Origin: Arthrobacter sp. SLBN-122
GTDB taxonomy: Bacteria; Actinomycetota; Actinomycetes; Actinomycetales; Micrococcaceae
Reading direction: 5' to 3'
Assembly (NCBI RefSeq): GCF_006715165.1
Contig: NZ_VFMS01000001.1
Location: 1,860,001-1,924,000, forward strand
Length of the DNA: 64,000 nt
Shown: in pieces, positions 1-64,000 of the stretch
Layout: every line of letters begins with the position of its first letter
Position numbering within the stretch: position 1 is the stretch's first letter
Program-made: the position numbers and the translations under genes
The notes under the pieces: model-generated
What the model was told of the DNA's origin: nothing
The model's input: the letters and a program-made list of their open reading frames with translations, nothing else
Database searches by the model: none

Positions 1-211
1 GCATGATGCCCATGTTTCCGGAGCGTCCAATGACACCCTCGTCCGGGACCAGGTCTCCTGCGATGATCCGGAACAGCGTGGTCTTGCCTGTGCCGTTGGG
101 TCCGATCAGGGCGGTCTTGGTGCCGTCCGGAACCTTGAAGGTCACCCCGTTCAGGAGCTGGGTGCCGTCGGAGAGGAAGTAGTCGATGCCGGAAACGTCA
201 ATATGGGCCAC
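1..211 (-). CDS. ABC-F family ATP-binding protein (N-terminal part, cut by window edge)
   Basis: The first 70 codons are visible. They give an ABC ATPase N-terminus with a complete Walker A motif (GPNGTGKTT) near residues 37-45, preceded by the usual A-loop region. The phrase 'DGTQLLNGVTFKVPDGTKTALIGPNG' splits into the beta-strands typical of soluble, duplicated ABC-F ATPases that act on ribosomes (Uup/EttA-like). No membrane segment is seen. The start is a GTG at 209-211 with a GGGAGG ribosome binding site about 9 nt upstream. The rest of the gene lies left of the window, so signature and second-domain motifs cannot be checked and an ordinary ABC transporter ATPase is not excluded. Confidence 0.75.
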   Translation of the reverse strand, partial: MAHIDVSGIDYFLSDGTQLLNGVTFKVPDGTKTALIGPNGTGKTTLFRIIAGDLVPDEGVIGRSGNMGIM

Positions 212-236
212 ACCGTCAATCCTCCCATGGCCGTCC

Positions 237-2225
237 CTAGCCGGCGGCGGTGAGGAATTGCTTCAGCAGCGGGCCGGAGGTGGTGGCGCCCAGGCCGCCG
301 TCCTCCACGAAGACGGCCACGGCCAGGTCGCCGTGGACGGCCACGATCCAGGCATGGGTCTTCGGCGGATTCTCGTTGCCGAACTCGGCGGTTCCGGTCT
401 TCGCTCCGACAGGCGCCCCGGGAACGCTCGAAAGGAAGCCGGCGTGGCCCGACGTAACCACCGCACGCATCATGTCTGCCAGTGACGCAGCCTCCGCGGC
501 CGTGATCGGCTTGTCGGAAGCCGTGGATGGTGCCTCGGCGGTCGCCGTCGCGGAAGGTGCGGCGGCAGGAGCAGTGGAGCCCGCCGTCGTTCCCGCAGCC
601 GGAGCCCCCGCATCGGGGTTGAGCACCAGTTGCGCGGAGACGGGGGCGCCCTTGGCCACCGAGCCTGCCATGATGGCCGCGGACAAGGGGGAGAGCAGTA
701 CCTTGCCCTGGCCGATCATGGACGCTGCGTGTTCGGTGCCCTGGGCCTGCCCGGGAACCGAACCGAGGAAGGCTTCAGCACCAAGTTTCGGCGCTTCGAC
801 CGCCACCCCCATGGACGTAGCGGCGGCTTCCAGCTGGCCCTGCGACACCGCGTCCCGCTGGGAAATGAAGGCGGTATTGCAGGAGTGCGCAAAGGCGTCC
901 CGCAGGGTCACTGCACCCAGGGAGGTCTCCGGGTACCCTTCGGAGTTCTTGAAGGTCCGCCCGTCCACGGTGAGCGTGGGGGTGCACTGGACGGTGGAGT
1001 CCGGCGTCATCCCGTTGCGGAACATGGCCAGCGAGTCCACCATCTTGAAGATGGAACCCGGGGCGTACTGCCCCAGCATGGCTGTGTTGTACCCGTTGCT
1101 GCCCGGCCCCGAAGCCGCTGCCAGCACGGCACCGGTGGAAGGCCGAAGGGCCACGATGGCTGACGCCGGCCCCACTCCCTCCAGGGTGCTCTCGGCCAGG
1201 GTCTGCAGCCGGGGGTCAAGGGTAGTCTTCAGCGGCGTCCCAGGCTTGGGCTCCACCTGGAAGAGGACGCGCCGGGGGTCGGTGCCGGCGGACTGGATTT
1301 GTTCCCGCGTAAGGTCGGCGCGTTGGGCACGGATGACCACGGCGTCCGATCCGCGGAGCTGTTCGTCGTATTGCTGCTGGAGCCCGCCGATGCCCGTGAC
1401 GTCTCCGGGAGCCAGGGCACCATCGGACGCTTCGATCTGTTCGGCCGTGGCTTCCCCCACCGAACCGAGCACGGCACGGGCAAAGGTCCTGCTCGGAGCC
1501 AGGGGGATCGATGCCGGAATGCCGCGGGCGCCCGGGATGGCCCGGATCTGCTCATCGGAGATGGTCCTTCCCTCTTCCCGCAGGGTGATGGCCCGAACGA
1601 AGGCCTGCGCACCGGCTGCCTTGACCTGCTGCACGTAGGCGGCAGGATCCACCCCTACAAGGGCCGCCAGTTTTCCGGCGGAATCGGCAGGGTCCGCGCT
1701 GCCCAGCTGGGGCTTGTCGATGCCCACGTTCACCACGGGACGGTAAGTCACCAACGGGACGTCTCCGGCGCCAAGGATGTCGGCACGCTGAGGGGACTGG
1801 GATCCCTTGGTCACAATTTCGCTGTCCCCGAGGCCAGGCACCAGGAGGCCCGGATTCCAGACGGTGAGCCATTTGTCGCCGGACTTCCTGAAGTTCGCCG
1901 GGATGGTGTACTTCCACTCCGCATCGCCAAACTTCCAGGTGTAGTTCAACGGGGCGGAGGCCTTATCGCCGTCCAGCGTGAGTCCGCCCGCCTGGACCTC
2001 GGGCTTTTGCGGATCCAAGGCCGCAAAGACCTGGTGCAGCTGGTCATTGGCTGCGGCGGCGTCCTTGCCGTCAAACGCAACCGATCCCACGTCCAGGGCC
2101 GATACTGCCGTGGCCAGCTGTTGTGCCGCGGCTTCGGCGCCGGACTTTCCGTCGTCGCAGGCCACCAGCGAGGTTCCCAGGATGAGTGCAGCTATGGCAA
2201 GCGAAAGTTTTGTTGATTTCCCCAT
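237..2225 (-). CDS. Class B penicillin-binding protein, lipoprotein with NTF2-like (MecA_N) N-domain
   Basis: A peptidoglycan D,D-transpeptidase of about 662 residues. The N-terminus is a lipoprotein signal: basic start MGKSTK, a hydrophobic core, and a lipobox ending LVAC near residue 24. An NTF2-like MecA_N domain (about 35-150) and a PBP dimerisation domain follow, then the transpeptidase domain with SIFK (Ser391, the acylated serine), SCN (Ser448) and KTG (Lys609). An Ala/Thr/Pro-rich insertion lies just before the KTG part. I chose ATG 2223-2225 because it begins the signal peptide and follows a GGGGGA stretch; a longer frame reaches 2279. This architecture resembles staphylococcal PBP2a and actinobacterial PbpA-like lipoproteins. 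Low beta-lactam affinity cannot be deduced from sequence alone. It lies 17 nt downstream of the ABC-F gene's coding strand neighbour and reads toward it. Confidence 0.9.
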   Translation of the reverse strand: MGKSTKLSLAIAALILGTSLVACDDGKSGAEAAAQQLATAVSALDVGSVAFDGKDAAAANDQLHQVFAALDPQKPEVQAGGLTLDGDKASAPLNYTWKFGDAEWKYTIPANFRKSGDKWLTVWNPGLLVPGLGDSEIVTKGSQSPQRADILGAGDVPLVTYRPVVNVGIDKPQLGSADPADSAGKLAALVGVDPAAYVQQVKAAGAQAFVRAITLREEGRTISDEQIRAIPGARGIPASIPLAPSRTFARAVLGSVGEATAEQIEASDGALAPGDVTGIGGLQQQYDEQLRGSDAVVIRAQRADLTREQIQSAGTDPRRVLFQVEPKPGTPLKTTLDPRLQTLAESTLEGVGPASAIVALRPSTGAVLAAASGPGSNGYNTAMLGQYAPGSIFKMVDSLAMFRNGMTPDSTVQCTPTLTVDGRTFKNSEGYPETSLGAVTLRDAFAHSCNTAFISQRDAVSQGQLEAAATSMGVAVEAPKLGAEAFLGSVPGQAQGTEHAASMIGQGKVLLSPLSAAIMAGSVAKGAPVSAQLVLNPDAGAPAAGTTAGSTAPAAAPSATATAEAPSTASDKPITAAEAASLADMMRAVVTSGHAGFLSSVPGAPVGAKTGTAEFGNENPPKTHAWIVAVHGDLAVAVFVEDGGLGATTSGPLLKQFLTAAG

Positions 2226-2294
2226 GGCGCCATTATCCCCCGGGCCGGCCACCGAGGACGCCACCGGCGTCCTCTGCACCTGCCGCTTCGGAAC

Positions 2295-3734
2295 CTAGAG
2301 ACCCAGGTCCGGCACCGGCAGTTTGAAGACATCCTTCAAAGCGTGCTTCGCGGCGTGCATCCCGGGCATGCCCGTGACCCCGGGACCCGGCGGTGTCGAC
2401 GACGAACACAGGTAGACGCCCAGCAGCGGTGTCCGCCACGGGACCGGCGACACTACCGGCTTCCGGACAAGGCCACGGAGGTCCATGATGCCGGCGCTGA
2501 AATCGCCGCCAATGTAGTTCCGGTTGTACTCGGCCAACTCCGCTGCGGTGATGGCGTGTGATTCCACCACCAGGTCGCGGAAGCCCGGGGCGAACCGTTC
2601 CAGCTGGGCCGCAACCTGGCTGGTCATGTCCTTTGTGGAGCCGGAAGGAACATGGCAGTACGTCCACAGTGTGTGCCGGCCTGCCGGGGCGCGGCCGGGG
2701 TCGAAGCGGGACGGTTGGGCCACGAGCACATAGGGCCGTTCAGGGTGCCGTCCGGCACTGACCTCGTTCTCCGAGCGTGCCAACTCGGCCCGCGTACCGC
2801 CCACGTGCACGGTGCCGGCGTCGGAAAGTCCTCTGGCTTGCCATGGCACGGGGCCGGACAGGATGAAGTCAACCTTGCAGGATCCGTTGCCGTAGCGGAA
2901 GCGCTCCAGGGCCCTCCGGTAGCGTCCGGGAAGTGAGGACCCTGCCATGTCCAGCAACCCCTTGGGTGCCACGTCCAGCAAGGTGGCACGGGTGGCAGGA
3001 AGCTGCTCCAGCCGGTCTATGGGGGTTCCGGTGTGGATGACGCCCCCGTGGGCGCGGATGTCGTCCGCGAGTGCTGCCGCGATGGAGGCGGAACCGCCGC
3101 GCGGGATGGGCCATCCGCCGGCGTGCCCCAGGGCGCCGAGCATCAGCCCGGCTCCCGAGGCTGCCAGGGACGGCAAATGGGAGACGGCGTGGGCGGCTAC
3201 CCCGCTCAGGAGTGCGGGCGCCAGTTCCTCCCGGAACCGAAGGTTCCACAGCCCGGTCCCCTGTTCCAGGGTCCGCAGTCCGTAGACGCCGGCCACCAGC
3301 GGGTTCCGGGGGATCCGGAGGAGCTGGTTTTGGGTGAAGTCCATGACGTCGTCAATATGGCGGACCAACGGTTCCATGAGCCGCCGGTACGCGGGCCCGT
3401 CCTGGCCCAGTCCCTCGACCGTCCGGTCCATCGATTTGTAGGCCAGGGCTGCCCGGCCGCCTTCCAGCGGTGAACCGAATGACACGTCCGGGGTGATGAG
3501 GTCCACCCTGCGGGGCAGCTCGAATGCCCGGAAGAACGGGGAGGCCAGGGCCATTGGATGCACTGCGGAGCAGACGTCGTGGAAATGCCCCGGCTGCATC
3601 AACTCGGTGGTCCGCGTTCCGCCGCCAATCTTTGCTGCGGCCTCAAAGACCTCCACAGAAAGTCCGGCCCGTGCCATGACCGCAGCTGCCGAGAGTCCGT
3701 TCGGGCCCGAGCCCACTACCGCCACGTCAGGCAC
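2295..3734 (-). CDS. NAD(P)/FAD-dependent oxidoreductase, phytoene-desaturase-like
   Basis: A 479-residue flavoprotein. The N-terminus carries the FAD dinucleotide-binding signature GSGPNGLSAAAVMARAG (about 8-24), followed by the acidic residue of the second strand (VFEA) and a GG doublet (KIGGGTRT). The C-terminal TGMPGMHAAKHAL segment is the second FAD contact typical of the CrtI/amine-oxidase-like group. The substrate is unknown; no carotenoid genes are nearby. It starts at a GTG that overlaps the end of the upstream membrane glycosyltransferase gene by 8 nt, behind a GAAGGAGG ribosome binding site, so the two are translationally coupled. Confidence 0.85.
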   Translation of the reverse strand: MPDVAVVGSGPNGLSAAAVMARAGLSVEVFEAAAKIGGGTRTTELMQPGHFHDVCSAVHPMALASPFFRAFELPRRVDLITPDVSFGSPLEGGRAALAYKSMDRTVEGLGQDGPAYRRLMEPLVRHIDDVMDFTQNQLLRIPRNPLVAGVYGLRTLEQGTGLWNLRFREELAPALLSGVAAHAVSHLPSLAASGAGLMLGALGHAGGWPIPRGGSASIAAALADDIRAHGGVIHTGTPIDRLEQLPATRATLLDVAPKGLLDMAGSSLPGRYRRALERFRYGNGSCKVDFILSGPVPWQARGLSDAGTVHVGGTRAELARSENEVSAGRHPERPYVLVAQPSRFDPGRAPAGRHTLWTYCHVPSGSTKDMTSQVAAQLERFAPGFRDLVVESHAITAAELAEYNRNYIGGDFSAGIMDLRGLVRKPVVSPVPWRTPLLGVYLCSSSTPPGPGVTGMPGMHAAKHALKDVFKLPVPDLGL

Positions 3735-5187
3735 GGGCCCCCTCCTTCGAAGTGGGGAATGAGGCCGGGCGCAGTGGCTTAAGCCGCATCCGGTCCGGTA
3801 CGTTCGCGAACGGCCCCCCGTGCGGATCGTCGAGATGGTGCCGGCGGATGGGATCGTAGGTGGGATCGTAAATGTCCCACACGACGCGCGCCATCAGGTA
3901 CGCCACCGCGGCCATGTGCGCGGCGACAGCCAGGACGTAGTAGGGCATGTCCAGGTTGTGCTGGGAGGAACCTGCGCTGGTCACCTGTCCAAGGTACATC
4001 CAGATCGCAGCCCAATGCAGGGCTTCGATACCCTGCCAGACCAGGAAGTCGTGCCACCGCGGCCTTGCCAGGGCCAGCAGCGGAATGAGCCACACCACGT
4101 ATTGGGGCGAATAGACCTTGCCGGTGAGGATGAAGGCCGCGACGATCAGGAACACCAGCTGCGCCAGGCGGGGGCGGCGGCGGGCGGTCAGGGCAACAGC
4201 GGCGATGCCCGCGCAGGCCACAGCAAACAACGTGACGGACAGAACGTTGACCCCGCCGGCGCCGATCCCGGACCAGCCCAGTCGGTCCGCCACCAGGTTG
4301 TAGGCAAACCAGGCTGAACTGTAGCCGGCGCCCCGGTCTGCGCTGTACTCAAAGAAATAGGCCCACCCGGCAGGGTTGGCGGCGGCAAAGGGGAGATTGA
4401 CCAGGACCCAAGCGGCGGCTGCGCTGCCCCCGGTCACCAGCAGCGGGCGCCACCGTCCGGTGCGCACGGCAAGCAGCAGAATGGCGCCCAGCACCAGGAG
4501 CGGATACAGCTTGGTGGCGGTTGCGAGGCCGATCATGAGCCCGGCGGGAACAAGCTGCTGCCGGGCGAAAAAGTACATTCCAAGTGCCAGCAGGAACGCA
4601 GCCCACAGATCCCAGTTGATGGTTCCGGCCAGGATGATCCCCGGCGCCACGGCCACCATGGCGGCATCCCAGGGCCTGCGGCCGGGCATGCGGGCAATCA
4701 CCAGCACGGTGGCCATGGCCACCGCCGCGAGCAGCACGGCGTTGATGTCGAAGTAGGCCAGGGCCCGCGCACTTGCCTCGCCGCTGGGCACCAGCCACGC
4801 CGTTACCCCCGCTATCAAGCCGAGGAGCACCGGGTATTCGAACTGGCTGCCGCTGCCCAGGATGGGAAAGACTCCCGCCGCCATGCCGCGGTTCCGGAAC
4901 AGTTCGGGGAAATCCGAGTAGCAAGTGGCATAGAACTGCGTGGGAGTTTCCCAGCCGTTGACCCTGCAATACCCTTTCAGCAGGATCCCCGCCAGGGCTG
5001 CCAGCGCCGTGAGGACAATGAGAACCCGTTCCACCGAATAGATGACGGGGGAGACCACGCCGGGATCCGACCTGGTCCCCAGCGGGCCGCCGATCACCTC
5101 GGTGAATTTTTGCAGCAGGGGATCACTGCGGCTGGGCACCACGATTCGGGGCCGTCGTTTACCGTCCGGCGCCTGGCTCTCGTGCAT
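3727..5187 (-). CDS. GT87-type (DUF2029) polytopic membrane glycosyltransferase
   Basis: A 486-residue membrane protein with roughly ten hydrophobic segments starting near residue 50. It has the long periplasmic first loop (CYSDFPELFRNRGMAAG, FEYPVL) and the C-terminal pattern 'FILTGKVYSPQYVVWLIPL' that mark GT87 family polyprenyl-phosphate-dependent mannosyl/arabinosyltransferases of actinobacteria. The precise donor and acceptor are not readable from the sequence. The C-terminal tail (about 50 residues) is charged and cytoplasmic. The gene overlaps the downstream FAD oxidoreductase by 8 nt. The start ATG at 5185-5187 has no strong ribosome binding site, so a later start is possible. Confidence 0.82.
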   Translation of the reverse strand: MHESQAPDGKRRPRIVVPSRSDPLLQKFTEVIGGPLGTRSDPGVVSPVIYSVERVLIVLTALAALAGILLKGYCRVNGWETPTQFYATCYSDFPELFRNRGMAAGVFPILGSGSQFEYPVLLGLIAGVTAWLVPSGEASARALAYFDINAVLLAAVAMATVLVIARMPGRRPWDAAMVAVAPGIILAGTINWDLWAAFLLALGMYFFARQQLVPAGLMIGLATATKLYPLLVLGAILLLAVRTGRWRPLLVTGGSAAAAWVLVNLPFAAANPAGWAYFFEYSADRGAGYSSAWFAYNLVADRLGWSGIGAGGVNVLSVTLFAVACAGIAAVALTARRRPRLAQLVFLIVAAFILTGKVYSPQYVVWLIPLLALARPRWHDFLVWQGIEALHWAAIWMYLGQVTSAGSSQHNLDMPYYVLAVAAHMAAVAYLMARVVWDIYDPTYDPIRRHHLDDPHGGPFANVPDRMRLKPLRPASFPTSKEGARA

Positions 5188-5235
5188 GGCATCGAGCTTA
5201 CAGCCGGCCCCGTCCCGCGGGATCGGGGCCGGCCG

Positions 5236-5367
5236 TCAGCGCAGACCGCCCATCTGCTGGTGCATGAGCACGAAAACGTCGTTCCTGTGCTGCTCCAGCA
5301 GGGCAGTGTTCAGGGAACTGCGGCGCTGCAGGGGACGGGACAGGAGCCCCATGATTATTCGCATCAA
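5236..5367 (-). CDS. Micro-ORF, 43 residues, unknown function, with very strong RBS
   Basis: A short frame beginning MRIIMGLLSRPLQRRSS and ending HQQMGGLR. It is supported mainly by an extended Shine-Dalgarno sequence (AAAGGAGGTGG) about 8 nt before the ATG at 5365-5367. The N-terminal third is hydrophobic then basic, giving an amphipathic helix; there is no Cys and no recognisable domain. It lies about 50 nt upstream of the GT87 gene on the same strand, so it could be a co-transcribed small protein or a translated leader. The upstream region contains repeated TTTTGCGC motifs (see repeat feature). I do not recognise the family. Confidence 0.5.
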   Translation of the reverse strand: MMRIIMGLLSRPLQRRSSLNTALLEQHRNDVFVLMHQQMGGLR

Positions 5368-5390
5368 GGGAGCCACCTCCTTTCTTCGGA

Positions 5391-5505
5391 AATAGGGCGC
5401 AAAAGCGCATGGGAAATTAGCGCCGTATTTCTGCGCGCAAAAGCGGCGCGAATTAGGGCGCAAAAAATCAATTGAAGGGGATTAGCGGGAATTGCGCACA
5501 AAGAG
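5391..5505. repeat. Iterated GCGCAAAA / ATTAG motifs upstream of micro-ORF
   Basis: GCGCAAAA occurs at 5397, 5435 and 5458, with a degenerate copy (GCGCACAAAG) at 5494. AATAGGGCGCAAAA (5391) and AATTAGGGCGCAAAA (5451) are near-perfect direct repeats 60 bp apart, and ATTAGCG occurs at 5416 and 5481. The array is AT-richer than its surroundings and lies directly upstream of the micro-ORF starting at 5367. It looks like a multi-site regulator-binding or promoter region; the binding factor is unknown. Confidence 0.5.
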
Positions 5506-5721
5506 CACAATCTCGGCACTGAGCACCGTGAGCCAAGCGTGGAGCACGGCCCCGGGAAAGAGTTCTGACGAACGCGGGATTATGCGGCTGCGCAGCGGGT
5601 GCCGGGGCACCAGCAGTTCCGGAAAGCAAGCCGGAAACTCAACGGGGAAGCCGCGCGGCCCTGCCAGGGCACATTCCCGGCCTGGGCCGTGCGGAGCGGG
5701 TGTCCGGGAAGCCGGCGCTTG

Positions 5722-5856
5722 TTAGCGGCGCCGCAGCAGGCCCGGGAGGGCCGCCGCCCGGCGGTAGCCGGAGTTGACCGAAGCCACGCACGCGTCATCA
5801 GCAAAGGCCGGGAATGCATTGATGGGGGCATTCCATTCGCCAGTCAAAGTCATCAT
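5722..5856 (-). CDS. Micro-ORF, 44 residues, unknown function, with strong RBS
   Basis: A frame beginning MMTLTGEWNAPINAFPAF and ending in an Arg/Leu-rich tail (PGLLRRR). An AAAAGGAGGTTGGG ribosome binding site sits just before the two ATG codons (5856 or 5853). It contains one Cys and no hydrophobic stretch long enough for a membrane helix. It lies between the histidine-phosphatase gene and the first micro-ORF, on the same strand as both. Family not recognised. The two micro-ORFs share the position (upstream of the GT87 gene) and the extended ribosome binding site, but not sequence. Confidence 0.5.
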   Translation of the reverse strand: MMTLTGEWNAPINAFPAFADDACVASVNSGYRRAAALPGLLRRR

Positions 5857-5993
5857 TATCCCAACCTCCTTTTCTGCTGTCCGCTGCGTGGGGTGCAATG
5901 CGGTCAAGGACCCGGGCAGATCACCGTGGGGTCAGGAATAAAGGTACCGCAGGATTCCATGGAAGACCAGCAATTCCGGGGAAAAGGACGAAA

Positions 5994-6017
5994 CTTTTTG
6001 AATAAAGAGATTCAAAG
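5994..6017 (-). terminator. Weak hairpin overlapping the end of the histidine-phosphatase gene
   Basis: CTTTGAAT (6010-6017) and ATTCAAAAAG (5994-6003, minus strand sense) can pair around a six-base loop. The T-rich continuation is short. The stem includes the stop codon. A weak minus-strand terminator is possible. Confidence 0.35.
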
Positions 6018-6596
6018 GCCCCAGCGCACAATAGCGGGTGTCTTTTTATCCCAGCCAAGCGTGCAGACTTTCGCCGTGCCAAGAATGAAATGCCGGCCTT
6101 CGGTGGGCGGCAATTCCAGCCAGCGCGCCGTGAGGATGCGGGAGAAGTGTCCGTGCGCCACGATCAGCACGTTGTCCATCCCGGATTCCAGGATCCGGCC
6201 GATGATCTTGTCCGCCCTGGCGGCCACCTCGTCGAGTGTCTCACCGTTGGGCACGCCATGCGTCCAGATCAGGTAGTCGGGATTGTCCTTGCGGATGAGG
6301 TCCGAACTGATCCCCTCGTAGTCTCCGTAGTTCCATTCAACGGCGAGTGGTTCATGCCGGGCATCGGGGAAGCCAGCGAGTTCGGCCGTCCGCCGAGCGC
6401 GCCGGAGCGGGGAGGTGAGCACCAGGTCGAAGTCGACGCCGTCCAGTACCTTGCGGGCCTCCACGGCCTGCTGCTCGCCTTCCACGGTCAGCGGGAGGTC
6501 CGTGAGGCCCGTGTACTGCCCGCTCTTGGACCATTCGGTTTCGCCGTGGCGGAGGATCCAGAGCTGGGGGCGCGGGGCAAAGGCGGGGTTGGTCAC
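6012..6596 (-). CDS. Histidine phosphatase family protein (phosphoglycerate-mutase-like)
   Basis: A 194-residue protein of the branch-1 histidine phosphatase superfamily. The phosphate-accepting histidine is in LRHGETEWS (about residue 16), the family arginine is in LTSPLRRARRTAEL, and the second catalytic histidine is in IVAHGHFSRILTARW near residue 150. The substrate is not defined by sequence; general acid phosphatase or sugar-phosphate phosphatase roles are equally likely. The GTG start overlaps the stop of the CCA-adding enzyme gene as GTGA, so the two form a translationally coupled pair. Confidence 0.9.
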   Translation of the reverse strand: MTNPAFAPRPQLWILRHGETEWSKSGQYTGLTDLPLTVEGEQQAVEARKVLDGVDFDLVLTSPLRRARRTAELAGFPDARHEPLAVEWNYGDYEGISSDLIRKDNPDYLIWTHGVPNGETLDEVAARADKIIGRILESGMDNVLIVAHGHFSRILTARWLELPPTEGRHFILGTAKVCTLGWDKKTPAIVRWGL

Positions 6597-8101
6597 TTGG
6601 ACTCCTCAACGGGTGAAGGTTCGACGACGGCGGGAGGGGCTTCGGGGCCGGGTGCGGCAGGTGCGGATTCAGCCTGTTCGGCCCACCACCGGAGGAGGCG
6701 CGCCTCAGCTTCTTCGGTGGGCAGTGGTCCGTGTTCCATCCGTTCATTCAGGAGGAACTTGTAGGCGCGGCCCACCACAGGCCCCGGTTTGATGTCCAGC
6801 AGGGCCATGATCCGGGCTCCGTCCAGGTCCGGACGCACCGCGTCCAAGGACTCCTGTTCGCGGAGGGCTGCGATCCTGGCCTCCAGGTCGTCGTAGGCGA
6901 AGGCCAAACGCTCGGCTTTGCGCTGGTTACGCGTGGTGACGTCGGAGCGGGTCAGGCGGTGCAGCCGCTCCAGCAGCGGGCCGGCGTCGGTCACATACCG
7001 GCGGACAGCGGAATCGCTCCAGCCCGCATCGCCGTAGCCGTAGAAGCGCATATGGAGCTCCACCAGCCGTGCGACGGCCTTAATGGTGTCGTTGTCGAAC
7101 CGCAGCGCCTTCATCCTCTTGCTGGTGAGCTTGGCACCCACCATGTCGTGGTGGCGGAAGCTCACCGCGCCGCCCGGTTCGAAGCGGCGCGTCGCCGGCT
7201 TTCCGACGTCGTGCATTAATGCTGCGAAACGCAGCACGAAGTCCGGGCCGGGCACGGGCCCCTCCGCGTCGGTTTCAAGCTCTGCTGCCTGTTCCAGCAC
7301 CTGGAGGGAGTGCTGGTAGACGTCCTTGTGCCGGTGGTGCTCATCGGATTCGAGCCGGAGGGCGGAGACCTCGGGCAGCACATGCTCGGCCAGTCCGGTG
7401 TCCACCAGGAGGTCAATCCCCACGCGTGGCCGGTCTCCGCAGACCAGTTTGACCAGTTCGTCCCGGACGCGCTCGGCGGAAATGATCCTGATCCGGTCCG
7501 CCATGCCCGTCATGGCCTCCCGGACGTCGCCGGAGACCGAAACTCCCAGCTGCGCGGCGAACCGGGCGGCCCGCATCATCCGGAGGGGGTCATCGGAGAA
7601 GGACGCTTCGGGCGCGCCGGGGGTGGCCAGCACGGAGGCGTGGAGGTCGCGGACGCCGCCGAAGGGGTCCACCAGTTCCATGGAGGGCAGCTTCAAGGCC
7701 ATGGCGTTAATGGTGAAGTCGCGGCGCAGCAGGTCGTCGGTCAAGGAGGAACCGAACGCCACCATCGGCTTGCGGGAGTCGGGATCGTACGCCTCGGCCC
7801 GGTACGTGGTGATCTCGATCTGGAAGCCGGCCTTGCGCATGCCGATGGTGCCGAAGGCGCGGCCGATCTCCCAGAAGTTGTCCGCCCACTTCTTGATCAG
7901 CGCCACGGTCTGGTCCGGGGTGGCGTCAGTGGTGAAGTCCAGGTCGGGGGAGGTCCGGCCAAGGAACAGGTCGCGCACGGGACCGCCCACCAGTGACAAC
8001 TCGTGACCGGCGTCCACGAACCGCTGCCCGAGCTCCAGGACCACCGGGTCCACCTTGAAGTCGACAGTGTGGGAATCAATCTTGTGATGTGCGTGCGACA
8101 T
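6593..8101 (-). CDS. cca: CCA tRNA nucleotidyltransferase
   Basis: Adds or repairs the 3'-terminal CCA of tRNAs; the tRNA-Ile and tRNA-Leu genes in this window do not encode CCA, so the enzyme is needed. The 502-residue protein has the class II polymerase-beta-fold head: SLVGGPVRDLFLGR, then metal-binding DLDFTT (about residues 53-58), then the RRDFTINAMA motif. The tRNA-binding neck follows, and an HD domain (MHDVGKPATRR, about 300) lies in the C-terminal half. The last 35 residues are Pro/Ala/Glu rich. A start at 8099-8101 precedes MSHAHHK. It is divergent from the Nudix gene across a 160-bp promoter region. Confidence 0.93.
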   Translation of the reverse strand: MSHAHHKIDSHTVDFKVDPVVLELGQRFVDAGHELSLVGGPVRDLFLGRTSPDLDFTTDATPDQTVALIKKWADNFWEIGRAFGTIGMRKAGFQIEITTYRAEAYDPDSRKPMVAFGSSLTDDLLRRDFTINAMALKLPSMELVDPFGGVRDLHASVLATPGAPEASFSDDPLRMMRAARFAAQLGVSVSGDVREAMTGMADRIRIISAERVRDELVKLVCGDRPRVGIDLLVDTGLAEHVLPEVSALRLESDEHHRHKDVYQHSLQVLEQAAELETDAEGPVPGPDFVLRFAALMHDVGKPATRRFEPGGAVSFRHHDMVGAKLTSKRMKALRFDNDTIKAVARLVELHMRFYGYGDAGWSDSAVRRYVTDAGPLLERLHRLTRSDVTTRNQRKAERLAFAYDDLEARIAALREQESLDAVRPDLDGARIMALLDIKPGPVVGRAYKFLLNERMEHGPLPTEEAEARLLRWWAEQAESAPAAPGPEAPPAVVEPSPVEESK

Positions 8102-8248
8102 AGTTCCTTAAGCTTGGCAGAAACCAGCGCCGCGGCAGTCCAAAAAAGCGTCACGATCCGCGCGGATTGAGGTTCCATGCCGGAAAGTGCGTCATATCCC
8201 GTCCATGTTGGTGTCATGTTCCGGTCATCACCGGAGGGCAACAGTCGT

Positions 8249-8261
8249 TAGAGTGGACTCC
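8249..8261 (+). promoter_or_regulatory. Candidate leaderless -10 box of the Nudix gene
   Basis: TAGAGT at 8249-8254 matches the actinobacterial TANNNT -10 pattern. It stands exactly 7 nt before the ATG at 8262, leaving no room for a ribosome binding site, so the mRNA probably starts at the initiator codon. Confidence 0.5.
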
Positions 8262-8810
8262 ATGGCCCATCCAGTACCGAGCGCTCCCGGCAGGAGGACG
8301 AACGCACCATTGCCGTCGGCAATCGGGGCGCACGTTGCCCCTGCCCAGCAATCGGCACCGGCGTCCCTGCCTACGGTGGAGGAAGTCTCGGCCGGCGGCG
8401 TTGTGGTGGATACGTCCGACGCCGAATTGAGGGTTGCGATCATCGCCCGCCTTAACAGGGGTGGACGCCTGGAGTGGTGCCTGCCCAAGGGGCATCCGGA
8501 GGGCAAGGAAAACAACGAAGAGGCCGCGGTCCGGGAAATTGCCGAGGAGACCGGCATCGAGGGCACCATCCTGGCGCCGCTTGGCAGCATCGATTACTGG
8601 TTCACCGTCAGCGGCCACCGGGTCCACAAGACCGTGCACCATTACCTCCTGCGTGCCACGGGCGGTGAACTCACCATCGAGAACGATCCCGACCAGGAAG
8701 CCGTGGATGTGGCGTGGGTGCCCATCCAGGAACTTGCACGGAAGCTGTCCTTCCCCAACGAACGCCGTATCGCCGACCTTGCCCGCGAGGTCCTGCCCGG
8801 GCACCTCTAA
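8262..8810 (+). CDS. Nudix hydrolase
   Basis: A 182-residue protein with a full Nudix box, G-x5-E-x7-REUxEExGU, seen as GHPEGKENNEEAAVREIAEE followed by TGI (about residues 77-99). It hydrolyses a nucleoside diphosphate linked to another moiety; the substrate is not predictable. The first 45 residues are low-complexity and probably flexible. I chose ATG 8262 because a leaderless -10 box lies just upstream and the longer frame (from 8187) overlaps the likely promoter. In many actinobacteria a Nudix gene sits between cca and murJ, and the same order is present here. Confidence 0.9.
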   Translation: MAHPVPSAPGRRTNAPLPSAIGAHVAPAQQSAPASLPTVEEVSAGGVVVDTSDAELRVAIIARLNRGGRLEWCLPKGHPEGKENNEEAAVREIAEETGIEGTILAPLGSIDYWFTVSGHRVHKTVHHYLLRATGGELTIENDPDQEAVDVAWVPIQELARKLSFPNERRIADLAREVLPGHL

Positions 8811-8861
8811 GCCCGAACGCCGCCGTCGCCATTGCGGTGTTAAGTGCCGGTGGGTGAGACG

Positions 8862-11003
8862 ATGAAGTCGATGTCAGCTACCAACTTTCCTTCAGACCGG
8901 TCCGGCCGGCCCGATGACGCCGCACCCGACGGAGTGCCCCCGGAGCCGGCGGCTCCGGACATGGCCCAGCCCGCAGCAGCAGGGGCCAGCGAGACCCGTT
9001 CCAGCGCCATCATGGCGGCCGGCACCCTCGTCTCGCGTTTCCTGGGCTTCGGCAAGACCTGGATGCTCGGCACCGCCCTGGGCCTGGGCTCAACGGTCAA
9101 CGACACGTTCATCAACGCCAACAACCTGCCCAACCTGATCTTCCTCTTGGTAGCCGGCGGCGTGTTCAACGCCGTACTGGTCCCGCAGATCATCAAGGCC
9201 AGCAAAGCCCCGGACAGGGGAGCGGACTACATCAGCCGGCTGCTGACGCTGGCGGTGCTGCTCCTGCTCGGCCTGACGGCACTGGTCACCCTGGCAGCGC
9301 CGGGCGTGATCGAACTGACCACGCAGGGCTATTCACCACAGCAAAAAGCGCTGGCAGTGGCTTTTGCCTTCTGGTGCCTGCCGCAGATCTTCTTCTACGG
9401 CCTCTATGCCCTGCTCACCCAGGTCCTGAACGCCAACGGCGCCTTTGGGCCCGCCATGTGGGCACCCATCCTGAACAACCTGGTGGCCATCGCCGGCCTG
9501 GGCATGTTCATCTGGATCTTCGGCACCAACGAACTCAACCCCCACACGCTGGACAACTGGGGCCCCACCCAAACGCTCCTGGTGGCCGGGTTCTCCACCA
9601 TCGGCGTGCTCTCCCAGACCGCCATCCTGCTGGTCCCGGTCTTCCGGCTCAAGCTCGGCCTCCGCCCCCGCTTCGGGTGGCGGGGCGTTGGACTGGGCCA
9701 CGCAGCCAGGCTGAGCGTATGGACGCTGCTGACGGCCGCCGTCGGGCAGCTGGCCTTCCTGTACGTCATGCGCATCGCCACCATCCCAGGCGCCGAACGC
9801 ATCCGGCTAAAGGAGGCGGGGAACCCGTCCGCCGACACCCTTCCCGGCAACGCAGTCCTTGAAGTGGCCAGCCAGCTTTACCTGCTGCCGCACTCGATCA
9901 TCGCGCTGTCCCTGGCCACGGTGCTCTTCAACCGCATGACCAGGGCGTCCCAGGACGGCAACCGCGCGGAACTGCGCGATGCCCTCTCGCACGGCCTGCG
10001 GACCATGGCAGTGGCCACTGTCTTCGGCGCCCTGGCGCTGTTTGCCCTGGCCGGCCCGCTGGGCATGTTCTTCTCCGGCGGCTCACGGCAGGACGGCGTC
10101 ATGCTGGCCCAGACGCTGACCATCCTGGCCCTCAGCACGCCGTTCATGAGTGCCAACTTCATGATGTCCCGCGTGTTCTACGCCAACGAGGACGCCCGCA
10201 CACCGTTCTACGTGCAGCTGCTGCTCGCGGTGGTGTACGTGGCCGGTGCCTTTGCCATCCAGTTCCTGCCGGTGGGCCAGATCATCTATGCCATCGCCGT
10301 CCTCTACATGGTGGGCAACATCCTCTCCGTGGTCATCAGTGCGTTCTTCCTGCGGCGCATGCTGGGCCACCTGGACGGCCCGCGGATCGCCAACTCGTAC
10401 ATCCGGATGGGGTACGCGGCCCTTGGCTCGGCCATTGCCGGTGCCGGCGCCCTCTGGCTCCTGGGCAGCTACAACCCGGACGGTTTCGCATGGCAGAACC
10501 GACTCACCGCGCTGGTCACCGTCGTTGTGGTGGGCCCCGTCATGCTCGTGGTGTATTTCTTCCTGCTCAAGCTGTTCCGGGTCTCTGAGCTCAACGACCT
10601 GCTGGGCAGGTTCGGCCGCGGAGGAGGCCAGGCCGCTGCTCCGGAAGCCGGGGACACGCCGTCGCCCACTTCCGGTGAAGGTGCGGAGGGGGAGCGCAAT
10701 CACCGCCCCGAGCGGGCCACCACGTCCGTTGATACCGGGCTTATCCCCCGGATTTCGGGCGAGTTCGACGCCGTCTCCTTCCGTGCCGGCCCGGATCCGG
10801 AGCGCGGTGCCCGGCGGCAGGAAACGTACGACGACGGCGCGCGGCAAGGTGCCGACGGCGCCTACCTGCCGGGTGAGGACCAGCCGGGCACTGCCCGGGG
10901 CGGCCTGCTCAGGGAGCAGATCCCGCTTCCGGGCCGCCGGACGTACCAGGGCAAGGCCGGCGAGAACCCGTATTTCAAGAACCGGCGCAAGCGGAAAAAG
11001 TGA
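8862..11003 (+). CDS. murJ: Lipid II flippase MurJ
   Basis: Moves the lipid-linked peptidoglycan precursor across the plasma membrane. The 713-residue protein has about 14 transmembrane segments (residues 45-560), beginning with the family motif 'AGTLVSRFLGFGKTWML' and containing the NNLPNLIFLL segment of MviN proteins. A cytoplasmic tail of about 130 charged residues ends in a basic cluster (NRRKRKK). The start is uncertain: in-frame GTG 8844/8850 and ATG 8862/8871 are all possible; ATG 8862 has GGTGGG 7 nt upstream. The mycobacterial homologue continues into a pseudokinase and an extracellular domain; here those are encoded by the next gene. Confidence 0.93.
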   Translation: MKSMSATNFPSDRSGRPDDAAPDGVPPEPAAPDMAQPAAAGASETRSSAIMAAGTLVSRFLGFGKTWMLGTALGLGSTVNDTFINANNLPNLIFLLVAGGVFNAVLVPQIIKASKAPDRGADYISRLLTLAVLLLLGLTALVTLAAPGVIELTTQGYSPQQKALAVAFAFWCLPQIFFYGLYALLTQVLNANGAFGPAMWAPILNNLVAIAGLGMFIWIFGTNELNPHTLDNWGPTQTLLVAGFSTIGVLSQTAILLVPVFRLKLGLRPRFGWRGVGLGHAARLSVWTLLTAAVGQLAFLYVMRIATIPGAERIRLKEAGNPSADTLPGNAVLEVASQLYLLPHSIIALSLATVLFNRMTRASQDGNRAELRDALSHGLRTMAVATVFGALALFALAGPLGMFFSGGSRQDGVMLAQTLTILALSTPFMSANFMMSRVFYANEDARTPFYVQLLLAVVYVAGAFAIQFLPVGQIIYAIAVLYMVGNILSVVISAFFLRRMLGHLDGPRIANSYIRMGYAALGSAIAGAGALWLLGSYNPDGFAWQNRLTALVTVVVVGPVMLVVYFFLLKLFRVSELNDLLGRFGRGGGQAAAPEAGDTPSPTSGEGAEGERNHRPERATTSVDTGLIPRISGEFDAVSFRAGPDPERGARRQETYDDGARQGADGAYLPGEDQPGTARGGLLREQIPLPGRRTYQGKAGENPYFKNRRKRKK

Positions 11004-11166
11004 GTCCCATCCTGTCCGGCGCACGTCTTCTCCACAGCCGTTTGGGGCGGATCGGCTAGGATCGAACAGGTACAGGGGTAGTTGCATTCGCGGTTTTGCC
11101 ATGCGCGGCACCCGAACGGCGGTTGCGTCATCAGACCGGCAATCCCGGACAGTCTAGGAGGAACAC

Positions 11167-12834
11167 GTGTCCAACCCGATCGATGTCGGATCAGTACTGG
11201 GCGGCCGCTACAAGGTCACCGCCACAGTGTTGGCCTCGCACGACCACGATCTGGTGCTGGACGGTGTGGACCAGGTCCTCAACCGCCCCGTCAGTATCCT
11301 GGTCGCCGGACCGGAGAACACCGAACAGGTTGCCCAGAGTGCCCGCGAGGTCGCCACAGGCGAACGTCCCGGCACCGTGCAGGTATTGGACCTTGGCGTC
11401 ACCGAGGACGCCACCTACCTCATCACCAACCACACGTCCGCGGCAGACCTGCTGGACCTGGCGGTAACGCCCAATCCGCCCTATGTGGAGCCGTTCTTCA
11501 CGGACACCTTGGGCAGTGAAATCTTCGGCCAGCCGCGGTCACACGAGCCCGAGCCGTACGACGAGGAAGACCACGTCGACGCCGGATACATCAACTACGC
11601 CGATACGCACCCCAGCCAGGTTGATCCCTACCGGTCCACTTCGGCCGTACCGCCCAGGCCTACTGCCCGTCCCGCCGCCCAGCAGCCCGCCGCGCCCGGC
11701 CGCACCGGCGCAGCTGGTGCAGGTGCAGGTGCTGGTTTCGGTTCTGGCGTCGGGGCCGCCGCTGCTGGTGCTGCAGGTGCCTCCGCTGCTGGTGCAGCGG
11801 CTTCGAAAGCCGGAGGCGGAGCCTCCCGAATCGATCCGGACGCCACTGCCGCACAGCCTGTCGCCCCTTATGACCAATCCCTGCAGGCGCGCACTGGTTC
11901 CACGGATGCAGATACGGGCCCCAACGATACGGCTGCCACAAGCACACCCCAGCCGCGGGTCCAGCCCTCCGAAGAGGACCGCACTCCGAAGGTTTCCCGG
12001 TGGTCCGATGACGACTATGCGCAGGCAGGGGACAAGGACCACTACGAGGACACTCACGAATCCCCGCAGGAACAGCGTCCGGCAACGGGCAAGCCGGCCT
12101 TCTTCGCGCGTGCAGCGGCACCCGCTGCCGCCGGTGTGGCGTTCGCTGACCGTAACGATGACGACGATGACCGTGATGAGCCCGAAAACCAGCCTCGTTC
12201 GATGCGCTGGTTGGTTGGCGGCCTCCTGGCCGTCGTGCTGATCGCCGGGCTGATCTTCGCCGTGACCAACCTCGGCAGCCTCTTCACCTCCGAACCGCAG
12301 GCCAAGCCGACAGCCGCCCCGGCAACTACCAACTCCCAGGCGTCAGCACCTGCAACGCAGGCAGCACCGTCTGCGCCGCCGGCAGTTCCACCCGCCATTG
12401 AGAGTGTCAGCCGGCAGGGGAACTTCGACTTCGCCGCAACCTTCGATCGCGATCTGATCAAGGCCTACGACGGCAACGCCGCCAGCTACTGGTCCGACAT
12501 GGAGTTCGCCACCGAGAACTGGGGCGGCTTGGCGCCGCAGGGCGTTCCCCTTGTGGTGAAGCTCAAGGGCGCTGCAACTGTCTCTTCCATCACGCTCTCC
12601 CAGCTTGGAGGGTCGGGCGGCAACATCACGGTCTACACCAATGACCGGCCTTCCATGGACGGAGCCAAGGCAGTGGGGACCAACAGTTTCACGTCCACCG
12701 ACCTGAACATGCCGCTCCCGGAACCGGTCCAGGCGCAGTACGTTATTGTCTCCATCAATTCGCTCCCCAAGCTGGCAGCTCCCAAGACCCGGTACGGCTA
12801 CGGCCTCCGGTTGGCTGAAATCAAGGTCCAGTAG
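11167..12834 (+). CDS. Membrane protein with pseudokinase-like N-domain and discoidin-like C-domain (MviN partner)
   Basis: A 555-residue single-pass membrane protein. Residues 9-100 resemble the start of a Ser/Thr kinase N-lobe (GSVLGGRYKV, then DQVLNRPVSILV), but no catalytic HRD or DFG follows, so it is a pseudokinase remnant. An Ala/Pro/Gly-rich and acidic linker runs to about 335. One membrane helix lies near 343-365. The extracellular C-terminus (about 415-555) has the F5/8-type discoidin pattern: AYDGNAASYWSDMEF, GVPLVVKLKG, then a closing LRLAEIKV strand. The same three parts form the C-terminus of mycobacterial MviN. An AGGAGG site 5 nt before GTG 11167 supports the start. FhaA, whose mycobacterial counterpart binds phosphorylated MviN, is encoded at 54198-54938. 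Confidence 0.82.
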   Translation: MSNPIDVGSVLGGRYKVTATVLASHDHDLVLDGVDQVLNRPVSILVAGPENTEQVAQSAREVATGERPGTVQVLDLGVTEDATYLITNHTSAADLLDLAVTPNPPYVEPFFTDTLGSEIFGQPRSHEPEPYDEEDHVDAGYINYADTHPSQVDPYRSTSAVPPRPTARPAAQQPAAPGRTGAAGAGAGAGFGSGVGAAAAGAAGASAAGAAASKAGGGASRIDPDATAAQPVAPYDQSLQARTGSTDADTGPNDTAATSTPQPRVQPSEEDRTPKVSRWSDDDYAQAGDKDHYEDTHESPQEQRPATGKPAFFARAAAPAAAGVAFADRNDDDDDRDEPENQPRSMRWLVGGLLAVVLIAGLIFAVTNLGSLFTSEPQAKPTAAPATTNSQASAPATQAAPSAPPAVPPAIESVSRQGNFDFAATFDRDLIKAYDGNAASYWSDMEFATENWGGLAPQGVPLVVKLKGAATVSSITLSQLGGSGGNITVYTNDRPSMDGAKAVGTNSFTSTDLNMPLPEPVQAQYVIVSINSLPKLAAPKTRYGYGLRLAEIKVQ

Positions 12835-13088
12835 CAGAGGTCCCACGAGCAAGGGCCGGAGTACGCGTCATTACGGCCCTGCATATTACTGCCGCTGTTA
12901 CTGCTGCCGTCCGGGCAGTCGCGGAGGGAATGTAGTCTGGAAAAAGCGCCCTGCGACGGCTGGTCTCCCTTCTTCCCGGATGGTTTACCTTGCCCGGGCG
13001 ATGGAATATTCAGCACGCGCGCACAGTTGTGCCATGTGGCCGGCCTCCACCGGGAGGCGAGTCGAACAAGGAAGAGGTTCACGCTCCA

Positions 13089-14045
13089 GTGACCATCGAA
13101 GAAAAGACGGCGTCCGACGTTCGCGACGTCATCATTGTGGGCTCAGGCCCGGCAGGCTATACGGCAGCCGTCTATACAGCCAGGGCGAACCTCAAGCCTC
13201 TGCTGCTGGCAGGATCTGTGACGGCCGGCGGCGAGTTGATGAACACCACTGACGTGGAAAACTATCCGGGCTTTCCTGACGGGATCATGGGGCCGGACCT
13301 CATGGAGAACTTCGAGAAGCAGGCAGCGCGCTTCGGGACCGAGATCCAGTTTGAGGACGTCACGGCTTTGGAGCTCGAGGGTCCCGTCAAGACGGTGACC
13401 ATCGCCACGGGGGAGACCTTCCAGGCTAAAGCGGTCATTCTCTCCACCGGTTCTGCCTACAGGGAGCTGGGTCTCCCCAACGAGAAGCGCCTGTCAGGAC
13501 ACGGCGTCAGCTGGTGTGCAACCTGTGATGGTTTCTTTTTCAAGGACCAGGACATCGCTGTCATTGGCGGCGGTGATTCGGCAATGGAGGAGGCCTTGTT
13601 CCTCACCAAGTTCGCGAAATCGGTAACGGTTGTTCATCGCCGTGATTCACTGAAGGCCTCTAAGATTATGGCGGACCGTGCACTCGCCCACGAGAAGATC
13701 AAGTTCGTATGGAACAGCACCGTGGATGACGTGCTGGGAACCGCCAAAGTGAGCGGTCTTCGGTTGAAGAACCTGTCGGACGGTTCTGTGTCCGATCTTG
13801 CCGTCACCGGTGTCTTCGTCGCTATCGGCAACGATCCCCGCACGGACCTCGTCAAAGATGTCCTCGAGTTGACCCCGGACGGAACCATAGCCGTGGAGGG
13901 TCGCAGCTCCAGGACGAGTGTCCCCGGCGTATTCGCTGCCGGCGATGTTGTGGACCCCACGTACCGCCAAGCCATCACCGCTTCCGGTTCGGGCTGCGTG
14001 GCGGCAATTGACGTCGAACACTACCTGGCAGACCTGCCGGCATAA
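13089..14045 (+). CDS. trxB: Thioredoxin-disulfide reductase
   Basis: Transfers electrons from NADPH through FAD to thioredoxin. The 318-residue protein has the FAD motif [14 protein letters not shown] near the N-terminus, the redox-active pair WCATCDG (Cys143, Cys146), the NADPH-binding motif [11 protein letters not shown], and the C-terminal FAD contact [14 protein letters not shown] chose GTG 13089 because GAAGAGG lies upstream and translation then begins just before the flavin domain; the open frame extends farther to 12990. It is followed 37 nt later by trxA, giving the usual trxB-trxA pair. Confidence 0.95.
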
Positions 14046-14082
14046 TCTGCGCCCATTGATATCCGAAGAGAAAGATAAGGTT

Positions 14083-14409
14083 ATGAGCAACGCTAAAGAT
14101 GTAACTGACGCAAGTTTCGGCGCCGACGTACTGTCCGCCGAGAAGCCGGTAATCGTAGATTTTTGGGCCGAATGGTGCGGCCCTTGCCGCAAGCTCGGTC
14201 CCATCCTGGACGAAATCTCTGTCGAGTACAGTGAAAAAGTTAACGTCGTCAAGGTCAATGTTGATGACAACCCTGCCATTGCCGCTGAATATGGAATCAC
14301 GTCCATCCCTGCCGTGTACCTGTTCCAGGGCGGCGAAGTGAAGAGCACTGTCATCGGAGCCAAGCCCAAGCAGTTCTTTGAGAAAGAATTCTCTGACGTT
14401 CTTTCATAA
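14083..14409 (+). CDS. trxA: Thioredoxin
   Basis: A 108-residue thioredoxin of usual length with the active site WCGPC (Cys32, Cys35), the conserved Asp in VDFWAEW, and the cis-proline in GITSIPAVYLF. It is reduced by the upstream TrxB and supplies electrons to cytoplasmic reductases. ATG 14083 follows AAGG at a suitable distance. A strong terminator ends the pair at 14450-14487. Confidence 0.96.
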   Translation: MSNAKDVTDASFGADVLSAEKPVIVDFWAEWCGPCRKLGPILDEISVEYSEKVNVVKVNVDDNPAIAAEYGITSIPAVYLFQGGEVKSTVIGAKPKQFFEKEFSDVLS

Positions 14410-14449
14410 TTGCCTGCCCCAGTCACAAGCAGGGGAGTTACCCACACGA

Positions 14450-14487
14450 GAATGGCCACCTCCTTTCAGCGGTGGCCATTCTTGTTT
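14450..14487 (+). terminator. Rho-independent terminator of trxB-trxA
   Basis: GAATGGCCACC (14450-14460) and GGTGGCCATTC (14471-14481) form a perfect 11-bp stem with a 10-nt loop, followed by TTGTTT. It marks the left boundary of the gene-poor centromere region. Confidence 0.85.
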
Positions 14488-14519
14488 AAGCCGAACAGCG
14501 TGCGCTGGTATCATCCTGA

Positions 14520-14535
14520 TGTTTCACGTGAAACT
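14520..14535. other. parS: parS site 1
   Basis: TGTTTCACGTGAAACT, 15 of 16 positions of the bacterial parS consensus TGTTTCACGTGAAACA. It lies just beyond the trxA terminator. Confidence 0.9.
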
Positions 14536-14798
14536 CCTGCGGTACCTGTCCCTTTCTATGGTTTCAACCGCCAGCAAAAAACCGCCTCGATTGAGGGCCT
14601 CGCGCCGGCCATAAAAGCAATGGGTGGGTACGCTGCGGTAGCAGCCGCTGTACAGTCGAAAGATGCGGCGAAGGGCACTAATGACTCGGATTTTGGACTG
14701 GAACTTGATACAGCCAGCCCTTGCAGCGCTACCCGTTGCCTTTCCCCCGGAGCACCCAGCTCAGGTGGTAGTGAAGGGGAGGAGCACAGGTCCGCCCT

Positions 14799-14814
14799 GG
14801 TTTCACGTGAAACA
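14799..14814. other. parS: parS site 2
   Basis: GGTTTCACGTGAAACA, 15 of 16 positions of the consensus. Confidence 0.9.
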
Positions 14815-15579
14815 GAAACGCGCTGAATCAGACCTGCATGCCTAACCCCCAGGCCAGCAGCGTCGGCGCGCACTGAAAGGCTCGGCGAATGCATAGGAAG
14901 ACAACATGTGGGAACGGCGAGAGCGAGAGATCAACGCTACGCATCCTGCCTTCGACAGAATAGTCACAGGTTTCCGTGCGCTTGAGGCCATGGATCGAGG
15001 GTTCATAAGCGAAACCACACCAGAAAGTAGGAGGTTGCCCTCACCGGCAGGCCCACTGTGCGAGGCATCGGACGCGTGGCGTGGAGCATTTCGGCCGAGG
15101 CCCCGCAGGACGCCTGTACAGCTTCTATCCGCCTTGCAAGGATGCCTCGGATGTCCAAGGCCCGCACCGGCGCCGTATCTCGTCAAGAGAAGTGGGGGAA
15201 TGAAGACAAGACCTGTGGCCCTGCCATTCTCCCTAGGGAACCTCTTGTGCTACTGCGCCGTGGCCTACCTCTTGAGCGCATTTCTGCTAATACGCGACTG
15301 GCTGCGGCCAGTACTTTGTCTGGGACCGAGGCCACGCAGCACGTCGGTTCTCCTAACGGATTCGAAGGTTGTACTATGAGCTCCTGCGTGGCTGGAAGCC
15401 AAATCCTGGTGGGCAGTGGACACGAACAATCCCTCGCGACAGAACCGGCGAAGGCCCTTGATGTCCCCGCACTACGGATCGCACGGTTGCAGATGTGCCT
15501 AGCGTCTTTCTTCATCCTATCGTGGAAGGCGTGGACTTAGCGGCTTGCCGACCACGGCTGCATCAACGGGAACGGGAAC

Positions 15580-15595
15580 TGTTTCACGTGAAACA
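15580..15595. other. parS: parS site 3 (perfect)
   Basis: TGTTTCACGTGAAACA, exact match. It forms a close pair with site 4, 24 bp away centre to centre. Confidence 0.95.
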
Positions 15596-15603
15596 CGCGG
15601 CGA

Positions 15604-15619
15604 TGTTTCACGTGAAACG
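15604..15619. other. parS: parS site 4
   Basis: TGTTTCACGTGAAACG, 15 of 16 positions. Second member of the close pair with site 3. Confidence 0.92.
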
Positions 15620-15902
15620 GAGGTCAATGAACCGCACACGGAGCTGGAGCCGCTCAGCGGCCTCTCCTCAGCATTTCCGTCGCAAAACCTCTATGCCAAC
15701 AGGCCTTCGGCCACGTGGAAGCATCATCCGCAGACTGGGCGACTACGGATCCGACGACCAAGGGTAGCGTCCTCAGCATCCGCTGGATAAGCAAGAAGTA
15801 GCATTCATTTTCTGCTTCCGTAGGAGGCGCGCACCTGGCACCGTAGGAGCTCCTTGACTGCCACGATGTCCTGTCTGGGCTCAGACTCGATCAAACCACT
15901 CC

Positions 15903-15934
15903 ACAGCACTAGGCCTTCACAGCACTAGGTCTTC
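15903..15934. repeat. Two-copy 16-bp tandem repeat
   Basis: ACAGCACTAGGCCTTC (15903-15918) is followed immediately by ACAGCACTAGGTCTTC (15919-15934), one mismatch. Likely a simple tandem duplication inside the non-coding centromere region. Confidence 0.8.
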
Positions 15935-16169
15935 GGGAGGTGCAAGCCGTCCCGGACGCCGCTTGCCCGGAAGGACTTTGAAGTCCGGTATGAGGTCGCA
16001 CTCTCGGTTCATGGCGATGGTCAGGCATTCCCCCGATGGATTGTAGCTTCGTCCTTGTCATGTCGAGGGGGCAGGTGGGCCTCTTCGCGGTCAAGAGCGC
16101 GCCAACAAGTATCCTGAAGCTGGCCGCCGACCAGTTCCTGTGGCCCCGCTTGGGGAGGAGATCATGGCT

Positions 16170-16225
16170 TTGTCCACAGTCTTATCCACAAGCCGCCCGA
16201 CAGCTTATCCACACACTTATCCACA
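16170..16225 (+). other. Tandem DnaA-box cluster inside the parS array
   Basis: Three perfect DnaA boxes TTATCCACA (16182, 16205, 16217) and one TTGTCCACA (16170), all in the same orientation within 56 bp. Two more boxes, TTATCCACA at 16562 and TTCTCCACA at 16550, lie 330 bp downstream. This density equals that of the dnaA-dnaN region, 8-10 kb from the true origin. Confidence 0.8.
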
Positions 16226-16426
16226 CCTCTCCTGCTCTGTCAGGTTTGATGTTGGCGTCCGGGCTCCAGACTAAAACGCCGCAGCAGGTATCGTTACGTC
16301 GCATGTGGCAAGCTGCGCGCGACAGTTAGGACCGGGGTGCGCTGATACCTCGCAGGGGAGTAGCCGATTATCACGCTTTTCCAGTTGCTTTTCGGCGCCT
16401 AACCTGCATCCGCGGAGGTCGGCCGG

Positions 16427-16442
16427 TGTTTCACGTGAAACA
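16427..16442. other. parS: parS site 5 (perfect)
   Basis: Exact TGTTTCACGTGAAACA. It lies between the two groups of DnaA boxes. Confidence 0.95.
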
Positions 16443-17233
16443 AGACGGGGAAACGAGTAGCGCGAACACTTCGGGAGCAGAAGTGCAAGGGCAGCGGCTG
16501 GGATCGAAGCATTGTCCCTCGACTCACACATCGCTGGTTATACCCAAACTTCTCCACATTGTTATCCACAGGGATATCCACCGGTGAGATCGCCCACGTG
16601 CGGAGCGCCTGTTCGTTGATCCGGTAACTCAGAAGCGCGGTCCGCCAGCCGCCTCCGTCCTACGATGACATTCCTTAGCCCACATCAGGGCCCCCGGCTA
16701 GCTCGTCGCGTTCTAGTCGCTGCCTCATGAAGCCCCTGCTGGACTTGGGTCAGGAATGAGAAGCGTACTAACTCCGCGGACGCCGCCGCCACTCACCGTA
16801 CAACGTTCTTACCTCACTTCTCCATGCGCTGTCAGGCTCGCAGCTGGCTACGGCGGTAAATAGGTCACGATGGAGCGGAGAACACAATGCCTACGGCCTC
16901 GCCAATCATGTGCGCGCGTGAGCGCACGTCCTTCGGAGAAGTAGGGCGAGATGCAGGGTTAGCGTCGTCTCCGCCGTTGAGCGATTGTCGCCCCCACAGT
17001 GATCAGCCCGGCAGCCGGCCTTAACTCTCTGGGTGTTTAGGGGACAAATAGATCTTGGGGGAGACGAGGGGCCAGCCAGGGGATGATCAAGCATTGCGAT
17101 GGAAAAGAGCACTACAATCGCAGATAGCCGACAGACAAAACCCGTGTTGGAGCCGACAGTGCCGATATTGCTGAACGGACCCTGGCTGGTAAGCAACCGC
17201 ACGGTTATGGGAAGGAGCATGCTCAGCAGGAGC

Positions 17234-17249
17234 TGTTTCACGTGAAACA
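17234..17249. other. parS: parS site 6 (perfect)
   Basis: Exact TGTTTCACGTGAAACA, 54 bp from site 7. Confidence 0.95.
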
Positions 17250-17287
17250 CTGCGCTCGACCAACGAAACAGAAATCGCAAGGCACCT

Positions 17288-17303
17288 TGTTTCACGTGAA
17301 ACA
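17288..17303. other. parS: parS site 7 (perfect)
   Basis: Exact TGTTTCACGTGAAACA, second of a close pair with site 6. Confidence 0.95.
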
Positions 17304-17975
17304 TAAGGCCGCCTTCCCGATGGTTCTGCAGACTCGTGACCCAGCGTTCGACAGGAGTCACAACCTGAGCGTCGATACTGCGACGGTGTTGAAGGCACCA
17401 GAAGTGTGATCGAGTCCGACAGAACGGCCCAGCAGTGGCGCTGCGCATTTCGGATACGGAAGACAACGGACTGGCCGACTACTTGCATCCACGAGACGCG
17501 AAACTGCCGGTGATAATGGGTCAACCAATGACTTGGGAGGCTACCCATGGGACTGCCAAAAGCCACGCCCTAAGTGCGAAGCCCATACAAGACCCCTTCC
17601 TGCTTCATGCCCTCCTCGTAAGGGTTGCGGCCCCATAGCTACCCTATAGAGCCCTCCCATACGGCCGTAACCAGCGAAGTGCGCAGGAGTCAGATGTTGC
17701 CTCCCCGCGAGCGAATAGACCGTAGGAGCGCCCGGTGCACCAGGGCGCGCTGCCGTGCGTGAGGGCGGAGTCCGCGGCAGGCAGCACCTACTGTGACCAA
17801 ATCGGGGAATGCTCCCACCTCACCCAAACACGCGCTATCCCAGGAAGCGGATCCACTTCCCTCTATTCGCGCCTGCGCATTCTTGATAACCGAAAGCGAC
17901 GGTGGGGCATTCAACGGGGGGGATTCAGTCGGCAAATTCCTTTTCGATTTCCTTCGCACGACGACTACCCGCACT

Positions 17976-17991
17976 GGTTTCACGTGAAACC
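17976..17991. other. parS: parS site 8
   Basis: GGTTTCACGTGAAACC: the 14-bp core is intact and the outer base pair is exchanged symmetrically. Confidence 0.88.
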
Positions 17992-18381
17992 ATGGCAGCT
18001 GGACGTTTACGGGTTTCGCCAACGACAACAAAGCCGGGGGATCGGCGCAGAATGCAGCGCTGTCTGCTGCATTCTGAGAGCACTCATAACTGAATAGGGG
18101 ATACGGGCGGTCGGAACAAGAAACGGGCAGGGGTGAAGTCAGTAGGGCTAGCCGCAAGGGTGGCGCCGTATGCAGCTCCAAGGCCCTCCGCTGCAATACG
18201 ACCGTTCATCCGGCCCTGGTGTCGTAGCGCCACGGAAGGCTGTAGGCCAACTTCCAACGACCCGATTCCAAATTTAGGAGGCATTCGCCCTTCCAAGACG
18301 GCCGCCGGCACCACGAGACGGGACGATCCGGATGCTACAAGCAAAAATCGGCTTCACCAGGATGGACGTAGAAGCCCACCA

Positions 18382-18420
18382 AGAAAAGAAAAGGCCCGAT
18401 TCGCGATGAATCGGGCCTTT
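18382..18420 (-). terminator. Rho-independent terminator of parA-parB
   Basis: AAAGGCCCGATTC (18390-18402) pairs with GAATCGGGCCTTT (18408-18420), a 13-bp stem with a 5-nt loop. Read on the minus strand it is followed by TCTTTTCTT. It ends the parB transcript 11 nt past the stop codon. Confidence 0.85.
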
Positions 18421-18430
18421 CGCTGCTGGA

Positions 18431-19729
18431 TCAGTTGGTCGAACCAGGGGCAAGTACATCCATGATTCGGTTCAAATCCTCAACGCTGGCAAACTCAATG
18501 CTGACTTTGCCCTTCCTGACACCAAGGGAAATCTTGACGTTGGTATCAAGGCGGTCGGAGAGCGACGATGCGAGATAGTCCAGACGCTCATGCCGGGCAC
18601 CGGGCCGCGGAATGTTGTTCTTCGCTGGCTTGGCAGGATCCTGATAAAGAGTCACTGCCTCCTCCGTGGCGCGGACAGACATTCCTTCGGCAACAATCTT
18701 CTGCGCAAGACGCTCCATGGCGGCAGCATCGGGAAGAGACAATAGAGCCCGGGCGTGGCCTGCGGAGAGCACACCGGCAGCAACACGCCGCTGCACCAGC
18801 GGGGGGAGCTTCAACAGTCGAAGCGTGTTGGACACCTGGGGACGGGAACGCCCGATGCGGTCCGCCAACTGCTCGTGGGTGGTACCGAAGTCCTCCAGGA
18901 GCTGCTGGTAAGCAGCAGCCTCTTCGAGAGGATTCAGCTGGCTGCGGTGTAGGTTCTCGAGCAGTGCATCCCGGAGGAGATCGTCATCCGTCGTGTCGCG
19001 GATAATGGCAGGGATGGTGTCCAACCCCGCTGCCTGCACGGCGCGCCACCGGCGCTCACCCATGACGAGCTCGTACGGCTCATTATCGTTTTCGGTTGAT
19101 GTCCGAACAACAATTGGCTGGAGGACACCGATCTCACGCACGGAGTGCACCAGCTCAGCCATGTCGTCTTCATCAAAGACATTCCGGGGCTGTTTGCGGT
19201 TCGGATGGATGTCGGACACCGGGATCTCCGCGAACCGCGCACCGGGAACTTCCACCAACTCAACACCGGAGTCCGCCCGTGTGTCCGCAGTGCCGGTCCT
19301 GGCCGGCTCTATGCTGTCCACGGCCGTATCCTCCGTCACCTCGGGGGCAGCCGCTGCTTCCACGACAGGGGAGGGTTCAGGCTTCTCATTCGAGCCCGCA
19401 GAAGCCTTCCTGGCAGGAGTCTTCTTCGTCGGCGTCTCATCAGCTGCAGGAGCGGACTTCTTAGCGTTACTACTCTTGTCCGAATCCGTCTTGGCAGAAG
19501 CTGCCTTGGCTGCAGACGGCCGCGCCCCAAGGGTAGCGGCGTCCTTGTCGCCTACCGTGACGTCGTCAGCTGCAGGTTGTTCCAAAGGCTCGGTCTTCTT
19601 CCGGCCCTCCGGAAAGAACAGGTCCACAGGTCGGGAAACCGCGCCACCGTTGCCGGCCCCATTGGTTGCAGCGGAACTCGGAATCAGCGCGCCAAGACCG
19701 CGGCCTAGGCCCCGTCGCTTCTCGCTCAT
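18431..19729 (-). CDS. parB: Chromosome-partitioning protein ParB
   Basis: Binds parS and spreads or slides along DNA as a CTP-dependent clamp. The 432-residue protein has a low-complexity Lys/Ala/Glu-rich N-terminus (to about 165), then the N-terminal ParB domain ([29 protein letters not shown] with the GERRxRA CTP-binding motif), the helix-turn-helix ([19 protein letters not shown]) and a C-terminal dimerisation domain ending DVLAPGSTN. The extreme N-terminus ([14 protein letters not shown]) carries the conserved ParA-contacting segment. It lies 66 nt downstream of parA; its binding sites flank it on the 3' side. Confidence 0.97.
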
Positions 19730-19795
19730 GGGTAAATCCCTCCAGTGGTAGAGCCCCGGACCAGCCAGGCTCCGTGCGTTGCGGTATTGAAGATT

Positions 19796-20878
19796 TTAGC
19801 GTTCGGCTATTTCGGCAGCGGCTTCCAGGTAGGACAGTGCACCACTCGAGGACGGATCGTAGGTCATGACCGTCTGCTGGTAGCTGGGGGCCTCTGAAAT
19901 GCGCACCGACCGCGGCACCACGGCCGAGAGAACCTGATCGGGGAAGTGCTGCCGTACCTCCGCTGCGACTTGTGCCGCAAGATTGGTGCGGCCGTCATAC
20001 ATCGTCAGAAGGATGGTGGAAACAACGAGGTCCGCATTGAGGTGCTTCTGGATCATCTCGATGTTCTTGAGGAGCTGGCTCAGGCCTTCCAAGGCGTAGT
20101 ACTCGCACTGGATGGGGATCAGTACTTCACTGGCTGCGCAGAAAGCATTGACTGTCAGCAGACCCAGGCTGGGAGGGCAGTCAATGAACACGTAATCCAG
20201 TCGCTCTTCACCGTTCTTCTCGCGGGTCTTCGCGTAGACATCAATGGCGCGGCGCAACCGCTGTTCCCGGGCCACGAGCGACACCAGTTCGATCTCGGCA
20301 CCTGCAAGGTGGATGGTGGCCGGGGCGCAGATGAGTTTGCCTATGTCCGGGCAGGGGGCAACAACATCGGCCAGCGGTACGTCATTGATCAAAACATCGT
20401 AGATGCTGTCCACATCGGCATGGTGTTCGATGCCCAACGCGGTGGAAGCGTTGCCCTGCGGGTCGATATCGATAACCAGGACGTTCAGTCCAGCCGCCGC
20501 CAAAGCCGCGGCAATGTTCACGGTAGTGGTGGTCTTGCCGACGCCACCCTTTTGATTTGAAACAGTGAAGATCCGGGTCTTTTCGGGCCGGGGCAGCTGG
20601 CGGCCCATCAGTCGTTCACGGCGTTTCGTTTCGTGGGCAAGCTCGCGCGCGATGGGACTTGAGTCATCAATGGCATCAATAACGTTCGAACGACCACCCG
20701 CGGTTGTTTCACGTGAAACTGCACCGGTGGAAGGCGCTGAACCAACCGCTTTAGGGTGATTTCCACCCCGACCGGGAGCCATAGCGGTGCCCGCCAACCC
20801 CGACCCAGCGACAGAACGTGCCGACCCCAAAGACACAAACGGTGGGATCCGTTGTGCGGAGGCTTCACTACTGGTCAC
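19796..20878 (-). CDS. parA: Chromosome-partitioning ATPase ParA
   Basis: A deviant-Walker ATPase that moves ParB-parS complexes. The 360-residue protein has the motif NQKGGVGKTTTTVNIAAALA (about 112-131), the A' motif DIDPQGNAS, and YVFIDCPPSLGLLT. The first 100 residues are unstructured and poorly conserved, so the exact start (GTG at 20878) is uncertain. A parS site lies inside this N-terminal extension and is translated as V-S-R-E-T, so both DNA and protein sequence are under constraint there. It precedes parB and follows rsmG. Confidence 0.96.
   Translation of the reverse strand: MTSSEASAQRIPPFVSLGSARSVAGSGLAGTAMAPGRGGNHPKAVGSAPSTGAVSRETTAGGRSNVIDAIDDSSPIARELAHETKRRERLMGRQLPRPEKTRIFTVSNQKGGVGKTTTTVNIAAALAAAGLNVLVIDIDPQGNASTALGIEHHADVDSIYDVLINDVPLADVVAPCPDIGKLICAPATIHLAGAEIELVSLVAREQRLRRAIDVYAKTREKNGEERLDYVFIDCPPSLGLLTVNAFCAASEVLIPIQCEYYALEGLSQLLKNIEMIQKHLNADLVVSTILLTMYDGRTNLAAQVAAEVRQHFPDQVLSAVVPRSVRISEAPSYQQTVMTYDPSSSGALSYLEAAAEIAER
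20705..20720. other. parS: parS site 9, inside the parA coding sequence
   Basis: TGTTTCACGTGAAACT, 15 of 16 positions, in the disordered 5' part of parA, about 2.7 kb from site 8 and on the other side of parB. Confidence 0.92.
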
Positions 20879-20967
20879 TGGGGCACGCTCACTCTCGTTC
20901 AGCCAATTTTGCTGCCGTTGTCTAGCCTAACCGCTCCGGCCTGCTGACAGCCGTCAGCAGGCCCGCA

Positions 20968-21618
20968 TTAGGACTTCTTTTGGGACTTGTTCACCACGAT
21001 GCGGACCACCGTGGTGGGCTCCTCCAGGAGATGGTCGCCGACGGTCAGCACGGAGGTCTCGACACCACCCAGTTTGCGGATGGTCTTGGCCGCCTTTTCG
21101 ATCTCCTCGCCCGCACTCCGGCCCTTGATGGCCACCACTTCACCGTGGCCCCCAAGAAGCGGGATGGTCAGGCCGGCAAGGTTGGTCAACGCGGATACGG
21201 CCCGGGCCGTCACCACGTCGGCCTCCACCTGTCCTACCGCCAGCTCAGCCCGCGTGCGCATCACCGTGACATTGTCCAGGCCGAGGTCATCGACCACTTC
21301 CTGGAGCCAGATCACGCGGCGCTCCAACGGTTCAATGAGCGTCAGCTCAAGGTCGGGACGGGCGATGGCAAGGCAAAGCCCCGGCAGTCCGGCGCCGCTT
21401 CCGACGTCGGCAACGTGGCTTCCCTGGGCAATCTCACTTTCGATGACAGCACAATTGAGCACGTGGCGACTCCACAGGCGTGGAACCTCACGCGGCCCAA
21501 TCAGGCCGCGCTCCGTCCCGGACGTGGCCAGGTGCTCCACGTAGCGCTTGGCCAGTTCCAGGCGGTCGCCGAAGATCTTCTCAGCAGCGCGAAGCTCTGC
21601 TGCCGTGATGTCAACCAT
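20968..21618 (-). CDS. rsmG: 16S rRNA (guanine-527-N7)-methyltransferase RsmG
   Basis: Methylates G527 of 16S rRNA using SAM. The 216-residue protein shows the family signature from RLWSRHVLNCAVI through the SAM-binding glycine motif VADVGSGAGLPGLCLAIARP (about 69-88) to the acidic second-strand residue in LTLIEPLERR. Loss of this gene commonly gives low-level streptomycin resistance. It sits in the conserved jag-rsmG-parA order, 20 nt after jag. Confidence 0.96.
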   Translation of the reverse strand: MVDITAAELRAAEKIFGDRLELAKRYVEHLATSGTERGLIGPREVPRLWSRHVLNCAVIESEIAQGSHVADVGSGAGLPGLCLAIARPDLELTLIEPLERRVIWLQEVVDDLGLDNVTVMRTRAELAVGQVEADVVTARAVSALTNLAGLTIPLLGGHGEVVAIKGRSAGEEIEKAAKTIRKLGGVETSVLTVGDHLLEEPTTVVRIVVNKSQKKS

Positions 21619-21638
21619 GGTTATCGGGTCAGCATTCT

Positions 21639-22202
21639 CTAGTCTGCGGAAACAACAATGTGGCGTCCGGCGCCTTCGCCCTCGGACTCACTCACGAGGC
21701 CGAGGTCGGCCACGGCGTCGTGCACGATCTTGCGTTCGTAAGCGCTCATCGGTTCCAGCGCCACAGACTTGCCGGTTTCCTTGACAGACGCTGCCGCATC
21801 TTCGGCGATCTTCTGCAAATGGCCGGTGCGTTCCTGCCGATAGCCATTAATGTCCAGGACAAGCCGGGAACGGTTCTCTGTGGCGGACAGGACAGCCAGC
21901 CGGGTGAGCTCCTGGAGGGCCTCGAGGACCTCACCGTCTTCGCCAACCAGGCCTTCAAGCCCTTCGGATTCCTCTTCGGCAACAATGGAGATATACGTCC
22001 GGCCGTTGCGAACCTCAATGTCGATGTCGCCATCGATGTCGGCGATGTCCAGCAGTTCCTCCAGGTAGTCTGCGGCCACCTCCCCCTCTTCCTCGAGGCG
22101 GCTGGCGGCAGAGCCCTTGGGGGACGAAGCATCCTGGTTCACGGACTCGTCCTGATCTTCGATCTCTTCAGAGAAGGCGTGCTCAGTGCTCTCGGCTGAC
22201 AT
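21639..22202 (-). CDS. jag: RNA-binding protein KhpB/Jag (KH-R3H)
   Basis: A 187-residue cytoplasmic RNA-binding protein. An acidic Ser/Glu-rich N-terminus precedes a KH-like domain (about 55-120; DIDIEVRNGRTYISIV) and an R3H domain (SAYERKIVHDAVADLGL, about 152-187). The Jag_N domain of firmicute proteins is missing, as is normal for actinobacteria. The ATG overlaps the yidC stop by one base (TAATG), so translation is coupled to the insertase gene. Confidence 0.93.
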   Translation of the reverse strand: MSAESTEHAFSEEIEDQDESVNQDASSPKGSAASRLEEEGEVAADYLEELLDIADIDGDIDIEVRNGRTYISIVAEEESEGLEGLVGEDGEVLEALQELTRLAVLSATENRSRLVLDINGYRQERTGHLQKIAEDAAASVKETGKSVALEPMSAYERKIVHDAVADLGLVSESEGEGAGRHIVVSAD

Positions 22203-23170
22203 TACTTCTTCTTCCTGTTCTTGCGCTGGGGCTGGACGCGCTGTCCCTTGATCTCAACTGCGGAGGAGCCGGCGGCGTCGACTGCGTCATCCCGCTTGCC
22301 GGTGAGGACGGACAAGGCCGGCAGGCCCTTTGCGGCACGGCGCTCGGCGAGGGCCTTGGCTGCGGGGGATCCCGGCGTCGGCATGCGGCGGATCACGAAG
22401 AACTGCTGGCCCATGGTCCAGAGGTTGGTGGTGGTCCAGTAGATGAGGACACCGATGGGGAAGTTGATGCCGCCCACGCCAAAGACAAGCGGCAGGATGT
22501 ACAGCATCATTTTCTGCTGGCGCATGAACGGGCTGGCCATGGCCTCTTCAGACATGTTCTTGGCCATGATCTGCTTCTGCGTGATGAACTGCGAGGCGGT
22601 CATAGCCAGGATCATCACGATCGAAAGGATCCACACAGCAACCTGGTTGCCGCCGCCGCCATGCAACAGGGATGCTGAGAGTGGGGCGCCGAAAATGCTG
22701 GACTCATCGAACTGCACCACCTGCTCGTGGCTCATGGCACCGATGCCTGCACCAGTCTGGCGCGCTGCAGTGATGCCTGACAACACCTGGAACAGGGCGA
22801 AGAAGAACGGCATCTGGATCAGCATGGGAAGGCAGGCCGAGAACGGGTTGGTCCCGTGCTTCTTGTACATGGCCATCTGTTCCTGGGCCATGGCCTGTCG
22901 GGACAGCTGGTCGGTCTTGCCCTTGTACTTGTCCTGGAGCTTCTTCAGGTCGGGCTGCAGGAGCTGCATGCCGCGCTGCGCCTTGATCTGCTTCACGAAT
23001 ACCGGAATCAGGGCTGCACGGATCACCAGCACCAGTCCGATGATGGACAAGGTCCAGGTCCAGCCGTTCGCAGCAGGCATCCCGATGGCGCTCAGGCCAT
23101 CGTGGAATCCGATCATGATGATGGAAACCAGCCACTTGAACGGGGCCATGATTGTTCCAAAGAAGTCCAT
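22202..23170 (-). CDS. yidC: Membrane protein insertase YidC
   Basis: Inserts proteins into the plasma membrane alone or with SecYEG. The 322-residue protein has five hydrophobic segments, the substrate-groove arginine region after 'LVLVIRAALIPVFVKQIKAQ', a cytoplasmic coiled loop (QPDLKKLQDKYKGK), and a basic C-terminal tail (QPQRKNRKKK) suited to ribosome contact. It is preceded by yidD and followed by jag in the usual order. Confidence 0.95.
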   Translation of the reverse strand: MDFFGTIMAPFKWLVSIIMIGFHDGLSAIGMPAANGWTWTLSIIGLVLVIRAALIPVFVKQIKAQRGMQLLQPDLKKLQDKYKGKTDQLSRQAMAQEQMAMYKKHGTNPFSACLPMLIQMPFFFALFQVLSGITAARQTGAGIGAMSHEQVVQFDESSIFGAPLSASLLHGGGGNQVAVWILSIVMILAMTASQFITQKQIMAKNMSEEAMASPFMRQQKMMLYILPLVFGVGGINFPIGVLIYWTTTNLWTMGQQFFVIRRMPTPGSPAAKALAERRAAKGLPALSVLTGKRDDAVDAAGSSAVEIKGQRVQPQRKNRKKK

Positions 23171-23185
23171 ACTTATCCCTATTCG

Positions 23186-23578
23186 TCAGGCCGCACTGCG
23201 GCCTTCTTCATCAGTCCGAGCAACCAGGTACCGGTCCGGATTGTTCAGCACAACAATTGTGGGGGTCTGGCCTGCTGGCCATTCCCTGCGGCCGGCGGGG
23301 ACGTGGTCCACTCCGCCGGCGTTCCATGGATGGCAGTGGCCAAGGCGCCGGGCCGCGAGCCAGCTCCCCTTGACGGCACCATGGACGGTGACCGCTTCAA
23401 GGGCATAGGCCGAGCATGAAGGGAAGAATCGGCAGACCTGCCCGTACAAGGGAGAAACCACCTTGCGGTAGGCCATCAGTAGAAGGATGAGGATGGTCCG
23501 GGGCAGGTTCCAGAGGAAGCTGCCGACGGCGGCGGCCAGGCTGCGGAAAAGGGCGACGACGGCGGTGGCGTTAGGCAC
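23186..23578 (-). CDS. yidD: Membrane protein insertion efficiency factor YidD
   Basis: A 130-residue protein assisting YidC. The conserved core is RKVVSPLYGQVCRFFPSCS followed by YALEAVTVHGAVKGSWLAARRLGHCHPWNAGG, with the three cysteines of the family (PSCS, GHCHPW and the QVC residue). The N-terminal hydrophobic stretch (about 20-40) anchors it to the membrane face. The C-terminal 35 residues are an extension not typical of the family core. The start overlaps the rnpA end by 8 nt. Confidence 0.93.
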   Translation of the reverse strand: MPNATAVVALFRSLAAAVGSFLWNLPRTILILLLMAYRKVVSPLYGQVCRFFPSCSAYALEAVTVHGAVKGSWLAARRLGHCHPWNAGGVDHVPAGRREWPAGQTPTIVVLNNPDRYLVARTDEEGRSAA

Positions 23579-23981
23579 GCGTTGTCCCCTCCTGTTTTGT
23601 ACCGGCCGAACCTGTCGCGGCAGCCCGTGGAGGGCGGCCTGCCAGCCGGTTCAGCGTAGATTCCAGTGCAGCGTTGTAGTCCGACAGCAGCTGATCCCAA
23701 CTGGCCGACGCGGACGCCGGAAGCGCCCGAACCACGATAGCCAGTCCCGTACGGTGCTCGCGCAACGAGGCAGCAGCTGCTTCTCTCAGTCTCCTCTTAA
23801 CGAGGTTCCTGACCACAGCGTTCCCTACACTCTTGGAAACAATGAACCCGATCCGGCTGGGTTCGTCGGCAGCAATGGCTGCCGCATATAACACTACGTT
23901 CCGGCGCCCATTGCGGACACCGGAACGTACAGTTGTTGAAAAATCGGTTGAGGTCCTCAAGCGGTTGCGGGCGGCCAGCAC
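23571..23981 (-). CDS. rnpA: Ribonuclease P protein component
   Basis: The protein subunit of RNase P, which trims tRNA 5' ends. The 136-residue protein has the RNR signature VKRRLREAAAASLREH (about 60-75) after IGFIVSKSVGNAVVRN. The last 25 residues form a Gly/Thr/Ala-rich tail. It lies 40 nt downstream of rpmH and overlaps yidD. Confidence 0.95.
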   Translation of the reverse strand: MLAARNRLRTSTDFSTTVRSGVRNGRRNVVLYAAAIAADEPSRIGFIVSKSVGNAVVRNLVKRRLREAAAASLREHRTGLAIVVRALPASASASWDQLLSDYNAALESTLNRLAGRPPRAAATGSAGTKQEGTTRA

Positions 23982-24021
23982 CTTAAACTCGCAAAGGGAT
24001 GTCTACCGACAAGCCAGTTAT

Positions 24022-24159
24022 TTAGGCCGACAGTTCGGTGCGGCCCTTGCCACGACGGGCTGCCAAGATAGCACGGCCGGCACGGGTACGCATACGAAGG
24101 CGGAAGCCGTGCTTCTTGGCTCGACGGCGGTTATTCGGCTGAAAAGTCCGCTTGCTCAC
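24022..24159 (-). CDS. rpmH: 50S ribosomal protein L34
   Basis: A 45-residue basic protein, [20 protein letters not shown] at the start and GKGRTELSA at the end, which matches L34 over its whole length. Initiation is at GTG 24157-24159 behind a GGAG site 8 nt away. It is the first gene of the rpmH-rnpA-yidD-yidC-jag block and points away from dnaA. Confidence 0.97.
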
Positions 24160-24199
24160 GTTAGTTACTCCAGTGGATCAAAGGTGCGCCCACCCGATC

Positions 24200-24227
24200 A
24201 GTATGGGGAAGAACTGGCCGACGCTAA
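24200..24227 (-). promoter_or_regulatory. Candidate promoter of the rpmH operon
   Basis: On the minus strand TTAGCG (24227-24222) and CATACT (24205-24200) are separated by 16 bp, 40 bp before the rpmH start. The match is moderate. Confidence 0.35.
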
Positions 24228-24627
24228 GTTTTGTATATGCACGCTTCCCCCGGCTGCCCTGACGCACTGCGCCTGGGGAGTTCAGATGGGGCCAAAAAGC
24301 GGACACAAAGGACTTCACAACGTTAGGGCAATTTGCGGCTCCGAGTCAAACCGGAAGGGTCCTCCCCAGCTGTGCCCAGCTGTGCCTAAGTATCCCCAAC
24401 AGCCTGTGGATGAAGTGGCTCACAGGGGCGTTTGAAGAACCACACCAGTGTAATTATCCACAGCCGGATCCCCAGCTATCTTCTAGGCTTTTCATCCCCT
24501 AGAGTGTCCCAGTAGCCGATTATCCACGCACTGTGCATAACCCTGTGGATTAAATGGGGCCAGCACCCTGGTTCCGGACTTGGGCTGCAGGCAATGCAGG
24601 CAAAGCAAGTTTTGAGGGAACCGATTG
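24228..24627. other. rpmH-dnaA intergenic region with DnaA boxes
   Basis: It contains TGTGGATGA (24405), TTATCCACA (24454), TTATCCACG (24520), TGTGCATAA (24532) and TGTGGATTA (24544). Boxes in both orientations upstream of dnaA are expected for autoregulation of dnaA and may be part of a bipartite origin. The dnaA ribosome binding site GAGGG is at about 24614. Confidence 0.8.
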
Positions 24628-26049
24628 ATGACAGTAGACGAAGCCAACCACGCCAATACTGTCGGAAGTTCCTGGCGCCGGGTTGTAAGCCTGCTGGAAC
24701 AGGACCACCGCGTATCACCACGCCAGAGGGGCTTTGTCATCCTCGCCCAGGCACAGGGCCTCATTGGTTCCACCCTCCTGGTTGCCGTCCCCAACGAACT
24801 CACCAGGGAAGTGCTGCAGACCCAGGTCAAGGACGCCCTGGATGATGCCCTGCACAACGTCTTCTCCGAGGACATCCGCTGCGCCATCGACGTCGATACC
24901 GACCTGGTTCCCATCCACGAAGAGCCCGAGCCCGTCGTCGAACCGGCTTACGCACCCGACCAGCTGATCGAGCAGAAGCCGCAGCCAATGCTGCCCAGCA
25001 CTTCGCACGAATTCGGCCGGCTGAACCCTAAGTACGTCTTCGATACCTTCGTGATCGGTTCCTCGAACCGCTTTGCGCACGCCGCCGCCGTCGCGGTAGC
25101 CGAAGCGCCGGCCAAGGCCTACAACCCACTGTTCATCTACGGTGACTCCGGACTGGGCAAGACCCACCTCCTGCACGCGATCGGCCACTACGCCCGGCGG
25201 CTCTACAGCGGAATCCGTGTCCGCTACGTCAACTCCGAAGAATTCACCAACGACTTCATCAACTCAATCCGGGACGACGAGGGCGCCAGCTTCAAGACCA
25301 CGTACCGGAATGTGGACGTGCTGCTCATTGATGACATCCAGTTCCTGGCCGGCAAGGACCGGACGCTGGAGGAGTTCTTCCACACGTTCAACTCGCTGCA
25401 CAACAACAACAAGCAGGTGGTCATCACCTCGGACCAGCCGCCCAAGCTGCTGGCGGGGTTCGAGGACCGCATGAAGTCCCGGTTCGAGTGGGGCCTGCTG
25501 ACGGACATCCAGCCGCCGGAACTCGAAACCCGTATCGCCATCCTCCGCAAGAAGGCACTGAGCGAGGGCCTGTCGGCGCCGGATGATGCCCTGGAGTACA
25601 TCGCTTCCAAGATTTCCAGCAACATCCGGGAGCTTGAAGGCGCATTGATCCGGGTGACGGCCTTCGCAAGCCTGAACCGCCAGCCCGTGGACGTAGCCCT
25701 TGCGGAAATGGTCCTGAAGGACCTGATCACCGACGACGGCGCGCAGGAGATCACGTCCGCCCAGATCCTCCAGCAGACGGCCGACTACTTCAAACTCAGC
25801 ATGGAAGAACTGTGCAGCAAGTCCCGGACCCGGACGCTGGTTACGGCACGGCAGATCGCCATGTACCTCTGCCGGGAACTGACTGACATGTCGCTTCCCA
25901 AGATCGGACAGGAACTTGGCGGCCGCGACCACACCACGGTGATCCACGCCGACCGCAAGATCCGCGAGCTGATGGCCGAGCGCCGTGTGATCTACAACCA
26001 GGTGACAGAGCTGACCAACCGGATCAAGCAGCAACAACGCGACTCCTGA
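24628..26049 (+). CDS. dnaA: Chromosomal replication initiator DnaA
   Basis: Binds DnaA boxes and opens oriC. The 473-residue protein has domain I (about 10-95), a short acidic/Pro linker, the AAA+ core with Walker [10 protein letters not shown] (172-180), Walker [13 protein letters not shown], sensor and arginine-finger regions, and the C-terminal DnaA signature [15 protein letters not shown] for box recognition. ATG 24628 follows GAGGGAACC; an adjacent TTG at 24625 is an alternative. Domain II is short compared with streptomycete DnaA. Confidence 0.98.
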
Positions 26050-26587
26050 ATCCACATCGAGCCCGCTGCTCTATACCTTATTAACAGGGGCATGTGGATA
26101 AGGCTGTGGATAGTTAAGGGGACAAGCGCGGTTAATGGGCTTAAAACCCTTAAGGCGTCTGTGGATCGTTAAAAACAGGCCTTGGCGTTGTCCCCATCCA
26201 CACCCTGTTTAAAACCCAGTTAACGCACACTCCGTGAACAGGTCTTAACCGCGGAACGGCGGGGCAGGACCAGGTTATCCACAGTTTCCACAGCAGTTAT
26301 TAACACTACGAATCCCAAAAAATTGAATTCCCTCAAACAACAAGATCGATGCGGGTGTCCGACGAGGGGGCCTTCCGGCCCCAAAGCGGGCCGGACCGGA
26401 TCATGGGGGATGGGTTAATCCCGGATCTTCCGGCTAAGCTGTCAGCAGCGCTCCCATCCCTGGGTTTTTGTGTGGTTTCGGTCCGAACGGACCATGCACC
26501 AGCCAGGGTGCGCCCAACTTCTTCCGGAGTTTCCCCTCGAGATTCCCTGGTTTACATGGCAGCAGCAATGAAAGGCGGCACCCTTCC
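26050..26587. other. oriC: Origin of replication oriC (dnaA-dnaN intergenic region)
   Basis: The 538-bp spacer has DnaA boxes TGTGGATAA (26093), TGTGGATAG (26105), TGTGGATCG (26160), TTATCCACA (26275) and TTTCCACA (26285). It also has clustered TTAAC/GTTAA elements and AT-rich stretches such as 26287-26340 (including AAAAAATTGAATTCC), the richest A+T run around here and a candidate unwinding element. Position between dnaA and dnaN is the standard actinobacterial oriC. The right part (26341-26587) is the dnaN leader. Confidence 0.88.
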
Positions 26588-27712
26588 GTGAAGTTCAGAG
26601 TCGATCGGGACGTCCTGGCAGAAGCCGTCACCTGGACAGCCCGTTCGTTGTCTCCGCGGCCGCCAGTGCCTGTCCTCTCCGGCCTGCTTTTGAAGGCCGA
26701 AGCAGGCACAGTCAGCCTGTCCAGCTTTGACTATGAGACCTCCGCAAGGCTTGAAATTACGGCGGACATCAGGGACGAAGGAACCATCCTGGTTTCGGGC
26801 CGGCTGCTCGCCGATATCTGCCGCAGCCTGCCGTCAGCACCTGTCGACGTCGAAACGGACGGCAACAAAGTCACGCTTACCTGCCGCCGAAGCAGCTTCC
26901 ACCTGGCAACGATGCCGGAAGCCGAATACCCCCCGCTCCCTGCCCTGCCGGCCATCAGCGGAACTGTTCCGGGCGATGCTTTTGCGCAGGCCGTTTCTCA
27001 GGTCATCATCGCGGCCAGCAAGGACGACACCCTTCCCATCCTCACGGGTGTGCGGATGGAGATCGAAGACGACCTGATCACGCTTCTGGCCACCGACCGC
27101 TACCGGCTCGCCATGCGGGAAGTACCCTGGAAGCCGGTGACCCCCGGCATCTCCACCAGTGCCCTGGTCAAGGCAAAAACCCTCAACGAGGTTGCCAAGA
27201 CACTGGGCAACAGCGGTGACATCAACCTGGCCCTGTCCGACGACGACAGCCGGCTGATCGGATTCGAAAGCGGTGGCCGCACCACCACGTCGCTGCTGGT
27301 GGACGGCGACTACCCGAAGATCCGTTCGTTGTTCCCGGAGTCCACCCCCATCCACGCCACGGTCCAGACACAGGAACTGGTGGAAGCCGTCCGCCGTGTC
27401 TCGCTCGTTGCCGAACGCAACACCCCGGTCCGGCTCGCCTTCACCGCGGGCCTCCTGAACCTGGATGCCGGCACCGGCGAAGACGCGCAGGCGTCCGAAG
27501 AGCTTGAAGCCCAGCTTTCCGGTGAGGACATCACGGTCGCCTTCAACCCGCATTACCTGATCGAAGGCCTCAGCGTCATCGAGACCAAGTTCGTCCGTTT
27601 CTCCTTCACCACGGCACCCAAGCCCGCCATGATCACGGCGCAGGCGGATGCCGATGGTGAGGACCAGGATGACTACCGCTACCTGGTGATGCCCGTTCGC
27701 CTTCCCAACTAA
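26588..27712 (+). CDS. dnaN: DNA polymerase III beta subunit (sliding clamp)
   Basis: The processivity clamp of the replisome and binding platform for repair polymerases. The 374-residue length is normal. It begins MKFRVDRDVLAEAVTWTARS and ends with the clamp C-terminal motif YLVMPVRLPN. I chose GTG 26588 because AAAGGCGG lies 9 nt upstream and homology starts there; the frame is open farther upstream. A GC-rich hairpin at 27748-27769 follows. Confidence 0.97.
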   Translation: MKFRVDRDVLAEAVTWTARSLSPRPPVPVLSGLLLKAEAGTVSLSSFDYETSARLEITADIRDEGTILVSGRLLADICRSLPSAPVDVETDGNKVTLTCRRSSFHLATMPEAEYPPLPALPAISGTVPGDAFAQAVSQVIIAASKDDTLPILTGVRMEIEDDLITLLATDRYRLAMREVPWKPVTPGISTSALVKAKTLNEVAKTLGNSGDINLALSDDDSRLIGFESGGRTTTSLLVDGDYPKIRSLFPESTPIHATVQTQELVEAVRRVSLVAERNTPVRLAFTAGLLNLDAGTGEDAQASEELEAQLSGEDITVAFNPHYLIEGLSVIETKFVRFSFTTAPKPAMITAQADADGEDQDDYRYLVMPVRLPN

Positions 27713-27747
27713 TCCCCATCAGCTCCCAGCCTTCGCAAGCTCAGGCA

Positions 27748-27769
27748 GGGCCCCTCGCCGATGGGGCCC
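27748..27769 (+). terminator. GC hairpin between dnaN and gnd
   Basis: GGGCCCC (27748-27754) pairs with GGGGCCC (27763-27769) around an 8-nt loop. There is no T-run, so termination would be partial. Confidence 0.4.
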
Positions 27770-27818
27770 CATTCACCGCCAACCCCGTTCCTCCCACTAG
27801 CGCAGAAAAGAGTTCCAC

Positions 27819-28703
27819 ATGCACATTGGACTGATCGGCCTCGGCAAAATGGGATTCAACATGCGCGAACGACTGCGCAACGGTGGCGTGGAGGTGACCG
27901 GCTACGACCGGAACCCCGACGTCACTGACGCCGCCAGCGTCGATGACCTGATAGCCGCTGTCCCGGCGCCGAGGATTATCTGGGTCATGGTCCCGTCAGG
28001 GGCCATCACGGACGCCGTTATTACCGAACTCAGCGAAAAACTGGAGCCGGGTGACCTGATCATCGACGGCGGAAACTCCCGGTTCACGGAAGACCAGAAG
28101 CACGGCGAAGTGCTTGCCGCCAAGGGGATCCGTTTCGCGGACTGCGGTGTTTCGGGCGGCGTATGGGGTCTCCAGAACGGTTATGGCCTGATGGCCGGCG
28201 GCGATGCCGCCGACATTGAACGCGCCCTGCCGGTCTTTGATGCGCTGCGCCCCGAAGGTGAACGCGCCGACAGCTTTGTGCACGTAGGTGGCATCGGCGC
28301 AGGCCACTACGCCAAGATGGTTCACAACGGCATCGAGTACGGCCTGATGCAGGCCTATGCCGAGGGTTACGAACTGCTGGCTGCCAAGGACATCGTCACC
28401 GACCTTCCCGGCACGTTCCGGGCCTGGCAGAAGGGAACCGTGGTCCGCTCGTGGCTGCTGGACCTCATGGTTAAGGCCCTTGACGAGGATCCGGGACTGT
28501 CCTCGATCGACGATTACGTGGAAGATTCGGGCGAGGGCCGCTGGACGGTGGAGGAGGCCATTGCCAACGCCGTCCCCGCTCCGGCAATTACCGCCGCGCT
28601 GTTCGCCCGGTTCGCCTCCCGGGAAGACACCTCTCCGGCCATGAAGATGGTTTCCGCGCTGCGCCACCAGTTTGGCGGCCACGCAACCCGTCCCGCCAAG
28701 TAG
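27819..28703 (+). CDS. gnd: 6-phosphogluconate dehydrogenase (decarboxylating), short form
   Basis: Oxidises 6-phosphogluconate to ribulose 5-phosphate and CO2 in the pentose phosphate pathway. The 294-residue protein has the Rossmann motif GLIGLGKMGFNMRERL at the N-terminus, the family signature IIDGGNSRFTED, the catalytic lysine segment GAGHYAKMVHNGIEYG (about 165-180) and 'SGGVWGLQNGYGLMAGG'. It is of the short YqeC/GntZ type rather than the 470-residue GndA type. The position between dnaN and recF is characteristic of actinobacteria. It appears unrelated to replication and may be held there by dosage. Confidence 0.95.
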   Translation: MHIGLIGLGKMGFNMRERLRNGGVEVTGYDRNPDVTDAASVDDLIAAVPAPRIIWVMVPSGAITDAVITELSEKLEPGDLIIDGGNSRFTEDQKHGEVLAAKGIRFADCGVSGGVWGLQNGYGLMAGGDAADIERALPVFDALRPEGERADSFVHVGGIGAGHYAKMVHNGIEYGLMQAYAEGYELLAAKDIVTDLPGTFRAWQKGTVVRSWLLDLMVKALDEDPGLSSIDDYVEDSGEGRWTVEEAIANAVPAPAITAALFARFASREDTSPAMKMVSALRHQFGGHATRPAK

Positions 28704-28748
28704 CACCCACCGGGAACCAATAGCGTTCCCAGAATTGCCGAAAACCGC

Positions 28749-29954
28749 GTGTATCTGGAACACCTTTCTCTGACCGACTTCCGCAGTTACGCCCAGGTTG
28801 ACCTCGCGCTGGGCCCTGGCGTTACCGTCCTGGTGGGATACAACGGCATCGGCAAGACCAACCTGATGGAAGCGATTGGTTACCTGGCCACGCTCAGCTC
28901 GCACAGGGTGAGCTCAGATGCGCCGCTGCTAAGGTTCGGCACCGAGCGCGCCCTGGTGCGTGCCCGGCTGGTCCGCGGCACGCAGGTCACTGTGCTGGAG
29001 CTGGAAATCAACGCCGGCCGGGCCAACCGTGGCCGCATCAACCGCAGCAACCCGGTGCGGGCCCGGGATCTGCTCGGCATCTGCCAGACCGTTCTTTTTG
29101 CGCCGGAGGACCTGGCATTGGTCAAGGGCGATCCGGCCAACCGCCGCCGGTTCCTGGATGAGCTGCTGGCAAGCCTTATCCCGCACCATGCCGCCACGCG
29201 CAGTGACTACGACCGCGTGCTGAAACAGCGCAATGCCCTCCTGAAGTCGGCTCGGGCCGGAAAGTTCACCGCCGCGCATGAATCGACCCTTGACGTCTGG
29301 GACCAGCACATGGCGCGGGCCGGAGCAGAGTTGTTGCATGCCCGGCTTGAGCTGGTGGAACGCCTCCGTCCGCACCTTGCCCGGGCCTACGCCGAGCTCA
29401 CGGACGCAACCAAGCCCGCTGACGCCACCTACCGTTCAACGCTCCAGAACCAGATGGACGACGACGGCGTCCCGGCCGGAGGCATTCAGGGTGCCCCAGC
29501 GGGAACTGCTTCGGGCGGCGCGGATGACCTGCGCCTTCTGTCGGTGGACCAGCTCACGGAACGGTATGTCCAGGCCTTTGCGGAGTCACGGAAAAAAGAA
29601 CTGGAACGGGGCATATCGCTCGTCGGTCCGCATCGTGACGAACTGGAGCTGATGCTGGGCCAGGCGCCGGCCAAGGGGTATGCCTCGCACGGGGAAACAT
29701 GGTCCATGTGCCTGTCCCTCCGCCTGGCCTCGTACTATGTGATGCTGGACGATGCCCGGACCGGCGGTTCGGCTCCCATCCTCATCCTGGACGACGTTTT
29801 TGCTGAGCTGGATGTCCAGCGGCGGCGTAAACTTGCGGCAATAGTCTCCGGCGCGGAACAGGTCCTGGTGACCGCCGCCGTCGACGCCGACATTCCGGAA
29901 GAGCTGTCCGGGCGGCGGGTGAAGGTCATCCCGGGAGGTATCGATGAGCAGTGA
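28749..29954 (+). CDS. recF: DNA replication/repair protein RecF
   Basis: An SMC-like ATPase that helps load RecA at single-strand gaps. The 401-residue protein has Walker A GYNGIGKTNLMEAI (about 34-47), the ABC signature SLGxx-equivalent near 'TWSMCLSLRLASY', and Walker B PILILDDVFAELD (about 340-352). GTG 28749 is the start. The last 11 nt overlap the DUF721 gene, so both are expressed together. Confidence 0.96.
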   Translation: MYLEHLSLTDFRSYAQVDLALGPGVTVLVGYNGIGKTNLMEAIGYLATLSSHRVSSDAPLLRFGTERALVRARLVRGTQVTVLELEINAGRANRGRINRSNPVRARDLLGICQTVLFAPEDLALVKGDPANRRRFLDELLASLIPHHAATRSDYDRVLKQRNALLKSARAGKFTAAHESTLDVWDQHMARAGAELLHARLELVERLRPHLARAYAELTDATKPADATYRSTLQNQMDDDGVPAGGIQGAPAGTASGGADDLRLLSVDQLTERYVQAFAESRKKELERGISLVGPHRDELELMLGQAPAKGYASHGETWSMCLSLRLASYYVMLDDARTGGSAPILILDDVFAELDVQRRRKLAAIVSGAEQVLVTAAVDADIPEELSGRRVKVIPGGIDEQ

Positions 29955-30498
29955 CCAGGGCGGCGGGCCCCAGCCCGGCCGCGAGCCTGACAACATCGAT
30001 GCCCCCCAGGCCGCGCTGAACAGGATGCGCGAAGCCGCCGCTGCACGCGGCGAAGTGCGCCGCAAGGTGGCCCGGCCGGGTTCGCAAAAGGCGAAGGGCA
30101 GCATCCGTGACACCCGCGGCTTCAGCCAGTTCCACGCCACGGGCCGCGACCCCCTGGGCCTTGGAAAGGTTGTTGGCCGGCTGGTGGCGGAGCGCGGCTG
30201 GACTTCACCGGTGGCCGTCGGTTCCGTCATGGCGGAGTGGGCCACGCTGGTGGGACCGGAAATCTCAGCCCACTGCACGCCCGAAAGCTTTACTGACACC
30301 ACGCTCCATGTGCGGTGCGATTCCACGGCCTGGGCCACCCAGCTTCGACTTTTGAGCAGCAGCCTCCTCGAGAAATTCCGCCGGGAACTCGGCGACGGTG
30401 TGGTGACCAGCATCCAGGTGCTTGGTCCCTCAGCGCCCAGCTGGCGCAAGGGTGGACGCAGCGTCAACGGCCGCGGGCCGCGGGACACGTACGGATAG
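29944..30498 (+). CDS. DUF721 family protein (DciA-like)
   Basis: A 184-residue protein with a flexible Arg/Pro-rich N-terminus and the DUF721 core 'GKVVGRLVAERGWTSPVAVG' to 'LGPSAPSWRKGGRSV'. DUF721 proteins include DciA, a loader of the replicative helicase in bacteria that lack DnaC/DnaI. No other loader gene is visible here, and its place between recF and gyrB is the standard actinobacterial one (Rv0004-like). A helicase-loading role is inferred from family and location. Confidence 0.9.
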   Translation: MSSDQGGGPQPGREPDNIDAPQAALNRMREAAAARGEVRRKVARPGSQKAKGSIRDTRGFSQFHATGRDPLGLGKVVGRLVAERGWTSPVAVGSVMAEWATLVGPEISAHCTPESFTDTTLHVRCDSTAWATQLRLLSSSLLEKFRRELGDGVVTSIQVLGPSAPSWRKGGRSVNGRGPRDTYG

Positions 30499-30878
30499 CC
30501 GGGACGGCAGCTCTTGAAACTGCGTCCGAGGGCGTGTAGGGCGCTGTAAGGACCGAAGCGTGTATAGGCACCCGAAGGGGGTACCGCTGGGCCGCCCTAG
30601 GCGGGGCCAAGTGCCTTGCAGAGCCATATTCCGCCACCGGCGAAGGCCCTGGAATGCGGGGATATGGGCCTGTTCGCGGTAGAATTGGGGCAGATAACTG
30701 GGCGCGGATGAAACGTTGACATCAGTCCGTTCTCCGCGCGCTTTCCGCGTGCGGAGCGTGGATCTCCAACCGTCAGCAAGTCACCGGCGCCATAAGTTTG
30801 TGCCTGTTGGCGGGTGGCTTTTCCCTGGGGAAGAGAAACCGGCCGGCCATCATCGAGAACAGAGGAGTCGCAGCGCCT
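30499..30878 (+). promoter_or_regulatory. gyrB leader region with candidate promoter
   Basis: This 380-bp spacer contains the hairpin-forming CCGCCCTAGGCGG (30591-30603) after the DUF721 gene, a TAGAAT -10-like box at 30680-30685, and a TTGACA at 30716-30721. No complete -35/-10 pair with good spacing was found. The ribosome binding site AGAGGAG precedes gyrB. A long leader fits supercoiling-sensitive control, but that is inference. Confidence 0.35.
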
Positions 30879-32966
30879 GTGGCTAACGACAATACAGATA
30901 TTCTGGCAGCAGATACCGCAGTCGAGGATGGCCGCACCCCTGACACCCCGGCCGCGCCAAGCACCCAAAGGGAATACGGGGCCAGCGACATCACTGTGCT
31001 GGAAGGCCTGGAAGCTGTCCGCAAGCGTCCCGGCATGTACATCGGTTCCACGGGCCCCCGCGGCCTTCACCACCTGGTCTATGAAGTGGTGGACAACTCG
31101 GTGGACGAGGCACTGGCCGGCTACTGCAGCCACATCGAGGTAGTCCTGCAGGCTGACGGCGGCGTGAAGGTCGTGGACGACGGCCGCGGCATTCCTGTGG
31201 ATATGCACCCTACCGAGCACAAGCCCACCGTCGAGGTGGTTATGACCATCCTGCACGCCGGCGGTAAGTTCGGCGGCGGCGGATACGCGGTCTCCGGTGG
31301 CCTGCACGGTGTGGGCATCTCCGTTGTCAACGCCCTCTCGAGCCGGGTGGACACCGAAGTGCGGCGCCAGGGGCACGTTTGGCGGATGTCGTTTGCCGAC
31401 GGCGGCAAGCCCCAGGGCAGCCTGGTCAAGGGTGAAGAGACCGACGCCACCGGCACCACCCAGACCTTTTACCCCGATCCGGCGATCTTTGAGAGCACGG
31501 AATTCGATTTCGAGACGCTGCGCGCCCGTTTCCAGCAGATGGCTTTCCTGAACAAGGGCCTGCGGATCACGCTGACGGATGAGCGCGACGCGGCCACCGA
31601 CGAGGCAGACGCCGATCTCGACCTCGACGAGCTCGTTACCGAGGGTGAGGTCAAGGCCGAGCACCGCACTGTGGTGTACCAGTACAACGAAGGCCTGCTG
31701 GATTACGTCAAGCACCTGAACTCGGGCAAGAAGGTTGAGGTTGTCCACGAGGACGTCATTGCCTTCGAAACCGAGGACACCGAACGCCGCATAGCCCTGG
31801 AAATGGCCATGCAGTGGACCAGCGCGTACTCCGAGAGCGTGCACACCTACGCCAACACCATCAACACCCATGAGGGCGGCACCCACGAAGAAGGTTTCCG
31901 GGCTGCCCTGACGTCCCTCATCAACCGGTACGCCCGGGAAAAGGGCATCATCAAGGAGAAGGACGACAACCTCACCGGTGATGACATCCGCGAGGGCCTC
32001 ACGGCTGTCATCTCCGTTAAGCTTGCAGAGCCCCAGTTTGAAGGCCAGACCAAGACCAAGCTGGGCAACTCCGAGGTCAAGGGCTTCGTCCAGCGGGTGG
32101 TCACCGACGGCCTTGGCGACTGGCTGGAGCGCAATCCAGGCCCGGCCCGCGATGTTATCCGCAAAGCCATTTCCGCCGCCCAGGCCCGGATGGCGGCACG
32201 GAAGGCCCGGGACAACGCCCGGCGCAAGAGCCCGCTGGAATCCTTCGGCATGCCGGGCAAGCTTTCCGACTGCTCCTCCAAGGACCCGGAAAAGTGCGAG
32301 GTCTACATTGTGGAGGGCGACTCCGCCGGTGGTTCCGCCAAGCGCGGCCGCAACCCGGAAACCCAGGCCATCCTGCCACTGCGCGGCAAGATCCTGAACG
32401 TGGAGCGTGCCCGCCTGGACAAAGCCCTGGGCAACGCTGAAGTCCAGTCGATGATCACGGCCTTCGGCACCGGCATTGGCGAGGACTTTGACCTCGCCAA
32501 GCTGCGCTATCACAAGATTGTCCTCATGGCGGACGCCGATGTGGATGGCCAGCACATCACCACCCTGCTGATGACCCTGCTGTTCCGTTACATGCGGCCC
32601 CTGATCGAGCACGGCTACGTGTACCTGGCACAGCCCCCGCTGTACCGGATCAAATGGTCCAACGCCCCCCATGACTACGTCTACAGCGACCGTGAACGCG
32701 ACGCCAAGCTGGTGGCGGGACAGGCTGCCGGGCGCCGCATCCCCAAGGACAACGGCATCCAGCGCTACAAGGGCCTGGGCGAGATGGACTACACCGAACT
32801 GTGGGATACCACCATGGATCCTGATCACCGCACGCTGCTGCAGGTGACCATGGATGACGCCCTTGCCGCCGACCAGATCTTCTCCGTCCTCATGGGCGAA
32901 GACGTGGAATCACGCCGCAACTTCATCCAGCAGAACGCCAAGGACGTCAGGTTCCTGGACATCTAA
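30879..32966 (+). CDS. gyrB: DNA gyrase subunit B
   Basis: The ATPase/TOPRIM half of gyrase, which adds negative supercoils. The 695-residue protein has a GHKL ATP-binding domain ([39 protein letters not shown]), the transducer, TOPRIM with [14 protein letters not shown] and the metal-binding DADVDGQHI, and the C-terminal GyrB domain ([14 protein letters not shown]). I chose GTG 30879 because of the AGAGGAG site upstream; an open frame extends to 30798. It is 55 nt from gyrA. Confidence 0.97.
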
Positions 32967-33021
32967 GGACCCGCTCCAAAGTATTCGGAACCAGACATAT
33001 ACCTGAAACGGAAATTAAAGA

Positions 33022-35692
<2,671 letters not shown>

Positions 35693-35700
<8 letters not shown>

Positions 35701-36373
35701 TTCCGACTCATTTCCCAAGCCGAACAGTACTGTTCCCGACGGGAACCGGCCTTCCGGGGCACCCCGGGTAAACGCCCCCGTACGTCCGCAGCAGCGGCCG
35801 GCAGCTCCTGCCGGGGCTCCAGGCCAGCGCCCCGCTGCGCCGGGCCAGCGCCCGCAGCAGGGCGACCGCCCCGCCCAGCCCGGCCAGCGTCCCTTCCAGG
35901 GCCAGCAGGGACAGCAGGGTCAGCGCCCGGCACCGGCGGGACAACGTCCTGGACAGGGGGCTCCGGGCCAGGGAACGCCCGGCCTGGTGAAGCCGGCGCC
36001 CAAGGCGAAGGTCCGGCGCGCCCGGCTGCTGATCAGCAAGGTGGACCCGTGGTCTGTCCTGAAGATGGCATTCCTGCTCTCCGTGGCCTTGGGAATCGTC
36101 ACGGTGGTTGCCGCCATTGTCCTCTGGACTGTCCTGGACCTGACCGGGATCTTCGACCAGGTGGACAGCCTGCTTGGTACGCTCGCCGGCTCCGAAAGCG
36201 GCGGCTTCGAACTGAAGAAGGTGGCCTCGCTGGGACAGGTGGCCTCGTTCGCCACCATCATTGCCGTGGTCAACGTTGTCCTGCTGACGGCGCTGTCCAT
36301 GCTGTCTGCCGTCCTTTACAACATTTCCGCCACCCTCGTGGGCGGCATAGGCGTTACCCTCACCGACGATTAG
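35693..36373 (+). CDS. DUF3566 membrane protein
   Basis: A 226-residue membrane protein. The first 105 residues are Pro/Gln/Gly/Arg repeats (GQRPxx units) and probably disordered in the cytoplasm. The DUF3566 domain follows ([20 protein letters not shown], about 107-226) with two membrane helices and a short extracellular loop between them. A gene of this family sits directly after gyrA in many actinobacteria. Its function is unknown; a link to cell-envelope or polar growth has been suggested only from context. GTG 35693 has GGAGG upstream and overlaps gyrA. Confidence 0.9.
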
Positions 36374-36380
36374 GAAACCA

Positions 36381-36428
36381 TTTCCGCCGGCCGCAAACCG
36401 GTGGAAAGGCCCGATTTGAGATCGGGCC
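36381..36428 (+). terminator. Tandem hairpins after the gyrB-gyrA operon
   Basis: Two adjacent stems: TTTCCGCCGG/CCGGTGGAAA (one mismatch) and GGCCCGAT-TTGAG-ATCGGGCC (36408-36428). No T-run follows the second. They separate the gyrase operon from tRNA-Ile. Confidence 0.5.
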
Positions 36429-36470
36429 GGGATGTGCTGTAAAGTCATGTCTCGGCCCGATGAGGCATCG

Positions 36471-36544
36471 GGGCGTATAGCTCAGGCGGTTAGAGCGCTT
36501 CGCTGATAACGAAGAGGTCCCAGGTTCAAGTCCTGGTACGCCCA
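36471..36544 (+). tRNA. tRNA-Ile (anticodon GAT)
   Basis: A full cloverleaf: acceptor GGGCGTA/TACGCCC, D-arm AGCTCAGGCGGTTAGAGC, anticodon stem CTTCG/CGAAG with GAT in the loop, T-arm GGTTCAAGTCC. Discriminator A at 36544; the 3' CCA is not encoded. 74 nt. Confidence 0.97.
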
Positions 36545-36615
36545 CGGAACCTGTGCAGGTTTCGAACAAAGGCTTGGTCCGGATTTATCCGGAGCTTGGC
36601 TGGAACGGGGAGCAT

Positions 36616-36732
36616 GTGAAGAAGTTGCTTGTACTGGCAGCCGCGATCGCAGGCGTCCTGGTCTACCGGAAAGCACAGGAATCCGAAGCCCGGAAAACAG
36701 TCTGGAGCAAGTCAACCGATACGGTGGACTAG
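36616..36732 (+). CDS. DLW-39 family micro-protein
   Basis: A 38-residue protein, MKKLLVLAAAIAGVLVYRKA at the start and ending STDTVD, with an N-terminal membrane helix followed by a charged tail. Length, sequence pattern and location after gyrA/tRNA-Ile match the actinobacterial DLW-39 family. The name-giving Asp-Leu-Trp is here Thr-Val-Trp (KTVWSKSTDTV), so only Trp is kept. GTG 36616 follows GGGGAG. Function unknown. Confidence 0.8.
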   Translation: MKKLLVLAAAIAGVLVYRKAQESEARKTVWSKSTDTVD

Positions 36733-36804
36733 CACGGACACCCACTCCCGGGGCCTGTCAGGGGCTCCGCGGTTCTAGGGTATGATGGACGGGTTGCTTC
36801 TTAT

Positions 36805-36880
36805 GGGGGCATGGCGCAATTGGTAGCGCACCTGCTTTGCAAGCAGGGGGTTCGGGGTTCGAGTCCCCGTGCCTCCACCA
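36805..36880 (+). tRNA. tRNA-Ala (anticodon TGC)
   Basis: Acceptor GGGGGCA/TGCCTCC, anticodon stem CCTGC/GCAGG with TGC in the loop, T-arm GGGGTTCGAGTCCCC, and an encoded CCA at 36878-36880. 76 nt including CCA. The tRNA-Ile/tRNA-Ala pair next to gyrA is typical of actinobacteria. Confidence 0.97.
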
Positions 36881-36962
36881 TAAGGAAGTCCCGGTCAGCG
36901 GAAACGCCGGCCGGGACTTTTCGCTTTCCATCTCCGTTAAGGACGAGCTTCAGGGGTGCGCC

Positions 36963-37895
36963 ATGAACTTCTTCTTCGCTGCCCTGGGCGTCCTGGGTGT
37001 CGCCTCGTCCGGCCCTTTGATTGCAGCCACGCTCGGTGCCACCAGCGTCAGTGCCCTGGCCATTGCCTTTTGGCGCAACGCTATCGGAGCAGCCGTCATG
37101 GCCACCCCCACCCTGGTTCGTGAACCCCGCCAGTTCGGCCGGATAACCCGCCGTGAATTCCGCTGGTCGTCCCTGGCTGCCGTCGCCCTTGCACTGCACT
37201 TTGCCTGCTTCATCACCTCCCTGCAGCTCACCTCCGTAGCCGCCGCCACAGCCCTGGTTTGCCTTCAGTCAGCATGGATCGCGGTCTTCCAGCTCTTCCG
37301 CGGCACCCGCCACCGCTGGCAGGTCCTGGCCGGGCTGGGCATCGCCTTTGGCGGCGTCGTTGTCATCACCGGCTTTGACCTGGGCACCTCACCGCAGGCC
37401 CTCACGGGAGACCTGCTGGCGGTGGCCGGCGGTGCGCTGGCGGGCCTGTATACCTTGGCCGGGGGCAAGGCGCGGCAGAGCATGACCACGGGGACCTACA
37501 CCACGCTCTGCTACGGGATGTGCGCCGCCCTGGTTGCCGTACTGGCCCTGTTCGCCGGCCAGCCGCTGGCCGGGTTCGAGCCCGCAGGATGGCTGGGCAT
37601 CGCTGCCATTACCGTCTGCGCGCAACTGGTGGGACATACCGCGTTCAACCATCTGTTGGCCACCATGAGCCCGCTCGTGGTCTCCATGATCATCCTTCTG
37701 GAGATCCCCGGGGCTGCGCTGCTGGCGGCCGTGTTCCTGCACGAGACCCTGCCTGGCGGCACCTACGCCGGGCTCGGTCTGATCCTGGCCGGGCTCGCCG
37801 TCGTGGTCCTTGGCCAGCGGAACGCCGGCAGGCGCGGAAGGGCACCCAAGGATGAGCCGCCGTCGGAACGCCTCGCCGAGCTCGGAACCGACTAA
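36963..37895 (+). CDS. EamA/DMT-family transporter
   Basis: A 310-residue polytopic protein with ten hydrophobic segments in two EamA repeats (about 1-140 and 150-290). The second repeat ends with LLEIPGAALLAAVFLHETLP, the usual 'E-x-P-V-x-x-x-x-L-F-L-x-E' pattern of drug/metabolite exporters. The substrate is unknown. ATG 36963 has AGGGGTG upstream. The first base is 82 nt after tRNA-Ala. It converges with the glycosyltransferase gene. Confidence 0.88.
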   Translation: MNFFFAALGVLGVASSGPLIAATLGATSVSALAIAFWRNAIGAAVMATPTLVREPRQFGRITRREFRWSSLAAVALALHFACFITSLQLTSVAAATALVCLQSAWIAVFQLFRGTRHRWQVLAGLGIAFGGVVVITGFDLGTSPQALTGDLLAVAGGALAGLYTLAGGKARQSMTTGTYTTLCYGMCAALVAVLALFAGQPLAGFEPAGWLGIAAITVCAQLVGHTAFNHLLATMSPLVVSMIILLEIPGAALLAAVFLHETLPGGTYAGLGLILAGLAVVVLGQRNAGRRGRAPKDEPPSERLAELGTD

Positions 37896-37897
37896 GG

Positions 37898-38773
37898 CTA
37901 TTGCCCGCCGCGGCGCGTGGGCTGGGCTGTGTTGACCGTGTGGATGGCCCTGAGGAGCTTGGCCGGGAAATACACCGAGAAGAAGACCACCATGGGGGCC
38001 TTCAAGGCCATCTTCCTGACATTGTGGGCCTTGTAGGTGCGGTCAAAACGGGTGACGTAGTAGCGGTAGTCGCGGGGAGAGTCTTCCAGCCGCCGCGCGG
38101 ACATCCCCGACACCATTTGAGGCCAGTAGCGCACCGGAAGCTCATGGTCGGCCAGATGCAGGGACAAATCGATGTCCTCGTGCATCTCGTCCTTCTCATC
38201 CCGGCACGTTTCGGAGCGAATGGTTTCCCAGGCAGTGGCGCGCAGGGCCATATTGGAGCCGAACAGGAAGTGGTACTGGTGCTTGGCCAGCTTGAGCATC
38301 AGCTGGCGCATTTTGTCGTCGGCCTTGAGCCCAAAGCGGCGCATGGGCATGTCGTAGTAGACCACAGGTCCGGTGGCCGCCTGGACGGACGGGTCCGCGA
38401 AGGCCTTCTGCACCTGCTCCACCCAGTCGGGCTCCACGATGGAGTCCGCGTCGATACGCCCCAGGATGTCCCCCGTGGCACTGTCCAATCCGAAGTTACG
38501 TGTGGGGATGAGTCCCTGCTCCCGGTCCTGGCTGAGCAGGATGATGGGGCTTTCCGGATACTCGAGCTGCATCTGGCGGACGATGTCAGCGGTCCGGTCC
38601 TTGGAAAGGTTGTCCACCACAATGATCTCGTGGGCCGGAACAGACTGGTAGATGGCCGCGATGAGGCACTGCCTGATCACGCTCTCCTCGTTGTATGCGG
38701 GGATGACGATGGACACGCGGAGCTGTACGGCTGCGTCGTTCACGGCATCCCCAGAGGATTGATTGGCTGGCAT
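37898..38773 (-). CDS. Family 2 glycosyltransferase
   Basis: A GT-A fold transferase of 291 residues. N-terminal SIVIPAYNEESVIRQCL begins the nucleotide-sugar domain; the metal-binding motif is DADS in GRIDADSIVEPDWV (about 110). The C-terminus carries a hydrophobic segment (APMVVFFSVYFPAKLL) that may touch the membrane but there is no clear multi-pass region. The acceptor is unknown. ATG 38771-38773 stands 7 nt after a TAGATT box (38786-38781), so the transcript is probably leaderless. Confidence 0.87.
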   Translation of the reverse strand: MPANQSSGDAVNDAAVQLRVSIVIPAYNEESVIRQCLIAAIYQSVPAHEIIVVDNLSKDRTADIVRQMQLEYPESPIILLSQDREQGLIPTRNFGLDSATGDILGRIDADSIVEPDWVEQVQKAFADPSVQAATGPVVYYDMPMRRFGLKADDKMRQLMLKLAKHQYHFLFGSNMALRATAWETIRSETCRDEKDEMHEDIDLSLHLADHELPVRYWPQMVSGMSARRLEDSPRDYRYYVTRFDRTYKAHNVRKMALKAPMVVFFSVYFPAKLLRAIHTVNTAQPTRRGGQ

Positions 38774-38786
38774 CACTACAAATCTA
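38774..38786 (-). promoter_or_regulatory. Candidate leaderless -10 box of the GT2 gene
   Basis: TAGATT on the minus strand (38786-38781) followed by 7 nt and the ATG. No Shine-Dalgarno sequence is present. Confidence 0.5.
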
Positions 38787-38894
38787 GCATCCGGGCTCTG
38801 GCCTGCCCCCAGCGGTGGCTCGGTGCCGCGCTGCGCTCCGGAGAATGTGGACGGCCCGGCAGGAGGGTTTGCGGATGGCGTGGAGAGCGGTACG

Positions 38895-38927
38895 CAAAAG
38901 GGGCCCCGTCGTGAAACGGAGCCCCTT
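38895..38927 (-). terminator. Rho-independent terminator of the undecad-repeat protein gene
   Basis: On the minus strand AAGGGGCTCCGT pairs with ACGGGGCCCCTT (one G-T pair) around a 6-nt loop and is followed by TTTT. It lies 17 nt beyond the stop codon. Confidence 0.8.
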
Positions 38928-38943
38928 CGAGTGCTGGCGAAAA

Positions 38944-39906
38944 CTAGGCCTGGCTGCTGCCCTTGTCGTCCCCCGCGTCCGTCTTGGCGTCGTTGGCTGC
39001 GCTCTTTGCCCCCTCGGCGGCATCTGCGGCCACGTGCTTGGCTTTTTCAGCGGCGTCCGCTGTCTTTTCCTTGACCGCATCCGCTGCGTCGCCGGCTTTG
39101 TCCGCAGCGGCACCCGTGGCAGATCCGGTGGCAGAAGCAGCGCTGCCGGTGCTGTCCGCGTTGCTTTCCTTGACATCGCTGACGGTGGTGGCGGGAACCG
39201 GAGCAGGAGTGGGCGTGACCGGTGAGGGCGTCTTCCAAGGGTCCTCCACCGGCTTGGATGCCTTCCATGCGGCAACACCCGCGGCCACGGCAGCAGCAAC
39301 AACTCCGAAGACCAGCCATCCGCGCTTCTTGGGCTTCTCAGGCTGGGCGAGCTGAACGTCTACTGCCCGGCTGGCGCCTGCTGCGGCTGCCTTCAGCTGC
39401 GTACCGGTTGCCTGGGCCTGTTCCTGGATGGCGTGAATGATTCCCACGTCGCCCAGCTTCTGTGCCACGGCATCCACACGTGCCGGGGTGTTTTCCAGCG
39501 TGCGGTGAACTGCGCCGGAGGCCACGCCGATCTGGTCCGACAGCTTGGGCAGGTATTCCACCACTACGCGGTCGCGGGCATTCAGGACAACAGGTGTGGC
39601 CTTGTCCAAAGCCTCGTGCAGCCTGGGCGAAGCGCCGTCGACAACGTCATTGATCCTAGGGGCCAACTGGGCCAGACCGTCCTGGATCCGGGGAGTCACG
39701 GTGGCAACACCGTCAGCCAGGCTGTGCGCGGCCGTCTTCAGACCCTCCTGGATCTTGGGAGATGCGGTATCCAGGCCATGCTGGAGGCGGGGAACAGCCC
39801 AATCCACGGCAGCTTCCACCCGGGGGGCCGCCCAATCCTTGGCGTTTTCCACCGCACTGGTGACCGACTGCTCAAGGTCACGGGCAATACGATCCGATTT
39901 CTTCAC
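38944..39906 (-). CDS. Single-pass membrane protein with 11-residue repeats
   Basis: A 320-residue protein without a recognised enzymatic domain. Residues 24-115 contain about eight tandem 11-residue units of the form (W/T/A)A(A/V/S)PR(V/L/I)(Q/E)xGL(D/K), for example WAVPRLQHGLD and TVTPRIQDGLA. A membrane helix lies near 205-222 (WLVFGVVAAAVAAGVAAW). After a Pro-rich stretch the C-terminus is again 11-periodic and LEA-like (AADKAGDAADAVKEK, ADAAEKAKHVA). Such periodicity gives amphipathic helices that lie on membranes. GTG 39906 follows GGGAGG; a strong terminator follows the gene. Single-gene transcript. Confidence 0.72.
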   Translation of the reverse strand: MKKSDRIARDLEQSVTSAVENAKDWAAPRVEAAVDWAVPRLQHGLDTASPKIQEGLKTAAHSLADGVATVTPRIQDGLAQLAPRINDVVDGASPRLHEALDKATPVVLNARDRVVVEYLPKLSDQIGVASGAVHRTLENTPARVDAVAQKLGDVGIIHAIQEQAQATGTQLKAAAAGASRAVDVQLAQPEKPKKRGWLVFGVVAAAVAAGVAAWKASKPVEDPWKTPSPVTPTPAPVPATTVSDVKESNADSTGSAASATGSATGAAADKAGDAADAVKEKTADAAEKAKHVAADAAEGAKSAANDAKTDAGDDKGSSQA

Positions 39907-40061
39907 AACTACCTCCCGATTAATGTGACGGTTCTGTCGCTAGCCTACGTGCCCAGATCACCACGGGCTATTCACTCTGCGGATTTTAGGGCGATTTCAC
40001 CGAGCGCGGAACTGTGCCCGCAGCCGTGGCCGCCCATAACGGGCGTGGAAGAATGGGGCCT

Positions 40062-40607
40062 ATGACTGCCATCGCAACTGCAAAAGCAACCATCCACACC
40101 AGCCTCGGCGACATCGTGGTTAACCTCTTCGGCAACCACGCGCCCAAGACTGTGAAGAACTTCGTTGGCCTTGCCACCGGCGAGCAGGCCTGGACCCACC
40201 CGGAAACCGGCGAGGACAAGACCGGCACCCCGCTCTACAACGGAACCATCTTCCACCGCATCATCAAGGACTTCATGATCCAGGCGGGCGATCCCCTGGG
40301 CCGCGGAACCGGCGGCCCCGGCTACCGCTTCGACGACGAAATCCACCCGGAACTGAGCTTCAACCAGCCCTACAAGCTGGCCATGGCCAACGCGGGCATC
40401 CAGATGGGGAAGGGCACCAACGGTTCACAGTTCTTCATCACCACCATCCCCACCGACTGGCTCCAGGGCAAGCACACCATCTTCGGTGAAGTGGCCGACG
40501 ACGAATCCAAGAAGGTTGTCGACGCCATCGAGGGTGTGCGCACGGGTATGGGAGACCGCCCGGTTGAAGACGTGACCATCAACAGCATCGACATCGAACA
40601 GCTGTAA
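40062..40607 (+). CDS. Cyclophilin-type peptidyl-prolyl cis-trans isomerase
   Basis: A 181-residue cytoplasmic cyclophilin (no signal peptide). Active-site elements are FHRIIKDFMIQAGDP with the catalytic arginine, QFFITT, and the HTIFGEV segment of the cyclosporin-binding pocket (Trp 'DWLQGKH' present). It assists proline isomerisation in folding. ATG 40062 stands 7 nt after AAGAAT, suggesting a leaderless message; the open frame reaches farther upstream. It lies 9 nt before the rhomboid gene. Confidence 0.94.
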   Translation: MTAIATAKATIHTSLGDIVVNLFGNHAPKTVKNFVGLATGEQAWTHPETGEDKTGTPLYNGTIFHRIIKDFMIQAGDPLGRGTGGPGYRFDDEIHPELSFNQPYKLAMANAGIQMGKGTNGSQFFITTIPTDWLQGKHTIFGEVADDESKKVVDAIEGVRTGMGDRPVEDVTINSIDIEQL

Positions 40608-40616
40608 CGCTCCACC

Positions 40617-41495
40617 ATGAGTTACGGAATTCCGTCGGCCGAGCCGTCCGCCCAGGTTCCGGTCTGCCCCCGGCATCCGGACCGGCCGTCCTACGTGCGC
40701 TGCCAGCGCTGCGGGCGCCCGGCCTGCCCCGACTGCCAGCGGGCGGCCGCCGTCGGATTCCAATGCGTTGACTGCGTCAACGAAACAAAACGTACGACGC
40801 CGGAGGTGCGGACCGTCTATGGCGGTGCCGTTGCCACTGGCAGGCCATTGGTAACGTTCGGCATCATCGCAGCGTGCGCGGTGCTGTACGTGCTGCAGTG
40901 GCTGGTTCCCAATGACCTGATCTACCAGAGCCTCGGCTTTGCCAACGTATACGCGGAGCCCCGCTGGGGTGAGTTTGAACCCTGGCGGATGGTCACTTCC
41001 GCCTTCCTGCACTCGCAGGGCTTCATCCTGCACATCGCCCTGAACATGTACATGCTCTGGGTGTTCGGACAGGCCCTGGAGCCGCTTCTGGGACGCATAC
41101 GCTTCCTGGTGCTCTACCTTGTTTCGGCATTCGGCGGCTCTGTGGGCTATTTGCTCCTGACACCCCTGTATATGCCGGGTCAGCCGTTGTATGGCGTAGT
41201 GGGCGCCTCGGGAGCAATCTTCGGACTCTTTGGCGCGATGCTTCTCATTCAGCGCCACCGCGGCGGGGACACGCGCCAGCTGTGGGTGCTGATCGCCATC
41301 AACGGTGTCATCGGCTTCCTGATCCCCCAGATTGCCTGGCAGGCCCACCTGGGCGGCCTCGTGGCCGGCGGCCTGTGTGCTGCGGTCTTCGCCTACACCC
41401 CTCGTAGCCGCCGGCAGGGTCTGATCCAGGCTCTTGGTGTGGCAGCAGTGCTGGCGCTGCTCATAGCGGTGAGCTGGGTCCGCGTGACGCTATAG
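40617..41495 (+). CDS. Rhomboid-family intramembrane serine protease
   Basis: A 292-residue membrane protease with an N-terminal cysteine-rich zinc-ribbon (CPRHPD, CQRCGRPACPDC, FQCVDC; residues 18-55). Six membrane helices follow. The catalytic serine is in GASGAIFG (Ser198) and the catalytic histidine in AHLGG (His244); helix 1 carries HIALNMYMLWVFG. The same zinc-ribbon plus rhomboid layout is common in actinobacteria next to the cyclophilin gene. A strong terminator follows at 41518. Confidence 0.93.
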   Translation: MSYGIPSAEPSAQVPVCPRHPDRPSYVRCQRCGRPACPDCQRAAAVGFQCVDCVNETKRTTPEVRTVYGGAVATGRPLVTFGIIAACAVLYVLQWLVPNDLIYQSLGFANVYAEPRWGEFEPWRMVTSAFLHSQGFILHIALNMYMLWVFGQALEPLLGRIRFLVLYLVSAFGGSVGYLLLTPLYMPGQPLYGVVGASGAIFGLFGAMLLIQRHRGGDTRQLWVLIAINGVIGFLIPQIAWQAHLGGLVAGGLCAAVFAYTPRSRRQGLIQALGVAAVLALLIAVSWVRVTL

Positions 41496-41517
41496 CCCGC
41501 CGGCGCCTGTAGTTACC

Positions 41518-41560
41518 GATGCCCCCGACACCTTGCGGTGTCGGGGGCATCGTCGTTTTT
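41518..41560 (+). terminator. Rho-independent terminator of the cyclophilin-rhomboid unit
   Basis: GATGCCCCCGACACC (41518-41532) pairs perfectly with GGTGTCGGGGGCATC (41537-41551) around TTGC, followed by GTCGTTTTT. The T-run overlaps the first DnaA-box-like TTTTCCACA (41557). Confidence 0.92.
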
Positions 41561-41961
41561 CCACAGCGTTTATCCACAGTGTTGGTAACTTACACGGCTG
41601 TAGTTCACAGCATCGCCTCGCCATTCCCGGCCCCAGCGGGCCTTCGGGTGGAAGCTGGCGCTCGTTCTCCACATCTGTGGATAACCTGTGGGGATATCGC
41701 TGTGTGTAAGTGGATAAGCAGGGACGTTTTCCCGCCTTTTGTGGATACGGGGATGCAAAACGACGTCCAACGGCTGGTTTCACGGTTCCGCCTGCATGTT
41801 ATCGACACCCTTATACACAGTGTTAATAACTGACAGATGTGTAGTTCGAACGCTGGAAGTCCCACAGGAGTAGGCTGCAGCGCCGGCAAAAGGACGATTT
41901 CCACGGCTTTACCCACAGTTGTGGATAACTTGTGGGTATTGCGATGTTGGTAAGTGGATAA
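41557..41961. other. DnaA-box field, left part (oriC-distal)
   Basis: Perfect boxes: TTATCCACA (41570), TGTGGATAA (41676, 41920). Near matches: TTTTCCACA (41557), TTCTCCACA (41665), AGTGGATAA (41709, 41953), TGTGGATAC (41740), TTATCGACA (41799), TTATACACA (41811), TTACCCACA (41909), TGTGGGTAT (41931). Several are arranged as inverted pairs. No gene is visible in 41561-41990. Confidence 0.8.
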
Positions 41962-42033
41962 GTTGGCCCGCCGCCCGCGCGACTCCTGCCTATGATGGTT
42001 GCCTGCCAAGCCTTCCAAGCGACAAGGATCCCC

Positions 42034-42498
42034 GTGGGCGTCACCGAGCACCTGTACCTGGACAAACAGCATCCGGCCCTTTGGAAGGCGATCAGCGGCC
42101 TGGGCCTCAAGGTGCAGGAAGCAGCAGAGGAAGCCGGAATCGGACCCGGCCTGTTGGAACTCCTCAACGTCCGGATTTCGGAGCTTAACGGCTGCGCCTA
42201 CTGCCTCGACCTCCACGTGCGAAAGGCAGTCGAGGCAGGGGAAAGCGCGCAGCGGCTGGCGGTCCTGCCGGCATGGCGGGACACCGCACTCTTCACGGGC
42301 AAGGAGCGCGCAGCTCTGGCACTGGTGGAGAGCATCACGGAGCTCCCGGACCAGGAGTCACGCGAGCATGCCGAGGCCGCCGCGCGGGAGTGCCTGACGG
42401 CAGAGGAGTTTTCAGCGGTGAGTTGGGTTGCGGTGACCATGAACGCGTTCAACCGGGTCTCCATCACCAGCCACCACCCCGTGAAGCGGGACCGCTGA
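42034..42498 (+). CDS. Carboxymuconolactone decarboxylase / AhpD-like protein
   Basis: A 154-residue protein of the AhpD-like fold with the peroxidatic motif CAYCLDLH (about residues 51-58) in 'ELNGCAYCLDLHVRKAVEAG'. Such proteins use the CxxC pair and His for peroxide or disulfide chemistry; the substrate is unknown. I prefer GTG 42034, with AAGGA 5 nt upstream, over the more upstream ATG 41992, which has no ribosome binding site. The gene is enclosed by DnaA-box clusters on both sides. Confidence 0.82.
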   Translation: MGVTEHLYLDKQHPALWKAISGLGLKVQEAAEEAGIGPGLLELLNVRISELNGCAYCLDLHVRKAVEAGESAQRLAVLPAWRDTALFTGKERAALALVESITELPDQESREHAEAAARECLTAEEFSAVSWVAVTMNAFNRVSITSHHPVKRDR

Positions 42499-42546
42499 CA
42501 GCGTCCCAAATCGCAAGCAGGAAGTTCACGCAGTCCGTCCTGACGT

Positions 42547-42694
42547 TTATCCACAGGTATTCCACACTGTTAATAACGGCATCTGCCCGACCGTTTAACT
42601 GGATCGGCATTGCCCGGCCAGTCAAACGCTCCGTTTTAAGCCCCCTGATGAGCTTTTCCACACTGTGGATAACTTTCCCAACAGTTGGGGATAA
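42547..42694. other. DnaA-box field, right part
   Basis: TTATCCACA (42547) and TGTGGATAA (42664) are perfect; TATTCCACA (42558), TTTTCCACA (42654) and TGGGGATAA (42686) are near matches. TGTTAATAA (42568) repeats the sequence found at 41821. The stretch lies between the AhpD-like gene and the 3' end of tag. Confidence 0.78.
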
Positions 42695-42716
42695 CCGCAT
42701 TCATACCGGGAACGTA

Positions 42717-43322
42717 CTATCCGGACCAGATGCCGGACGATCCACGGCGGTGGCTGCCCAGAAGGTGGGTATCCACCATTCCCACAGCCTCCATCAGGGC
42801 AAACATGGTGGTGGGTCCCACAAAGGAAAAGCCGCGCTTCCGCAATGCCTTGGATAAGGCAACCGACTCCCTGGACTGGGTGGGGATCTCGGCAGCCACC
42901 CTCGGCCGCGGGGTGCTGTCCGGGGCGAAGCCCCATACAAAGTCCACCAGCCCGCCGTCGTTCCTTAACTCCAGCGTGGCTTGGGCATTCCTGATCGTGG
43001 CAAGGATCTTCAGCCGGTTCCTGATGATGCCCGGATCCTGCATTAGCCGCTCCACGTCCGTGCTGCCAAAGAGCGCCACAGCTTCCGGATCGAACGCTGC
43101 GAAGGCGGCACGGAACGCGGGACGCTTCCGCAGGATGGTGGCCCATGAAAGTCCTGCCTGGAAGCCCTCCAGGCAGATGCGCTCGTACAGGCCCTGCTCG
43201 TCAGTGACGGGCAGGCCCCATTCCTGGTCGTAGTAGTTCCGCATGAGCGGATCCGAGGCAGCCCACGCCGGGCGGGCCAGGCCGTCCTCGCCGATGATTA
43301 CTCCGGCGGAATCGGGAGCCAG
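42717..43322 (-). CDS. tag: DNA-3-methyladenine glycosylase I, probable CTG start
   Basis: Removes 3-methyladenine from DNA. A core of about 200 residues: ARPAWAASDPLMRNYYDQEW, ERICLEGFQAGLSWATIL with the catalytic Glu and base-stacking residues, GIIRNRLKILATIRNA, and FSFVGPTTMFALMEAVGMVDTHLLG. The zinc-binding Cys/His residues of E. coli Tag are not evident at either end. No ATG, GTG or TTG lies near the expected start; a CTG at 43322-43320 has AAGGAG 7 nt upstream, which suggests a CTG initiator. Without it, the frame would have to start inside crgA. Confidence 0.88.
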   Translation of the reverse strand: MAPDSAGVIIGEDGLARPAWAASDPLMRNYYDQEWGLPVTDEQGLYERICLEGFQAGLSWATILRKRPAFRAAFAAFDPEAVALFGSTDVERLMQDPGIIRNRLKILATIRNAQATLELRNDGGLVDFVWGFAPDSTPRPRVAAEIPTQSRESVALSKALRKRGFSFVGPTTMFALMEAVGMVDTHLLGSHRRGSSGIWSG

Positions 43323-43348
43323 TGCAGTTCTCCTTGGAAGGTCCGCGG

Positions 43349-43600
43349 CTAGGAGCGCCAGCGGGTGGTCATCAGGAAGCCCACGATCGCGATGCCAAAG
43401 CCGGCCACGATGTTCCACGATTCCCAGGCCTGCACCGGGAAGCGGCCCTCACTGATGTAGAAGGTAATGATCCAGAAGAGGCCAATAATCATGAGGCCAA
43501 ACATGACCGGCTTGAACCACACGGGGTTGGGCTTGTAGGCCTGGGGGGAAGCCGGTTGGGCGGTGCTGGCGGTCTTCTTGCGAGGCTTTGACTCGGGCAC
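43349..43600 (-). CDS. crgA: Cell division protein CrgA
   Basis: An 83-residue protein with a basic cytoplasmic N-terminus (MPESKPRKKTAS), two membrane helices (about 34-53 and 62-79), and the conserved NPVWFKPVMFGLMIIGLFWI and VAGFGIAIVGFLMTTRWR segments. CrgA stabilises the divisome and coordinates growth and septation in actinobacteria. Its location between tag and the class E sortase, near the pknB operon, matches the usual order. Confidence 0.95.
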   Translation of the reverse strand: MPESKPRKKTASTAQPASPQAYKPNPVWFKPVMFGLMIIGLFWIITFYISEGRFPVQAWESWNIVAGFGIAIVGFLMTTRWRS

Positions 43601-43773
43601 TGGCTCTCCTTGGCGGGCTGGGCAAGCTCGGCGGTCCGGGCTTGGTATCCTGCAAGAAGGAAATTGCCAGCGGTCTGCGCGATCTTGGTCAAATCTGGAT
43701 TCTTACTAGCAGCCAATTCTAGCCGCAGTTGATGGGCAGCCTGTGCCCAGGGCAGACGCCCGGAGGAGAACGC

Positions 43774-44562
43774 GTGGTATTGCAGGAGAAGGCGGGGCCC
43801 GCCACTGCGCCCGCGTCCCGCCGTGCCCTGCTGCCTGGCATCATCCAGGTGCTGGGTGAGCTGTTGATAACCGCCGGCGTCATTCTCCTCCTCTTCGTCG
43901 CGTGGCAGCTGTGGTGGACCAACGTCGAGTCCGACGCCAAGCAGAGCCAGGTCATCAAGGAATTTGCCCAGGACCTCAGCAGCGCCGTTCCCTCGCCAGC
44001 AGCCCCCTCCGCACCGCCGGCCGCAGCTGAAGATTTCGGCAAACCCGTGGTGGGTACCGCCCCCGGCCATGCAGGAACGATCGGCATCATGTACATCCCG
44101 CGGTTCGGCCCCGGCTACACCCGCCCCATTGTCCAGGGAACCAGCCAGGACGTCCTGGACACCCTGGGCCTTGGCCACTACAGCAACACGGCCATGCCCG
44201 GAGCCGTGGGCAACTTTGCCGTCGCGGGGCACCGGCAGACGCACGGCGCGGTGCTGGACAACATCCACACACTGGTGCCCGGTGACAGGATCTATGTCCA
44301 GACCAAGGACGGCTATTACGTCTACGTTTTCCGGAACAACCAGATTGTGATGCCCTCCCGCACGGATGTCCTGGAGTCGGTCCCAACCAAGCCCGGCGCC
44401 ACGCCCACCGAAGGCTACCTCACCATGACCAGCTGCAATCCCCGCTTCGGCGCGGAAGAACGCATCATCGCCTATGCCCTGCTGGACAGCTGGCGTCCGG
44501 CTGCTGCCGGGCCGCCGGCCGAGATCGCGGCGCAGGTCGCAGCAGCCACCGGAAGGAGCTGA
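43774..44562 (+). CDS. Class E sortase
   Basis: A membrane-anchored transpeptidase of 262 residues. An N-terminal membrane helix (about 22-46) is followed by a Ser/Pro/Ala linker and the sortase barrel. Catalytic His153 is in VAGHRQTHG and Cys221 in TMTSCNPRFGAEER, with the family Arg close after the Cys. Class E sortases anchor proteins at LAXTG-type signals; no substrate gene is adjacent. GTG 43774 follows GGAGGAG. It starts a cluster with the next two genes, downstream of and divergent from crgA. Confidence 0.93.
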   Translation: MVLQEKAGPATAPASRRALLPGIIQVLGELLITAGVILLLFVAWQLWWTNVESDAKQSQVIKEFAQDLSSAVPSPAAPSAPPAAAEDFGKPVVGTAPGHAGTIGIMYIPRFGPGYTRPIVQGTSQDVLDTLGLGHYSNTAMPGAVGNFAVAGHRQTHGAVLDNIHTLVPGDRIYVQTKDGYYVYVFRNNQIVMPSRTDVLESVPTKPGATPTEGYLTMTSCNPRFGAEERIIAYALLDSWRPAAAGPPAEIAAQVAAATGRS

Positions 44563-44564
44563 CC

Positions 44565-44735
44565 GTGTACGCCTGGATTTTCCGCCACCTCCCCGGACCG
44601 CTCTGGCTCAGGATCATCATTTCGCTGGCACTGGTCTTCATTGCCCTGGTATTGATGGTCCAGTTCCTGTTCCCCTGGATGTCCCATTTCACCCAATTCA
44701 CCGACTCGACGATTGGTTCCACAGACCAGCCATGA
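44565..44735 (+). CDS. Small membrane protein between sortase and trpG/pabA
   Basis: A 56-residue protein starting MYAWIFRHLPGPLWLRIIIS and ending DQP with one membrane helix (about 15-38). GGAAGGAG sits 6 nt upstream of GTG 44565. The stop overlaps the next ATG (ATGA) and the start is 2 nt after the sortase stop, so it is translated as part of the same unit. Small proteins of this kind (HLPGP...W) occur next to PabA/TrpG-like genes in actinobacteria; the function is unknown. Confidence 0.8.
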   Translation: MYAWIFRHLPGPLWLRIIISLALVFIALVLMVQFLFPWMSHFTQFTDSTIGSTDQP

Positions 44736-45373
44736 CCACAACCAAGATCCTTGTAGTGGATAACTACGACAGCTTTGTCTACACCCTGGTGGGCTACCTC
44801 CAGGAGCTCGGCGCCGAAACCACGGTTGTCCGCAACGACGACGTTACGCTGGCGGAGGCAATTGAACTTGCCGGTACCCGTGACGGCGTCCTCATCTCTC
44901 CCGGCCCCGGCAATCCTGCCGAGGCCGGCATCTGCATCGAGCTGATCAAATGGTGCGGTGAAAACAGCGTGCCCATGTTCGGCGTATGCCTGGGCCACCA
45001 GGCACTGGCCGAGGCCTTCGGCGGGAAGGTGACCCACGCCCCTGAACTCATGCACGGCAAGACGTCCCAGGTGGAGCACATCGGCACCAGCGTTTTCGCC
45101 GGGCTCCCCTCCCCCGTCACGGCCACCCGCTACCACTCACTGGCCGCGGTCCGGGAGTCCATTCCCGATGTCCTGGAAGTCACCGCGCAAACCGCGTCCG
45201 GTGTGGTCATGGGCCTGCAGCACCGGACGGCTCCGCTCTGCGGTGTGCAGTTCCATCCCGAATCGGTCCTTACCGAAGGCGGATACCAGATGCTGGGCAA
45301 CTGGCTGGAATCGCTGGGCATGAAGGGCGCAGCGGCGCGGGCGGCGAAACTGAGCCCCCTCATCCAGCACTAG
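44732..45373 (+). CDS. Aminodeoxychorismate/anthranilate synthase component II (glutamine amidotransferase)
   Basis: A 213-residue class I glutamine amidotransferase. Start KILVVDNYDSFVYTLVGYL, the oxyanion region SPGPGNPAEAG, catalytic Cys86 in FGVCLGHQALAE, and the His-Glu pair in GVQFHPESVLTEGG. It gives ammonia to chorismate for p-aminobenzoate (folate) or anthranilate (tryptophan); the synthase partner is not here, so pabA or trpG cannot be decided. It overlaps the micro membrane gene as ATGA and converges with pknB. Confidence 0.92.
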   Translation: MTTTKILVVDNYDSFVYTLVGYLQELGAETTVVRNDDVTLAEAIELAGTRDGVLISPGPGNPAEAGICIELIKWCGENSVPMFGVCLGHQALAEAFGGKVTHAPELMHGKTSQVEHIGTSVFAGLPSPVTATRYHSLAAVRESIPDVLEVTAQTASGVVMGLQHRTAPLCGVQFHPESVLTEGGYQMLGNWLESLGMKGAAARAAKLSPLIQH

Positions 45374-45418
45374 ACGTCAGTAAGGCTGCCGGCGGCGCCT
45401 CAGCGGACCAGGAAGACG

Positions 45419-47410
<1,992 letters not shown>

Positions 47411-47425
47411 TGGTTGTCCCGACGA

Positions 47426-49147
47426 TTACGGCACGCAGGTTGCGGGCGTTCCGGCCGTTTGGCCGGCCGCGCAGGTGGCCAGGGGCGAGATGGGGGTGGG
47501 ACCCGCAACGGGCGACGACGTGGTGGGGGTAGGCGTCGGCTTCGGTGCCGTGGTGGTGGGGGCCGGCGATGGAGCGGTTGCATAGATCACAGTGATGAGA
47601 GTGCCTTTGGGCACGGCCCCGGTGGGATTCAGTTCCACCACTGTTCCGGGCGCATCCGTAGCGCTCTCCTGCGGAAGGACTGTCACCTGGAGCCCCAGGT
47701 TCGCAAGGGCAGTCTGGACCTGGCGGTAATCCTTGCCAAGGTAGGCGGCAGGTATCACGTTTACCGTGTCCTGCGTGGGCGCAGTGGTGGGCGTGGGCGT
47801 CGGTGTGCTGCGTGTCTGCGTGGGCGTGGCCGACGGGGTCCGGGTGGGTGTCGCCGATGAGGGGGCCGCGCTGCTGGTGGTGGTGCCCGAGGTGGGGTTG
47901 CCGGACGGCGAGAACAGGCCCATCTGGTTCAGCAGGAAACCCACCAGCGCAAACAGGAGCAGCAGGATCAGGGCCACCAGGGGCCATGTCCATGGACTGC
48001 GTCCCTTGCGCCGGGGCTCATCGGAGGGCCCGTCGTCGTACGTTTCCTCCTCCTGGTCCCAGTTCCGTTCGGCGGCCAGCGCGTTGGCGCGGGCCAATGG
48101 GCCCTTGGGCGCGTCCCCTTCGGCGGCGGCGCCTGCGGCCATGCCGGCGGCAGCACCGGCCGCCCCGGCACCGATTACCGGCAGGGCGGACGTTGCGGTG
48201 GGGGTGGAATCATGCTGGGTGCCAATGACGCCGGTGGGGGCAGTGGCGGTGTCAACGGGTGCCGTGATGGGCCCGGTGTCGGCGTCGAAAAGAAGCATTC
48301 CGGGCACAGCGGCGCGTGCTGCGCTGATGTCACCGTTGCGGATCGCCTCCGCTGCTTCGGCCAACTTGATGGCATTTGCCGGGCGGTCCTTGGGGTCCTT
48401 GGCCAGCATGGACATCAGGAGGGCCCGGACGGGGGCCGGCAGGCTTTCCGAAAGGGGAGGCGGAGCATCGTTCACCTGTGCCAGGGCGATGGCGATCTGG
48501 GATTCACCGGAGAACGGACGGTGCCCGCTGAGGCACTCGTAGCCGATGACACCGAGCGAGTAGATGTCCGAGGATCCCGTGGCGGTCTGGCCGGTGGCCT
48601 GCTCGGGTGCCAGGTACTGCGCGGTTCCCATGACCTGGCCGGTCTGGGTGAGGGGCACCTGGTCGGCGAGGCGCGCGATACCGAAGTCCGTGACCTTGAC
48701 CCGGCCGTCAGGGGTGATCAGGAGGTTGCCTGGCTTGACGTCGCGGTGGACCAGGCCCTGCGCGTGGGCAACGGCCAGCGCGCGGGCGGTTTGCGCGATG
48801 ATCGACAGCGTCCGGTCCGGTGACAGCACCTGTTCGTGCTCGATGATGCTGCTCAGCGGCTGGCCGGGGACCAGTTCCATGACCAGGTACGCCGATCCCT
48901 CTTCTTCGCCGTAGTCGAATACGTTGGCTATCCCCACGTGGTTCAGCAGGGCAGTGTGCCGGGCCTCCGCACGGAAGCGCTGGAGGAATCCGGGGTCCCC
49001 CGTGTACTCCTCCTTCAGCACCTTGATGGCGACGATGCGGCCCAGGACGAGGTCTTTGGCTTTCCAGACTTCCCCCATGCCGCCGATCGCAATCCGCGTG
49101 GTCAGCTGGAATCTGCCGCCGAGGGTGATTCCGGTTGTAGGCCTCAC
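47426..49147 (-). CDS. pknA: Serine/threonine protein kinase PknA with a single PASTA domain
   Basis: A 573-residue kinase: GGMGEVWKA (22-30), Lys42, HRDVKPGN (Asp136) and DFG (154-156), with the Thr-rich activation loop. A membrane helix lies near 388-408, and a single PASTA domain (about 470-540) follows a Thr/Ser/Pro linker. The mycobacterial PknA has no PASTA, so this protein may sense ligands on its own. The start overlaps the pbpA stop as GTGA. Confidence 0.93.
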
Positions 49148-50604
49148 TTATTCAACACCGCCTCAAAAATCTTCTTTGCGTTAGGACTGGTCAGCTGTGC
49201 GCCGGTGGTGATGTTCACGCCTTCCATGACGATCGTGACACTCACCTGCGGGTTGTTTGCGGGGGCGAAGCCGGTGAACCAGGAGTTATTGGTTCCGTTC
49301 CCCAGCTCCGCGGTTCCTGTCTTGCCGGCCACCTGGACGCCGGGGACCGCTGCACCCTTGGCAATGCCCTCGCTGACCGCGCTTGCCATCCACTCCGTAA
49401 TCTGGCCGGCGATCTGCGGGGTGGTGGAGGTGCGCAGCTGCTGCGGCTGCGGTTCGTCGATGACCCGAAGGTCCGGGGAGCGCAAAGTCTTGATGAGGTT
49501 GGGCTGCATCTGCTTTCCGCCGTTGGCGATGGCGGAGGTCATCATATTGATCTGCAGCGGCGTGGCGCGGACATCCTTCTGGCCGATTGCCGACTGCGCC
49601 AGGCCGGGCCCGTCCAGGTTCTCGGGGAACCCGTTGCCCAGCGCGTGGCCCAGCTTCAGCTGGTCACCGACGTCCTCGCCGAAGCCGAACTTCCTGGCCT
49701 GCTCGGCGATGGCATCGCGGCCAAGATCCAGCGCGATGCTGGCGAAGGGAGTGTTGCAGGACTGCTGGAGCGCGAAGGCGAAGCTGGCAGTGTCCCTGGT
49801 GTAGCAGTTGCCGCCCGCGTAGTTGGGCAGCTTGTACTGGATGCCCGGGAAGGGCATTTCGGCAGGATTGGGGAGTTGGCTGTCCTTGTTGTACTTCCCC
49901 GAAGCAAGCGCGGCGGCCGTGTCCACGAGCTTGAAGACGGAGCCCGGTGCCAGCTGTTCCCCTGTGGGACCGCTGACGTTCTGGTTCAGGTTAATGCCTG
50001 GAATCTTGACCAGTTCGTTGATGTTGGCCCGTTCGGCGGCAGCGTCCTGCGTGGCCACTGAGTTGGGGTTGTAGGAAGGCTTGGACGCCATGGCCAGGAT
50101 GGCACCAGTTTTGGGATTGGTCACCACAATGGAGCCGCGCTGGCCGTCCGGAATCAGGCTGTAGGCCAGCTGCTGGACCTGGGGATCGATGGTGAGCTCC
50201 ACTGACGCGCCCTTGGGCTGGTTGCCAAGGAAGAGCTGGCCCACCCGGTCCAGGAAGAGCTGGTCGGAGTTGCCCGCGAGTTCGGCGCCCATGGTTTGCT
50301 CCAGCCCGGTGGCACCGTAGTTCTTGGAGAAGTAGCCGGTGAGGCCGGCATAGAGCTCGGGCTGGGTATAGGTGCGCTGGAACTTGCAGGTCTCCGAACC
50401 GGTTTCCACCGACTCGGCGATGGGGGTGCCGCCAACGATGATGGCTCCGCGGTCGTTGCAGTAGTTCTGCAGGATGGCGCGCTGGTTCAGGGGGTTGGTC
50501 TTGAGGTCGTCGGCGCCCACCACCTGCACATAACTGATGGCACCGAACAGCAGCGCAAACATGGCCACGGCGGCCACCCATGAGTGCCGGATTGCCTGGT
50601 TCAT
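49144..50604 (-). CDS. pbpA: Class B penicillin-binding protein PbpA (transpeptidase)
   Basis: Crosslinks peptidoglycan together with the RodA polymerase encoded next to it. The 486-residue protein has an N-terminal membrane helix (about 8-27) and the transpeptidase motifs SVFK (Ser222), SCN (Ser282) and KTG (Lys428). It overlaps rodA (ATGA) upstream and pknA (GTGA) downstream, so the three are translated together. Confidence 0.95.
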
Positions 50605-51989
50605 GCCTGCTTCACCGCCTCGGTAGGAGTGTCAATGCCAGTTGCTGCTGCCGCGCCGGCCGGCGGGAGCGGGGTGGTGTCCACCGGGCCGCGGGCTGCA
50701 TGGGAAATCATCAGGAGGAGCCCCACGATGATCCAGTTGGCCAGGAGGGAAGATCCGCCTGCTGCGAGGAACGGCGTGGTGAGCCCTGTCAAAGGAATGA
50801 GCCGGGTGACACCGCCAATGACCACGAAGCACTGAAGGGCCACCGCAAAGGACAGGCCACAGGCGAGCAGCTTGCCGAACGCATCGCGGGTACCCAGTGC
50901 GGCGCGGAATCCGCGGGTGACCAGCAGCAGGTACAGCAGGACGACGGCGAACAGGCCGATCAGTCCCAGTTCCTCGCCCAGGGACGCGATGATCATGTCG
51001 CTGTTGGCGAAGGGGACCAGGTCCGGGCGTCCCTGGCCAAGGCCGGTGCCCACCAGGCCGCCGTTGGCCATGCCGAAGAGGCCTTCGATGACCTGCCGGC
51101 TGCCGTTTTCATAGACGTCGGGGGAGAAGGCGTTGAGCCAGCCGTAGACGCGCTGCTGGACGTGGGAGAACACCTGGGCCGCCACGAAACCGCCGCCGAG
51201 GATCAGGGCCAGGCCGATGACCACCCAGCTGATCCTGCTGGTGGCCACGTAGATCATGACAATGAACAGCCCGAAGAACAACAGGGAGGAACCAAGGTCG
51301 CGCTGGAAGATCAGGACCCCGATGCTGACCAGCCAGGCCGTAATCATGGGGCCCATGTCCTTGAACCGGGGAAACTGCAGGGGGCCAATCTTGCGGCCGG
51401 CGAGCAGGATGAGGTCGCGGTTGGAGGAAAGATACCCGGCGAAGAATATGGCGAGGGTAATCTTTGCTACTTCGCCCGGCTGGAACGTCATGGGGCCGAA
51501 CCTGATCCACACCCGTGCGCCCAGGATTTCCCCGGCGCTGATCCCCGGCACAAGGGGCAGGATCAGGAGCAGGGCCGACGCAGCCAGCGAAATGAAGGTG
51601 AACCGGCGCAGGACGCGGTGGTCCTTGAGGAAGAACACGACGGTGATGGCCACAGCCATGGCGATCAGGGTCCACCGGAGCTGGTTGTTGCCAGTATCCT
51701 CGCCCGGAGCGTCGAGGCGGTGGATCATCGCCAGGCCCAGGCCATTCAGGGCAACCACAATCGGAAGAATTACCGGATCGGCATATTTGGCACGGAAGCG
51801 CAGGACACCGTGGAACACCAGGGCGGCCACCGCCAACAGGCTGGACTGGAACCAGAAGTCCGAATCGAAGGCCTTCTCCTGGTCCACGCCCACCAGCATG
51901 TTGGCGCCGATGCCGACGGCAAGTGCCATCAGCAGGAGCGCAAGTTCAACGTTCCGGCGGGGCTTGGGCAAAGTGCTTACCTGGCTCAT
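50601..51989 (-). CDS. rodA: Peptidoglycan polymerase RodA/FtsW family
   Basis: A SEDS-family glycosyltransferase of 462 residues with about ten membrane helices. Conserved features include VWIRFGPMTFQPGEVAKI with the catalytic Asp-containing loop (GGLVGTGLGQG..DLVPFANSDMIIASLGEELG). I chose ATG 51989, which overlaps the pstP stop as ATGA; a frame opening farther upstream (52169) lies inside pstP and is not favoured. Pairs with PbpA for elongation. Confidence 0.94.
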   Translation of the reverse strand: MSQVSTLPKPRRNVELALLLMALAVGIGANMLVGVDQEKAFDSDFWFQSSLLAVAALVFHGVLRFRAKYADPVILPIVVALNGLGLAMIHRLDAPGEDTGNNQLRWTLIAMAVAITVVFFLKDHRVLRRFTFISLAASALLLILPLVPGISAGEILGARVWIRFGPMTFQPGEVAKITLAIFFAGYLSSNRDLILLAGRKIGPLQFPRFKDMGPMITAWLVSIGVLIFQRDLGSSLLFFGLFIVMIYVATSRISWVVIGLALILGGGFVAAQVFSHVQQRVYGWLNAFSPDVYENGSRQVIEGLFGMANGGLVGTGLGQGRPDLVPFANSDMIIASLGEELGLIGLFAVVLLYLLLVTRGFRAALGTRDAFGKLLACGLSFAVALQCFVVIGGVTRLIPLTGLTTPFLAAGGSSLLANWIIVGLLLMISHAARGPVDTTPLPPAGAAAATGIDTPTEAVKQA

Positions 51990-53719
51990 TTCGCCGCCTC
52001 GCAGGTGATAGTCGGAGTGGGGGAAGGAGAAGCTCCCGATGGTGCAGGTGAAGGCGCTGGCGCCGGGGCGTCCGATGCGGGCGGCGGCGGAGCGGCTTCG
52101 CTGGCCGGTGGTGCTGCACTTGCTGAGGGTGCTGTGCTTCCTGAGGGGCCGGCCGACGGCTTGGGGCATTCGTCCTCGGGCGAGGTGGTTCCTGTGAGCT
52201 CCAGGTTCTTGACGATCCGCTGGGCGTCGTAGAGATCGTTGGCAGGAACGGTCTGGCGCACCCGCTGCTGCGAGAACGGCGGGAGCGAGTCCATGCGGAT
52301 CTCCGTCACGGTTTCAAGCGAGGACAGCTGGATGGGGCCGAGTCTCTGGGACACCCCGTTGTAGATGGCAACACGGGAATCGAACTCGCCCACGTAGTAG
52401 CGGGTCTGGGTCCAGGCGTACCCAAGCCATAGGCCAACGGCCACGACAACCAGGACGGCGGCTGCGACGGACCAGGCCACCCAGCGGCGGGGACGCAGCA
52501 CCGGCAGGGTGTCCTCCGGCTCGCCGGCCGGTTCCGCCTTGTGCGTGAGGAGGGTGGCTGCCCGCCGTGCGACGGTACGCCCTGCCACGGTTGGAATGGA
52601 GCCGGATTCGGCTGCGGCAGCAGCGGCACCCACGAGTTCATGCGGGCGGGAGGCGAGTTCTTCGCGGAGGACTTCCGCCGAAAGATGCTCACCGAGGTGG
52701 GGGTCGGTGCTGCCGGGATCAGGAGAACCGGTTTCCCCCTCCTTGGCGCCGCCGTCAACCGGCTCCTTTTCCGGGCCCGGGTGTTGCCCGGCATTTTCCG
52801 GGTCGGAACCGGCTTTGGCGGCTTCCTTCCCGTCCCCGGGGATGGAGGATGCGGCTGTGGCGGGGCCGGCGGCACCCGCTGCCGCGGCAGCGGACTTGCT
52901 GCCCTGCACCGGCGGAACGATTTCGACGGCGGCAGTACTGACGTCGTCGGGCGTTTCCTCCACGATGTCCACCATGACCACGGTGACGTTGTCCGGGGAA
53001 CCGGCCTCAAGGGTCAGCTGGACAAGGGTTTCGGCGCACTCGTGCAGGTTGTGGGTTTCCCGGACCGTCCGCTCCACGGCGTGGGCGGCAACGTAGTTCA
53101 GCCCGTCCGAGCACAGCAGCCAGCGGTCGCCCGGGCGGGCGTCGAGGGTGTCCAGATCGAGTTCGGGGCTGGCATCGACGTCCCCCAGGACACGCATGAG
53201 GACATTCTTGTGGGGGTGCGTTTCCGCTTCCTCCGGCCGGAGCCGGCCTTCGTCGATAAGCCGCTGGACGAAGGTGTGGTCCACGCTGACCTGCTTGTAT
53301 TCGCCGTCGCGGAGCCGGTAGGCGCGTGAATCGCCGATGTGCGCGAAGTGCAGCTTGCCGTCAGCCAGCAGGAGCGCCGTCACGGTGGTGCCCATGCCCG
53401 CCAGCTTGGGATTGATGTGCACCAGTTCGGAGAGCAGTGAGTTGGCGGTCTGGATTTCATCGGCCAGGATCGTCCCGGCTTCGTCGCCGTGGTCCGGACT
53501 GTCGAGGTGGATCATGTCCAGGACGGTTGCGGCTGAGGCAACGTCGCCACCCGCGTGCCCTCCCATGCCGTCCGCGACGACGGCGAGGTGGCGTCCGGCG
53601 TAGGCGGAATCGTCGTTCTTGGAGCGGATCCGACCGACGTCGGACCGCGCCGCAAAGCGCATGATGAGGGGCCGCTGCCCCGGGCTGGAGCCGGTTGCGG
53701 AGTTTTCAGCCTCGGCCAC
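51986..53719 (-). CDS. pstP: PP2C-family Ser/Thr protein phosphatase PstP
   Basis: Dephosphorylates PknA/PknB and their targets. The 577-residue protein has PP2C motifs SDVGRIRSKNDD, VVADGMGGHAGGDVAS, GDSRAYRLRDG, CSDGLNYVA and SPDNVTVV (to about 245). A long Ala/Pro/Glu linker, a membrane helix (about 415-435) and an extracellular Pro/Ser/Ala-rich tail follow. Metal-binding Asp residues are complete. GTG 53719 is 2 nt after the fhaB stop. Confidence 0.94.
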   Translation of the reverse strand: MAEAENSATGSSPGQRPLIMRFAARSDVGRIRSKNDDSAYAGRHLAVVADGMGGHAGGDVASAATVLDMIHLDSPDHGDEAGTILADEIQTANSLLSELVHINPKLAGMGTTVTALLLADGKLHFAHIGDSRAYRLRDGEYKQVSVDHTFVQRLIDEGRLRPEEAETHPHKNVLMRVLGDVDASPELDLDTLDARPGDRWLLCSDGLNYVAAHAVERTVRETHNLHECAETLVQLTLEAGSPDNVTVVMVDIVEETPDDVSTAAVEIVPPVQGSKSAAAAAGAAGPATAASSIPGDGKEAAKAGSDPENAGQHPGPEKEPVDGGAKEGETGSPDPGSTDPHLGEHLSAEVLREELASRPHELVGAAAAAAESGSIPTVAGRTVARRAATLLTHKAEPAGEPEDTLPVLRPRRWVAWSVAAAVLVVVAVGLWLGYAWTQTRYYVGEFDSRVAIYNGVSQRLGPIQLSSLETVTEIRMDSLPPFSQQRVRQTVPANDLYDAQRIVKNLELTGTTSPEDECPKPSAGPSGSTAPSASAAPPASEAAPPPPASDAPAPAPSPAPSGASPSPTPTITCEAAK

Positions 53720-53721
53720 GG

Positions 53722-54201
53722 TTACGGCCTCAATTCAATGACCGTCTTGCCGATTCTCACGGGTACCCCTGCCTCGACGGGCAGGGCACGGGTAAGTTGC
53801 TGGTCTCCCAGGTAGGTTCCGTTGGTGGAGCCAAGATCCTCGATGAACCAGCGGCTGCCCTGGGGGAAGAGCCTGGCGTGGCGGCCGGAGGCGTAGTCGT
53901 CCTCCAGCACCAGGGTGGCTTCCTGGGCGCGTCCCAGCAGGATGGGGCTGGCTGCCAGCGGCAGGGTCCTGCCCTTGAGCGGTCCTTCGACCACTACCAG
54001 TTGCCGGGCCTGCTGCTTGACGGGCTGCTGGTTCTCTGCGAGTTCCGGGTTCCGGCGGACCTGGCGGGCGGTCGGGACGCCCGAGGCGGCTTTCCGGCCC
54101 AGCATGAGATCCCGGCGCATGGCGGAGACGATGCTGAAGATGAGCACCCAAAGGAGCAGCAGGAAGCCGAACCGCAGCGCGGTGATGGTCAGGTCGCTCA
54201 T
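53722..54201 (-). CDS. fhaB: FHA-domain membrane protein FhaB
   Basis: A 159-residue protein: one N-terminal membrane helix (about 8-28), then a C-terminal FHA domain with GR (LLGRAQE), S-R-H (YASGRHARL) and N (LGSTNGTYLG), the residues that read phosphothreonine. The mycobacterial FhaB/FipA is phosphorylated by PknA and acts at the septum. The ATG overlaps fhaA (ATGA at 54198-54201). Confidence 0.92.
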   Translation of the reverse strand: MSDLTITALRFGFLLLLWVLIFSIVSAMRRDLMLGRKAASGVPTARQVRRNPELAENQQPVKQQARQLVVVEGPLKGRTLPLAASPILLGRAQEATLVLEDDYASGRHARLFPQGSRWFIEDLGSTNGTYLGDQQLTRALPVEAGVPVRIGKTVIELRP

Positions 54202-54938
54202 GCGTGGCCACCCGGGTTGGCAGGAAGCAGGCGGAAGATGATCTTTGTCCGTCCCATCGTGATGGTGGATCCGTCTGTGAGTTCGGTGCTGCCGGAGACC
54301 TTTTGGCCGTTGACGTAGCTGCCGTTGGTGGACCCCAGGTCCACGGCGCTGGTTACGCCGTTGGCGGTGCGGATTTCCAGGTGGCGCCGCGATACGCCGG
54401 TGTCCTCGATGTGGATATCGGCCTCGGATGACCGGCCCAGGACGATGGACGGGGCGTTCAGCGAATAGCGCTGGCCCTCAATGTCCAGGACGGGCTGCAG
54501 CCGCACGGGCGCACGGTTGGGTGCTGCCGGAACGTTCGGCCTGGGCTGGTTCGCGCCGGAGCCCTGGGATTTCTCGGTGGAGGAGGCAATTTCGAAATCG
54601 CCGGGGCGAAGTGCAGTCTCGCGGCGGAAGGAAATCCGGACGGGCCCCTGGAGGATGTAGCCCTGGCTCCGGACGTGGTTGATGACCACATCGCAGAGTT
54701 CTTCGGCCAGCGGCGTGCCCCACTCCTGGGCGCGTCCGAAGTCGTCGTCGCTGAGCTGGACGTCAAAGACGTTGGGGACCAAAGTCCGTCCGGCCGCAAC
54801 GGTGATCGCTTTGTGGTCCACCTCGCGGCGGAGCCTGCTGGCGATCTCCACAGGTTCGACCTGGGCTTTGGAACCGGTGGAGAAGACACCGCGGACGGCC
54901 TTTTCAATGCCACGTTCAACCTTGTCCAGCAGACCCAT
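54198..54938 (-). CDS. fhaA: FHA-domain protein FhaA (DUF3662 plus FHA)
   Basis: A 246-residue cytoplasmic protein: an N-terminal DUF3662 domain (MGLLDKVERGIEKAV to about 120), a Pro/Asn linker, and an FHA domain (about 160-246) with VLGRSSEADIHIED, SRRHLEI and STNGSYVNG. The mycobacterial FhaA binds the phosphorylated pseudokinase part of MviN and dampens peptidoglycan synthesis; the matching pseudokinase is at 11167-12834. First gene of the operon, ATG 54938 behind an AAAGGAG site 6 nt upstream. Confidence 0.94.
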   Translation of the reverse strand: MGLLDKVERGIEKAVRGVFSTGSKAQVEPVEIASRLRREVDHKAITVAAGRTLVPNVFDVQLSDDDFGRAQEWGTPLAEELCDVVINHVRSQGYILQGPVRISFRRETALRPGDFEIASSTEKSQGSGANQPRPNVPAAPNRAPVRLQPVLDIEGQRYSLNAPSIVLGRSSEADIHIEDTGVSRRHLEIRTANGVTSAVDLGSTNGSYVNGQKVSGSTELTDGSTITMGRTKIIFRLLPANPGGHA

Positions 54939-55320
54939 GGTTCTTCTCCTTTCCCCCCGGGTTCCGGGGCAGTAGTTGTTGCTGGCCAGCTCCTGCAGGG
55001 CGGTCCGGCACTGCGCGGCGTGCCCGCCGGCAGCGGCCACTCCTACACCCGATACTACTGGCCACCCCTGCGAATGACCTTAATCCACAACGGCCGGGCG
55101 CCGGCAAAAGTTCAGATGCGGCCCTGCCCGCCGTTCACTTGCCTGGGCTCCGGGGGTCAGTTTTGGGCCGGTAATCCGGCTCCTCTGAGCCGCTGTTCCG
55201 GGCGTGTGGAAGGGGCAAAGTGGGCCAATTGGTAATTTGCGGCATCTGTCCGTTATGCTTGATCTCGCTGCTTTTACGAGGCGCGGAACGGGAAACCGGA
55301 CCGGTCGAGTGGAAGAAGTT
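54939..55320. other. Non-coding spacer between fhaA operon and tRNA-Leu
   Basis: No gene is supported here. It holds the candidate promoter of the fhaA operon (TAGTAT at 55057-55052, minus strand, without a convincing -35), and the tRNA-Leu leader. Confidence 0.5.
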
Positions 55321-55405
55321 GCGCGCGAGTGGCGGAACGGCAGACGCGCTGGCTTCAGGTGCCAGTGTCCGAAAGGGCGTGGGGGTTCAAATCCCCCCTC
55401 GCGCA
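55321..55405 (+). tRNA. tRNA-Leu (anticodon CAG)
   Basis: Acceptor GCGCGAG/CTCGCGC, class II variable arm (TGTCCGAAAGGGCGTG), anticodon stem CTGGC/GCCAG with the loop TTCAGGT (anticodon CAG), T-arm GGGGGTTCAAATCCCCC. Discriminator A; CCA is not encoded. 85 nt. Confidence 0.96.
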
Positions 55406-55417
55406 CGCAATTGGAAC

Positions 55418-55450
55418 AGCCCCGGTCTTAGGATCGGGGCTCTTCTGTTT
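55418..55450 (+). terminator. Rho-independent terminator after tRNA-Leu
   Basis: AGCCCCGGTC (55418-55427) and GATCGGGGCT (55432-55441) form a 10-bp stem (one G-T) with a TTAG loop, followed by CTTCTGTTT. Confidence 0.85.
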
Positions 55451-55551
55451 AATCTCTGACCGCTGGTCCTGGGCTTGTTCGCGAATCCTGGCCTTGAAGG
55501 TTCGGATCCGCGAACAAGCTTAGGTTTTGCCTTGCTGCTCCGGCACGAGGG

Positions 55552-56250
55552 TTACGGGCGCGCCGAAGCCTTGAACCGGCGTCGTGAGTTGGCCAGGTGG
55601 CTGCGCATGGCGGCCGCCGCGGCAGCCTGGTCACCGTCCGCGATCGCGTCCCGGATGGAGCGGTGCTCCAGCACTACCTGCTCGAAGTGGTCGCGGGCGT
55701 ACTGTTCGGCGCCGGTCATCAGGCGGGTGCGCGGCATGGAGATCATGGTCTGCCCCAGGGCAGCGAGGCAGTCGGAGTAGTAGGGGTTGCCGGACGCCGC
55801 CGCCACAGCCCGGTGGAACTCAAAATCCGACTTCATGGCATGGGCGGGATGGTCCGCGCTGTCCCTGAAGGCGTCCAGCGCCGCGGTGACGGCCCGCAAC
55901 TGCCGGTCAGTGCGGTTCTGCGCGGCCAGTGCGGCAGCTTCCGTTTCCACTCCCATCCGGAAGGCCAGCAGGTGCAGCCTGTCTTCGGTGCTGGCCACCG
56001 GACGGCCGCCCGCCACCCCAGGTGGCCCGTCCGTGGGGGGAGTGAGGGCGAAGCTGCCGCGCCCGCGCTCGGTCTCGACAAGCCCCTCAGCCTGGAGCCG
56101 GGTGAGGGCGGCGCGGACCACCGTACGGCTGACGCCAAAATCGCTGATGAGCGTGTTCTCGCTGGGCAGCTTCTCGCCCGGCTGGATCACGCCGTCGACG
56201 ATGCGGTTGCGAAGGTCAGCGGCAAGGTCCGCGGTGAGGTTCCGGCTCAT
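55552..56250 (-). CDS. FadR/GntR-family transcriptional regulator (FCD domain)
   Basis: A 232-residue regulator: a winged-helix domain (about 5-65, RIVDGVIQPGEKLPSENTLI, SRTVVRAALTRLQAEGLV) followed by an all-helical FCD effector domain with the metal-site acidic/His residues (SDFEFHRAVAAASGNPY, EHRSIRDAI). It is 9 nt after the sugar-acid dehydratase gene, same strand, so the two form an operon. A perfect FadR-type operator lies in front of that operon, so the protein probably represses its own operon and is released by a sugar acid. Confidence 0.9.
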   Translation of the reverse strand: MSRNLTADLAADLRNRIVDGVIQPGEKLPSENTLISDFGVSRTVVRAALTRLQAEGLVETERGRGSFALTPPTDGPPGVAGGRPVASTEDRLHLLAFRMGVETEAAALAAQNRTDRQLRAVTAALDAFRDSADHPAHAMKSDFEFHRAVAAASGNPYYSDCLAALGQTMISMPRTRLMTGAEQYARDHFEQVVLEHRSIRDAIADGDQAAAAAAMRSHLANSRRRFKASARP

Positions 56251-56259
56251 GGCTCAAGA

Positions 56260-57387
56260 TTACGCGCCGAACTCCACGGTCTCGGTGGTCCAGGCGCGGG
56301 CCTGCTCGCTGAGAGTGACGCCGAGTCCGGGGCGGTCCGGGACGATCATGCGGCCGTCCTTGGTCTCCAGCCGCTCGTTGAACAAGGGATCCAGCCAGTC
56401 GAAGTGCTCCACCCAGGGTTCGCGGGGGTAAGCCGCCGCGAGGTGGAGGTGGATCTCCATGGCGAAATGCGGGGCCAGGCCCAGCCCGCGTTCGTCCGCG
56501 AGGGCGGCCAAGCGCAGGAATTGGGTGATGCCGCCCACCCGAGGGGCGTCCGGCTGGATGATGTCGCAACCGTTGGCGTTCATGAGGCCCTTGTGCTCAG
56601 CGACGGAGGCGAGCATCTCGCCGGTGGCAATGGGCGTGTCGAGGACCTGAGCCAGGTGGGCATGGCCTTCGAAGTCGTAGGCGTCCAGCGGCTCCTCGAT
56701 CCAGACCAGGTCGAATTCCTCGAGCCGGCGTCCCATCCGCAGGGCGGTGGCGCGGTCCCACTGCTGGTTGGCGTCCACCATGAGCGGAACGTCCCAGCCG
56801 ATGTGTTCGCGGATCCCGGCTACGCGTCGCAGGTCCTCTTTGCTGTCCGGGAGGCCCACCTTGATCTTGATGCCTCCGATGCCTTCCTCGATCGACTGGG
56901 TGGCCCGTGCCTTTACCTCGTCGAGGGTGGCGTTCAGGAACCCGCCGGACGTGTTGTACGTCCGCACTGAGTCGCGGTAGGAGCCAAGGAACTTCGCCAG
57001 CGGCAGCCCGGCGCGCTTTGCCTTGAGGTCGTACAAAGCAATGTCGACGGCGGCGAGGGCCTGGGTGGCGACACCGGAGCGGCCCACCGAGGCGCCCGCC
57101 CAGAGCAGCTTGGTGTAAATCTTCGCGATGTCATTGGGGTCCTCGCCAATGAGGCCGGCGGCGACCTCCTTGGCATGGGCGTACTGAGCGGGGCCGCCTG
57201 CACGCTTGGAGTAGCTGAAACCGATGCCGGAGTGCCCCAGCTCCGTGGTGATTTCCGCGAACAGGAAGACCACCTCGGTCATCGGCTTCTGCCGGCCGGT
57301 GAAGACCTTGGCGTCGCTGATGGGAACGGCCAGGGGAAGGCGGGCGGTGGACAGCTTGACGTGCCGGATCAGATCGACGGTGCTCAT
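56260..57387 (-). CDS. Mandelate racemase/enolase-superfamily dehydratase (L-talarate/galactarate type)
   Basis: A 375-residue enolase-superfamily protein. Catalytic KxK (Lys174, Lys176 in GIKIKVG), metal ligands Asp205 (MVDAN), Glu231 (WIEEPLD) and Glu257 (ATGEML), catalytic His307 (APHFAM), and Glu327 (WVEHFDW). The C-terminal pattern PHFAMEIHLHLAAAY resembles L-talarate/galactarate dehydratases, so it likely dehydrates an aldaric acid. Exact substrate is uncertain. ATG 57387 follows CAGGAG. Next gene is the FadR-type regulator. Confidence 0.87.
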   Translation of the reverse strand: MSTVDLIRHVKLSTARLPLAVPISDAKVFTGRQKPMTEVVFLFAEITTELGHSGIGFSYSKRAGGPAQYAHAKEVAAGLIGEDPNDIAKIYTKLLWAGASVGRSGVATQALAAVDIALYDLKAKRAGLPLAKFLGSYRDSVRTYNTSGGFLNATLDEVKARATQSIEEGIGGIKIKVGLPDSKEDLRRVAGIREHIGWDVPLMVDANQQWDRATALRMGRRLEEFDLVWIEEPLDAYDFEGHAHLAQVLDTPIATGEMLASVAEHKGLMNANGCDIIQPDAPRVGGITQFLRLAALADERGLGLAPHFAMEIHLHLAAAYPREPWVEHFDWLDPLFNERLETKDGRMIVPDRPGLGVTLSEQARAWTTETVEFGA

Positions 57388-57438
57388 GAGTTACTCCTGG
57401 AAGCGGGGGACTGGGCTCCTTCGCCCACGCTCTTAGGA

Positions 57439-57467
57439 TATAAGTGCAGTACTTGTATTACAAGTGC
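57439..57467 (-). promoter_or_regulatory. Candidate promoter with operator of the dehydratase-regulator operon
   Basis: On the minus strand a TTGTAA -35 box (in the operator), 17 bp and TATCCT -10 box (57444-57439) form a well-spaced promoter. The -35 lies within the palindrome described next. Confidence 0.6.
57451..57465. promoter_or_regulatory. FadR-type operator palindrome
   Basis: ACTTGTATTACAAGT is a perfect inverted repeat containing TTGTATTACAA, the TNGTNNNACNA pattern bound by FadR-subfamily GntR regulators. It overlaps the -35 box of the dehydratase promoter and lies 78 bp before the divergent oxidoreductase gene. Confidence 0.75.
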
Positions 57468-57542
57468 GTACAGGCGGTGTGCTGCTTAACTCCTGGAAGG
57501 AGAACTGGAATAGCCGCGTCCTGTTGCGCCGTTGTCGAATGC

Positions 57543-58469
57543 ATGAAGGCAATTACCTACAGTGAATACGGAAGCCCGGACATCCTCGAATTGACCGATG
57601 TGCCCCTGCCCAAGGTGGGGCCGGGCATGGTCCTGGTCAAAGTGAAGGCGGCCGCTGTCAATCCGGTGGACTGGAAGATCATGGCCGGCTACCTGGACGC
57701 GGTCATGGACCTGCAGTTTCCCGCGATTCCCGGATGGGATGTGGCGGGGGTTGTCGAGTCCGTGGGTATCGACGCCCGGCAGTTCCAGCCCGGCGACGAG
57801 GTCATTGCCTACGGCCGCAAGGACTATGTCCATGGCGGAAGTTTCGCCGAGTACATCGCCTTGCCGGAAAGACTGCTGGCCCGCAAGCCCGCCTCGCTTG
57901 GCTGGAACGAATCAGCGGGGCTTCCGTTGGCCGGGCTGACGGCGTACCAGGTCCTGAACCGCCTGGGCCTCACGTCCGGTGAGACTGTCCTTATCCACGG
58001 CGGCGCCGGCGGGGTGGGGTCGCTGGGAATCCAGCTCGCGGTGGCACGGGGTGCGAAGGTTATTGCTACGGCCTCTGAGAAGAACCATGAATTCCTCCGC
58101 TCCCTGGGCGCCCAGCCGGTTGCCTATGGGGGCGGGGGCCTTGCTGACCGCGTACGGGCGCTGCGTCCCGGCGGTGTGGAAGTGGTTGCCGATTTCGCCG
58201 GGGGCAATCTCGACGCGACCCTGGCGGTACTGGCCGAAGGTGGAAGGCACGCATCCATCGCCGACAGCGAGGTGGAGGAGCAGGGCGGCACCTGGATTTG
58301 GGTCAGTCCGGTCGGAGCCGATCTCCAGGAACTCGCCGAACTGGTGGACCAGCGGAACATTCGGGTGGAGGTTGCCAAGGTTCTCCCGTTGGCCCAGTCC
58401 GCGGAGGCTTTCCGCCTGAACATGGAGGGGCATACCCGGGGCAAAATTGTGGTGGCCGTGGACGCCTGA
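57543..58469 (+). CDS. NADP-dependent oxidoreductase, quinone-reductase-like (MDR superfamily)
   Basis: A 308-residue medium-chain reductase without zinc ligands. Start MKAITYSEYGSPDILELTD is typical of the family; the cofactor motif is HGGAGGVGSLGIQLAVARG (about 150-168); ends with GKIVVAVD. It likely reduces quinones or enones with NADPH. It is divergent from the dehydratase operon and may share the FadR-type operator. The ATG 57543 lacks a clear ribosome binding site. Confidence 0.88.
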   Translation: MKAITYSEYGSPDILELTDVPLPKVGPGMVLVKVKAAAVNPVDWKIMAGYLDAVMDLQFPAIPGWDVAGVVESVGIDARQFQPGDEVIAYGRKDYVHGGSFAEYIALPERLLARKPASLGWNESAGLPLAGLTAYQVLNRLGLTSGETVLIHGGAGGVGSLGIQLAVARGAKVIATASEKNHEFLRSLGAQPVAYGGGGLADRVRALRPGGVEVVADFAGGNLDATLAVLAEGGRHASIADSEVEEQGGTWIWVSPVGADLQELAELVDQRNIRVEVAKVLPLAQSAEAFRLNMEGHTRGKIVVAVDA

Positions 58470-58487
58470 TTCGGGCCTTCCGGTCTC

Positions 58488-59180
58488 CTACGTCCGCAGC
58501 GCGCCCAAGCCGGCGATCAGGGCATCAAGCCCCAGGCTGAAGGCGGTGTCGGCAGGCCGGCCACGCTCCTGGCCGGCCGCCGAACTGCGGACCGCGGCGG
58601 AGAAGTTGGGGGTGGACCCGGCCATGGAGCCGGAATCGAAGATGTCCTCAGGGGCGGTGACGTCGTACGCCGACCCAAAGATAAAGGACTCCAGTGCCAC
58701 GATGGCGGGGATGATGCGTTCCTGGGGGAACCCGGCGTCGAGGAACCCCTTGCTGACGGTTTCGTACATGGCAAGGGTCTGCGGTGCGTCCGTCACGGGC
58801 AGGACGGCGATCACGGGGATCAGCGGAGTGTGCTCGGCGAAGACATCCCGGTAGCTCCATGCCCAGGCCCGGACGGCGTCCTCCCAGCTCCCGCTGCCGA
58901 AACCCGAGAGGTCCACCAGGGACATCAGGTGGTCCTCGACCAGGAGCAATACGTCCTGCTTCGAGGCAACGTGGTTGTAAAGGGCGGAAGGCGCCACCTC
59001 CAGCACCTTTGCCAGCGCGGCCATGGTCAACCCGTCGTAGCCCTTGCGGCTGATCAGTTCCAGTGCGGCTGCCGTAATTCCGGCCTTGTCCAGTACCGCC
59101 GCAGACGGTCGGCCTGCCCGCCTCCTCTGTGCTCCGCCGTTGCTGGCGGAGCGTCCCTGTGCGGCTGATACTGCCGGCAT
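58488..59180 (-). CDS. TetR/AcrR-family transcriptional regulator
   Basis: A 230-residue repressor: TetR N-domain with the helix-turn-helix (ITAAALELISRKGYDGLTMA, ALAKVLEVAPSALYNHVASK, about 40-85) and a TetR_C-like effector domain. I chose ATG 59180 with AAAGGG 6 nt upstream; an open frame reaches 59243. Divergent from the putrescine-oxidase gene, with a perfect palindrome in between, so it probably controls that gene. Confidence 0.88.
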   Translation of the reverse strand: MPAVSAAQGRSASNGGAQRRRAGRPSAAVLDKAGITAAALELISRKGYDGLTMAALAKVLEVAPSALYNHVASKQDVLLLVEDHLMSLVDLSGFGSGSWEDAVRAWAWSYRDVFAEHTPLIPVIAVLPVTDAPQTLAMYETVSKGFLDAGFPQERIIPAIVALESFIFGSAYDVTAPEDIFDSGSMAGSTPNFSAAVRSSAAGQERGRPADTAFSLGLDALIAGLGALRT

Positions 59181-59247
59181 TGCTGCCCTTTCGTCGATGT
59201 CCCCTGCATTATTCCATCCGGCTCTTCCGCTCCCGGCAGGCACCGGC

Positions 59248-59253
59248 TATAGT
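59248..59253 (+). promoter_or_regulatory. Candidate -10 box of the putrescine-oxidase gene
   Basis: TATAGT, 17 bp after a weak TTCCGC -35. The predicted start falls on the adjacent palindrome. Confidence 0.45.
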
Positions 59254-59258
59254 TCTAA

Positions 59259-59279
59259 TAAATGAATGGCATTCATTTA
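59259..59279. promoter_or_regulatory. TetR-type operator palindrome
   Basis: A 21-bp perfect inverted repeat; the central 19 bp read AAATGAATGGCATTCATTT. TGAATG/CATTCA half-sites around a single base are typical for TetR-family operators. It sits between the TetR gene and putrescine oxidase, just after the -10 box, where a bound repressor would block initiation. Confidence 0.8.
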
Positions 59280-59314
59280 ATGTCCCCGTCACTGAGGGAC
59301 GCAGAGAGGACATC

Positions 59315-60706
59315 ATGCTGAACCTGAACCGAGACGTCGTGGTCGTCGGAGCCGGGCCGTCCGGACTCACCGCCGCCCGTGAACTGCAGAAAGCCGGCCT
59401 CACCGTCGCCGTGCTGGAGGCCCGAGACCGCGTGGGCGGCCGCACGTGGACCGATACCGTGGACGGCGCCATGCTCGAAATCGGCGGCCAATGGGTTTCC
59501 CCGGACCAGACCGCCCTCCTGGACCTGCTCCAGGAGCTGAAGCTTGAAACCTACCCGCGCTACCGCGACGGCGAGTCCATCTACGTCGGCGCGGACGGCG
59601 CACCGGTGCGCTACACCGGCGACACCTTCCCGGTGGACCCGGATACCGCCGTCGAAATGGACCGCCTGGTGGCCCTGCTGGACGGCCTGGCTGCGGAAAT
59701 CGGTCCGACTGAGCCATGGGCGCATCCCAAGGCGCGGGAACTGGACACCATTTCCTTCCACCACTGGCTGCGGCAGAACTCCGCGAACGAGGAAGCCTGC
59801 AGGAACATCGGGCTCTTCATTGCCGGTGGCATGCTCACCAAACCCGCCCATGCCTTCTCCGCCCTGCAGGCCGTCCTGATGGCGGCTTCCGCGGGTTCGT
59901 TCACCAACCTGACGGACGAGGATTTCATCCTGGACCGCCGCGTGGTGGGCGGGATGCAGCAGGTCTCGCTGCTGCAGGCGCAGGAGCTGGGCGACGACGT
60001 AATCCTCGACTCCCCGGTGCGCACCATCAACTGGGAACCTGATTCTGACGGCGGCTACCGCGTCTCCGTTATATCGGACCGCGCCACGGTCAATGCCCGG
60101 TTTGTCATCATGGCTGTACCGCCGAACCTCTACTCCCGGGTCTCCTTCAACCCGCCGCTGCCGCGCCGCCAGCACCAGATGCACCAGCACCAGTCCCTGG
60201 GCCTGGTCATCAAGGTGCACGCCGTCTACAGCACGCCCTTCTGGCGGGACAAGGGACTCTCCGGCACCTGCTTCGGCGCTGATGCCCTGGTCCAGGAGGT
60301 CTACGACAACACCAACCACGGCGACCCGCGCGGCACCCTGGTGGGCTTCGTGTCGGACGAGAAGGCGGACGCCGTCTTTGAGCTCAGCACCGAAGAACGC
60401 AAAAAGGCGATCCTGGAATCGATTGCCGGCTACCTCGGCGACGAGGCCCTGGCCCCGGAGGTGTACTACGAGTCCGATTGGGGCTCCGAGGAATGGACCC
60501 GCGGCGCCTACGCTTCCAGCTACGATTTGGGCGGACTGCACCGCTACGGCAAGGACCAGCACACGCCGGTGGGCCCCATCTACTGGTCGTCCTCCGACCT
60601 TGCCGCCGAGGGCTACCAGCACGTGGACGGCGCCATTCGGATGGGCCGCATCACCGCTGCCCGCATCGCCGAGGTCGCGAAGGTGCCGGTAACCGCCGGC
60701 TGGTAA
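59315..60706 (+). CDS. puo: Flavin-dependent putrescine oxidase
   Basis: Oxidises putrescine to 4-aminobutanal, ammonia and H2O2. The 463-residue protein has the FAD motif VVGAGPSGLTAARELQKAG, VLEARDRVGGRTW, IGGQWVSPDQT, the substrate-pocket segment GMLTKPAHAFSALQAVLM and the C-terminal FAD contact AAEGYQHVDGAIRMGR. I recall the Rhodococcus/Micrococcus putrescine oxidase as almost co-linear with it, including 'PRRQHQMHQHQSLG'. ATG 59315 follows GAGAGGA. Controlled probably by the divergent TetR regulator. The H2O2 it makes fits the AhpD-like and thioredoxin genes elsewhere only loosely. Confidence 0.88.
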   Translation: MLNLNRDVVVVGAGPSGLTAARELQKAGLTVAVLEARDRVGGRTWTDTVDGAMLEIGGQWVSPDQTALLDLLQELKLETYPRYRDGESIYVGADGAPVRYTGDTFPVDPDTAVEMDRLVALLDGLAAEIGPTEPWAHPKARELDTISFHHWLRQNSANEEACRNIGLFIAGGMLTKPAHAFSALQAVLMAASAGSFTNLTDEDFILDRRVVGGMQQVSLLQAQELGDDVILDSPVRTINWEPDSDGGYRVSVISDRATVNARFVIMAVPPNLYSRVSFNPPLPRRQHQMHQHQSLGLVIKVHAVYSTPFWRDKGLSGTCFGADALVQEVYDNTNHGDPRGTLVGFVSDEKADAVFELSTEERKKAILESIAGYLGDEALAPEVYYESDWGSEEWTRGAYASSYDLGGLHRYGKDQHTPVGPIYWSSSDLAAEGYQHVDGAIRMGRITAARIAEVAKVPVTAGW

Positions 60707-60707
60707 A

Positions 60708-60719
60708 TAAGCATGCTTA
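60708..60719. promoter_or_regulatory. Palindrome TAAGCATGCTTA before the PNPOx-like gene
   Basis: A perfect 12-bp inverted repeat 2 bp after the puo stop and about 50 bp before the next start. It may be an operator. It is followed by ACTAATAGG, a -10-like sequence. Confidence 0.45.
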
Positions 60720-60772
60720 CTAATAGGCTGGCGGCGGGGAGCGTCCCCGACTTTCGACGAACGAGGTGAGGC

Positions 60773-61255
60773 ATGACTGACGCCCAGAGCATCAGCAAGG
60801 TTACTGACATCATCAACGATTCCAAGATCGGGATGGTCACCACCATCAACGAAGAAGGCGCCCTCGTCAGCCGGCCGCTGGCCGTCCAGGAAGTTAAGGA
60901 CGACGGCGACATGTGGTTCTTCACGGGCCTTGGCACGTCCCAGGTTGCGCATGTCCGGGCTGATCCGCGTGTCAACGTCGCCTTTGGCAAGAACACCGAG
61001 TGGGTGTCCGTGGCCGGAACCGCCGAGGTGGTCACGGACCGGGCCAAGATCCATGAACTGTGGAACCAGGCGGTTGAAGCCTGGTTCCCCGACGGCCCGG
61101 AGACCCCCGAGGTGTGCCTGCTGCGCATCGATTCGGACTCTGCCGAGTACTGGACCAGCCCGGGCGGCACGGCCGCCACGGTACTGCAGTGGGTGAAGGC
61201 AAAGGTCACCAACAGCCGGATGAGTGTTGGCGAAAGCGGCACCGTGGAGTTGTAG
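60773..61255 (+). CDS. Pyridoxamine 5'-phosphate oxidase-like (general stress 26-type) protein
   Basis: A 160-residue split-barrel flavin-binding protein: KIGMVTTINEEGALVSRPLAV, then DMWFFTGLGTSQVAHVRADPRVNVAFG and a WVSVAGTAEVV strand. This is the layout of the general-stress-protein-26 group rather than of true PdxH. A flavin or F420 cofactor is likely. Ribosome binding site GAGGTGAGG before ATG 60773. Confidence 0.87.
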   Translation: MTDAQSISKVTDIINDSKIGMVTTINEEGALVSRPLAVQEVKDDGDMWFFTGLGTSQVAHVRADPRVNVAFGKNTEWVSVAGTAEVVTDRAKIHELWNQAVEAWFPDGPETPEVCLLRIDSDSAEYWTSPGGTAATVLQWVKAKVTNSRMSVGESGTVEL

Positions 61256-61270
61256 GGCCGGATATCGAAC

Positions 61271-61304
61271 GGGGCGGGGCGGCTAAGGCTGCTCCGCCCC
61301 TTTC
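61271..61304. terminator. Hairpin between convergent genes
   Basis: GGGGCGG (61271-61277) pairs with CCGCCCC (61294-61300), enclosing the stop codon of the DUF6919 gene, followed by TTTC. It could end transcription from the left. Confidence 0.4.
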
Positions 61305-61891
61305 AGCGCCGCGAGTACTGCCGGCAGCAGCACATTGTTGCGCCCCCACACCGGATCAAGGATTTCCACATACCAGGAGTCCGCGAGCAGGAGGGCCAGG
61401 GCATCGTTGGTCTCATCCGCCCAGTCCCGAATCTGATCCTCCTCCACCGGGTTTTCACTGGAGCCGAGCACCGTGGTGATCTCCGGTCCGGCGAGCGTCA
61501 CGGGAATGGCAGCGCTGCTTGCTTCGCCGGGTGCATGGGCCACGGTCACCAGTTCTGTGCGGGTGGACAGCGCCAGTAAGCTGCCTGCCGTGCCCGCGCT
61601 GCAGAAGCCGGTCACGTACTGCCGCTGTGCAGCATTGCCCGCCCGGATTCCCGGCTGGGACTCCTTGGTGAACAGTCCATTCCGGTTCAGTTCCGCCAGG
61701 GCCGCGGCGATCGGCTTGGTCTCCTCGTCGGAGCCGGCGGCAAAATGGCCCGGCTGGTACGAACTCCCGCCCTCCAGCCAGCGGGCCGTCAGTTCGCCGG
61801 CGGCCTCCAGGGTGGTGGCCTGGCGCCAGACTCCGCGGTCCTCCAACAGCCGGCCGTACTGATCGTGGACAGGCACTTCTTCAGGCTTCAT
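61283..61891 (-). CDS. DUF6919 family protein
   Basis: A 202-residue cytoplasmic protein. The pattern 'WRQATTLEAAGELTARWLEG', 'SYQPGHFAAGSDEET', 'LNRNGLFTKESQPGI' matches the DUF6919 family of actinobacteria as I recall it. Function unknown. The ATG at 61889-61891 is 6 nt after TAGCAT (61903-61898), so it may be leaderless. It converges with the PNPOx-like gene. Confidence 0.75.
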   Translation of the reverse strand: MKPEEVPVHDQYGRLLEDRGVWRQATTLEAAGELTARWLEGGSSYQPGHFAAGSDEETKPIAAALAELNRNGLFTKESQPGIRAGNAAQRQYVTGFCSAGTAGSLLALSTRTELVTVAHAPGEASSAAIPVTLAGPEITTVLGSSENPVEEDQIRDWADETNDALALLLADSWYVEILDPVWGRNNVLLPAVLAALKGAEQP

Positions 61892-61951
61892 CCTCGGATG
61901 CTATCGCCGGGCCTCCGTGCCGAACCAACGCCCGCGACACAGCAGTTAACG

Positions 61952-62593
61952 TCAGCGCGCCGGTTCAGCGGGCACTCCGGCGGGAATCCCGGCTGCCCGT
62001 TCCGCTGCAGCCAGGGATGCTGCCAGGCTTCCGACGGCGTCCGGGTAACCCTTGTGCGTGGCAATCCGCAGCTGGTCGGCGGTCCGCATCGCCTTAATGA
62101 GGGCGGACGTTTCCGGCAGCCGGACGTCGGTCAGTGCCGGGTAGTCGATGCTGCACGCCGGGTCCAGTTCGTAGCCCCGCCACCGGCGCAGAAGTTCGTC
62201 GTGCCGGACCCCGGCAGCTTCGTGGGCAGAAAGCCGCTGCCGCTCTTCGCTGCGGGCGGCGCGCCAGGCCAGGAACCGTGGGCTGCCGCGGTAGGCGGCG
62301 ACACCCGACGCAGCAGCCGCCCCGGCCAGGACCAGTCCCGCCCACGGCGATACCAGGGCGGGGATCAACAATGCGGGAAGGGCCACGCAGGAACCAAGGA
62401 AGAGATCCCAGAACAGCTGGTCCCCACCGTCCGGTGCGCTGCTTGTGGGCGCGCTGCCTGTGGCAGCCAGGGCCCGGCGTCGTACAACAAAGACGGTGGC
62501 GGCCACGCTGGCCACCAGCACGGGGGCGCACAGCAGGACCGCCCACGCACCTTGGAGCAGTCCGTGCATCAAGGACTCCACCACGACTGACAT
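61952..62593 (-). CDS. Hypothetical membrane protein
   Basis: A 213-residue protein with three hydrophobic segments (about 10-38, 60-82 and 83-105) followed by a cytoplasmic C-terminal half with helical, Arg/Glu/Ala-rich composition. No domain is recognised. ATG 62593 has GGAGG 6 nt upstream; an open frame reaches 62695 but includes the inverted repeat. The gene is preceded by a perfect 17-bp stem (62609-62662). Confidence 0.65.
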   Translation of the reverse strand: MSVVVESLMHGLLQGAWAVLLCAPVLVASVAATVFVVRRRALAATGSAPTSSAPDGGDQLFWDLFLGSCVALPALLIPALVSPWAGLVLAGAAAASGVAAYRGSPRFLAWRAARSEERQRLSAHEAAGVRHDELLRRWRGYELDPACSIDYPALTDVRLPETSALIKAMRTADQLRIATHKGYPDAVGSLAASLAAAERAAGIPAGVPAEPAR

Positions 62594-62608
62594 CCTGCGC
62601 CTCCAGCA

Positions 62609-62662
62609 TCCAATGGAAGGACCAGATCCGGCCGGCGAGCCTGGGCTGGTCCTTCCATTGGA
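62609..62662. repeat. Perfect 17-bp inverted repeat with 20-nt loop
   Basis: TCCAATGGAAGGACCAG (62609-62625) and CTGGTCCTTCCATTGGA (62646-62662) are exact reverse complements. No T-run follows on either side. It lies 16 nt upstream of the membrane-protein start. It could be a leader hairpin, an operator or a remnant of a small mobile element. Confidence 0.85.
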
Positions 62663-62736
62663 CCGTCTTCCGGGCAGAGCGTCAATGGCGGCCAAAAGGG
62701 GGAAGCGGGGTATGCCACGGACCTGCGGTTGGGCGG

Positions 62737-62748
62737 TAGCGTGAAGGC
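62737..62748 (+). promoter_or_regulatory. Candidate leaderless -10 box of the VOC gene
   Basis: TAGCGT (62737-62742) followed by 6 nt and the ATG at 62749; no ribosome binding site. Confidence 0.45.
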
Positions 62749-63132
62749 ATGCGACTCAAGATGTGCAGCATCCACGTCCAGGACCCCGCCGCGGCCCACG
62801 CCTTCTACACGGGCACGCTGGGCTTTGACACGCTCATGGCCATGCCGGAGTACAACCTCTACATCGTCAAGGACCCGGGAGCGGACGACAGCAGCTCAGC
62901 AGGCCTTCTCCTTGAACCCAGTGACAATCCGATCGGGGCGGACTACATGAACGCCGTTCGCGAGGCGGGGCTTCCCGCGATCGTCTTCGGGGTTCCCGAT
63001 GTGCAGGCGGAGTACGAGCGGCTCATGGCCGCCGGAGTCAGTTTCAAGACTCCGCCCACCACGGACCCGTTCGGGACCAGTGCGGTGTTTGACGACGGCT
63101 GCGGCAACTACATCCAGATCCACCAGGACTGA
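62749..63132 (+). CDS. VOC-superfamily (glyoxalase/bleomycin-resistance-like) protein
   Basis: A 127-residue beta-alpha-beta-beta-beta module of the vicinal oxygen chelate superfamily: CSIHVQDPAAAHAFYTGTLGF with an N-terminal His, and the C-terminal DPFGTSAVFDDGCGNYIQIHQ. Metal ligands may be His and Glu/Gln; the substrate is unknown. Single gene, convergent with the DUF5997 gene. Confidence 0.9.
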   Translation: MRLKMCSIHVQDPAAAHAFYTGTLGFDTLMAMPEYNLYIVKDPGADDSSSAGLLLEPSDNPIGADYMNAVREAGLPAIVFGVPDVQAEYERLMAAGVSFKTPPTTDPFGTSAVFDDGCGNYIQIHQD

Positions 63133-63135
63133 CGG

Positions 63136-63540
63136 CTATTTAGCCTGTGCCCGGTCCTTCTTGGCCTGCTTCTTCGCGGCCTCGTCCTTGACCCGCTGTG
63201 CCTCGGCGCGGACGGACGCGTGCGTGGCGCGTTCGGTGACCAGCCACTGCGGCGGAGCCTGCAGCAGCGCGGTGATTTCCGCCGTCGTGAGCGCTTCCTC
63301 CACGCCGCCGCGGGCCAGGCCGCTGATGGACACGTTCAGCTTCTGAGCCACCACGGGGCGGGGGTGCGGGCCGTTGCGGCGGAGCTCCGCCAGCCATTCC
63401 GGTGGGTTGGCCTGAAGTTCGGCGAACTCCTCGCGGCTGATGGTTGAATCCTGGAACTCCTGCGGCGTGGCCGGGAGATAGATGCCAAGTTTCTTGGCAA
63501 CGGTGGCCGGCTTCATGGACTGGGAGTTTGCAGAGGTCAT
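63136..63540 (-). CDS. DUF5997 family protein
   Basis: A 134-residue protein: MKPATVAKKLGIYLPATPQE then EFAELQANPPEWLAELRRNG and a second copy of a similar motif (ITALLQAPPQWLVTERATH), and a basic Lys/Ala tail. The pattern and its partnership with a LysR-type effector-domain gene match the actinobacterial DUF5997 family as I recall it. It is divergent from that gene. ATG 63540 is 6 nt after TACCCT (63552-63547), so probably leaderless. Confidence 0.8.
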   Translation of the reverse strand: MTSANSQSMKPATVAKKLGIYLPATPQEFQDSTISREEFAELQANPPEWLAELRRNGPHPRPVVAQKLNVSISGLARGGVEEALTTAEITALLQAPPQWLVTERATHASVRAEAQRVKDEAAKKQAKKDRAQAK

Positions 63541-63565
63541 GCTTCAAGGGTATCCGGGCGGCGGG

Positions 63566-63577
63566 TACTGTGAAGAC
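63566..63577 (+). promoter_or_regulatory. Candidate leaderless -10 box of the LysR-effector-domain gene
   Basis: TACTGT (63566-63571) and 6 nt before GTG 63578. The two divergent -10 boxes (also 63547-63552, minus) are only 13 bp apart. Confidence 0.45.
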
Positions 63578-64000
63578 GTGCCCGCCGACAATGCCCCCAC
63601 GCCTGACGCCCCCGCCACCCCTGACGAGGCGGCCCCACGGGTGCTTCGCATAGCGTATGTAGCCGGGGTCACCCCGGGCAAATGGATCCGCCGCTGGGAA
63701 GAGCGGATGCCCCATATTCCCCTTGAAGCATTTATGGTCGACGACGGCGCGCAGCTTGGGACGCTCCGGGAGGGGCAGGCGGACATGGCGTTCGTCCGCC
63801 TGCCCATCGAGCGGGACGGCCTCAGCGCCATACCCCTCTATGAGGAGCAGCCCGTAGTCGCGGCACCGAAGGGCCACGAGATTTCCGTATTCGAGGAAGT
63901 GGCCCTCGCCGACCTGGAGCAGGAAGCGTTCCTCGACGTTGCCGCCCTGGGCGGGCCCGAGGCGGCGCTCCAGGTGGTTGCCGCCGGCGCCGGCCTGGTG
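63578..64000 (+). CDS. LysR-type substrate-binding-domain protein without HTH (C-terminal part outside window)
   Basis: The first 141 residues are visible. A 20-residue Pro/Asp-rich start leads directly into a periplasmic-binding-fold effector domain (RVLRIAYVAGVTPGKWIRRW, GQADMAFVRLPIERDGLSAI, LYEEQPVVAAPKGHEI) as in LysR regulators. The DNA-binding winged helix that normally precedes it is absent. It may act as a ligand-binding partner of the divergent DUF5997 protein. The gene runs past the window end. Confidence 0.82.
   Translation, partial: MPADNAPTPDAPATPDEAAPRVLRIAYVAGVTPGKWIRRWEERMPHIPLEAFMVDDGAQLGTLREGQADMAFVRLPIERDGLSAIPLYEEQPVVAAPKGHEISVFEEVALADLEQEAFLDVAALGGPEAALQVVAAGAGLV

What the first reader, a model, noticed from the sequence alone, without database searches (positions are those of the whole stretch)
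41557..42694. Second DnaA-box field about 15 kb from oriC, surrounding an AhpD-like gene
Five perfect boxes (41570, 41676, 41920, 42547, 42664) and at least ten near matches fill the two intergenic regions around 42034-42498. Many are paired head to head and mixed with TGTTAATAA, present in both halves (41821, 42568). This resembles DnaA-titrating loci such as E. coli datA or the box clusters reported in Streptomyces, but its association with this gene seems undescribed.
Basis: partly seen in the sequence, partly recalled or inferred. Interest (0 to 1): 0.78.

Follow-up and report, generated by a model that had tools for sequence, protein, structure and literature searches.

The report
Ancient DnaA control site near crgA
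Next to the replication origin of this soil bacterium lies a built-up version of a DnaA-binding site that many actinobacteria keep beside the cell-division gene crgA, probably a switch that tunes the DNA-replication starter protein; the AhpD-like gene inside it looks like a passenger.

Summary
In detail: 5 exact and 10 one-mismatch DnaA boxes lie in 1.14 kb, where the genome-wide rate predicts about 0.3. The AhpD-like gene is incidental: of 74 Arthrobacter/Pseudarthrobacter loci that hold the rhomboid gene, 29 lack it and all 74 keep 9-19 boxes. Conserved are the place, between a rhomboid gene and the 3' end of crgA, and the build. A unit A (boxes at -33 and -20, an inverted box at -10, palindrome TNACACNNGTGTNA at 0) alternates with a head-to-head unit B. 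The window holds three A-B copies, the gene lying between copies 2 and 3. A sequence model of unit A hits 104 of 148 class genomes; in 72 of the 91 of these that gave it no sequence, the best genome-wide hit lies within 2.5 kb 3' of crgA. Boxes are 92% conserved, spacers 52%. Mycobacterial DnaA binds the corresponding Rv0010c-Rv0011c site in vitro and in vivo (PMC7738170), where it was said to have no obvious counterpart elsewhere. Best reading: an ancient extra-origin DnaA-control element, enlarged in Micrococcaceae; whether it helps or restrains DnaA is open.

The parts
41517..41552 (+). intrinsic-terminator-like hairpin after the rhomboid gene; its T-tract runs into the first box
   Evidence: 16-bp stem; a comparable hairpin was found in only 24 of 74 genus loci and 4 of 43 family loci (own included), so it is not a fixed part
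41557..41606 (+). Unit A1: boxes 41557+ (TTTTCCACA), 41570+ (TTATCCACA), 41580- (TTACCAACA), palindrome 41590-41603 TTACACGGCTGTAG (two mismatches), then TTC
   Evidence: sequence; best model hit in the own genome, E 8.5e-13; box columns 95-99%, palindrome 85% conserved in 45 rows
41665..41748 (+). Unit B1: 41665+ and 41676- (head to head), 41689- (weak), 41709-, 41740-
   Evidence: conserved 79-98% in 45 rows
41799..41847 (+). Unit A2: boxes 41799+ (TTATCGACA), 41811+ (TTATACACA), 41821- (TTATTAACA), palindrome 41831-41844 TGACAGATGTGTAG (two mismatches), then TTC
   Evidence: second model hit in the own genome, E 1.6e-7; repeat of A1 with spacing 241
41909..41961 (+). Unit B2: 41909+ and 41920- (head to head), 41931- (weak), 41953-
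   Evidence: repeat of B1 with spacing 244, 82% over 50 nt; conserved 85-100% in 45 rows
41992..42498 (+). AhpD-like/carboxymuconolactone decarboxylase gene (PF02627) between copies 2 and 3 of the A-B pair; passenger
   Evidence: present in 45 of 74 genus loci, absent in 29; no boxes inside
42547..42576 (+). Unit A3 (degenerate): 42547+, 42558+ (two mismatches), 42568- (TTATTAACA); palindrome not recognisable
   Evidence: model hit E 0.011
42654..42694 (+). Unit B3: 42654+ and 42664- (head to head, 1-bp gap), 42686-
   Evidence: model hit E 0.006
40617..41495 (+). rhomboid-family gene, left neighbour
   Evidence: PF01694
42717..43418 (-). tag, DNA-3-methyladenine glycosylase gene, between the field and crgA in this genus
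   Evidence: PF03352; in all 74 genus loci with rhomboid
43349..43600 (-). crgA, cell-division gene, right anchor of the conserved interval
   Evidence: PF06781
26050..26467 (+). dnaA-dnaN intergenic part of oriC, for comparison: 4 near boxes, 2 of them exact; AT-rich stretch at 26298

Best explanation
The field is the Micrococcaceae form, here three A-B copies, of an ancient DnaA-binding control element that Actinomycetes keep downstream of a rhomboid gene and beside the 3' end of crgA, here about 15 kb from the dnaA-dnaN boxes. DnaA binds the strong boxes and, through conserved weak boxes in fixed register, forms an ordered complex; the palindrome at a fixed distance is either a weak DnaA pair or the site of a partner protein (inferred). 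Copied soon after initiation, the complex then changes how much active DnaA oriC sees (inferred). Shown here: boxes, register, conservation and place. Shown by others for the mycobacterial counterpart: DnaA binding in vitro and in vivo. On direction I lean to help for DnaA (DARS-like exchange of bound ADP, about 0.4) over restraint (datA-like inactivation or titration, about 0.3).
For: Box density far above background. In all 42 family relatives that hold rhomboid and crgA on the stretch, 3-18 boxes (at most one mismatch) lie between them; 41 of 42 have an exact one. In 60 further order/class loci the 450 bp 3' of crgA hold 48 exact boxes (1.78 per kb) against 22 in the other 1.12 Mb (0.02 per kb); 52 of 60 have at least one near box. 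The palindrome (at most one mismatch) lies beside these boxes at 2.33 per kb (57 of 120 loci) against 0.006 per kb elsewhere; spacing and letter controls give 0-0.10. Boxes pile up at -33, -20, -10 and +23 from it. Model R1 in the own genome: all hits better than E 0.1 are in the field, the best outside is E 0.16. The best genome-wide hit lies within 2.5 kb 3' of crgA in 72 of 91 genomes with a hit that gave no sequence to the model, and in 44 of the 55 of these that I had not looked at before. Columns of boxes are 92% conserved, palindromes 81%, the rest 52%; 0 of 439 circular shifts reach this difference. PMC7738170 (abstract, passages, sections 7 and 12 read): M. tuberculosis DnaA in vitro and M. 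smegmatis DnaA by ChIP-seq bind Rv0010c-Rv0011c or its homologue; variants there lengthen cells as dnaA variants do; neither neighbouring gene changes expression in dnaA mutants. That Rv0011c is crgA is recalled.
Against: No occupancy or activity data exist for Arthrobacter. 44 of 148 class genomes have no model hit at E 1e-3; of the seven f37 genomes listed (large, Streptomyces-like in size) four have none and three only weak ones, one of these at crgA. Of the 19 misses, eight are f44 genomes with a strong copy elsewhere, six lie on another contig or in a genome without a crgA match, five are far away; in 17 of the 85 crgA-linked hits the unit points the other way. The palindrome was first seen in class loci and the window, so its class counts are not independent; the family is the fairer test (34 of 42 relatives, one of them far from any box). 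In the genus itself it is worn: both window copies have two mismatches and only 24 of 80 genus loci have one with at most one mismatch. It also occurs at dnaA flanks (0.20 per kb). The spacing differs from E. coli DARS. Nearness to oriC and copy expansion fit restraint as well as help. That the mycobacterial site helps DnaA rests on cell length and drug response, with the replication initiation rate reported unchanged.
Confidence: 0.72

Rival explanations
1. Origin-proximal sink: the field only binds up or inactivates DnaA after its duplication (datA-like or plain titration), so its loss would give extra initiation.
For: 15 near boxes (5 exact) against 9 (3 exact) in the two dnaA flanks; about 15 kb from oriC, so it doubles early; several A-B copies in many Micrococcaceae. 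Recalled, paper not held (title seen in reference lists): deletion of the D78 box cluster of Streptomyces coelicolor raised initiation.
Against: Plain titration does not need the conserved weak boxes (TTATTAACA 98%, TTACCAACA 96%) or the fixed spacing. The mycobacterial counterpart behaves like a helper (PMC7738170).
Confidence: 0.3
2. Local gene control: DnaA bound at the field regulates the AhpD-like gene, rhomboid, tag or crgA.
For: The last box of B2 (41953-41961) ends 30 bp before the listed start of the AhpD-like gene.
Against: The AhpD-like gene is absent from 29 of 74 loci that keep the field; rhomboid, tag and crgA end, rather than start, towards the field; no sigma-70-like promoter found in 41400-42800 (a consensus scan only); in mycobacteria neither neighbour changes in dnaA mutants (PMC7738170).
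Confidence: 0.1
3. A second, separate part of the replication origin, or a spare origin.
For: Weak box TTATTAACA is shared with the dnaA-dnaN region; groups of a head-to-head pair plus a tandem box also occur at dnaA flanks of relatives; AT content 0.45-0.48 is like that of the dnaA-dnaN gap, 0.46.
Against: 15 kb from dnaA-dnaN, where boxes and an AT-rich stretch are in the usual place. Cumulative GC skew, which might have helped, was not obtained.
Confidence: 0.05
4. The boxes are binding sites of another protein with a DnaA-like motif.
For: The palindrome plus an inverted box-like half recurs beside nrdR or ribonucleotide reductase genes, where NrdR sites (recalled) have CCACA...TGTGG halves.
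Against: The full TTRTCCACA word is enriched about 90-fold 3' of crgA, and DnaA itself binds the mycobacterial counterpart (PMC7738170).
Confidence: 0.05

Closest known systems
DnaA site Rv0010c-Rv0011c of Mycobacterium tuberculosis and its M. smegmatis homologue (PMC7738170)
   Same: Same place (3' of crgA; gene name recalled), DnaA-box cluster with a palindrome. Three unnamed class loci of family f22, mycobacteria-like in size and gene order (inferred), have a box at -33, weak boxes and a palindrome such as TCACACGCGTGTGA in the unit A register
   Different: One unit seen there, three A-B pairs here; in the parts I read that paper describes no counterpart in other bacteria and no fixed register
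DARS1/DARS2 of E. coli
   Same: Three core boxes, one facing the other two; head-to-head pair (PMC5742627 and PMC8682772 passages)
   Different: Start offsets 14 and 12 in the one such triple of each E. coli stretch (taken as DARS1 and DARS2 by place and arrangement) against mostly 10-12 and 12-13 here; no IHF/Fis sites tested; no shown ADP release
datA of E. coli
   Same: Box cluster outside oriC in a gap between genes, not far from the origin
   Different: datA needs an IHF site placed between boxes (PMC4585315, PMC5742627 passages); not tested here; no sequence relation sought
DnaA-box clusters of Streptomyces coelicolor (H69, D78; Smulczyk-Krawczyszyn et al. 2006; content recalled, paper not held, title in reference lists)
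   Same: Clusters near oriC with an effect on initiation (recalled); the 4 f37 loci read, Streptomyces-like in size, have 3 exact boxes each between rhomboid and crgA
   Different: Could not check which published cluster lies at crgA; unit A is weak or missing in f37

Membership tests
crgA-linked DnaA site of mycobacteria (PMC7738170) | lies 3' of crgA, in the gap towards ppiA/rhomboid | tested here: met
   in the window the tag gene lies between
crgA-linked DnaA site of mycobacteria (PMC7738170) | cluster of DnaA boxes with a palindrome | tested here: met
   the window palindromes have two mismatches to the consensus
crgA-linked DnaA site of mycobacteria (PMC7738170) | bound by DnaA in the cell | not testable with these tools
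   ChIP-seq seen for M. smegmatis only (PMC7738170)
DARS | three core boxes, I opposite to II and III | tested here: met
   units A and B
DARS | core spacing shared by DARS1 and DARS2 (offsets 14, 12) | tested here: not met
   offsets 10-12 and 12-13
DARS | releases ADP from DnaA | not testable with these tools
   biochemical assay needed
datA | IHF site placed between essential boxes; DnaA-ATP hydrolysis | not tested
   no IHF site search and no assay made
oriC | boxes beside dnaA/dnaN | tested here: not met
   15 kb away; the dnaA-dnaN gap has boxes and an AT-rich stretch
oriC | supports replication of a plasmid | not testable with these tools
   experiment needed
Streptomyces H69/D78 clusters | published coordinates of the cluster | not tested
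   paper not held

The most novel reading that the evidence does not exclude
Actinomycetes have their own dedicated DnaA-control element at crgA, the counterpart in function of datA/DARS, in which DnaA works with a still unidentified protein that binds TNACACNNGTGTNA; since the same palindrome lies between NrdR-like sites beside nrdR or ribonucleotide-reductase genes of several genomes, that partner may tie DnaA activity to DNA-precursor supply.
Probability: 0.3. Interest if true: 0.87.

Novelty: new variant of a known kind. Interest (0 to 1): 0.72.

Why it matters
How actinobacteria restrain or recharge DnaA is poorly known (general knowledge), although the group holds antibiotic producers and major pathogens. 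A DnaA site found in mycobacteria and said to have no obvious counterpart elsewhere turns out to be widespread in the class, with a fixed build. That gives a defined sequence to delete and rebuild, a harmless genus in which it is enlarged, and a palindrome with which to fish for a partner protein.

Tried and rejected
Rejected: special link to the AhpD-like gene; chance; second origin; a conserved terminator in front of the field (24 of 74 and 4 of 43 loci); other palindrome spacings, one of them BldD-like (recalled); a known RNA (Rfam gathering matches in the window are three tRNAs).

Paper searches: (listings and abstract starts). Passages were read of PMC3411110, PMC4285127, PMC13270200, PMC4585315, PMC8682772, PMC5742627, PMC6265350, PMC3937824, PMC4210621 and PMC13152386; of PMC7738170 abstract, passages and sections 7 and 12. 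The other five papers and the five were seen as listings only. Nothing I saw describes the class-wide conservation or unit A; the library lacks most subscription papers.

Full report
Observation. The field holds 15 sites in 1.14 kb; the genome-wide rate (1138 sites in 4.47 Mb) predicts 0.3. Of 35 exact TTATCCACA in the genome, five are here. In a 400-kb sample, 19 of 20 stretches never exceed 3 per 1138 bp; the other (L058) holds a cluster of 8 just upstream of dnaB. Permuted motifs average 0.24 in the field. The two flanks of dnaA together hold 9 near boxes, 3 of them exact; the field holds 15 and 5.

Genes. The order is dnaA, dnaN, a recF-like gene, gyrB and gyrA (named from position and order, not searched), two tRNAs, ppiA, rhomboid, left half of the field, AhpD-like gene (PF02627), right half, tag, crgA, sortase. 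The nearest named CrgA loci belong to Arthrobacter and Pseudarthrobacter.

The gene is not the partner. I fetched crgA loci of 60 family genomes. Rhomboid and crgA lie on the same stretch in 42 of them. All 42 have 3 to 18 boxes with at most one mismatch between the two genes, 41 of 42 with an exact one, although the interval ranges from 0.25 to 10 kb; long intervals may include chance boxes. The other 18 could not be judged this way: 17 without rhomboid on the stretch, one without a crgA match. The AhpD-like gene has a tblastn match only in the two same-genus members of these 60. Of 80 named genus-level loci, 74 have rhomboid on the stretch: 45 with the AhpD-like gene, 29 without, and all 74 with 9-19 boxes (median 13; exact 3-10). 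In several loci without the gene, for example L195 and L228, the third A-B pair simply lies closer to the second.

Class-wide conservation. In 60 more loci, 20 from the order and 40 from the class, the 450 bp 3' of crgA hold 48 exact boxes against 22 in the remaining 1.12 Mb (1.78 against 0.02 per kb); 34 of 60 have an exact box, 52 at least one near box, 8 none.

Architecture. Repeats in the field have a period of 241-244. Read with relatives they give a unit A: a box at -33, a box at -20, an inverted box at -10, and a palindrome TNACACNNGTGTNA at 0, in some with an inverted box at +23. In the window A1 is 41557+, 41570+, 41580-, palindrome 41590; A2 is 41799+, 41811+, 41821-, palindrome 41831; A3 (42547+) has lost the palindrome. 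Each A is followed 107-110 bp later by a head-to-head unit B (41665, 41909, 42654). So the field is three A-B copies with a gene between copies 2 and 3. In many class loci the middle box of unit A is turned round (+ - - instead of + + -), with offsets near 10 and 13.

Tests of the palindrome and register. With at most one mismatch it occurs 68 times beside field boxes (2.33 per kb; 57 of 120 loci), 4 times at dnaA flanks (0.20 per kb) and 13 times in the remaining DNA (0.006 per kb); other gaps and permuted letters give 0 to 0.10 per kb beside the boxes. I first saw it in class loci and the window, so the family is the fairer test: 34 of 42 relatives have it in the interval, one of them (L082) far from any box. 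In the genus it is worn: both window copies have two mismatches, and 24 of 80 genus loci have one with at most one mismatch, though 58 of 80 have a unit A under the looser rule (138 of 200 loci in all). Around 43 palindromes in the family and own loci, boxes pile up at -20+ (28), -33+ (23), -10- (10) and +23- (9); around 29 in the order/class set at -33/-32+ (14) and -10/-9- (9).

Genome-wide model. From 43 units I built a sequence-only model. In the own genome its hits better than E 0.1 are all in the field, led by A1 (8.5e-13) and A2 (1.6e-7). Of 148 class genomes 104 have a hit at E 1e-3 and 44 have none. For the 13 genomes that gave a unit to the model the best hit lies within 2.5 kb 3' of crgA in 13 of 13; for the 91 others in 72; for the 55 of these 91 that I had not looked at before in 44. 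The 19 misses: 8 f44 genomes (1.3-1.5 Mb) with a strong copy elsewhere, 5 on another contig than crgA, 1 without a crgA match, 5 far away on the same contig. Of the 85 linked hits 68 point against crgA and 17 along it. In a phylum sample 27 of 119 genomes have a hit: 9 of the class, and 18 from other classes, mostly weaker (3.6e-7 at best; crgA linkage not checked); 72 of the genomes without a hit are not listed, so rates by class cannot be given.

Constraint. In 44 relatives with the gene plus the window, columns of boxes average 92% majority identity, palindromes 81%, the rest 52%; none of 439 circular shifts of the mask does as well. Weak boxes are as conserved as strong ones (TTATTAACA 98%, TTACCAACA 96%), which speaks for an ordered complex and not just for a pile of strong sites.

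Known counterpart. PMC7738170 (abstract, passages, sections 7 and 12 read) found five regions most enriched with M. tuberculosis DnaA in vitro, and homologues of the same five by ChIP-seq in M. smegmatis: oriC, rpmH-dnaA, Rv0057 upstream of dnaB, Rv3843c-RVnc0040 and Rv0010c-Rv0011c. Rv0011c is crgA (recalled). The paper says that the last two have no obvious correspondence in other bacterial species. It reports a palindrome there that collects independent mutations in clinical strains, variants of which lengthen cells as dnaA variants do, and no change of either neighbour in dnaA mutants. Three class loci of family f22, mycobacteria-like by size and gene order (unnamed, so inferred), show the unit A register there. 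The upstream-of-dnaB site too has a counterpart in the present genome (L058).

Mechanism. Shown: boxes, register, conservation, place. Shown elsewhere for the counterpart: DnaA binding. Inferred: DnaA assembles into an ordered complex that alters how much active DnaA reaches oriC. A head-to-head pair and one box facing two are marks of the E. coli DARS core (PMC5742627, PMC8682772, passages), and the mycobacterial variants behave like weak dnaA alleles; both favour help (about 0.4). Nearness to oriC and growth of copy number favour restraint (about 0.3). The spacing keeps me from filing it as DARS: I measured 14 and 12 in the two E. coli triples, 10-12 and 12-13 here. A dimer of DnaA domain I conserved across Actinomycetes (PMC13270200, passages) would suit such an assembly.

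Novelty. Extra-origin DnaA sites are a known kind, and this one is known by place in mycobacteria. New, as far as the ten paper searches listed in Tried and rejected show, are the class-wide conservation, the fixed composite unit with its palindrome, and the tandem copies in the Micrococcaceae.

Noticed in passing
L058:7372-7831 (G000:C1:1829371-1829830): Second cluster of 8 near boxes (2 exact) directly upstream of dnaB; matches the DnaA site upstream of dnaB reported in mycobacteria (PMC7738170).
   Followed up: partly
window 16170-16570: Third cluster, 5 exact TTRTCCACA in two groups, with a parS-like TTTCACGTGAAA (motif recalled) near 16430 between them, on the other side of dnaA.
   Followed up: no
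L259, L260, L262, L268 (also L261, L263, L269 by sequence only): The minus-box plus palindrome half of unit A recurs beside nrdR or class II ribonucleotide reductase genes, between two NrdR-like sites (motif recalled).
   Followed up: partly
L264:1804-2107 and L265:1787-2090: Two large genomes of family f37 have a strong box cluster (4 exact boxes each), in L264 between a prephenate dehydratase gene and a seryl-tRNA synthetase gene, 85-96 kb from dnaA on the side away from crgA; perhaps the published Streptomyces D78 cluster (recalled, unchecked).
   Followed up: partly
L150 (G138) and seven other f44 genomes: In 8 genomes of 1.3-1.5 Mb the unit A copy lies away from crgA but stays strong (E 1.8e-7 to 9.2e-15).
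   Followed up: no
L130, 1138 bp from 15931 (coordinates turned so that crgA is on the minus strand): One order member has 21 near boxes in 1138 bp between rhomboid and crgA, more than the window.
   Followed up: no
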